A DNA stretch of 34,655 nt, from positions 1 through 34,655 of the forward strand of contig CAKZPH010000174.1 of assembly GCA_937138605.1 (NCBI GenBank), read 5' to 3'. This document shows positions 1-34,655 of the stretch, one piece after another. The notes below the pieces were generated by a model. It made no database searches and was not told the origin of the DNA. It saw only the letters and a list, made by a program, of their open reading frames with translations. Positions within the stretch are counted from its first letter, which is position 1, and every line of letters begins with the position of its first letter. The translations under genes were made by a program, and so were the position numbers. This DNA comes from an uncultured Ignavibacteriales bacterium (GTDB lineage: Bacteria; Bacteroidota; Ignavibacteria; Ch128b).

Positions 1-434
1 GTGTTTATAGTTTCGTTTCTAAAGAATGTGTCAATGTAATGTTTAGCGATGGATTGATTATTTTTAAGCAAATTTATCTTTGTATAGACGAATAAAAGTT
101 TTTTAAATGTAGGTTTTTTGAACTTAAAAATTTTAGTTAATGCGGCAAGATAAAGTAATTTGCTTCTTAAATTGTTTTGTAAATCAATGATGTTATCATA
201 GCCTTTTTCTTTAATTAGATTTCTGATCAACCTGGTATTCTCTTTTTTAAATAAAATCGTTTCGTTTAAAAATGGATTTGTTCTAATTGCATCGGCGAAA
301 TGTTCTTTAACCAAAAAGTCGATTTGAGTTTCTGGGAATCTGTCTTTAATCAACTTTATTAATGGATAAGTTAAAAGAACATCTCCAAGTGAGCTCAATC
401 TAATGATTAGTATTTTTCTATGAAATTCTTTCAT
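1..434 (-). CDS. Glycosyltransferase family 9 (heptosyltransferase-like), 3' end beyond the window
   Basis: The leftward frame opens with ATG at 434 and stays open for about 144 codons to the window edge, so the C-terminal half is missing. The N-terminus carries the nucleotide-binding-fold start of GT9 enzymes (KILIIRLSSLGDVLLTYPL, about residues 7-25), followed by IDFLVKEHFADAI and a second beta strand (DNIIDLQNN). This is the same arrangement as in the complete GT9 protein at 8363-9475, but without that protein's cysteine-rich leader. GT9 enzymes move heptose or related sugars from nucleotide-sugar donors to lipopolysaccharide core or other surface glycans at the inner face of the membrane. 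A GAGG sits immediately against the ATG, which is tighter than ideal. The family call is firm. The sugar and acceptor cannot be told. Confidence 0.85.
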   Translation of the reverse strand, partial: MKEFHRKILIIRLSSLGDVLLTYPLIKLIKDRFPETQIDFLVKEHFADAIRTNPFLNETILFKKENTRLIRNLIKEKGYDNIIDLQNNLRSKLLYLAALTKIFKFKKPTFKKLLFVYTKINLLKNNQSIAKHYIDTFFRNETIN

Positions 435-539
435 CCTCAATAAACGAATTTAAAGAAAATTTAGCGATGAATTTTGTTATTTTACTCTGACATCATTAGA
501 GCTTTTTGGATTTATTATTCACAAATTTTTCACCTTTAT

Positions 540-568
540 TTAACATTTGATAGAACTAAATCTATAAT
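540..568 (+). promoter_or_regulatory. Sigma70-type promoter for the gene at 608
   Basis: TTAACA at 540-545 and a perfect TATAAT at 563-568 are separated by exactly 17 bases. Transcription would start near 575, leaving a leader of about 33 bases before the ATG at 608. A second TATAAT lies at 579-584 but has no good -35 partner. The position also argues against the upstream GTG (587) as the start codon, because it would lie almost at the transcript's 5' end. Confidence 0.55.
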
Positions 569-607
569 TAAATTGCGTTATAATTTGTGATAAAATTAGG
601 AGTATAT

Positions 608-886
608 ATGACATCACTTCCACCAGCAGCGGTAAAGCGATATTTTACGGATAGCATTGAAAAAAAAGCATACCAAATAGCTGAAAGTCTAAATGAATTT
701 TTACCTATTATGAATGACCGTAATAGATTGGGTTTCAATTTGTATCGTTATTTAAAAGGAGAAGGGGATACTATCGAAACAATTGTAGCAACTAATAAAT
801 TTACAATTGAAAAAATATCAAAGGAAAAATTGGTAGAAATTATCAAAGAAAAAGTTAAAGAAGTAAAATTGAATTTAAAGTATTAA
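608..886 (+). CDS. Small protein of unknown function (92 aa)
   Basis: I do not recognise this protein. It has no signal peptide or membrane segment. It begins MTSLPPAAVKRYFTDSIEKK and is mostly predicted helical, with a very lysine/glutamate-rich C-terminus (IKEKVKEVKLNLKY). I chose ATG at 608 over the in-frame GTG at 587 because AGGAG at 598-602 stands five bases ahead of it and a canonical promoter ends at 568. The gene lies 96 bases ahead of the nucleotidyltransferase, so it may be co-transcribed with the metK-ahcY set. It could be a small cytoplasmic regulator or adaptor, but nothing in the sequence decides this. Confidence 0.65.
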   Translation: MTSLPPAAVKRYFTDSIEKKAYQIAESLNEFLPIMNDRNRLGFNLYRYLKGEGDTIETIVATNKFTIEKISKEKLVEIIKEKVKEVKLNLKY

Positions 887-982
887 ACTGTTTTGTAATT
901 TCTGCTGCTTATTTTGAAATTACACTTCTAAAATATTAATGTTGGTAATCAAGCACATTTTTTCTAAGTTTGTAATTACAAT

Positions 983-1966
983 ATGAGAAACGTTAGAGCA
1001 ATAATTCCAGTAGCGGGAATTGGGACAAGACTTCGTCCGCACACTTACACACTACCTAAAGTTCTTCTTAATGTAGCGGGCAAACCGATTCTCGGTCACA
1101 TTATGGACCGAATTATTCTTGAAGGTATAACGAAGGCAACATTTATAGTTGGTTATCTTGGTGAGAAGGTTGAAGAATTTATTAGAAAGAATTACGATAT
1201 ACAGGCTGATTTTATTGTACAGGAAGAACAAAAAGGGTTAGGACATGCAATTTATCTTGCAAAATCAACTTTTGGTGATGATGAAATTTTAATTATTCTC
1301 GGTGATACAATTTTTGATGTTGATCTAAAGCAAATGCTATCTAGCAAATTTTCAGCATTGGGTGTAAAAGAAGTTGATGATCCAAGAAGATTTGGTGTTG
1401 CTGTAATTCAAAATGGATTTATCACTAAACTTATTGAAAAACCTGAACAGCCAATTAGCAAACTCGCTATCGTTGGTATTTATTACATAAAAAATCCATA
1501 TGAATTATCAAATGCTCTAAATGAGATTGTAACTAAGGATATAAAAACCAAAGGTGAATATCAACTTACTGATGCACTTGAATTAATGATTCAAAAAGGT
1601 GAGAAGTTTATTCCATTTAATGTTGAAGGTTGGTTTGATTGTGGAAAACCAGAAACCTTACTTTCTACAAATCATCATTTACTTGAAAAAATGAATCGTA
1701 CAGATAGTGTCCAGGGAGTTTTAACTTTAAAACCAGTTTATATCTCTCCAAATAGCAAAGTTGAAAAGAGCATTATTGGACCATACACAACTGTAAATGA
1801 AGGAGCGGTTATTAAAAATTCGATAATTGTTAATAGTATAGTTGGAGTTAATGCCATAGTTGAAAATGCATTTTTGAAAGATTCTATTATTGGTAATAAT
1901 TCAATTATTAAGGGACAGTTTAAACGTCTCAATACAGGTGATTCATCCGAAATAGAATTTTATTAA
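983..1966 (+). CDS. Sugar-phosphate nucleotidyltransferase with left-handed beta-helix tail
   Basis: This enzyme joins a sugar 1-phosphate and an NTP to give an NDP-sugar. The N-terminal half is a RmlA/GalU-type Rossmann domain: the signature GIGTRLRPHTYTLPK (about residues 12-26) with its catalytic Arg and Lys, the LGDTIFD metal/nucleotide motif near residue 107, and IEKPEQP followed by VGIYYI. The C-terminal part (about 240-325) shows hexapeptide-like repeats (ISPNSKV, IGPYTTV, IKNSIIV) of a left-handed beta-helix. This matches the long-form glucose-1-phosphate thymidylyltransferase type; whether it uses dTTP or UTP cannot be told. No Shine-Dalgarno stands before the ATG at 983, yet the family N-terminus fits that start. 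It is followed after 19 bases by metK, so it probably feeds surface glycan synthesis from within a SAM-cycle operon. Confidence 0.87.
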   Translation: MRNVRAIIPVAGIGTRLRPHTYTLPKVLLNVAGKPILGHIMDRIILEGITKATFIVGYLGEKVEEFIRKNYDIQADFIVQEEQKGLGHAIYLAKSTFGDDEILIILGDTIFDVDLKQMLSSKFSALGVKEVDDPRRFGVAVIQNGFITKLIEKPEQPISKLAIVGIYYIKNPYELSNALNEIVTKDIKTKGEYQLTDALELMIQKGEKFIPFNVEGWFDCGKPETLLSTNHHLLEKMNRTDSVQGVLTLKPVYISPNSKVEKSIIGPYTTVNEGAVIKNSIIVNSIVGVNAIVENAFLKDSIIGNNSIIKGQFKRLNTGDSSEIEFY

Positions 1967-1985
1967 TCACAATGGAGTTAAGTAA

Positions 1986-3131
1986 ATGTCATTTCTTTTT
2001 ACATCAGAGTCAGTTTCAGAAGGACATCCCGATAAAATTTGTGATCAAATATCAGACGCAATATTAGACGAATATCTCCGTCACGATCCCAAATCACGCG
2101 TTGCTTGTGAAACTTTTGTTACGACTGGATTAGTTCTTGTTGGAGGTGAGATTACCTCGAGGGCACAAGTAAATATTCAAGATATCGTCAGAGAAACGAT
2201 TCGTGAAATTGGTTATACAAGTCCTGTTTACCGTTTTGATGCTGATTCATGTTCAGTCTTAAGTACAATTCATTCTCAATCAGCAGACATTGCAATGGGA
2301 GTTGATAAAGGTGGTGCAGGTGACCAGGGTATGATGTTTGGTTATGCAACTAATCAAACTGAAGAGTTTATGCCAGCACCAATAATGTTTGCACACAAAT
2401 TGGTTAGACGTCTCTCTGAAATTAGAAAAAAAGAAAAGCATTTAATGCCCTATCTAAGGCCAGATGCTAAGTCACAAGTGACTATTGAATATGATGATAA
2501 TAGAAAACCAGTTCGTGTTCACACCATTGTTGTATCGACACAACATGATCCTAATGTTACTCAAGAGCAGATCAAAAGTGATGTTATTGAGCATGTCGTA
2601 AAAAGGGTCATTCCTGAAAATTTGATTGATGAAAAGACAATTTATTACGTAAATCCAACAGGTAAATTTGAGATTGGTGGTCCTCATGGTGATACTGGTT
2701 TAACGGGAAGAAAAATAATTGTTGATACTTACGGTGGTTATGCACCACATGGCGGTGGTGCTTTTAGTGGTAAAGATCCCACGAAAGTTGATAGAAGTGC
2801 CACATATGCGGCAAGACACATTGCAAAAAATATTGTAGCTGCAGGATTGGCGAAAGAATGTCTTATTCAAGTAGCTTATGCTATTGGTGTTGCTCAACCT
2901 GTTTCAATTTTTGTGAATACTTTCGGTACAGGACTGATTCCAGATTCAAAGCTCGGAGAAATTATAAAAACAGAAATCGATTTAACTCCAAGTGGAATCA
3001 TTAATCGTTTAGGTTTACTTGAACCTAAATATAAAGTTACTGCTGCATATGGTCATTTCGGAAGAGATGAGAATGGTTTCACTTGGGAGAAGTTAGATTT
3101 AGTAGATTTCTTTAAATCTTTAATTAAGTAA
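1986..3131 (+). CDS. metK: S-adenosylmethionine synthetase
   Basis: It makes S-adenosylmethionine from methionine and ATP in the cytoplasm. All family signatures are present: [13 protein letters not shown] (residues 13-25, ATP/metal site), [13 protein letters not shown] (109-121), [14 protein letters not shown] and [20 protein letters not shown] with the phosphate-binding glycine loop. At 381 residues it matches the usual bacterial length of about 380-400. A GGAG lies ahead of the ATG. It sits 19 bases after the nucleotidyltransferase and 22 bases before ahcY, so one transcript would supply SAM and clear its product SAH. I see no SAM riboswitch in the short upstream gaps. Confidence 0.97.
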
Positions 3132-3153
3132 AAACAAAACGGAGTTAAAGTTA

Positions 3154-4431
3154 ATGGATTATAAACCTGGAGTATATAAAATTCGCGACTTGAAACTTGC
3201 AGAAGAAGGAAGAAAAAAAATTGCGTGGGCAGAATCAAGAATGCCCGTTCTTATGGAATTAAGAAGGGAATACAGTAAAACAAAACCATTAAAAGGATTT
3301 AAAATTGCTGGATGTTTACATGTCACTAAAGAAACAGCAGTACTGGTTGAAACTCTAGTTGCTGCTGGTGCACAAGTAAGCTGGAGTGGATGTAATCCAC
3401 TTTCAACTCAAGATGATGTGGCGGCAGCTCTTGCTAAAAAGGGAATTTCCATCTTTGCATGGCATGGAATGAATGTTAAAGAATTTTATTGGTGCATTGA
3501 ACAAACTTTGAAATTTGAACCAAATCTTACACTCGATGATGGAGCTGATTTAATATTTACAATTCATAATAAATATCCAAAACTTGCGGATAAAGTAATT
3601 GGTGGAACAGAAGAAACTACAACGGGAGTGAAAAGACTTCGAGCAATGGCAAAAGATGGTGCGCTTAAATATCCCGTGATTGCTGTCAATGATGCCGAAA
3701 CTAAATGGGATTTTGATAACGTCTATGGAACAGGGCAATCCTCAATAGACGGTATTCTTCGTGCTACCAATGTTTTTCTAGCAGGGAAAAATTTTGTTGT
3801 TGCTGGATATGGTCATTGTGGTCGTGGTGTAGCAAGGAGAGCAGCTGGGATGGGAGCAAATGTTATCGTTACAGAAGTCAAACAAACCGCAGCGTTGAAA
3901 GCCGCACTTGATGGTTTTCGAGTTATGCCAATGGATGAAGCGGCAAAAATTGGAGATATTTTTATTACTGCAACAGGCGTTAAGGATGTCATCGTTAAAA
4001 GACACTTCGAAAAAATGAAAGATGGCGCAATAGTATGCAACACAGGTCATTATGACTGTGAAGTAAATTTAAATCACTTATCTGAACTTGCAAAATCAAA
4101 AAGACTTATTCGTGAAAATAATGAAGAATATACTTTAAAGAATGGTAAAAGAATTTATGTCCTTGCTCAAGGTAGATTGGTTAATCTTGCTGCAGCTGAG
4201 GGACATCCATCCGAAGTTATGGATATGTCATTCGCAAATCAGTTTATGTCACAAATTCGTTTGGCTGAATTTTATAAGAAAGGTTCTAGACTTAACCCGG
4301 CAGTTTACGAAATTCCTGAAGAGCAAGATCAATTTATAGCTTCAATTAAACTAAAAACCCTTGGCTATAAAATTGATAAATTAACAAAAGAACAGTTGAA
4401 ATATATTCACGATTATGCAGAAGGTACTTAA
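3154..4431 (+). CDS. ahcY: Adenosylhomocysteinase (SAH hydrolase), short form
   Basis: It splits S-adenosylhomocysteine to adenosine and homocysteine with bound NAD+, relieving product inhibition of methyltransferases. Visible motifs are GCLHVTKETAVLVETL (substrate domain), SGCNPLSTQDDVAAAL, the NAD-binding loop GYGHCGRGVARRA near residue 218, and NTGHYDCEVN. At 425 residues, and with the GYGxCGRG loop, it resembles the archaeal/Thermotoga-type short enzymes. It lacks the roughly 40-residue insertion of the common 470-residue form. GGAG stands before the ATG. It is the last gene of the nucleotidyltransferase-metK-ahcY set, and a strong terminator follows at 4466-4490. The family assignment is firm. 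Confidence 0.95.
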   Translation: MDYKPGVYKIRDLKLAEEGRKKIAWAESRMPVLMELRREYSKTKPLKGFKIAGCLHVTKETAVLVETLVAAGAQVSWSGCNPLSTQDDVAAALAKKGISIFAWHGMNVKEFYWCIEQTLKFEPNLTLDDGADLIFTIHNKYPKLADKVIGGTEETTTGVKRLRAMAKDGALKYPVIAVNDAETKWDFDNVYGTGQSSIDGILRATNVFLAGKNFVVAGYGHCGRGVARRAAGMGANVIVTEVKQTAALKAALDGFRVMPMDEAAKIGDIFITATGVKDVIVKRHFEKMKDGAIVCNTGHYDCEVNLNHLSELAKSKRLIRENNEEYTLKNGKRIYVLAQGRLVNLAAAEGHPSEVMDMSFANQFMSQIRLAEFYKKGSRLNPAVYEIPEEQDQFIASIKLKTLGYKIDKLTKEQLKYIHDYAEGT

Positions 4432-4465
4432 AAACTATTTAATATTATTAAACACCTGAAAATTT

Positions 4466-4490
4466 AAGGCGAGTTTTTCTCGCCTTTTTT
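4466..4490 (+). terminator. Rho-independent terminator after ahcY
   Basis: GGCGAG (4468-4473), loop TTTTT, CTCGCC (4479-4484), then an unbroken run of six T. Flanking AA/TT can lengthen the stem to eight pairs. It closes the nucleotidyltransferase-metK-ahcY transcript and separates it from the rhodanese gene. Confidence 0.9.
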
Positions 4491-4521
4491 GTTTCAAAAA
4501 CAATTTATTAAATTAAGTCAT

Positions 4522-5013
4522 ATGAAATGGATACTTAATGTAGAAACATTACGCAATATTTTTTTAATTACGTTATTTGTTTTAGTGTTTTCATTCACGT
4601 ATAACTTTTTCTCGCCTAAAGGTTTGAATATTTTTAATGCTAATGTTAATTCAATGAAAAAAGTTTCACAATCAACATCAAATGAATTTAATGTAATTTC
4701 AATTGATGAAGCTCTCGAATTTTTCTATAATGAAAACACGATTTTTATTGATGCCCGTTCACCTAGCGATTATGAAAAAGGACATATTCCTGGGGCGTTA
4801 AACCTTTCGACTAAAGAGTTTGATAATTATTTAGAGACAGTTTTTAGTCTACCACGTAACAAACTAATTATAATTTATTGTGAAAGTATACATTGTAACT
4901 TAAGTCATGAACTTGCGGTTAAATTAAAAAATTTTGGCATTGAAAATATTTATTTAATGGTAGAAGGTATAAATGAATGGAAAAAAAGAAGTTTACCTTT
5001 GAACAAATATTAA
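4522..5013 (+). CDS. Membrane-anchored rhodanese-like protein
   Basis: A single N-terminal membrane anchor (about residues 12-30) is followed by a linker and one rhodanese domain (about 57-160). The domain has the family hallmarks FIDARSPSDYEKGHIPGALN and an active-site loop YCESIHCN holding Cys120 and Cys125. Rhodaneses carry a persulfide on the loop cysteine and pass sulfur to acceptors; the anchor places this domain outside the cytoplasm. I prefer ATG 4522 because the alternative TTG at 4489 lies inside the terminator's T-run. The 3' end overlaps the DoxX-type gene by 37 bases, pointing to coupled translation and a shared task, perhaps periplasmic sulfur or thiol redox handling. The exact substrate is unknown. 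Confidence 0.85.
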   Translation: MKWILNVETLRNIFLITLFVLVFSFTYNFFSPKGLNIFNANVNSMKKVSQSTSNEFNVISIDEALEFFYNENTIFIDARSPSDYEKGHIPGALNLSTKEFDNYLETVFSLPRNKLIIIYCESIHCNLSHELAVKLKNFGIENIYLMVEGINEWKKRSLPLNKY

Positions 5014-5447
5014 ATCATAAACTAACTAATCTATTCTCATTTATTATAAGGCTATTTCTTGCATTCTTATTTATTTATGCTGCACTGACTAAAATTTATT
5101 TACCAGTAGATTTTGCAAATGCAATAGATTCATATCAAATTGTACCGAATTGGCTGATTAATTTTTTTGCTATTGTAATTCCATGGTTTGAATTGTTTAT
5201 CGCTTTTGGAATTTTGTTTAAGTATAAATACAAAGAAAATCTTTTACTTTATTCATTTCTAATGATGATTTTTTCAACTTTCATTGTAATCGCCATGCTT
5301 AAAGGACTTGATATTGAATGTGGTTGTTTTGGTGAGAATAGTACTAAAGTAGGATTGAAAAAATTGATCGAAAATATCGGTATAATAATTTTATCGCTAT
5401 TTTTACTGATTCAGCAGGTGTACTTCGACAAGATAAAAGAAGCTTAA
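4977..5447 (+). CDS. DoxX/MauE-family membrane protein
   Basis: This small integral membrane protein of 156 residues has four hydrophobic helices (about 20-40, 60-82, 88-108 and 130-148). It carries the LIYxALTK-like first-helix motif and a CGCFG element (Cys115, Cys117) found in MauE and redox-linked DoxX relatives. MauE-type proteins act in disulfide or electron handling at the membrane; the paired cysteines fit such a role. It overlaps the upstream rhodanese by 37 bases, so the two are surely co-expressed. No quinol oxidase or methylamine dehydrogenase gene is nearby, so the original MauE function is unlikely. The role proposed, passing electrons to or from the rhodanese, is inference. Confidence 0.83.
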   Translation: MEKKKFTFEQILNHKLTNLFSFIIRLFLAFLFIYAALTKIYLPVDFANAIDSYQIVPNWLINFFAIVIPWFELFIAFGILFKYKYKENLLLYSFLMMIFSTFIVIAMLKGLDIECGCFGENSTKVGLKKLIENIGIIILSLFLLIQQVYFDKIKEA

Positions 5448-5507
5448 GCAAAATCAATTACCGCTTAAAAATCCCAATACAAATAAAATCTTTTTTCAAT
5501 CAATTTT

Positions 5508-7550
5508 TTAGTTAACTAACTTAGAATTTATTTCTGAAATTTTTATTCGATATTTTTGTGATTCTTCAGGATTATTCTCAAACTGTTCAGTAATGGTTAA
5601 CATGAGTTGTAGAGTCGGAAGATGATCGGGATTTATTTCAAGGGCTTTTGTTAGATAGTTTTTCGCATTAGCTACATCTTTTTTTAGAAAGTAAACTCTT
5701 GCTAGTTCATAATTTGCCTCGAGATACTCTGGAAACAGCATTAAAGCGCGTTTCAGGTAATATTCTGCGTTATTATAATCTTCAATTAAGCTATAGGTAC
5801 TTCCAAGCAATAAGTGTGTGCGTGATGAATTTGGAGCGATAGTTAAAGATCGTTTTAAGAATTCAATGGCTGCTCTGTTATTTTTTCTCTGAATTTGAAT
5901 TAAAGCTTGTTGATTATAAAAGGATGCTTCCAATGGCATTAAGTACAATCTTTCTGGTTTAAACTCAAAAACTTCAAAATATTCGAATTCATTAATGGGA
6001 ACGTATATGGGAGCTTGATTTACTGCTTCGAACCAATTTCGCATAGTTACAAAATGAGTTACTTTATTTTTAATGAAATAGTTTTTCAAGAATTCAGAAA
6101 AATTTTTATCCTTGAGATGAGGTATTACTTCAGGATTAATTAATCCTACCATGTCAATTATTTTTCTCCCACTATAAAATGCAAGGGCACCAATATCATG
6201 AGTCGCTATGACTGAATTAGGAAGAGTATTTTCTTTTAACCAGTTGGCTACTTTTACATGTCTCACATTATGATAATCTACGCTGTAATTGAATTCTTTT
6301 AACGTTTCAGGAAGATTTGATATGCTCGTGTATAGGTTTATTGCTACCACAGTTACAAACAGAAAATTTAGAAAAATAGATTGGTCTCCTTTAAATCTAT
6401 GTTTTAGGTATTGTAAACCTTTTTGAAATGCCATATATCCAGTAAACATAAAGAATGGAATTACAGGCATAAGATACCGACTAAATCTATGGGAAAAAGG
6501 TAATTGAATATAATATATCAAGACAAAGGTTAAGCTGAATAAAATCGATATAAACAATTGGTCATATTTTCTTTTAAAAGCATAATAAATTATCCATCCA
6601 AGCCCAAGTAAGAACAGAACCCACCAAATAGTAAATTCATTTGAAGTAAAAAAACTGATAACATCACGTTTTAAGAAATTCTCTCGACTCGAACCAAGGT
6701 AGTACATTATCTTTGCTTTATATGTGTTTGGGAGAAGATTGCCTGAAAGTAAGTAATTAAAAAGAAAATATCCTGAAAGTATTACAATAAATGGGATTAA
6801 TTTTTTAATAATTTGTTGAACTTTCAGTTTTTTAATTTGAAGATTATCAATGAAGGTAAATCTCTGCAAAAGAACAACAATAAAAAATATTAATGCAAGA
6901 ATAAGTCCCTCAGGTCTTGCCCAAACGCTCAATGCAGTAACAATTCCACTCCAAAGAAAATTTTCTTTAATGAAAAAATAAAATGCGAGTAATAGAAGAA
7001 AGACAAACAAAGTTGTTTCCATACCAGAGACAGAAATCAGGCTAAGTTTTGGTTGGAGGGCAAATAAAATGCTAAAAATTAAAGCGGATAAATTTGAGTT
7101 TGTGGTCTGTTGAATAATCAAAAAAATAATTAAAGCAGCAAGTCCATAAAAAATTATTCCAATTGAATAGCTTAGTATAAATTCGTTTTTGATGAGTATG
7201 AAAAATATTGTAGAGAGTAAGGTATAAAGAGGAGAAGTAGAACCAGAAGTGACTATTTCGTTTTTATAATATGAAAAAGCACCGTATTGAATTAAATTTT
7301 TTGCAAAAGTTAAATGAATCCACGGATCGTCAAGTGGAAATCCCAAATTGCCAATTTCTGTTTTTAGATTATATACGTAGTATACTCCGAGTGTTATTGC
7401 TATTAGAAAGGGAATAATGAAAAAAAATTTTGTAAAATTGTTTTTTAAGTTTTTTTCACAGAGTAAATCTTTTTTTAAGACAAGATGTTTATGTGTTTCT
7501 TTATCGTGTTTCTTTTTAAGCTTTTTTGTTTTCATAGAAGTTTGGGTCAA
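5508..7550 (-). CDS. GT-C-type multispanning glycosyltransferase with C-terminal TPR repeats
   Basis: A very basic cytoplasmic N-terminus of about 40 residues precedes roughly ten or more membrane helices (about 42-430). The first outer loop holds the acidic pair FPLDDPWIHL (Asp74, Asp75), as in GT-C enzymes that use polyprenyl-phosphate sugars. A soluble stretch follows, with ATHDIGALAFYSGRKIIDMV (about 458), typical of the lumenal domain of this bacterial family. The last 140 residues are three or so TPR units (AIEFLKRSLTIAPNS, AEYYLKRALMLFPEY, AKNYLTKALEINPDH). It is the last gene of the leftward operon and overlaps the methyltransferase by 35 bases; ATG 7535 is a possible shorter start. 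It probably adds a sugar to a lipid or protein at the outer membrane face. Donor and acceptor are unknown. Confidence 0.75.
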   Translation of the reverse strand: MTQTSMKTKKLKKKHDKETHKHLVLKKDLLCEKNLKNNFTKFFFIIPFLIAITLGVYYVYNLKTEIGNLGFPLDDPWIHLTFAKNLIQYGAFSYYKNEIVTSGSTSPLYTLLSTIFFILIKNEFILSYSIGIIFYGLAALIIFLIIQQTTNSNLSALIFSILFALQPKLSLISVSGMETTLFVFLLLLAFYFFIKENFLWSGIVTALSVWARPEGLILALIFFIVVLLQRFTFIDNLQIKKLKVQQIIKKLIPFIVILSGYFLFNYLLSGNLLPNTYKAKIMYYLGSSRENFLKRDVISFFTSNEFTIWWVLFLLGLGWIIYYAFKRKYDQLFISILFSLTFVLIYYIQLPFSHRFSRYLMPVIPFFMFTGYMAFQKGLQYLKHRFKGDQSIFLNFLFVTVVAINLYTSISNLPETLKEFNYSVDYHNVRHVKVANWLKENTLPNSVIATHDIGALAFYSGRKIIDMVGLINPEVIPHLKDKNFSEFLKNYFIKNKVTHFVTMRNWFEAVNQAPIYVPINEFEYFEVFEFKPERLYLMPLEASFYNQQALIQIQRKNNRAAIEFLKRSLTIAPNSSRTHLLLGSTYSLIEDYNNAEYYLKRALMLFPEYLEANYELARVYFLKKDVANAKNYLTKALEINPDHLPTLQLMLTITEQFENNPEESQKYRIKISEINSKLVN

Positions 7551-8361
7551 TTTTTTTGAGAGATATCGTGATTAATCCAGTACCTTTGTCAATTTTTGAT
7601 TTTGTATCGATAAACATCATAATTAAAGATAAAGGCAAAGTGAGGACATAGTATAATGGTAGTAAGATTAAAAACCACTTATTTAAGTTAAGTAATATCA
7701 TGGGATATTTGATTAAAATTCGCCAGGCTATATCCCCATAAAATCCATAAGTATAAAATCCTAGATTGTTTCTAAAACCTGCCCAAGAAAGTTTATCAAA
7801 CAATTCTTCCTTTGAATATCCTGTTCTGAAATGCTCACTTATAAAACTTTCATCATTTTGATTGTGCACGTCACTGCCACCGAATACTGAAGGAGTATTT
7901 ATTATTAAATATCCATCGTTCCTTAGTGAACAATAGAAATTTTGAAGTACTTTTACATCGTCGTCAATATGTTCCATCACATCAACACAGAGGATTAAGT
8001 CAAATGCATTTTCAAAATTCATTTTTGTCAAATCAATGTTTTGAAAATCTACATTCATCAAATTTTTTCTAATGAAAAATTCCCTGCAGTCTTTCAAGTA
8101 TTCCTCTTTGATATCAACCGCTAAAATTTCTGTATTTGGGAATTTTCTGGAAATAAAATATGAATATTGACCAAATCCAGAACCTGCATCGAGAATTCTA
8201 GTTTTCTTACCCCTCCGATTCTTCAAAATTCTTTTTAGTTCTCGTCTTATGTACCAACTTCGGAGAAAAACTATATCAAGAATCTTGTAAAAAATCCATC
8301 TTAGAAGAACACTTTTGCGAATAAACTTTGCAAATATGTCTTTTATTGGATCGTATCTCAT
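7516..8361 (-). CDS. SAM-dependent methyltransferase with C-terminal hydrophobic region
   Basis: The class I methyltransferase core is plain: motif I ILDAGSGFGQYSY (about residues 56-68), the acidic end of beta-2 (ILAVDIKEEYL), motif II FDLILCVDVMEHIDDD (about 120-135), and NDGYLIINTPS. The C-terminus carries hydrophobic segments (MILLNLNKWFLILLPLYYVL onward), which suggests membrane attachment. This form is common in surface polysaccharide clusters, where the methyl group caps a glycan or modifies a sugar. It starts one base after the GT9 stop and overlaps the GT-C gene by 35 bases, so the three are translationally coupled. The metK and ahcY genes nearby are general suppliers of SAM and not specific evidence of substrate. 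Confidence 0.85.
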   Translation of the reverse strand: MRYDPIKDIFAKFIRKSVLLRWIFYKILDIVFLRSWYIRRELKRILKNRRGKKTRILDAGSGFGQYSYFISRKFPNTEILAVDIKEEYLKDCREFFIRKNLMNVDFQNIDLTKMNFENAFDLILCVDVMEHIDDDVKVLQNFYCSLRNDGYLIINTPSVFGGSDVHNQNDESFISEHFRTGYSKEELFDKLSWAGFRNNLGFYTYGFYGDIAWRILIKYPMILLNLNKWFLILLPLYYVLTLPLSLIMMFIDTKSKIDKGTGLITISLKKIDPNFYENKKA

Positions 8362-8362
8362 A

Positions 8363-9475
8363 TCACTTTAAAAGATTTATTATTTCATTAAAAATTTGTT
8401 CATGATGAATGGAGTTCATACAATTAGGGTCGAAATCGCAATCCATTTTATAACAAACAAGACAATCAAGATCTGAAGTGATTTTTTTTATCAAACCATA
8501 TGATTCAATCTCATTTGCTGAAGTAGGACCAAATAATGCAATAATTTTTTTTCCAAGTGCAGTGGCAGAGTGCATTGCCAGTGTATCACCTGTTAGAAGT
8601 ATATCACACAAATTTAGCAATGCGAAAAATTGTCGAAGTGTGTTATTTGACCCCGTATTAATTACTCTCGTTGAATGTAATTTGCCTAGTGATTCATTTC
8701 TTTCTTTTTCAAAAGAACCACCATAGAGAAACACATAATAGTCTGTCTCTCTCAAAATTTTTAAAATAAGATTTTCAAAACCTTCATATGTCCATGATTT
8801 AAATTTCCATCTTGGACCTGCACCGGTGTTCATTCCAATAATTTTTTTACTTCGATCGATTTTTCTTGACTCAATGAATTTCTCAGCGAATTTAATTTCT
8901 GATTGGTTTAGTTTAAGAATAATTGGAAATTTATCAGTTTTTACTCTGATAATATCGAGCATTATTTCTTGATAAGTTCGAGTGTTCTGCTTTTTAACAT
9001 CGTCAAATGCTCCCATGATAAACCATTCTTTAGCTTCTTCATTTAAAGGATATACTTTACCTTTCTCGTTTAGTCCGAAACCAAGTTTTGTTTTACCACT
9101 AACTGAAGTGCAAATTGCTGCGCTAGTAGGTGAAGGGTCAAGATTTAGAACTAAATCAAAAACTTCTGACATCAAAAAATAAATCGTCTCAGAAGATTCT
9201 AATTGTATCACTCTATCGACTAAATCATTATTGTAAAATAATTCCTCTGCATTTGACCTTGTTAACCAACTGATATGTGAATCAGGATATTTTTCTTTTA
9301 ATCCTGGTAGTATTGATGTCGTACGCAAAACATCTCCTATTGCATCGAGTTTAATAATTAGAATTTTATAAGCAACTGGATCGTAATAATTACAATCGTC
9401 ACATTTTATTCCGAGGGTTTTATGAAAACTGCAAGGCCTATCACCCGGAAAATGTTTGCAATCAAATTTAAGCAC
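8363..9475 (-). CDS. Glycosyltransferase family 9 with N-terminal cysteine cluster
   Basis: A GT9 (ADP-heptose:LPS heptosyltransferase-like) protein of 370 residues. The core shows ILIIKLDAIGDVLRTTSIL (about 38-56), GMNTGAGPRWKFKSW with the family's phosphate-binding region (about 215), and LTGDTLAMHSATALGKK plus IALFGPT in the donor-binding C-terminal domain. Before the core lies a 30-residue leader with Cys6, His8, Cys15, His18, Cys25 and Cys28, spaced like a metal site. Near the C-terminus four more cysteines occur (CLVC, then Cys in KMDCDFDPNC). It heads a leftward operon with a methyltransferase and a membrane glycosyltransferase, so it most likely builds a surface or lipid-linked glycan. 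The metal-binding idea is inference; the family is clear. Confidence 0.88.
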   Translation of the reverse strand: MLKFDCKHFPGDRPCSFHKTLGIKCDDCNYYDPVAYKILIIKLDAIGDVLRTTSILPGLKEKYPDSHISWLTRSNAEELFYNNDLVDRVIQLESSETIYFLMSEVFDLVLNLDPSPTSAAICTSVSGKTKLGFGLNEKGKVYPLNEEAKEWFIMGAFDDVKKQNTRTYQEIMLDIIRVKTDKFPIILKLNQSEIKFAEKFIESRKIDRSKKIIGMNTGAGPRWKFKSWTYEGFENLILKILRETDYYVFLYGGSFEKERNESLGKLHSTRVINTGSNNTLRQFFALLNLCDILLTGDTLAMHSATALGKKIIALFGPTSANEIESYGLIKKITSDLDCLVCYKMDCDFDPNCMNSIHHEQIFNEIINLLK

Positions 9476-9663
9476 TTTTGTGTAACTCCAAATTTCTCAA
9501 AGTTAATTAAATTGATTATTAAATGGGATGAAGGTCTATGATTAAAAGTATCTCATGTTGGAAAAAAGTTATTCTCAAAATTTTATTTTCTTGTTACTAA
9601 TTGCGGAATTTTTTGTTATCAGAAGGTTAATGAGGAGTCTTTATATGCTTAAGAATATTTTAG

Positions 9664-9738
9664 TCGGGGCGCCCGGATTTGAACCGGGGACCTCCTGGTC
9701 CCGAACCAGGCGCTCTAACCGGGCTGAGCCACGCCCCG
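9664..9738 (-). tRNA. tRNA-Pro (anticodon CGG)
   Basis: Reading leftward from 9738, the acceptor arm CGGGGCG pairs with CGCCCCG, with A as discriminator at 9664. The D arm contains GGTTAGAGC, the anticodon stem CCTGG/CCAGG encloses loop TTCGGGA, giving anticodon CGG, and the T arm is CCCGG-TTCAAAT-CCGGG. C at the 5' end and G37 are as expected for tRNA-Pro. No CCA is encoded. It lies alone between the glycan operon and the histidine kinase gene. Confidence 0.96.
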
Positions 9739-9806
9739 AAATTTGAAGGAACTTACATTATTTCATTACAAATATAAAAAACCGAGGGAAGAATTTAATT
9801 TAGCTA

Positions 9807-11105
9807 TCAAGCGCGTTTAGTTGGACTGAGTGTGAAATATACTCTTGTCCATTTTCCTTTTTCACTTGCAATCCAAAAACTTTCGCCATGCATATCAATT
9901 ATAGCTTTAACAATTAATAATCCTAACCCTAATCCTTTTTCACCCATTGTCCCACGAGCTGTTAATTTTTTAGTTGATACGAGTAGATTCAATAGTATTT
10001 CACGGTCTATTCCAATTCCCGAATCTGCCACTAAAACGATGAGTTTATTTAGTTTTTCGTGAAAATGTGCATGAACTTCAATTGTGTTATCGGGATGAGA
10101 AAATTTGATTGCATTATCCAACAAATTTTTTATAACGTCAATGATCACAAACTCGTCACCATATACAAATAATTCTGGTTTAGAATTAACTATGATTTTG
10201 ATTCTTTTTGCATCTGCAAACCTTGCCATCGTCTTAACGACAAAATTAATGGTTGACGTAACATCAAAGTCAGTAGGATTCATTGTAAGATTAGAAGATT
10301 CATATCTTATCCATTCAACAATTTTGTTCAGAGCATTAAGTTGTTGTTTTGCAATATCGAAAATATTTTCTGAAAATTTTTTTACTTCCTGTTTATTTTT
10401 ATAATGACCATCTTTTAGAAGTTGAACGTAACCAAAAACACTATTTAATGGAGTGCGAAGGTCATGGGAAATTATTGAAACTAATTTGTCTCTTTGAAAA
10501 GTAACTTTCGCCAGCTCACTCTTTAATTTTTCTTGTTCCGTTTTCAAATCTTGTTTTATAAATTTTGCAACAATCGGTTGCTTGCTTTCATTTTGTTCAA
10601 TTGTTTCAATTTTAGTTTCCCTCTCATTCTTACTTAATTTTGCTTCTTCGGGCTTTTCAATTATTTCCTCTTCTATTTCCTTTTGGGTTGTTTTTGCGAC
10701 CCTTGCTTTAATTTCCTTTTTGAGTTTTGATTCTTCTTGGATAATACTTTCAGCAGGCTTGTAGAAATATCGCTCATCTATCGGATGAAAAGGGATAGTC
10801 TTTCGATTTACCATTAACTCTTTTTCTGGAGTCAAAAGGACTAATGTAATTATCAATGCTAAAATTATTGAACCAAAGAATGAAATTAATTCAAGGGGTG
10901 ATACTTTTACGAATAATGAAGGATTTGAAATGTAGTATATAAAATCTAACAATTGAAATGAAAAAACAAACAAAATTGAAACTATAATTATTGTAAATAA
11001 CCCCGCATTGTTTACTTTTTTAATTGAAATTACTGAAAGTACTATGTTTAGTATGTGTAAAACCAGAGTAATAATTATAAAAATTTTATAAAGTTCAAAC
11101 GTCAC
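9807..11105 (-). CDS. Membrane-bound sensor histidine kinase
   Basis: Three membrane helices (about residues 7-28, 36-58 and 73-92) with almost no extracytoplasmic domain are followed by a long lysine/glutamate-rich linker (about 120-205, likely coiled coil). Then come a HisKA domain with phospho-acceptor His214 in SIISHDLRTPLNSVFGY and a full HATPase domain: N box NLLDNAIKF (Asn331), G1 DSGIGID (361-367) and G2 GEKGLGLGLLIVK. The kinase thus looks active. Sensing is probably through the membrane or the linker. It is transcribed away from the NtrC-family gene, with a small FlgM-like frame between them, so the NtrC-type regulator is the natural candidate partner. That pairing is inference from position only. 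Confidence 0.92.
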   Translation of the reverse strand: MTFELYKIFIIITLVLHILNIVLSVISIKKVNNAGLFTIIIVSILFVFSFQLLDFIYYISNPSLFVKVSPLELISFFGSIILALIITLVLLTPEKELMVNRKTIPFHPIDERYFYKPAESIIQEESKLKKEIKARVAKTTQKEIEEEIIEKPEEAKLSKNERETKIETIEQNESKQPIVAKFIKQDLKTEQEKLKSELAKVTFQRDKLVSIISHDLRTPLNSVFGYVQLLKDGHYKNKQEVKKFSENIFDIAKQQLNALNKIVEWIRYESSNLTMNPTDFDVTSTINFVVKTMARFADAKRIKIIVNSKPELFVYGDEFVIIDVIKNLLDNAIKFSHPDNTIEVHAHFHEKLNKLIVLVADSGIGIDREILLNLLVSTKKLTARGTMGEKGLGLGLLIVKAIIDMHGESFWIASEKGKWTRVYFTLSPTKRA

Positions 11106-11178
11106 ACATCTCTCCGAAGAAGCTTATTTGACAAGAATATTATCGAAAAAAATAACTTCATTTTTAGAAAAAAATATT

Positions 11179-11204
11179 TAAAGAAAATTTATTATCTCCG
11201 ATAA
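11179..11204 (+). promoter_or_regulatory. Candidate sigma28 (FliA-type) promoter
   Basis: TAAAG at 11179-11183 and TCCGATAA at 11197-11204 lie 14 bases apart measured from TAAA. This is close to the known FliA/SigD pattern of TAAA, 14-16 bases, GCCGATAA/T. It faces the small FlgM-like frame starting at 11235, about 30 bases downstream. It is the only intergenic CCGATAA I found in the window, and a FliA-type sigma gene lies 3 kb further on. Sequence match only; expression is not shown. Confidence 0.5.
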
Positions 11205-11234
11205 TAATTTTGTATTAACAGAAAGTAGATAAAC

Positions 11235-11411
11235 TTGAAAGATTCTGAAATTATTAAGTTGTATTCTTCTGAAAGACCAGTCAAAGAAATCACCAGAGAT
11301 CCTTTTCAACAAATTAAATTGATTAGACTAAGGATAATTAATGGATATTATTTAGAAATTGCCCGTGTCAGAAAGATTTTAGAAAAAATTTACAATGATA
11401 TTCTTAAGTAA
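11235..11411 (+). CDS. Small FlgM-like protein, possible anti-sigma28 factor (58 aa)
   Basis: An open frame of 58 codons starting at TTG 11235 that standard length cut-offs would miss. Its C-terminal half (KLIRLRIINGYYLEIARVRK) follows the FlgM pattern of a helix with I-x-x-x-I-x-x-G-x-Y followed by a helix with conserved small and hydrophobic residues; it ends KILEKIYNDILK. FlgM holds FliA inactive until the flagellar hook is complete. A candidate sigma28 promoter stands directly upstream and a FliA-type sigma gene is in the same cluster, which is the expected feedback wiring. Weak points are the TTG start, a poor Shine-Dalgarno (GAAAG) and the short length compared with the usual 90 or so residues. 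I rate it as a likely gene with a tentative function. Confidence 0.42.
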   Translation: MKDSEIIKLYSSERPVKEITRDPFQQIKLIRLRIINGYYLEIARVRKILEKIYNDILK

Positions 11412-11577
11412 TTGCAAGTAACTTAATAACTAATTTGTCACAATATTATCAAAATCTATTTCATCATTAAACCTTTGTAATTACCTTCTTTATTAACTAA
11501 TCGCATCGTTTTAAAGAATTTTTAGAAAAAATATTTTTGATTAAATTTCATTGTTTAATTATCATTTAAGGTGAAAG

Positions 11578-12969
11578 ATGGAAAATCGAATTCTAATCGT
11601 TGATGATGATGATCTTGTAAACATTTCACTTCAGAAGGCTCTTAAGGCAAGTGGCTTTAATGTTGATATCTGTACTAGTGGTAAACAAGCAATAAAATAC
11701 TTTGAAAATTTTTCACCTGACCTTGTGTTGCTGGACGTTTATCTTGGGGATATGAATGGGTTGGAGGTACTTAAAAAAATTTTATTGGTCGATCCAGATT
11801 TACCAGTAATTATGATTACAGGCTATGCCGAGGTTGAAACTGCAGTAAACGCAATCAAAATGGGTGCCTCAGATTTTTTATTGAAACCAATTAATTACGA
11901 ACAATTAGAAGTTCTCATACGCAAAATCTTAAAACAAATAACACTTCAAAAAGAAGTTACTCGTTTAAGAATTCTTAATAAAGAAGGGGAAATTAACCGT
12001 GAGATTTTCGGTAAAAGCAAAGTTATACAATCTACTATTAGTACAATTGAAAAGTTTGCTTTAAGTGAAGGTACAACTGTTCTAATTGAAGGTGAAAGTG
12101 GTTCGGGCAAGGAAATGATTGCTCGTTACATTCACCGTATATCAAATAGAAAAGATGGTCCTTTCATTGCGATAAATTGTGGGGCAATTCCTCGAGAATT
12201 GGCGGAAAGTGAGTTATTTGGGAGTGAAAAAGGTGCATATACTGGAGCGGGAGAAAAAACACGACTTGGTAAATTTGAACTTGCAGATGGTGGTACTTTA
12301 ATGCTTGATGAGATAAGCGAATTGAGTCTAGATTTACAGGTAAAGCTTTTGAGAGTTTTACAGGAAAAAAAGTTTTTCCGTTTAGGCGGTACTAAAGAAG
12401 TAAGTGTTAATGTGAGAATTATTGCTGCAACGAATAAAGACTTAAAGACTTTAGTTCAAAACAAAATCTTTAGAGAAGATCTATTTTATCGATTAAATGT
12501 TGTAAAAGTTTACGTACCACCTTTAAGGGAAAGAAAGGAAGATATTCCTTTTCTTGCTTACTCTTTTATCCAAGAATTTAATAAAGCTTTCAACAAAAAT
12601 GTGAAGAGAATTTCAGATGATGCACTGGAATTAATGATGAATTATTCTTGGCCCGGAAATGTCCGAGAACTGAGAAATACCATTGAGAGAGCCGTACTTT
12701 TAATGAATGGTGACGAATTAAAAATTGAACATATTAATTTTCTCGAAAGCGAAAAGTCTTATAAAGGTGACTTTCAAGATGAGTACATTCTAAATATCCC
12801 TAAGAATGGAGTAAAAATGGATCAAGTTGTTCGTGACTTAATTATCAAAACACTGGAAATTACTGATGGTAATCAGATTCAAGCTGCAAAAATTCTTGGT
12901 ATATCTAGATCTAAGCTTCGCTATAGAATGGAGCAATTAAAGGTCGAGGTTAAAAAAGAGGTTAAATAG
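11578..12969 (+). CDS. NtrC-family sigma54-dependent response regulator
   Basis: Three domains are in standard order. The receiver (1-120) has the DDDD acidic pocket, phospho-acceptor Asp53 and Lys103. The AAA+ domain (about 143-370) has Walker A GESGSGKE (172-179), the sigma54-contact loop GAYTGA (219-224, with Tyr for the more usual Phe), Walker B GGTLMLDEI, and FREDLFYRLNV. A Fis-type helix-turn-helix closes the protein (NQIQAAKILGISRSKLRYRM, about 430-450). The protein should activate sigma54 promoters when phosphorylated. A good AAGGTGAAAG precedes the ATG. The next gene overlaps by one base. Given the FliA-type gene downstream it may play the FlrC/FleR role of raising flagellar-class genes; that is inference. 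Confidence 0.95.
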   Translation: MENRILIVDDDDLVNISLQKALKASGFNVDICTSGKQAIKYFENFSPDLVLLDVYLGDMNGLEVLKKILLVDPDLPVIMITGYAEVETAVNAIKMGASDFLLKPINYEQLEVLIRKILKQITLQKEVTRLRILNKEGEINREIFGKSKVIQSTISTIEKFALSEGTTVLIEGESGSGKEMIARYIHRISNRKDGPFIAINCGAIPRELAESELFGSEKGAYTGAGEKTRLGKFELADGGTLMLDEISELSLDLQVKLLRVLQEKKFFRLGGTKEVSVNVRIIAATNKDLKTLVQNKIFREDLFYRLNVVKVYVPPLRERKEDIPFLAYSFIQEFNKAFNKNVKRISDDALELMMNYSWPGNVRELRNTIERAVLLMNGDELKIEHINFLESEKSYKGDFQDEYILNIPKNGVKMDQVVRDLIIKTLEITDGNQIQAAKILGISRSKLRYRMEQLKVEVKKEVK

Positions 12970-13697
12970 TGTCATTAGATCAAAATTTTGATTTTGATTT
13001 TACAGTTCTTGTTGTTGATGATAATCCCTTAGAATTAGGATTGATTCGATTAGTCATTAAAAAGACATTTCCTGATATTAAATTTATAGGTCTAACAAAA
13101 CCGCCCAATTGGTGCATTTACTTAAAAGAAAATGAACCGGATTTGATTATCATTGACTATCGTTTACCAGAGCGCAACGGACTTGAAGAAATTAAGGAAA
13201 TTCGAAAATACGACACTGATATACATACTTATTTAATAACTGCTCTTGAAAGGGATGAAATTGATCAAGATATCACCAAAGCCGGGGTAAATGATTTAAT
13301 TATTAAAGATAGAAATTATTCTAATTTAATAATCCGCTTAAATAGCTTGATGGTTCAAAAGTCTGCTAAACATTTGCAAGATGAATTAAAACTTTTGAAT
13401 TACATTTTAGATCAAATTCTTGATAAAGTTTTATTACAAATTGATGTTGATAAAAATTGCAAAAGAGTATTTGGTTGCGTCGATAAAATTTTTGGATTAA
13501 ATAAAGAGGATTTACTTGGTCAAAATTGGTTGAAATTCTTTAAATGTTTTTATAATAGGGACTTAAAGTCTGAATTTAATTCTCAGGAAAAAGTAGAAAA
13601 GAAAGTCGTTAAAATTGATTTTGAAAAAAGTGGCGAAGTTAAATTTTTTGATGGTTTGGAGCTCATCACAAAAAATTACCTTTTTATAGTCATCTAA
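12969..13697 (+). CDS. Response regulator with unrecognised C-terminal domain (PAS-like?)
   Basis: A receiver domain fills residues 12-122, with the acidic pair in VVDDNP, phospho-acceptor Asp63 (LIIIDYRLPERNG), Thr91 and Lys113. The remaining 120 residues hold a short helical stretch (about 125-145) and then a segment (CKRVFGCVDKIFGLNKEDLL, about 155-175) that reads like the start of a PAS fold, with no DNA-binding, GGDEF or kinase output domain visible. The start is GTG overlapping the last base of the NtrC-type gene (TAGTG), so the two are co-translated. It may act by protein contact, for example on the NtrC-type activator. The C-terminal identification is weak. Confidence 0.85.
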   Translation: MSLDQNFDFDFTVLVVDDNPLELGLIRLVIKKTFPDIKFIGLTKPPNWCIYLKENEPDLIIIDYRLPERNGLEEIKEIRKYDTDIHTYLITALERDEIDQDITKAGVNDLIIKDRNYSNLIIRLNSLMVQKSAKHLQDELKLLNYILDQILDKVLLQIDVDKNCKRVFGCVDKIFGLNKEDLLGQNWLKFFKCFYNRDLKSEFNSQEKVEKKVVKIDFEKSGEVKFFDGLELITKNYLFIVI

Positions 13698-13738
13698 CGT
13701 GTAACCCACCAATAGAATTATTATATAAAATAGTCATT

Positions 13739-13759
13739 TGGCTAATATTAGCCAGTTTT
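13739..13759 (+). terminator. Palindromic hairpin, possible terminator after the response regulator
   Basis: TGGCTAATATTAGCCA (13739-13754) is a perfect 16-base palindrome that can fold as TGGCTA/TAGCCA with an ATAT loop, followed by GTTTT. It lies 42 bases after the stop at 13697 and could end the NtrC-regulator transcript. A short T-run makes it modest; a dyad operator is the alternative. Confidence 0.45.
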
Positions 13760-13856
13760 ATCAATCAAGTAAACTTACTAAATAACTTTTATAAATTGCT
13801 ATAATTAATTGAAAATTAATCAATTAAGTTCCTTCCCTAATTTTTCTCTTGCTTCT

Positions 13857-13870
13857 GGCATTATCATTGA
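13857..13870 (+). promoter_or_regulatory. Weak candidate sigma54 promoter ahead of the fliA operon
   Basis: TGGCAT, five bases, TTGA: the -24 GG falls at 13857-13858, and the -12 position (13869-13870) reads GA, not the near-invariant GC. The spacing of ten bases between the two elements is correct. It lies about 30 bases before the ATG at 13899 and downstream of an NtrC-family gene, where such a promoter would make sense. The missing -12 C keeps confidence low. Confidence 0.25.
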
Positions 13871-13898
13871 CTTCAAGAATTAAAAATTGGTTTACAAA

Positions 13899-14120
13899 AT
13901 GAAGTCTCAAAAAAATAACGAATATGAAAAAACGAAAGTATTGGTTGGGTCATTGGTTATAACATTTTTAGGGTATAATACATTATACAGTTCGATAGAA
14001 AACTTTATAACGAGCTCGTTGTTACTCATTTTGGTATTGTATCTACTTGTTTATAGATGGGGGGTGAAATACTCAACTAAAAAAAGTATTACAAAAAGTT
14101 TGCTAAGAGGGCAAAAATGA
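13899..14120 (+). CDS. Small two-helix membrane protein of unknown function
   Basis: A protein of 73 residues with two hydrophobic segments (about 14-32 and 36-54), a short hydrophilic N-terminus and a basic C-terminus (KKSITKSLLRGQK). By the positive-inside rule both ends would lie in the cytoplasm. I do not recognise a family. ATG 13899 is preferred over the upstream in-frame alternative at 13887. Its stop overlaps the sigma factor start in an ATGA, so translation of the two is coupled. Such tight linkage suggests it may tether or gate the sigma factor at the membrane, but this is speculation from position and topology. Confidence 0.65.
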   Translation: MKSQKNNEYEKTKVLVGSLVITFLGYNTLYSSIENFITSSLLLILVLYLLVYRWGVKYSTKKSITKSLLRGQK

Positions 14121-14806
14121 CAACGTTAACTCTCTGGAAAGAATACAAAAAAACTCGATCACTTGATTTGAAGAGAGCATTGATTAAACAGTACTTTAAA
14201 CTAGTGTATTATGTAATTAAGAAAACAGACTTAAAGGAAGGGGATATACTTACAACAGAAGATTATTATCAATTTGGCATTTTGGGATTAAGTGAAGCAA
14301 TTGATAGATACGATCCGAAACATGGGGTTAAGTTTGAGACCTACGCCATTCCTAGAATAAGGGGAATGATTTTAGATGAGCTTCGTAAAATTGATTTCAT
14401 TCCTAGATCTGTAAAAGAATCCATTAAAAAATTTATAAAAAAAGAGAATGAAAGAAGAAAAGAGCTAGATCAAGAAAATCTTTTGTTGACTGATTATTTG
14501 AAGGAATATCAGAAAATTTCTCTCTCACAACCAGTTAACGAGGATGAAACATTATTAGACGTAATATCCTCTTCTGATGATTTGCCAATTGATATCGTAG
14601 AAAAACAAAATCTAAAAGAGGTTTTGCTCGAATTAATTGAAGTTTTATCTGAAAGGCAAAAACTTGTGATAATGCTCTATTATTATGAGGGAATGAGCTA
14701 CCAAGAAATAGCAGATGTGCTTAATGTAACTGTTTCACGTATATCACAAATTCACTCTGAAGTGATCAAGAAACTCCGATGTAAAATCAAGAAAGTTTTG
14801 AGGTAA
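14117..14806 (+). CDS. fliA: FliA/WhiG-type alternative sigma factor (sigma28 family)
   Basis: Region 2 spans about residues 18-92, with YYQFGILGLSEAIDRYDPKH (51-70) and the sigma28 hallmark VKFETYAIPRIRGMILDELR (71-90) leading into KIDFIPRSVK of region 3. Region 4 (about 165-226) has LSERQKLVIMLYYYEGMSYQ (177-196), then the helix-turn-helix EIADVLNVTVSRISQIHSEV. Length is 229 residues against about 240 for FliA. It directs RNA polymerase to flagellar, chemotaxis or developmental promoters. It is coupled by ATGA to the small membrane protein before it and is four bases from the HDOD gene after it. No structural flagellar gene is in the window, so the regulon here could be motility or something else. 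The symbol is given by family. Confidence 0.85.
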   Translation: MTTLTLWKEYKKTRSLDLKRALIKQYFKLVYYVIKKTDLKEGDILTTEDYYQFGILGLSEAIDRYDPKHGVKFETYAIPRIRGMILDELRKIDFIPRSVKESIKKFIKKENERRKELDQENLLLTDYLKEYQKISLSQPVNEDETLLDVISSSDDLPIDIVEKQNLKEVLLELIEVLSERQKLVIMLYYYEGMSYQEIADVLNVTVSRISQIHSEVIKKLRCKIKKVLR

Positions 14807-14809
14807 AAT

Positions 14810-15667
14810 ATGTTGAGTTTAAGGAATAGTAACAGAAAACTGACCGTTGACTTCTTTCCTGGACTACAACCTATATCGAATGATGTTATTAATTCAATTA
14901 ATGACCCTCAAATAACACCTAAACAATTAGCACAAATTATTAGTAAGGATCAAGGTTTAGTTCTAAAAATTTTAGCTATAGCTAACTCTCCCGCATATGG
15001 ATTTTTCAGAAAAGTTTCAACCGTTGAGATGGCAATATCTCTTTTAGGTGTGGAAATGATTAAAGATTTAGTTTTAAGTTTCTCTATACAAAATATTTCA
15101 AACAATCGAGATTCTATGTATTTCTCTCAAAAAGCCTTTAATAATCATGCTTTGCTTACGGGTTTTGTTTCTCAAATTTTAGCGAATGATTTTCTTTATG
15201 ATTCAAAAAATGAAGCTTTTGTTGCGGGATTACTTCATGATGTTGGAATTGCAATAATAAACAGTTTTTTTAGTAAAGAATTTCGCTTAATATGTGAATT
15301 AAAGTTTTATAGAAAGATTTGTCAAAGTAAAGCAGAAGAGCTTATTCTTGGAAAGAATCATTCCGAAATTGGTGCTGCAGTTTTAGAAAAATGGTACTTC
15401 TCTGAATTATTGATCGATGTTGTTAAAAACCATCATATCCCATCGCAAAGTAAAGTAAATCCCAAACTTTCTGCAATCGTACATTTGGCTGATCACATAA
15501 CCTCCACTCTTCAATCTCCATTTTTAATAAATGATGAGCTCGAGGAATTAGACCTAGAGGTGCTAAAAATTCTCAGAATCCCAGATGAGTCATTCCTTTA
15601 TGAAATAATTAATAGTATAAAGCTCATAACTAATAGCAACTTTAAAGAATTGATGTGCATGGAGTAG
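14810..15667 (+). CDS. HDOD domain protein
   Basis: The HDOD signature runs through residues 15-210: FPGLQPISNDVINSIND, ISKDQGLVLKILAIANSPAY (45-64), and STVEMAISLLGVEMIKDLVL (70-89). HD-like residues are retained: His113, His143-Asp144 in GLLHDVG, His184, His208-His209 and Asp228. HDOD proteins are signalling adaptors that often sit with two-component or cyclic-di-GMP circuits, and most have no shown catalytic activity. The gene starts three bases after the fliA stop and is followed almost at once by the kinase-like gene, so it belongs to the sigma operon. It could transmit a state to the sigma factor or the relay proteins. That role is inferred. Confidence 0.9.
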   Translation: MLSLRNSNRKLTVDFFPGLQPISNDVINSINDPQITPKQLAQIISKDQGLVLKILAIANSPAYGFFRKVSTVEMAISLLGVEMIKDLVLSFSIQNISNNRDSMYFSQKAFNNHALLTGFVSQILANDFLYDSKNEAFVAGLLHDVGIAIINSFFSKEFRLICELKFYRKICQSKAEELILGKNHSEIGAAVLEKWYFSELLIDVVKNHHIPSQSKVNPKLSAIVHLADHITSTLQSPFLINDELEELDLEVLKILRIPDESFLYEIINSIKLITNSNFKELMCME

Positions 15668-15669
15668 GA

Positions 15670-16947
15670 ATGCAAGTTAACAACATTAAAATATTTGACG
15701 ATTTTGACTACGAATTCGAAAATGAATCAATTAAAAAATCGGATATCTTTGAAAGTAATTTAAGCAAACTTGCATTTATGGAATTCATGACCGAAATAAA
15801 TAAACTAGCAAATTCTATAAATGATTTGAATGAATTATTCATTTCTCTTCTTGAAAATATTAAAAGGATTTTTTCTTTTTCGAAATATAATGTTGTTGTT
15901 TTTAGTCAAAACGTGAAACTCTATTCAAACGATAATTTCGATTATGAACTAAACTCTTTCTTAATAAATTCTGGAATACTTAAGCTAATAATGAGTGAGA
16001 AAAAACCAGTCTTAATTCCTGATCCTGAAAAATATTCTGTTACAAATAATGTTTATCTTCTAATAATTCCATTTTTTTCCTCAGCCGGCTATTTTGGTTT
16101 GGTTTGTTTTAATACAAATTTTTCAAAGGCTGAAATTTCTAAGGAAATCGTTCTCTTAATAGAATTAGCGACAAAAATTATTGGAAATAAAGCATTAGCT
16201 ATTATCATTGATCAAAATTTGAAAGTAGAAAATGAAAAGAATGAATTTATGATGAAAAATTTATACGATTTCAAAAAATATGTGGCTATTGGAGAATTGT
16301 GTACATCCTCTTTCCACGACTTGAAAAATCGCACACAAATTTTGTTAAGTTCAGTTGATTTAGTAAAAAAGCTTGATTTAAGAAAGGAGCCTGAAAAAAT
16401 TTGCACAGTCGTAAATATTATGGCAAACGAAATCCCAAAATTTTCAAAAACCATTCGGATGATTTCGGATGTTTCAAAGAATTTGCTAAGTGATAAATCC
16501 ATTGTATATACTAATATTTACGATATAATCACTGAATTAAAAGAAACACTTGAAACGACTCAAATCACAAAGAAACTTCACATTAACATCTCTAAAAAGT
16601 ATGATGGTATCAAGATATTTGGAAGTCCCAATTCAATTTTTGAAGTATTATTTCTATTGTTAAATGAAATAAACAAAGCAGTTACAAATCAAATAGGGGT
16701 TGAATTTTCAATTTCAGAATATAGTAAAAGAGTTAGTATTAACTTAAGTATAAAGATTGATGAAATCAGTAGAGAAGAAATATTTAACTTTGTTGACGAA
16801 AATCATAATCTTAATTTTGTTATGATAAAAAGGATTATTAAAACATTAAATGGTACTATTGTTACTGACTTTAATGAGAATGGACTAACAATCATTTTAG
16901 ATTTGCCAAAGCGAAGTGGCATGAAACGAAGAATAAATGAAGCTTGA
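15670..16947 (+). CDS. Histidine-kinase-like protein with degenerate ATP-binding domain
   Basis: The N-terminus (about 35-180) has the length and strand pattern of a GAF-type sensor domain without membrane helices. A helical HisKA-like domain follows with a clear H box, AIGELCTSSFHDLKNRTQIL (207-226, His216). The C-terminal 120 residues line up with a HATPase domain: an N-box-like LLNEINKAV (330-338) is present, but no DxGxG (G1) motif follows, and the lid region reads NHNLNFVMIKRII without the GxGLG glycines. ATP binding is therefore doubtful. ATG 15670 is chosen over GTG 15655 because GGAG lies five bases ahead. It is within a tight operon with HDOD, receiver and REC-HisKA genes and may work as a scaffold, phosphatase or phosphotransfer partner. 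Confidence 0.82.
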   Translation: MQVNNIKIFDDFDYEFENESIKKSDIFESNLSKLAFMEFMTEINKLANSINDLNELFISLLENIKRIFSFSKYNVVVFSQNVKLYSNDNFDYELNSFLINSGILKLIMSEKKPVLIPDPEKYSVTNNVYLLIIPFFSSAGYFGLVCFNTNFSKAEISKEIVLLIELATKIIGNKALAIIIDQNLKVENEKNEFMMKNLYDFKKYVAIGELCTSSFHDLKNRTQILLSSVDLVKKLDLRKEPEKICTVVNIMANEIPKFSKTIRMISDVSKNLLSDKSIVYTNIYDIITELKETLETTQITKKLHINISKKYDGIKIFGSPNSIFEVLFLLLNEINKAVTNQIGVEFSISEYSKRVSINLSIKIDEISREEIFNFVDENHNLNFVMIKRIIKTLNGTIVTDFNENGLTIILDLPKRSGMKRRINEA

Positions 16948-17344
16948 AATGGGTAATATTCTTATTGTAGAAGATGATCCCTTCAATGTTGAATTGTTTG
17001 AGTTGATATTAAGACGTATTGGAAATTTTGATACGATATCAACTGATGATGGTCAGAGAATCTTACAAATATTAAATGATGGAAAAATTGATCTAATCAT
17101 AATGGATGTTAGTTTGGATAACACCTACATCGATGAAAAAAAAGTAGATGGTATCTTGCTTTCAAGAATGATAAAGGAAAACAAAAATTGGAAAAGTATT
17201 CCTATCATAATTGTTACTGCTTATGCAGTCGAAGAAGACATTAATAGAATTCTAAAAGAAAGTAGAGCAGAGCTATGTTTCAAGAAGCCAATTACGAATT
17301 ATCTAGAATTCATAAATACCATAAAAGGATTAATTGGAAAATGA
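16937..17344 (+). CDS. Stand-alone receiver domain (CheY-like)
   Basis: A single receiver domain of 135 residues with no output domain. The acidic pair is in VEDDP, the phospho-acceptor is Asp57 (LIIMDVSL), Thr94 lies in IIIVTAYA, and the conserved lysine is in CFKKPI. After the phospho-acceptor there is an unusual stretch, DNTYIDEKKVDG, several residues longer than the common DxxMPxxDG loop. ATG 16937 overlaps the kinase-like gene by 11 bases; ATG 16949 (MGNILIVEDD) is an equally plausible start. The stop overlaps the next gene in ATGA. It probably shuttles phosphate, or a phosphorylation signal, between its neighbours. Confidence 0.88.
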   Translation: MKLEMGNILIVEDDPFNVELFELILRRIGNFDTISTDDGQRILQILNDGKIDLIIMDVSLDNTYIDEKKVDGILLSRMIKENKNWKSIPIIIVTAYAVEEDINRILKESRAELCFKKPITNYLEFINTIKGLIGK

Positions 17345-17994
17345 ATAAGCGAAAGATTTTAATTGTTGAAGATGAAGAACACACAAGATATTTATTAGAG
17401 AAATTATTACAACTTCATGATTTTGAAACAAGGACCGCTGAACATGGCATAGATGCATTGAATACACTTACCACATTCCGTCCTGAGATTATGATTGTTG
17501 ATTGGAGCATGCCTGAAATGGATGGTTATGAGTTATGTCAACGAATCAAATCAAATTCCGAATTGAAAGGAATTTATTTTATAATTTTAACTGCAAAGAC
17601 AACTTTGGAAGAAAAAGTACAAGGACTTGATGTAGGAGCAGACGATTATATTACAAAACCAGTTGAAAATGAAGAACTTCTTGCAAGAATACGTAGTGGC
17701 TTAAGAATATACGATTTACAGCAAGAAATAAAACAATTAGAACATGAACGTGCACTAATTGAAATGGCTGCAACTCTGGGACATCAAATGAATAATCCAT
17801 TAAGCGCCATAGCAGTTGCATTAACTTCGCTTAAGAAAAACATCAAAGAAAAAAACCTAAAAGATATAGACGACGACTTAAAGTTGATTCAACAATCCGT
17901 CACAAGAATGCAAGAGATAACGCAAAAACTCATAATGCTTAAAGATCCGAAGTTGGTTACTTATTTAGGCAACACGAAGATGCTAAAACTATGA
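17341..17994 (+). CDS. Response regulator with C-terminal HisKA domain and no ATPase domain
   Basis: A complete receiver (residues 5-122) with Asp54, Thr85 and Lys106 is followed by a helical linker and a HisKA dimerisation domain with H box GHQMNNPLSAIAV (His148). The protein then ends at residue 217 with no HATPase module. It cannot phosphorylate itself, so either another kinase acts on His148 or the domain serves for pairing with the kinase-like protein upstream. I take ATG 17341, which gives a normal receiver start (MNKRKILIVEDEE) and an ATGA overlap with the previous gene; a longer frame upstream lies inside that gene. The 3' end overlaps the convergent peptidase gene by six bases, so the operon ends here. 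Confidence 0.88.
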   Translation: MNKRKILIVEDEEHTRYLLEKLLQLHDFETRTAEHGIDALNTLTTFRPEIMIVDWSMPEMDGYELCQRIKSNSELKGIYFIILTAKTTLEEKVQGLDVGADDYITKPVENEELLARIRSGLRIYDLQQEIKQLEHERALIEMAATLGHQMNNPLSAIAVALTSLKKNIKEKNLKDIDDDLKLIQQSVTRMQEITQKLIMLKDPKLVTYLGNTKMLKL

Positions 17995-19179
17995 TTTAAT
18001 GAGATATAATTTTTTTTGAGGATTTGATAAATAATTTGCACCATCTTCATTTACAAACACCATCTCTTCTACAGTTGCAATTCCATAATTTTTTATAGTT
18101 AATCTAGGCTCTATTGTATAAACTAAGTTAATACCAACTTTTTTATATGGAATATCACCGTATCTTTCCCATCTTGGAGCAAGAATTACTCCACCATCGT
18201 GGGCTTTTCTACCAACTTGATGGCCAAGTGCATGTGGAAACTCTTCATATCCATTTTCTATGATAAAATTTCTGGCAATTGAATCAATTTCATGAGCAAC
18301 TACGCCAGGTTTTAATGCTTCTACAGCTTTCTCAATTGCTTTGACTATTACATAAAATCCATGTTTGACTTCATCTGGTGCATCATTTTCGTTTTCTCTT
18401 AAAATGTACCATGTGCGTTGCAAGTCTGAACAATAACCTTTGTATTTTACACCAAAATCAATGTTCAAAACATGTCCAGGTTGAACTGGTCTATCTGTCG
18501 GTCCAGCATGTGCTCCAGCTGTGTCAGGACCTGTAAAAACCGAAGGACAATATTCCTTATCCCATGCAGTTTCAAGTCCACGTTTTTCTACTTCACTTAA
18601 GATGAAATCAGCTATTTGTTTTTCTGTAACACCTGTTTTGATAAAATTTGAAGTCAATTGAAAAATTTCTTCTGTAATGTTGATAGCTTTCTTTATGAGC
18701 TCAATTTCAGTTTTTGATTTTCTGCCCCTTAAAAGTGAAATGATTTCTTCTGATGAGCACAATCTTTCCATAAAAGACGTATCTTTTATTTTTTCAATTA
18801 AATCAAGATACATTCCATGAGTTAATCCATCTGCAAGATTGTTATTTAATGAGTAGTTAATGGCAATTTTCTCCGGGTCAATTTTTCGAAGTTTATCCAG
18901 CAATTCGTCTTTAATTCCTTGGATATAACCAATCACTTCATCAAAAATATTTTTAAGTTTTATGTTCTCAACATCAAGACTGCCAACTATTGCAATTTTA
19001 TCACCATGAGACGTGATAATAAAAGCAGATTGCCAAGTACAATTTGTTCCCAAAATCAAATCTAATGAAGGATCGCGAATTGTCTCGGTTTCACGTACAT
19101 AAGTTAACCACATATCAATTCCAAGTTCTTTTAGAATCTCGACAGCTTGTTCTACCTTTTCTTTATGAATGTTTTCCAT
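17989..19179 (-). CDS. M24-family Xaa-Pro aminopeptidase
   Basis: An N-terminal creatinase-like domain (about 1-150) is followed by a pita-bread M24 domain. The five metal ligands are visible: Asp241 and Asp252 (NIDFGVKYKGYCSDLQRTWY), His320 in HALGHQVG, Glu357 in YTIEPRL, and Glu371 in VEEMVFV. Length is 396 residues. No signal peptide is seen, so it acts in the cytoplasm, removing an N-terminal residue before proline. The ATG at 19179 has a plausible GGGGAATTC upstream. It lies 35 bases downstream of ruvA on the same strand and may share its transcript. It could instead be a prolidase; the family is secure, the exact specificity is not. Confidence 0.9.
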   Translation of the reverse strand: MENIHKEKVEQAVEILKELGIDMWLTYVRETETIRDPSLDLILGTNCTWQSAFIITSHGDKIAIVGSLDVENIKLKNIFDEVIGYIQGIKDELLDKLRKIDPEKIAINYSLNNNLADGLTHGMYLDLIEKIKDTSFMERLCSSEEIISLLRGRKSKTEIELIKKAINITEEIFQLTSNFIKTGVTEKQIADFILSEVEKRGLETAWDKEYCPSVFTGPDTAGAHAGPTDRPVQPGHVLNIDFGVKYKGYCSDLQRTWYILRENENDAPDEVKHGFYVIVKAIEKAVEALKPGVVAHEIDSIARNFIIENGYEEFPHALGHQVGRKAHDGGVILAPRWERYGDIPYKKVGINLVYTIEPRLTIKNYGIATVEEMVFVNEDGANYLSNPQKKLYLIKS

Positions 19180-19214
19180 GAATTCCCCTTTGATATATTA
19201 ATTTAATTACTTAT

Positions 19215-19820
19215 TCATTTTGCTAATTCTTTTAAAGCTTGTTTAATTAGATTTTCTAAGGTTAATTCCTGTGAATTAGAGTTGATTTCACTTAATGCAT
19301 TTCTTATAGCTTTTTCAGCGAGTTGTTTTTGATAACCTAAATTTATTAAAGCTTGATATGCTTGAATTCTGATGTTTTCTGCTTCTTTACTAATTATTGA
19401 AGATGTTGTTACAGAAATTTTTGAAACTTTATCTTTTAATTCGATAATTAACCTTTCTGCTGTCTTTTTGCCTATTCCCGGGATATGTGTTAAAGCGAAT
19501 GAATTACCATTAATTATGTGTTCCTTTAATTCATAAGGAGTTATTCCCGATAAAATGCTTTGAGCAACTTTTGGTCCAATTCCAGAAACGGAAAGAAGTT
19601 GTTCGAACATTACTTTTTCTTCTTCATCTATAAAACCATAAAGTTGAATAGAATCTTCTCGCGGAATTATTACAGTGTAAACTTTTACAACTTTGTCTGG
19701 ATCAGGTAATCTTTCGAATGTATTAAGCGAAATATTAAGTAAAAATCCAATTCCATTTACTTCTATTACAGCGGTAGTTGGATTTTTCGATACAAGTCTT
19801 CCTTGAATATAACTGTACAT
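19215..19820 (-). CDS. ruvA: Holliday junction branch-migration protein RuvA
   Basis: RuvA binds four-way DNA junctions as a tetramer and loads the RuvB motor. The N-terminal OB fold starts MYSYIQGRLVSKNPTTAVIE, and two helix-hairpin-helix motifs follow (SVSGIGPKVAQSILS near 75-90 and HIPGIGKKTAERLIIELKDK near 108-127). The acidic-pin region and the flexible linker lead to a C-terminal helical domain (about 150-201) that contacts RuvB. Length of 201 residues is normal. The start lies one base after the ruvC stop, so the two are coupled. ruvB is not in the window. Confidence 0.96.
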   Translation of the reverse strand: MYSYIQGRLVSKNPTTAVIEVNGIGFLLNISLNTFERLPDPDKVVKVYTVIIPREDSIQLYGFIDEEEKVMFEQLLSVSGIGPKVAQSILSGITPYELKEHIINGNSFALTHIPGIGKKTAERLIIELKDKVSKISVTTSSIISKEAENIRIQAYQALINLGYQKQLAEKAIRNALSEINSNSQELTLENLIKQALKELAK

Positions 19821-19821
19821 T

Positions 19822-20358
19822 TTAATCTATTACCAAATGTGGATTTTCTTTGACAAAATTTTTCCAATCTCGATGTTTAGTATGTAACTTAAATAATTTA
19901 TTAAGATGGCAGAGGGCTACAGCTATTGCATCAGTTTCATCAAATTTGGTTTTTTTCTTTTTGATGCCTAAAAGTTGATTGACCATGTACATTACTTGCT
20001 GTTTTGTAGCTGAGCCATTTCCCACAATTGATTTTTTTATTTCTTTAGGTGAGTACTCGTAAGTTGGAATTTCACAATTTATTGCCGCAAGAATAGTTAC
20101 TCCACGAGCATGACCAATTTTTAATGCGGATTGAGCATTTTTTCCATAAAACGCACTTTCAATGCAAAGCTCATCGGGAGAGAATTTTTCTATTAATTTT
20201 GTGACTTCATCATAAATAAATTTAAGACGAAATGGCAAAGATTTTATTCTTTTATTTTCAATTACTCCGGAGGCAACTAAAATCGTTTTTCCACTTGAAT
20301 GTTTAACAATTCCATATCCAGTTTTCAAAGTACCGGGATCAATACCAAGAATTATCAT
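19822..20358 (-). CDS. ruvC: Holliday junction resolvase RuvC
   Basis: RuvC cuts Holliday junctions symmetrically at the end of recombination repair. The four catalytic acids of the RNase H-like fold are in place: Asp7 (GIDPGT), Glu67 (CIESAFY), and Asp140 with Asp143 (FDETDAIAVALCH). The GKNAQSALKIGHARGV helix and KKSIVGNGSATKQQV are typical. Length is 178 residues. It lies between yebC and ruvA, the classic bacterial order, with an 18-base gap to yebC. Confidence 0.96.
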   Translation of the reverse strand: MIILGIDPGTLKTGYGIVKHSSGKTILVASGVIENKRIKSLPFRLKFIYDEVTKLIEKFSPDELCIESAFYGKNAQSALKIGHARGVTILAAINCEIPTYEYSPKEIKKSIVGNGSATKQQVMYMVNQLLGIKKKKTKFDETDAIAVALCHLNKLFKLHTKHRDWKNFVKENPHLVID

Positions 20359-20376
20359 TTTTCGATTGAAGAAAAA

Positions 20377-21105
20377 TTATATTTCATTAACATCAGCATT
20401 TGTATAAACGTTTTGAACGTCATCATGATCTTCTAGAGTTTCAAGTAATTTGATGGTTGTCTCGTTTTCTTTACCTTCTACTTTAATTAAATTAAGTGGT
20501 ACGTACTGAAGTGAAGCACTTTCTATCTTAACGTTCTTTTCAATCAATGCTTTTCTAACTTTTTCAAAGCTTTCTACAGCTGTTTGAACTTCAAAATAAT
20601 CAGGTAAAGTTAAAACATCATCAGCGCCTGCATCAAGGGCAATTATAATCAAATCGTCTTCACTAATTTGCTCTTTATCAACATTAATTATCCCTTTACG
20701 TTGGAACAAGTAATTAACACTTCCTAGATCAGCAAGTCTGCCACCGTGTTTGGAGAAAATGTGCCTAATTTCAGAAACGGTTCTATTTTTATTATCTGTG
20801 ACAGCTTCAATTAAAATTGCAACACCACCCGGACCATATCCTTCGTATATAATTTCTTCGTATTTGGTACCTTCAAGTTCACCAGTTGCTCTCTTTATTG
20901 CTCTCTCAATATTTTCCATGGGCATATTATTAGCTCGCGCCTGATCAATTGCTAATCGAAGCCTTGGATTTCCGTCTGGATTTCCCCCGCCTTCCCTTGC
21001 TGCAATTGTAATTTCACGAATAAGCTTGGTAAAAAGTTTTCCCCTCTTAACATCAACTACTGCTTTTTTTCTCTTAATCTGTGCCCATTTAGAGTGACCT
21101 GCCAT
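20377..21105 (-). CDS. yebC: YebC/PmpR-family protein
   Basis: The protein opens with the family signature AGHSKWAQIKRKKAVVDVKR (residues 2-21). It continues with LRLAIDQARANNMPMENIER, YEGYGPGGVAILIEAVTDNK and HGGRLADLGSVNYLFQRKG, all characteristic. Length is 242 residues. Members were first described as DNA-binding transcriptional regulators, and some have since been linked to easing ribosome stalling. Its position next to ruvC and ruvA is conserved across many bacteria. The start is well supported by the invariant N-terminus. Confidence 0.95.
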   Translation of the reverse strand: MAGHSKWAQIKRKKAVVDVKRGKLFTKLIREITIAAREGGGNPDGNPRLRLAIDQARANNMPMENIERAIKRATGELEGTKYEEIIYEGYGPGGVAILIEAVTDNKNRTVSEIRHIFSKHGGRLADLGSVNYLFQRKGIINVDKEQISEDDLIIIALDAGADDVLTLPDYFEVQTAVESFEKVRKALIEKNVKIESASLQYVPLNLIKVEGKENETTIKLLETLEDHDDVQNVYTNADVNEI

Positions 21106-21112
21106 ATATTTT

Positions 21113-22852
21113 TTACTCCATCTTATTTTTAGATAATCTTAAATCTTTTAACCTCAATTGCGGAAATACAAAGCCATTATATGTGTGTGAATCAATTGTG
21201 TAAACAATATCAATATACTTGCCATTCATATTATTATTGAAGTCTATAAGTGAATTTATATACTCTCCCAGATTGAATCCTATAACATCAAAAACAGGAG
21301 AACCATTTTTTCTAACTTTTAAAGCTAGATGTTTATCCTGATAGACTGCAAGCTTATCAATAATTTCAACTTCTCGTGTCAGGAAATTTGGTTTCATGTT
21401 TTGTGGTCCATATGGTGCAAATTTTTCTAACAAATCTCTGAACTTAGGTGTTATGGAATTGAGTTCAACAACTGCTTCAATTTCTAATGTCGGTAAAAGT
21501 TTATCGGGAGGGATTGTTTCGGTTAAGATTTTATTGAATTGTTCAATGAAGACAGGTAATTTTTCTTGTTGTATTGAAAGTCCTGCCGCGGCTTTGTGTC
21601 CGCCAAATTGCAGTAGCAAATCACTACATTTTTTTAACGCTTCATAAATATTGAAATCAGGAATACTTCTAGCTGAACCTTTGAGTACTCCATCTACAGC
21701 AGTTAATAGGATTGTTGGACGATAATACTTTTCAACAAGTCTTGATGCTACAATTCCAATAACTCCGATATGCCATGCGTTCTTATGTAATATTAATGCT
21801 GAGTTTGATTCGAGTAAGTTCTTAGATTCGATTTCGTTAATTGCATCTGCGAACATTTCTTCATCTATTGCTCTTCTATTTCTGTTTTCATAATCAAGAA
21901 TTTCGGCAAAGGTTAATGCTTCTTCATAATCCTTTGAAATTAAAAGTTTAACAGCTCGAATTGCGTCACCTAGTCTACCAACTGCATTGATTCGTGGAGC
22001 TAGACCAAAAACTATGTTAGATGTTGTTATTTTCCCAATTTTAAGTCCAGCTTTTTCTATTAGTGCTTTGAAACCGGGGTGAGGATCTGAATTAAGTTTT
22101 TCTAAACCAAATTTCACAAGAATTCTATTTTCACCTGTTAAAGGAACTATATCAGCAGCGCTCGCAACGGCAACGAAATCTAAAAACTTAAAAGGTAAAT
22201 CTTTCAATCCTACTGAAGCAGCGATTGCTTGAATTAATTTGAAAGTTACGCCTGTTCCTGAAAGATATTTATATGGATATGGAGAGTTTGGAAGAAGTGG
22301 GTCTAGTACTGCAACAGCTTCGGGAATTTTTTCACCAGGTTCATGGTGATCGCATATAATCAAATCAATTTCATTCTCATTTGCGTATTTTGATTCTTCT
22401 ACTGCAGTAATACCACAATCTACAGCCACCACTAAGCTGACCTTTTTATTTCTAGCTTCATTTAATCCAGTCAGAGAAATACCATAACCTTCAGTCATTC
22501 GATTAGGTATGTAGATTTCAACGTTACCATCTAAATCTTTTAAGAAAAGATATAACATCGCCGAAGCATTAGTTCCATCGACATCATAATCACCATAAAT
22601 CATTATTTTTTCATTGTTCGTTAATGCCTTAATAATTCTCTTAACAGCATCACGCATTCCTTTCATCAGGAAAGGATCGTGCAAGTCTTGTAAGGATGGT
22701 TCAAAAAATTGCTTTACTTTTCTATAACTATCAATTTCTCTTAGTACGAGGATTTTAGCTATTGCAGGTGGTAACTTTAAATCGTCTACTAGAACTTGCT
22801 TACTAAATTCATCAGGGCATTCCAGGATTTTCCACTTGTACTTTTTAAGCAT
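21113..22852 (-). CDS. recJ: Single-stranded-DNA exonuclease RecJ
   Basis: RecJ degrades single-stranded DNA 5' to 3' in recombination and mismatch or base-excision repair. DHH phosphoesterase motifs are clear: IYGDYDVDGTNASAML (Asp88, Asp90, Asp92), VVAVDCGIT (about 141-149), CDHHEPGE (Asp168-His170), and LDPLLPNSPYPYKYLSGTGV. The DHHA1 domain follows with LQFGGHKAAAGLSI, and an OB fold ends the protein. I place the start at ATG 22852, behind AAGGAAAG. An upstream in-frame ATG at 22936 would run back through the 3' end of rnpB. The resulting 579 residues fit the family. It is the first protein gene of the leftward recJ-yebC-ruvC-ruvA group. Confidence 0.94.
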   Translation of the reverse strand: MLKKYKWKILECPDEFSKQVLVDDLKLPPAIAKILVLREIDSYRKVKQFFEPSLQDLHDPFLMKGMRDAVKRIIKALTNNEKIMIYGDYDVDGTNASAMLYLFLKDLDGNVEIYIPNRMTEGYGISLTGLNEARNKKVSLVVAVDCGITAVEESKYANENEIDLIICDHHEPGEKIPEAVAVLDPLLPNSPYPYKYLSGTGVTFKLIQAIAASVGLKDLPFKFLDFVAVASAADIVPLTGENRILVKFGLEKLNSDPHPGFKALIEKAGLKIGKITTSNIVFGLAPRINAVGRLGDAIRAVKLLISKDYEEALTFAEILDYENRNRRAIDEEMFADAINEIESKNLLESNSALILHKNAWHIGVIGIVASRLVEKYYRPTILLTAVDGVLKGSARSIPDFNIYEALKKCSDLLLQFGGHKAAAGLSIQQEKLPVFIEQFNKILTETIPPDKLLPTLEIEAVVELNSITPKFRDLLEKFAPYGPQNMKPNFLTREVEIIDKLAVYQDKHLALKVRKNGSPVFDVIGFNLGEYINSLIDFNNNMNGKYIDIVYTIDSHTYNGFVFPQLRLKDLRLSKNKME

Positions 22853-22881
22853 AACTTTCCTTGTTATGGTTAAAGAAAAAT

Positions 22882-23436
<555 letters not shown>

Positions 23437-23545
23437 AGAATTTCAAATAACGATTTTTAATATTAATTACAGCAGTTTTACAATTTAAATATACTCAATG
23501 CTTTACACTTTTTCTTGATGCTTTTTAGAGCACAACAGAAGCTCA

Positions 23546-25744
23546 ATGAAAAACTCGAATCATAGAGAATTAAATATTAATTTTGGATTAAAAAGAATTA
23601 TGAAAATAGGTCTGTATCTTTTTGTATTACTTGTTATCTTCAATAATGGATTTGCTATAGATAATCATAATCAAAAATTTCTTAAAGCCATAAGGATTTC
23701 AACTTCACCGAAGATTGATGGATTATTAAAAGATTCTGTTTGGCAAATTGCCGAACCAACAGATGACTTTTTACAACAAGAACCAAATGCAGGTAATCCC
23801 CCAACTTTTCGTACTGTTGTCAAGGCATTATACGATTCAGATGCTTTATATATTGGAGTTTTCTGTTACGACCCCGAACCTAATAAAATGATTGCACGGG
23901 AATTAAAAAGCGATGGTAATCTGCGCGGTGATGACAATTTTATGATTATTTTTGATACCTTTAACGATAAGAAGAGCGCCTATTGGTTTGGTACAAATCC
24001 TTTAGGGATGAGAGACGATGCAATTTTATCTGGAACAGACTTTCGTGGATTTAATGAAGAATGGAATGGAATATGGGAGGTTAAAACTGCCATTACAGAT
24101 ATTGGTTGGTCAATTGAATTTAAGTTTCCTTTTTCAACTTTCAAGTTCAGTAATTCACAACAACAGGTTTGGGGCATAAATTTTTCACGACAAATTAGAC
24201 GTCTAAATGAACAAGTACTCTGGGCAGGTGTTGGACCCAATCTTGGAATGTTTAAATTATCACATGCAGGATTATTAATAGGTATTGAAAACGTAAAAAG
24301 AGGAAATCCAATTTACTTTAAACCGTTTCTAAGTGGTGGATTTCAAAAATCAGAAGAGAGGAATAGAGTTCTTAAACCAGGTCTTGATATAAAATACGGA
24401 ATAACTCAAAACTTGTCTTTAGACTTAACATTTAATACTGATTTTGCACAAATTGAAGCAGATAGAATGAGAATCAATCTAACACGTTTTCCGCTTTTCT
24501 TCCCTGAGAAGAGAGACTTCTTCTTGGAAAATATAAACGTATTTGATTATACATTAGGATTTAGAAATTACATTTTTTATAGTAGGAGAATAGGATTGAG
24601 TAAAGGAAGAGAAATACCAATTAATGCCGGAGCGAGACTCGTTGGAAGAATAAATAATTATGAAGTTGGTTTACTAAACGTTCAAACAGCTGGAAAAGGT
24701 GATGAACCAACGACAAATTATGGTGTCATCAGATTTAAGAGAGATTTATTTGATCAATCGTATATTGGATTCATCTTGACTAACAAAATTTCGAAAAGAG
24801 GCTACAATAGAGTTTTTGGATTCGATGCCCAGTATACTAATACTTCCTTTCTTGGAGATAAAACTTTGAATGTTGGTACAGGTGCATTAAGATCTGATGA
24901 AACAAATGGAGGAAGGAAAAATTATGCTTTTAAAATATTTGCAAGCTATCCTAACGATGAATTGAGTTTTTTTGCAAGTTACCGTATTGCTCAAAAAGAT
25001 TTTAATCCAGAAATGGGATTTTTATTTATGCGTGGTTTTCAATCCGTTACTTCTAATTTAAGGTTTACTCCAAGAGTTAATTTTTATGGAATGAAAAAAA
25101 TAGTTTTTCAACTTTATGAGATAGATTACTACTGGAATGAAAAGAAAGAATTTTCATTAGCAAATCTTTCCTTTTCTCCTTTTGGATTTATTACTAACTC
25201 GGATGATAGATTTCACCTTTTTTTTGTGAAGAATTTTGAATTTGTGGAAAATGAATTTACCCTATTCGATACAAATAAAGTTACAACTGATAAATATTGG
25301 TTTAACTCTTATGGATTAAATTTAGAAACTTCTAGACGTAGAAATTTATTTGGTGAATTTTCATTTATAACAGGTGGATTTTATAATGGAAATAAACAAT
25401 CTTATGAAATTAGTTTAAATGCCACTCCATCAAAACATTTGACTATTAGTCTTGATTATGACATTAACAGAATAGAATTCTCAAGTAATAGATTCACTAC
25501 TCATGAAATCGGCGGGAGAATAAGATATGATTTCACCACAATGGTATACTCTTCCGTTTTTGCCCAATGGAATAATGAATTAAATGAATTAAATATAAAC
25601 TATCGATTTAGCTGGCAACCTAAATTAGGTAGTTATTTTTATCTTGTAATAAATCATTTGGTTTCCACAGAGGGAGACTTAAAAAAATCAAGAACAAAAG
25701 ATATAGTTATTCTATCTAAAGTTGTCTGGTTCATGATGATCTGA
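23546..25744 (+). CDS. DUF5916 protein with N-terminal CBM9-like domain, outer-membrane type
   Basis: A hydrophobic signal (MKIGLYLFVLLVIFNNGFA) begins at an internal ATG at 23600; translation may start there or at ATG 23546. Residues about 50-240 form a CBM9-like beta-sandwich (PKIDGLLKDSVWQIAEPTDD, LYIGVFCYDPEP, DNFMIIFDTFNDKKSAYWFG). The rest is the DUF5916 region, beginning near LTFNTDFAQIEADRMRINLT and FPLFFPEKRDFFLE, and consisting of many short amphipathic strands, as in a beta-barrel. Such proteins are frequent in the Bacteroidota and related phyla, and their function is not settled; carbohydrate binding or uptake is often proposed from the CBM9-like part. It stands alone, diverging from rnpB, with a hairpin after the stop. 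Confidence 0.85.
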   Translation: MKNSNHRELNINFGLKRIMKIGLYLFVLLVIFNNGFAIDNHNQKFLKAIRISTSPKIDGLLKDSVWQIAEPTDDFLQQEPNAGNPPTFRTVVKALYDSDALYIGVFCYDPEPNKMIARELKSDGNLRGDDNFMIIFDTFNDKKSAYWFGTNPLGMRDDAILSGTDFRGFNEEWNGIWEVKTAITDIGWSIEFKFPFSTFKFSNSQQQVWGINFSRQIRRLNEQVLWAGVGPNLGMFKLSHAGLLIGIENVKRGNPIYFKPFLSGGFQKSEERNRVLKPGLDIKYGITQNLSLDLTFNTDFAQIEADRMRINLTRFPLFFPEKRDFFLENINVFDYTLGFRNYIFYSRRIGLSKGREIPINAGARLVGRINNYEVGLLNVQTAGKGDEPTTNYGVIRFKRDLFDQSYIGFILTNKISKRGYNRVFGFDAQYTNTSFLGDKTLNVGTGALRSDETNGGRKNYAFKIFASYPNDELSFFASYRIAQKDFNPEMGFLFMRGFQSVTSNLRFTPRVNFYGMKKIVFQLYEIDYYWNEKKEFSLANLSFSPFGFITNSDDRFHLFFVKNFEFVENEFTLFDTNKVTTDKYWFNSYGLNLETSRRRNLFGEFSFITGGFYNGNKQSYEISLNATPSKHLTISLDYDINRIEFSSNRFTTHEIGGRIRYDFTTMVYSSVFAQWNNELNELNINYRFSWQPKLGSYFYLVINHLVSTEGDLKKSRTKDIVILSKVVWFMMI

Positions 25745-25770
25745 TTTTGAGTCTGATAATAGACTTAAAA
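25745..25770. terminator. Symmetric hairpin after the DUF5916 gene
   Basis: TTTTGAGTCT (25745-25754) pairs with AGACTTAAAA (25761-25770), allowing one G-T pair, around loop GATAAT. It begins directly after the stop codon. The downstream T-run is broken (TTAATTATTT), so it is a weak terminator or an RNA 3'-end stabiliser. Confidence 0.4.
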
Positions 25771-25946
25771 TTAATTATTTGATGATGTCGCTTACCAATC
25801 AATTTAAAAGAAAATCTGTTTGGTTCATGGTAAGAATTTTACCTCGAACTTGAATTGCTCAATCTTGATAAACGTTTTATTGCTAATTGAGTATCAAAAA
25901 CTTACATTAAATTTTAGTATTTTTACTGAAAAAATAGAGAAATAAA

Positions 25947-26897
25947 ATGGAACAAAATGCCACAAATAATGGGAAATATGTAATTGGAATAGATGGTGGT
26001 GCAACAAAAACCACTGCAGTTCTTTCAGATTTAAATGGTAAGATTTTAGCTCAAAAAAGTTCAGGTCCTGCAAATTTTTTGATTATTGGTTGTGATAAGG
26101 TTGCTAAAACTATTTCTGATCTGATATTAGATTTATGTAATGAAGCTGAAGTTAACGCTCAAAACATTGAAGCAGTGTGCGTTGGATTGACTGGTGCAGG
26201 AAGAGAAAGCGACGTAGAAAAAATAAAGAATGCTATCACTGAATACTGGAATTCTAATTATTCCATTCCATTTAAGAAATTGATAATAACAAGTGATGCA
26301 AGAATTGCTCTTGAAGGTGCATTTTCGGGAAGGCCTGGAATAATTTTGATTGCTGGTACAGGTTCAATAATGTTTGGTAAAGATCGTTCGGGAGCTTTAT
26401 ACAGAGTTGGTGGTTTTGGTAGATATATAGGTGATGAAGGTGGAGGTTATTCGATTGGGAGGCAAGGACTTCAAGCTGTGGCAAAATCATTTGATGGTCG
26501 ATGTTCCGAAACTAAACTTACTCAACTTTTAGCGGAAAGATTTGGCATCAAATCAGCGGAGGATTTAATTAATAAAGTTTACAAAGAAAATTTTGACTTT
26601 TCTGAAGTAGCACCATTGGTTATTCAATGTGCCGAAGATGGGGATGAATCTTGTCGAGAGATTTTAAGAAAGGAAGCGGAGGAACTGGTTTTACATATTA
26701 AGGCAATAAAAGATAAGATTCGAGTTAGAACTGTTTATATCGCATTCATTGGTGGTCTATTATCTCAAGAAAATTATTATACAAAACTTTTGAGAAAGAT
26801 AATCCTACAAAAAGTTGAAGGCGTAAATGTAATTCTTCCCGAGCACCCTCCTGCATATGGTGCTGTAATTCTTGCAATGAATGAGATACAATTTTAA
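25947..26897 (+). CDS. BadF/N-acetylglucosamine-kinase-type ATPase
   Basis: An actin-like ATPase-fold sugar kinase of 316 residues. The phosphate-1 loop is GIDGGATKTTAVLSDL (14-29), phosphate-2 is LIAGTGSIMFG (about 134-144), with GGFGRYIGDEGGGYSIGRQG in between the two lobes and DARIALEGAF before them. The adenosine region GGLLSQE lies near residue 270. These features match eukaryotic and bacterial N-acetylglucosamine kinases of the BadF/BadG/BcrA/BcrD superfamily. It probably makes GlcNAc-6-phosphate in the cytoplasm. The AmpG-like permease follows after 39 bases on the same strand, which supports a role in recycling peptidoglycan sugars. Glucosamine or another amino sugar as the substrate is not excluded. 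Confidence 0.85.
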   Translation: MEQNATNNGKYVIGIDGGATKTTAVLSDLNGKILAQKSSGPANFLIIGCDKVAKTISDLILDLCNEAEVNAQNIEAVCVGLTGAGRESDVEKIKNAITEYWNSNYSIPFKKLIITSDARIALEGAFSGRPGIILIAGTGSIMFGKDRSGALYRVGGFGRYIGDEGGGYSIGRQGLQAVAKSFDGRCSETKLTQLLAERFGIKSAEDLINKVYKENFDFSEVAPLVIQCAEDGDESCREILRKEAEELVLHIKAIKDKIRVRTVYIAFIGGLLSQENYYTKLLRKIILQKVEGVNVILPEHPPAYGAVILAMNEIQF

Positions 26898-26936
26898 TAA
26901 TTTACACCTTTCACTTAACGAGAAAGTAATTAAGCA

Positions 26937-28829
26937 ATGAATTTAGAAAGTTTCAGTGTTAAGAAAAGGGAAAAGAGGAACCCTTGGCTCTGGGTTCCTT
27001 CTTTGTATTTTGCTGAAGGTATTCCATATATCGTTGTGATGACTGTCTCAGTTGTATTGTACAAACGCATGGGTATTTCCAATACAGATATTGCCCTTTA
27101 TACAAGCTGGCTTTATCTACCTTGGGTAATTAAACCACTCTGGAGTCCAATAGTTGACTTATTAAAAACTAAAAGATTTTGGATTACAGTAATGCAATTT
27201 TTAATTGCAGTTGGACTTGGGGGTGTAGCTCTTACAATTCCTTTGCCTGATTTCTTTAAATACACTTTATTATTTTTCTGGTTACTTGCCTTTAGTTCTG
27301 CTACCCATGATATAGCCGCCGATGGCTTTTATATGCTGGGACTTTCTCAGTATGAACAAGCTTTTTTTGTAGGGATAAGAAGTACTTTCTATCGACTTGC
27401 AATGATAACGGGTCAGGGTTTACTGGTTATTCTCGCTGGATATATTGAAAGTACAACAGGATTGCCTCCGGTTGATATTAATGTTTATTCTCGACCTGAA
27501 TATCAAAATGAAATTATTTTAGATCAAAATTTATTTGAGAAAAAAGATTATGGCGAGCTTTTAATTATACCATCCTCCAAGGAAATAAACATTGGAATAG
27601 TTCGAAGAAATAAATCGGAAGTTGATTCAATTATTTCAATTATAAAAAAAAGGAATATTGAAAATGGTTTTTATCCTTCCGAAACAAAAAAGAATTCTGA
27701 ATCGGGTGTTATTGAAAAAGAAGATTCATGGTGGACAAAGAATGTTGCAAAACCTTTAGAAGATTTTTTGCGAAAAAATTTCGGCGATGAACTTAAAAAG
27801 GAAGTTAAGTCAAAGTATACCGGGAATATAGGAATTGTTGCTTTTACACTCTCCCAAAAGCCTGAAAAAGAGTATGTACTGCACTTTGGCCGAGAGAGTG
27901 GCGATAACAGTATAAATCTAATTGAAGGATCAAGATTTATATTTAACGAAAATAACTGGGATAAACCAGCCTTTGCTCTAATACAACTTGATCCAAAACT
28001 GAAAATCCAATCTTTAGCTAAATTTCAGATTCGTTCTGGAGATATTCCCTTTGCGTGGAAAGTTACATTTCTCTTTCTCGCAGGATTGTTTTTATTATTT
28101 TTCGTTTATCATAAATTAATCTTACCATTTCCAGCTTCTGATGGGCCAGCTGTTCAAGGCGAAGGTAAAAATTTTGTTAAGGAATTCTTTAAAACTTTCT
28201 CTCTCTTTTTCAAGAAAAAAGGTATAATTGCAGCACTTGGATTTTTATTATTCTATCGATTTGCTGAAGCACAATTAGTTAAACTTGCTTCTCCTTTCTT
28301 ACTTGATGTTCGTGAGGTTGGTGGTTTAGCCCTTACAACTGGTCAGGTTGGATTTGTTTATGGAACGATTGGAATCATTTCATTAACTCTTGGTGGTTTA
28401 TTGGGTGGTTTTGTTGCAGCTAAAAAAGGATTAAAATTCTGGCTTTGGTGGATGGTTATTTCGATTAATTTACCCGATTTAGTTTATGTTTATCTTTCTC
28501 ACGCTCTTCCTGATAACTTTTTAATAATTAATCTTTGTGTTGCAATCGAACAATTCGGTTATGGGTTTGGTTTTACAGCGTACATGCTCTATATGATTTA
28601 TATTTCAGAAGGAGAACATAAAACTGCACATTTTGCCATCACCACGGGAATAATGGCACTCGGAATGATGATTCCAGGAATGTTCAGTGGTTGGTTACAA
28701 GAAATAATCGGTTATAAGAATTTCTTTGTTTGGGTTTGTATTGCTACTATTCCATCTTTCCTCGCTGTGAAATTCATAAAAGTTGATCCTGAATTTGGTA
28801 AAAAGAAAGATAAAGAAACCTCGAATTAA
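26937..28829 (+). CDS. AmpG-like MFS permease with large extracytoplasmic insert
   Basis: Transport helices are evident from residue 17 on (WLWVPSLYFAEGIPYIVVMT). AmpG-type family features include the GIPY-like turn, LPWVIKPLWSPIVD (61-74) and ATHDIAADGFY (122-132). Between helix 5 (ending near 171) and the next helix (from about 374) lies a hydrophilic insert of about 200 residues, beginning TTGLPPVDINVYSRPEYQ. By helix count it faces the periplasm. The rest (about 374-625) holds the remaining helices. AmpG imports anhydro-muropeptides from wall turnover, and the adjacent GlcNAc-kinase-type gene fits this use. Total length of 630 residues is well above the 430-490 of plain AmpG, owing to the insert. 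A general sugar or peptide permease is the alternative. Confidence 0.78.
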   Translation: MNLESFSVKKREKRNPWLWVPSLYFAEGIPYIVVMTVSVVLYKRMGISNTDIALYTSWLYLPWVIKPLWSPIVDLLKTKRFWITVMQFLIAVGLGGVALTIPLPDFFKYTLLFFWLLAFSSATHDIAADGFYMLGLSQYEQAFFVGIRSTFYRLAMITGQGLLVILAGYIESTTGLPPVDINVYSRPEYQNEIILDQNLFEKKDYGELLIIPSSKEINIGIVRRNKSEVDSIISIIKKRNIENGFYPSETKKNSESGVIEKEDSWWTKNVAKPLEDFLRKNFGDELKKEVKSKYTGNIGIVAFTLSQKPEKEYVLHFGRESGDNSINLIEGSRFIFNENNWDKPAFALIQLDPKLKIQSLAKFQIRSGDIPFAWKVTFLFLAGLFLLFFVYHKLILPFPASDGPAVQGEGKNFVKEFFKTFSLFFKKKGIIAALGFLLFYRFAEAQLVKLASPFLLDVREVGGLALTTGQVGFVYGTIGIISLTLGGLLGGFVAAKKGLKFWLWWMVISINLPDLVYVYLSHALPDNFLIINLCVAIEQFGYGFGFTAYMLYMIYISEGEHKTAHFAITTGIMALGMMIPGMFSGWLQEIIGYKNFFVWVCIATIPSFLAVKFIKVDPEFGKKKDKETSN

Positions 28830-28886
28830 TTTAATTAAAATTAGTATTTACCAATTAAAACGCTTTATTTACGAATTGTGATTTTT

Positions 28887-28910
28887 GAGGGTCAACTCTC
28901 TCTTTTTTTA
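28887..28910 (+). terminator. Terminator after the AmpG-like gene
   Basis: GAGGG (28887-28891), loop TCAA, CTCTC (28896-28900), then TCTTTTTTTA. The stem is short with one G-T pair but the T-run is good. The rest of the 334-base gap 28830-29163 holds only AT-rich DNA and the leftward terminator at 29081-29124; I see no gene in it. Confidence 0.55.
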
Positions 28911-29080
28911 TTTCAGGTTATTTTTAGGTTTTAATCTCTACTTATCTAAAATTTTTTTATTTTCATCAGGTTTCATAATTATAAATTAAAGTAAAATTAG
29001 GTTTTTGAATAATATTTGAGCGGAATAGATTTTGGAGATTTAGTGAAAATAGAATATTTAGATTGCGTAAAATTCATGAT

Positions 29081-29124
29081 AAAAAAACCCGAACTTATTA
29101 GAACCAGTCCAATAAGTTCGGGTT
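29081..29124 (-). terminator. Strong terminator for the leftward protease operon
   Basis: A 14-base perfect stem, AACCCGAACTTATT (29086-29099) with AATAAGTTCGGGTT (29111-29124), encloses an 11-base loop. On the leftward strand it is followed by seven T. It lies 40 bases past the protease stop. The rightward side has no T-run. Confidence 0.92.
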
Positions 29125-29163
29125 GAAATTTCATAATTCAAATTCTTTATATACTCAAAAGAA

Positions 29164-31383
29164 TCATTTCAAAATCATCAATTTTTTTGTTTCGCTGAAG
29201 ACTTTATTTGTCTTTAGATCTTTTGCTATCAGTCGATAGAAGTAAATACCAGAACTTACCTTTTTACCCCGATTATCCGTTCCATTCCAACTTACACTAT
29301 AATATCCAGCGTTTTTGGCTTCTTCCACCAAAGTCTTAACAAGTTTACCGTTTACATCATAAATGAGAAGCTGAACTTGAGAGTAAGAAGGAATGTCATA
29401 ATTTATTTTTGTTATTGGGTTGAATGGGTTTGGATAGTTTTGATGTAATGCGTACTGCACAGGAATACTTGAGATAGAATAAACATCTTCAACTTTTGTA
29501 AAATAATTTGTGTCAGCGCAGTATCTTATTGATCTTATCAATAGTGAATCGCAATTAGCATCGCTGACCATTTCTAAACCAATTCCATAAAAAACAGTTT
29601 TCCATTTCTTCGATGGATTTTCAGATCTAACCGCACCGAGTCGAATTGTATCAGCAGTACCAGTTCCATAGTGAAATACTTTGAAACGTATTCCTAAGGC
29701 GTTAGGATGTAAATCCAGTTGGTCTTTCCCAGCGCCCGGCATTGGTAAGCTTAATCCATGTCCTATGTAATCATTTGTAAAGCCTCGCGCAGAGAGAGCT
29801 GAATTGTTCGTTACAAATTTCACTCCCATGTATTGAGAAATCAAAACATCATTTAAATCGGAAAATTCGGCAATATTTCTACCTGCAAGAATGACTTTAT
29901 TACCATTTTCAAGTTGTTCAATTAGTAATTGTCTTTCGGCTGAAGAAAGATTCGAAGTCCCGGTTCCACCTGCTACCCAAAGAATAGTAAGAGGTTGAGA
30001 AAAAGCTGAATATAGATTTATTGGGGGGAACTCGCCTTTTTGCTGAACATCCCAACTAGAATAAGCAACTTGAAGTCTATTTAATGAATTTATGTATTTG
30101 TTTTTATTAGAGGTAATTGAATCGTTTAATACAACGAAAACTGAAGCAGGTTTAAGTTGAACGCTCATGTTTCTTCCACTAATTCCAACGAAAATATTGC
30201 TTAATGTAATTGTTCGCTGAAAAGGTGGATCTAAAGTTAAGACCATTCGATAATATTCATCACCGGGAATGTTAAACGTGAAAATACCATCTGAAGAAGT
30301 ATTGAACTGAGCGATTTCTTTATTTTCAAGTTCAGAGATTAACTTGATATTTCCAGACACACCTTGTTGAGTTTTTTGGTTAATTAATCGCCCTGTGAAA
30401 TTAACTAAAGGCTTTACATCAAGCATTGCATCGTAGGTTATGATTTGAGTATTTCCAATACCACCGGGCGGATTGAAATTTATTTCTGTGGAATCAGAGT
30501 AATATCCAAATTTTTGAATTAATACCTTGAAATTTTGATGCATCACCACAGTTCTATATTGTCCTGTTGAATCAATAGTAATTTCGTTTACAGGAATGCC
30601 AGGTATTGAATATCTACCTGTGAAAGGTTGTTCAACTGGGCCAATTATTGCGCCCCATGTGTTTATTAATTTTACTTTTGCACCGACTAAAGGAAGCGAT
30701 GATGAACCATCCAAAATAGTACCTTGTAAGATCCAGACGGGATAAATTGAAGCGGCACCTAAGGCATCATCTAGATGCAGATTCCTTTTTGTTGTATCTC
30801 CACGGGTAATCGAATACCACATTACAGCATTTTGATTTGCTGGTCCACATCCGTTTGAACCAGCAGTAGGAGAAGGTGGTTGACCAGCGTGATTTAATCC
30901 TAAATGATGACCAAACTCATGTGTCATTGTTGATTTGAGATCCATTTTGTTTGGTTCACCATTGATTCCAGGTGGAAAATCTCTGCCGTTCCAAATCAGA
31001 TCTGAGCCTACTGCCTGAAAAACTCCACCAACCGTTGTTGTAAAGGTACTTGAAAACGCTATAACATTTGGATCACTAAAATTTACACCTTGCATATCGA
31101 TATATACTATATTAACTCCATCATTAGCAACATAATTTATGTTTGTGTTTACACCGCGTTGAAAAACAAAATAACAAGCATCAATATTTGTCCATTCATT
31201 CGCTGATGCTTCAATCACAGGCATGAACTCAGTTGGTGTTGATACGTGTAAATGGTAAATAAAGGGTAATCGTTGGGGAAAGTATTTTCTTGGTTGACCT
31301 GCTTGGTTTGTTATGATGCAAAATCCCCAAAATGCAAAAAGAGAAATTGCAAGTAATGTCGAGATTAATAGTTTATTCTTCAT
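29164..31383 (-). CDS. Secreted matrixin-like metalloprotease with T9SS sorting domain
   Basis: A signal peptide (about 1-28) leads to a metzincin catalytic domain with zinc site HEFGHHLGLNH (His155, Glu156, His159, His165) and a Met-turn methionine at 188 (NAVMWYS), so the enzyme looks intact. Next comes a carboxypeptidase-regulatory-like beta domain (LQGTILDGSSSLPLVGAKVK, about 215-235) and a second such segment (NFTGRLINQKTQQGVSGNIK). A region with GGTGTSNLSSAERQLLIEQL (about 475) follows, which resembles class-I-amidotransferase-like folds. The C-terminus (about 650-739) is a type IX sorting domain: HQNYPNPFNPITKINYDIP, then SGIYFYRL and KKLMILK. The protein is exported and probably anchored at the cell surface or released. 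It follows the small secreted gene 12 bases upstream. Confidence 0.92.
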   Translation of the reverse strand: MKNKLLISTLLAISLFAFWGFCIITNQAGQPRKYFPQRLPFIYHLHVSTPTEFMPVIEASANEWTNIDACYFVFQRGVNTNINYVANDGVNIVYIDMQGVNFSDPNVIAFSSTFTTTVGGVFQAVGSDLIWNGRDFPPGINGEPNKMDLKSTMTHEFGHHLGLNHAGQPPSPTAGSNGCGPANQNAVMWYSITRGDTTKRNLHLDDALGAASIYPVWILQGTILDGSSSLPLVGAKVKLINTWGAIIGPVEQPFTGRYSIPGIPVNEITIDSTGQYRTVVMHQNFKVLIQKFGYYSDSTEINFNPPGGIGNTQIITYDAMLDVKPLVNFTGRLINQKTQQGVSGNIKLISELENKEIAQFNTSSDGIFTFNIPGDEYYRMVLTLDPPFQRTITLSNIFVGISGRNMSVQLKPASVFVVLNDSITSNKNKYINSLNRLQVAYSSWDVQQKGEFPPINLYSAFSQPLTILWVAGGTGTSNLSSAERQLLIEQLENGNKVILAGRNIAEFSDLNDVLISQYMGVKFVTNNSALSARGFTNDYIGHGLSLPMPGAGKDQLDLHPNALGIRFKVFHYGTGTADTIRLGAVRSENPSKKWKTVFYGIGLEMVSDANCDSLLIRSIRYCADTNYFTKVEDVYSISSIPVQYALHQNYPNPFNPITKINYDIPSYSQVQLLIYDVNGKLVKTLVEEAKNAGYYSVSWNGTDNRGKKVSSGIYFYRLIAKDLKTNKVFSETKKLMILK

Positions 31384-31395
31384 TGATTTGCCCTC

Positions 31396-31938
31396 CTATA
31401 ACTTAGAATAACTTTTTACTGTATTAAGAAAAGTCTGAAGCTCAAATTCATTCCCTTTCTTTGTGGGGTCGTCAATCATTTTCTTTGTTACTGGATCGAT
31501 TAAACCAACGTTATTTAAGTTATTAACGGCAAGCTTTTTACCATTTTCTTCATAAACACGAAAATGTCCAAGAACTATTGAGTGAATCCAATAAGCGCCT
31601 TTCCAATCGCGAAGGAAAAGGACTACTTCATTTCCAATTTCTAGTTTTGGGGTACCATCGACAAATTGCGTGATATAACCTACAGTACCACCCATTTGTT
31701 TGACAACAATTTTATTCGATTTATACTCGCCCTTGATGAGTTCTTTAATTTCAATTGTAGTGTATGTGTAAATTGATCTATCTTCCCATATTGAATAAGC
31801 CGAGATGACTTTCCCATAAACAATAACTTGCGATTCTTTCGTCATTCTATCCAGACTTATATATTCGACCACCAGGGCATGTAAACGCGCTGAGAAAAGT
31901 GATAGTAGAACAAAGATTAATAAATATCTACCTTTCAT
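31396..31938 (-). CDS. Small secreted protein of unknown function, partner of the metalloprotease
   Basis: The 180-residue product has a signal peptide (MKGRYLLIFVLLSLFSARLHA) and a single compact beta-rich domain. I recognise no named family. Conspicuous elements are SLDRMTKESQVIVYGKVISA, YTYTTIEIKELIKGEYKSNK, VKQMGGTVG and GNEVVLFLRDWKGAYW. The strand pattern suggests an OB-like or small barrel fold. It starts behind GAGG at a suitable distance and ends 12 bases before the protease gene, so both come from one message. An inhibitor, chaperone or substrate-binding partner of the protease would make sense, but nothing in the sequence proves it. Confidence 0.78.
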   Translation of the reverse strand: MKGRYLLIFVLLSLFSARLHALVVEYISLDRMTKESQVIVYGKVISAYSIWEDRSIYTYTTIEIKELIKGEYKSNKIVVKQMGGTVGYITQFVDGTPKLEIGNEVVLFLRDWKGAYWIHSIVLGHFRVYEENGKKLAVNNLNNVGLIDPVTKKMIDDPTKKGNEFELQTFLNTVKSYSKL

Positions 31939-32459
31939 TTTAAACCTCGTTATTTGTTTCCGAAATTTTGATTTTAATTTGGTTATTGGGTTAATTTTAT
32001 TATAAGCAAATAATTTCTAAAAATCCATTTACTTTACAATCAATTTAATGAATCGGGAAGGCTAAATAAAAGATATTTGAAACGTATAAGAAACATTTAA
32101 CTTCTGTTAATAGAAAAGTATTTTTTGGTAACATTTTTAATACTTGATAAATCTCTTGTTTGGATTAAATAAATTATTGATTAGTCCAAAAGCTATGAAC
32201 TGAAATTAATATCAAAACTGACTCTTTTAAGTTTATAGTTAAAACCACTTATTGACTTTATGATACTATCTTTTCATTTACCACGGTAAATTTTAAAGAT
32301 TCGTTGAAAGAAACAGGTAATCAAATAATGAATGAAATCAACACTCAGGTATTCATTAAATTTTTATTTTTGTTCCTTATTTAAGTCAACAACTTAGAAA
32401 TTTATTGCTCCTTTTGATTTATTCTTCCTTAACTTTGTATTAAATAGACATAATTTAAG
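31939..32459. other. 521-base intergenic region between divergent operons
   Basis: The region is AT-rich and must hold the promoters of the leftward protease operon and the rightward LolA-like/ABC operon. I found no convincing -35/-10 pair, RNA gene or repeat. Only the dyad at 32276-32291 and an 18-codon hydrophobic frame from 32328 stand out; the latter has no clear ribosome site and I do not call it a gene. Confidence 0.6.
32276..32291. promoter_or_regulatory. Possible operator dyad
   Basis: ATTTACC-AC-GGTAAAT is an inverted repeat with 7-base arms and a two-base centre. It is 168 bases ahead of the LolA-like gene and 337 bases from the leftward gene. The symmetry and GC core in AT-rich surroundings suggest a dimeric regulator's site. 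No second copy was noticed nearby. Confidence 0.3.
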
Positions 32460-33206
32460 ATGAAACTATTAATCTTTTTATTATCCTTTCTCATTATCAA
32501 CTTCGAAGTTAGCAATGGTCAATCAGCAATTGAAATTGTGAAAAGATCTCAAGATGTTTTGTATTCAAAAAGTAGTTATGTCGAAATGACAATGACGATT
32601 ATAAAACCGAAGTGGCAAAGAAAAATAGGAATGAAAGTCTGGGCACTTGAACCCGATTATGCTCTAATTTACATTACAGAACCAGCACGAGATGAAGGTA
32701 CCGTAACTCTTAAAAGAAAAAATGAAATCTGGAACTGGCTACCTTCGGTACAAAAAATAATTAAAATTCCACCGTCAATGATGAATCAATCTTGGATGGG
32801 TTCAGATTTTACAAACGATGATCTGATTCGTTCATCTTCGTATGTGGATGATTACACTCATAAATTATTAAGCGAAGAAAAATTGGATCAATATGATTGT
32901 TATAAAATTGAGTCTATTCCTAAACCTGAAGCGGGAATTGTGTGGAGCAAAGTAATTTCATACATAACTAAAGATGGATTTATGCAAATTAAAGTTGAAT
33001 TCTATGATGAAGAAAGTAAATTGATAAAAATTTTCACCGGGAGCAAAATCAAAAAATTTGGCGATAGAAAAATTCCATCATATTGGGAAATGATTCCTAT
33101 GGATAAAAGTGGAAATAAAACCGTGGTAGAATATCAAAAGGTTCAATTCGATATTAAAATCAACGAGTCATTTTTCACTCAACAAAATATGATGCGAGTG
33201 AAGTAA
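32460..33206 (+). CDS. LolA-like outer-membrane lipoprotein-sorting protein
   Basis: A signal peptide (MKLLIFLLSFLIINFEVSNG, cleaved near residue 20) is followed by a single domain of the 'outer membrane lipoprotein-sorting protein' family. Features are AIEIVKRSQDVLYSKSSYVE, MTMTIIKPKWQRKIGMKVWA, WNWLPSVQKIIKIPPSMMNQ, and SWMGSDFTNDDLIRSSSYVD, which is especially typical. Length is 248 residues. Members share the half-barrel fold of LolA and are usually next to FtsX/LolE-type permeases, as here: the next gene overlaps by one base. It probably carries a lipid or lipoprotein across the periplasm from the ABC transporter encoded beside it. The true cargo is unknown. Confidence 0.88.
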   Translation: MKLLIFLLSFLIINFEVSNGQSAIEIVKRSQDVLYSKSSYVEMTMTIIKPKWQRKIGMKVWALEPDYALIYITEPARDEGTVTLKRKNEIWNWLPSVQKIIKIPPSMMNQSWMGSDFTNDDLIRSSSYVDDYTHKLLSEEKLDQYDCYKIESIPKPEAGIVWSKVISYITKDGFMQIKVEFYDEESKLIKIFTGSKIKKFGDRKIPSYWEMIPMDKSGNKTVVEYQKVQFDIKINESFFTQQNMMRVK

Positions 33207-34426
33207 TGCAACTTTTCATTTTGTTAGCATGGCGAAATTTATGGAGGAATAAAAGAAGAACAATCATAGCTTCGGCATCAATCTTTTTTGCAATTCTTCT
33301 TGCACTGATTATGCGCTCGATGCAACATGGTACATATAATTATATGATTGATAGTATGGTCAGAATGTACACAGGTTACCTTCAAATTCATTCGAAGGGC
33401 TACTGGGAAGAGAGAAGTTTAGAAAAATCAATACAAGTTGAGGAGAGTCAACTACAAAAAATTGGAAAGATAAATCATGTTAGTTTGGTTGTGCCGCGAC
33501 TTGAAAATTTTATGCTCGTCTCGTCGGAAGAGATTACTAAAGTTGCATCAATATTTTCGATTTTACCTGAAATAGAAGATTCATTGTCAAAGTTAAAAAG
33601 CAAGGTAGTCACTGGGAGATATTTGAATAGTGACGATGAAGGTATTTTAATTTCTGAAGGTTTGGCAAAGATGCTTAATGTAAAAGTTGGGGATAGTATT
33701 GTTTTGTACGGACAAGGGATCTATGGAATTACAGCTGCTGCAAATTCTAAAATAATTGGAATAATAAGATTTGCTTTGCCTGAATTAAATAACACAATCG
33801 TTTATTTACCTCTGAAATATGGTCAGAATCTTTTTGGTATGGAGAATAGATTGACATCAATGTCCATTATGATTGATGATCTGGAGAAAATCAGTTTTGT
33901 TAAAAATGAAATAGAGAAATTGTTCGATGAGAGTTTTGAGGTAATGACATGGGATGAAATGATGCCAGAACTTGTCCAGGGAATCCAACTTGATAGTGTA
34001 TCGGGATTAATTATGTTATTCATTTTGTATATGATAGTTACATTCGGAATTTTGGGTACGATTATGATGATGACGGCTGAACGAACGAGGGAATATGGAA
34101 TTTTAATTTCAATCGGTATGAAGAAAAAATGGTTAATGCTTACATCTCTCTTTGAATCTATTTTTATTTCTTTAATTGGCGCGTTCTCTGGACTTATTGT
34201 TGCAATTCCTGCAATAATCTATTTCAGTAATTATCCAATAAGATTCACAGGCGAAGTTGAAGAACTTTTCTTAAAGTTTGGTTTTGAGCCTATAATTCCA
34301 TTTAGCACAAATCCGAAGATCTTTTTCGCACATACTTTGATTGTACTTGCAATTGCAATGTTGAGTGCACTTTATCCAATTTCTTACATAAGAAAACTAG
34401 AACCAGTAAAAGCGATAAGAATCTAA
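33206..34426 (+). CDS. ABC transporter permease, FtsX/LolE/MacB type
   Basis: A short cytoplasmic start with the family pattern LAWRNLWRNKRRTIIASASI (residues 7-26) leads into the first membrane helix. A periplasmic domain of about 220 residues (about 40-265, with LKSKVVTGRYLNSDDEGILI and LAKMLNVKVGDSIVLYG) follows. Three more helices end the protein (LIMLFILYMIVTFGILGTIM near 270, the second near 310-335, the third near 375-395). The conserved cytoplasmic loop ERTREYGILISIGMKKK is present. Such permeases do not form a classic channel but transmit ATPase movement to the periplasm. It overlaps the LolA-like gene by one base and abuts the second permease. The matching ATPase gene is probably beyond the window. 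Confidence 0.92.
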   Translation: MQLFILLAWRNLWRNKRRTIIASASIFFAILLALIMRSMQHGTYNYMIDSMVRMYTGYLQIHSKGYWEERSLEKSIQVEESQLQKIGKINHVSLVVPRLENFMLVSSEEITKVASIFSILPEIEDSLSKLKSKVVTGRYLNSDDEGILISEGLAKMLNVKVGDSIVLYGQGIYGITAAANSKIIGIIRFALPELNNTIVYLPLKYGQNLFGMENRLTSMSIMIDDLEKISFVKNEIEKLFDESFEVMTWDEMMPELVQGIQLDSVSGLIMLFILYMIVTFGILGTIMMMTAERTREYGILISIGMKKKWLMLTSLFESIFISLIGAFSGLIVAIPAIIYFSNYPIRFTGEVEELFLKFGFEPIIPFSTNPKIFFAHTLIVLAIAMLSALYPISYIRKLEPVKAIRI

Positions 34427-34655
34427 ATGATATTTCAAATTGCCTGGAAAAATATATGGCGCAATAAAAAAAGAAGCTTAATTCTCTTATTTGCTATTTG
34501 CCTTGGAATCTGGGGTGGAATTTTTACTAATGGTGTGTTTATAGGAATGTGGGAAACAACAATTGAGGCAGTCATAAATCGTGAACTATCTCACATTCAA
34601 ATTCATCATCCTGATTTTAGAAATGAAAAACTCGTAAATCAATTCATACCAAATA
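34427..34655 (+). CDS. Second FtsX/LolE-type ABC permease, 3' end beyond the window
   Basis: ATG 34427 follows the previous stop without any gap, and the frame stays open to the window end (76 codons). The start, IAWKNIWRNKKRSLILLFAI (residues 5-24), repeats the family signature seen in the first permease, and the first helix continues with CLGIWGGIFTNGVFIG. The segment ELSHIQIHHPDF matches the beginning of the periplasmic domain of MacB-like permeases. Together with the first permease it would make a heterodimeric transporter of the LolCE kind. Confidence 0.88.
   Translation, partial: MIFQIAWKNIWRNKKRSLILLFAICLGIWGGIFTNGVFIGMWETTIEAVINRELSHIQIHHPDFRNEKLVNQFIPN

Follow-up and report, generated by a model that had tools for sequence, protein, structure and literature searches.

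A diverged, shortened FlgM-like gene with a candidate sigma28-type promoter in a family of Ignavibacteria in which neither FlhA nor flagellin was found

FlgM, the textbook anti-sigma factor that is controlled by being pumped from the cell, leaves in the usual loop through the finished hook-basal body, its N-terminal half serving export and its C-terminal half binding sigma28 (FliA). In the non-flagellated Legionella oakridgensis, only FliA and FlgM remain, with flgM dependent on sigma28, and FlgM is apparently degraded according to growth phase and temperature (Tlapak et al. 2017, as reviewed in PMC5655016). Partner switching between HsbA and FlgM in Pseudomonas aeruginosa is a further instance of export-free FlgM control (PMC5085249). 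FlgM, FliA and the survival of both without flagella are thus already known. An anti-sigma factor of a different kind from FlgM is the c-di-GMP-responsive RsiG; PDB entry 6pfj, the closest solved structure by sequence to the sigma factor of the present locus, is, together with 6pfv, the Streptomyces WhiG-RsiG complex.

In the present study, we analysed a stretch of 34,655 nt (the window; contig CAKZPH010000174.1, assembly GCA_937138605.1) from an uncultured Ignavibacteriales bacterium. The reading that we favour, at a probability of roughly 0.83, is that a diverged and shortened FlgM encoded there would silence the FliA encoded 2.7 kb downstream, that FliA in turn would drive flgM, and that, the flagellum having been lost, the release of FlgM would be free of export. 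It builds on homology, synteny, promoter conservation and the observed absence of flagellin and FlhA, from which we infer binding, inhibition, promoter activity and the route of release.

The small gene is a frame of 58 codons on the forward strand (11235..11411, starting with TTG, stop at 11411), assigned by conservation, profile searches and predicted helices, and its product is MKDSEIIKLYSSERPVKEITRDPFQQIKLIRLRIINGYYLEIARVRKILEKIYNDILK (58 residues). Alignment and predicted helices both place in it a C-terminal two-helix region carrying I..+I..G[FY]Y; in the structure prediction, for which the input alignment contained FlgMs of the class, the helices span residues 23-35 and 42-57 with a pLDDT of about 95, and the N-terminus is of low confidence. 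Scanned alone against Pfam and NCBIfam, the frame gave no match to PF04316 or TIGR03824 at E<=10, and a PDB fold search with its two-helix model returned no match, so that the predicted structure lends the assignment little weight. SYK kinase fragments that came up in a PDB profile search with the frame family were rejected as chance matches. A single-sequence search gave one weak match of note outside the window (36% over 47 residues, E 0.027); it is syntenic, with the fliA orthologue of its own genome 2.7 kb further downstream.

All six genomes of the family that we examined, representing three genera, carry an orthologue of the frame, as the preliminary description had proposed looking for in relatives, and where the contig reaches far enough its position is unchanged. 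Comparison with the corresponding regions of the five other genomes gave a common order of divergent kinase, small gene, sigma54-type regulator, second regulator and fliA; four of these five have a stop-to-stop frame of 64-72 residues between kinase and regulator, and in the fifth (G004), where the contig is short at the locus, the copy lies on a separate contig. TTG is the first plausible start in 6/6, which may partly account for the small gene being overlooked. The orthologues share little sequence with the window frame (16-31% identity), and the DK[LI]EIS segment, together with about 20 N-terminal residues of flagellar FlgMs, is missing from all six. Four family genomes also have a frame of 336-386 codons between flgM and the sigma54 regulator (e.g., L043 10895-11911; L044-L046), missing from the window and from G003, which, judged by eye, apparently encodes a degenerate kinase-like protein.

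The connection to established FlgMs was obtained with a profile (A1) made from an alignment of five family frames, containing no known FlgM, with which we scanned 294 genomes of the class. It reached frames of about 79-104 codons in other families (E 4e-7 to 1.6e-5), of which 24 were read out and aligned with the six family frames. Among these 30 members, 23 matched the Pfam FlgM model PF04316 and 17 matched TIGR03824; because the family frame alone scans without a match, the matching members are most likely the outside frames, 23 of 24 of which are apparently FlgM by Pfam. Profile-profile comparison of the family with the 23 class FlgMs gave E=1e-12 across the C-terminal 36 columns. Against a model of these 23 FlgMs the window frame scored 18.5 bits, the lowest of the six, and the other five 22.8-33.0, compared with a top score among 2000 shuffles of 12.6 for any of the six frames and 8.6 for the window frame. 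The FlgM-like C-terminal pattern first noticed by eye in the 58-codon frame is therefore borne out. A direct PF04316 scan of the frame misses it, and only the searches by way of its orthologues succeed in reaching FlgM; the suggestion of a missed FlgM homologue accordingly stands on its retention in six genomes and on the class FlgMs reached by the orthologue profile. To judge from sequence, the frame encodes an orthologue of FlgM that has diverged and has an N-terminus shorter by about 20 residues, since family conservation, profile matches to class FlgMs and a shared sigma54 regulator downstream all point the same way. A further FlgM-like frame with an atypical N-terminus was seen in another family of the class (L101, genome G172), possibly a second case of the same kind.

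For genomes of this class the curated FlgM profile lacks sensitivity. PF04316 gave no match at E<=0.001 in the six family genomes and matched in only 4 of 61 class genomes, though FlhA was found in 18, and the A1 profile finds many more FlgMs. The four loci that PF04316 found independently have as neighbours either a kinase gene or flagellar genes of the cap and chaperone types.

Upstream of the small gene lies a sigma28 (FliA)-type element on the forward strand (11179..11204, TAAAGAAAATTTATTATCTCCGATAA), composed of TAAA-N14-TCCGATAA with the extended -10 CCGATAATA and ending 30 nt before the TTG at 11235. Its overall length is 26 nt versus 27 nt in the five orthologues, the spacer being one base shorter. 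The strict pattern TAAA-N13-16-CCGATAA occurs once in the window, in keeping with the initial remark that no other intergenic CCGATAA had been noticed, and a looser pattern yields only weaker matches. The sigma28-like spacing described at the outset is not peculiar to the window, for in 6/6 family genomes the orthologue is preceded by the same element at a distance of 30-80 nt. The strict pattern has 6-36 copies per family genome, near the level of the reversed control in several, and the chance of meeting it in a given stretch of 100 nt is 1.4e-4 to 4.6e-4 per genome, the genomes being related and hence non-independent. The promoter model scored 20-22 bits in four of the six genomes with p about 0.003, which is the floor for 300 shuffles and comes from a model built from these same sites. 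Because the strict pattern is rare per genome and yet lies within 100 nt upstream in 6/6, the promoter before the small gene exceeds chance, and we regard 11179-11204 as a putative FliA-dependent promoter. That the open frame and the promoter match are both accidental, as a short frame in AT-rich DNA without a Pfam match might suggest, is contradicted by the conservation of the frame, its profile homology and its synteny, and we give this explanation next to no credence.

On the other side of the small gene, a histidine kinase gene with HisKA and HATPase_c domains (9807..11105, reverse strand; 46-56% identical in four other family genomes) is transcribed divergently. Although the promoter model was expected to find nothing here, the gene having been chosen as a negative control, it proved to carry a similar, weaker element (11138..11166, reverse strand, TAAA-N16-TCGATAATA): in 5/5 family genomes examined, TTCGATAAT precedes the kinase gene by 36-46 nt, individually significant in the window alone (p 0.002). 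The regulator orthologues behaved as a negative control in the scoring, and the regions upstream of fliA were mostly negative (window p 0.026); sigma54 promoters, sought before fliA, were not found. Between the divergent genes, at 11139-11206 of the window, the ATTATCGAA/CCGATAAT elements are inverted, with a spacing of 59-61 bp in four family genomes. This inverted arrangement and near-constant spacing of two -10-like elements would also suit operator half-sites, in which case the CCGATAAT/ATTATCGA elements would bind a regulator and the small protein could still be FlgM. We consider it improbable, given that in 6/6 the element before flgM has a TAAA upstream at sigma28 spacing, and that elsewhere in the family unrelated genes are preceded by TAAA/CCGATAA pairs of a comparable kind.

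Such pairs provide a first glimpse of a wider candidate regulon. When the other copies of the strict pattern were read (for G002 and G004, a part of the matches), most lay inside long genes and were discarded; the intergenic copies stand before sensor kinases and a secreted YCF48-repeat protein, among others. The kinase genes bearing the element are restricted to one or two genera. The gene for the YCF48-repeat protein, which has a T9SS sorting domain, gave one strong match per genome in 6/6 (63-82% identity to the query) and weak ones elsewhere, and a sigma28-like element, its spacer 13 bases long in some, precedes it in all six (L312-L317; shuffle p 0.001-0.022). Beyond flgM, FliA probably transcribes the divergently oriented histidine kinase gene as well, and with it a small number of others.

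Downstream of the small gene, on the forward strand, follow a sigma54-activating response regulator (11578..12969, REC-AAA-Fis by its domains, with orthologues in relatives) and a second response regulator (12969..13697, conserved in the family, its C-terminal portion unassigned). A possible intrinsic terminator at 13738..13755 would separate the unit of flgM and the two regulators from that of fliA, such sites being no commoner than in shuffles. The second unit begins with a small protein of 77 aa just before fliA, probably a membrane protein (13887..14120), and continues with a FliA/WhiG-type sigma28 factor of 229 aa (14117..14806; 60-65% identical within the family), an HDOD protein (14810..15667) and a protein similar to the GAF/histidine-kinase gene found downstream of fliA-HDOD in flagellar clusters (15655..16947). 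FliA was found as a single copy in each of the six family genomes. The sigma factor matches TIGR02479 at 7.8e-49 with 166 bits against a cut-off of 189.6, and its Sigma70_r2 and r4 domains are above cut-off; we therefore take it as a FliA homologue falling just under the curated subfamily score. With its start at 14117 it lies, as announced in the preliminary description, 2.7 kb past the stop of the frame, and the idea put forward there that promoter, small protein and sigma factor belong together is strengthened by their occurrence as one conserved unit in the family.

Parts of this arrangement are met among relatives. In 8 of 16 flgM loci of other families, an orthologue of the regulator at 11578-12969 (50-60% identity over its length) follows flgM on the same strand, at a gap of about 0.8 kb in six loci, at least some with a kinase gene between, and of about 2.8 kb in two. 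Downstream of fliA, flagellated relatives have HDOD genes, which stand in the same place as the HDOD gene of the window, and a GAF/kinase gene, again in the order of the window. In the one flagellar cluster that was read fully, fliA comes after a small membrane protein and flhB, flhA, flhF and flhG, these four being named by eye, and a frame of 90 aa in a flagellated relative occupies the position of the 77-aa protein. Since the flgM-regulator order is shared with relatives of other families and the fliA-HDOD-GAF order with flagellar clusters, the locus is most readily understood as what is left, on the regulatory side, of two flagellar clusters.

The flagellum itself appears to have gone. FlhA (PF00771) was found in 0/6 family genomes versus 18 of 55 other genomes of the class, and flagellin (PF00669) in 0/6 versus 4/4 comparison genomes, the family genomes being drafts of up to 540 contigs with completeness of 88-100%. 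Therefore, release of FlgM by flagellar export would be impossible in the family. The draft state of all assemblies, up to 540 contigs, could be held to favour a canonical loop in which flagella are built, FlgM is exported and the structural genes were lost in assembly gaps. We judge this very improbable, as both FlhA and flagellin would have to be missing 6/6 at such completeness in a class where 18 of 55 other genomes do show FlhA, and as the frame is devoid of the DK[LI]EIS segment and the roughly 20 N-terminal residues of flagellar FlgMs. Of the usual feedback loop supposed in the preliminary description, the transcriptional half, in which FliA drives flgM and FlgM holds FliA, may well operate; the export half falls with FlhA and flagellin. 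Elsewhere in the class, genome G011 combines a FliA homologue with three matches to flagellin and none to FlhA, owing either to a gap in its assembly or to a flagellar system that is only partial.

One might equally suppose that the FlgM-like gene is a decaying relic of flagella that now regulates nothing, with its 16-31% identity to the window frame within the family and an N-terminal half stripped of recognisable motifs. A relic, however, would hardly keep an open frame and a conserved TTG start in six genomes of three genera, and retain both its promoter and the sigma-binding signature at the C-terminus, next to a well conserved FliA, and we think it improbable too. In the favoured export-free reading, RNA polymerase containing FliA would transcribe flgM, so that FliA brings about the synthesis of its own inhibitor; the C-terminal helices of FlgM would bind FliA and keep it inactive, closing a negative feedback; and a signal would then remove or capture FlgM, setting FliA free. 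Release would most likely proceed through regulated loss of FlgM by degradation, as put forward for L. oakridgensis, or through its capture by a signalling partner encoded nearby, for which the neighbouring conserved kinase and sigma54 regulator are, by position, candidate signal sources. The best reading is that the sigma28/FlgM switch outlived the flagellum and may now control signalling and surface genes. A more specific version, in which FliA drives flgM, the divergent kinase and the T9SS-secreted YCF48-repeat protein, and an FlgM trimmed of its export part is released by a cytoplasmic two-component signal, is tentative, and we would put it somewhat below even odds.

In the open literature searched, we did not meet a family-wide case of this kind in Ignavibacteria, combining an FlgM that is trimmed and escapes profile detection with a candidate surface and sensor regulon. 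Its significance is that a flagellum-free FliA-FlgM pair throughout a family would be a natural system without the export step, in which one can ask by what other routes FlgM is released, how much of FlgM the binding of sigma by itself requires, and what task is left to a flagellar sigma factor when there is no longer a flagellum. A further suggestion is that many FlgMs of Ignavibacteria escape the standard profiles.

Compared with FlgM (PF04316, TIGR03824) and FliA of flagellated bacteria, other Ignavibacteria included, the family shares the sigma-binding signature I..+I..G[FY]Y....V...EKI, the link to a FliA-type sigma factor, the order flgM-(kinase)-sigma54 regulator and a sigma28-type promoter; it differs in a frame about 20 residues shorter N-terminally, devoid of DK[LI]EIS and below profile detection, in a host genome without flagellin or FlhA, and, unlike most flgM genes of the class, beside which the strict scan finds no such promoter, in an adjacent sigma28-type promoter of its own. 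The WhiG-RsiG pair likewise uses a FliA/WhiG-type sigma factor outside flagella, but the family frame is FlgM-like and shows, by eye, no RsiG-type motif. With HsbA-FlgM of P. aeruginosa it would have in common that FlgM is controlled by a signalling protein, beyond export alone, whereas that control acts on top of flagellar regulation. The nearest counterpart is L. oakridgensis, in which the flagellum is likewise absent, FliA and FlgM are retained and release must be export-free; yet that is a single species of a genus with many flagellated members, whereas here every examined member of an Ignavibacteria family is concerned, its FlgM being strongly diverged and the two-component genes around it conserved.
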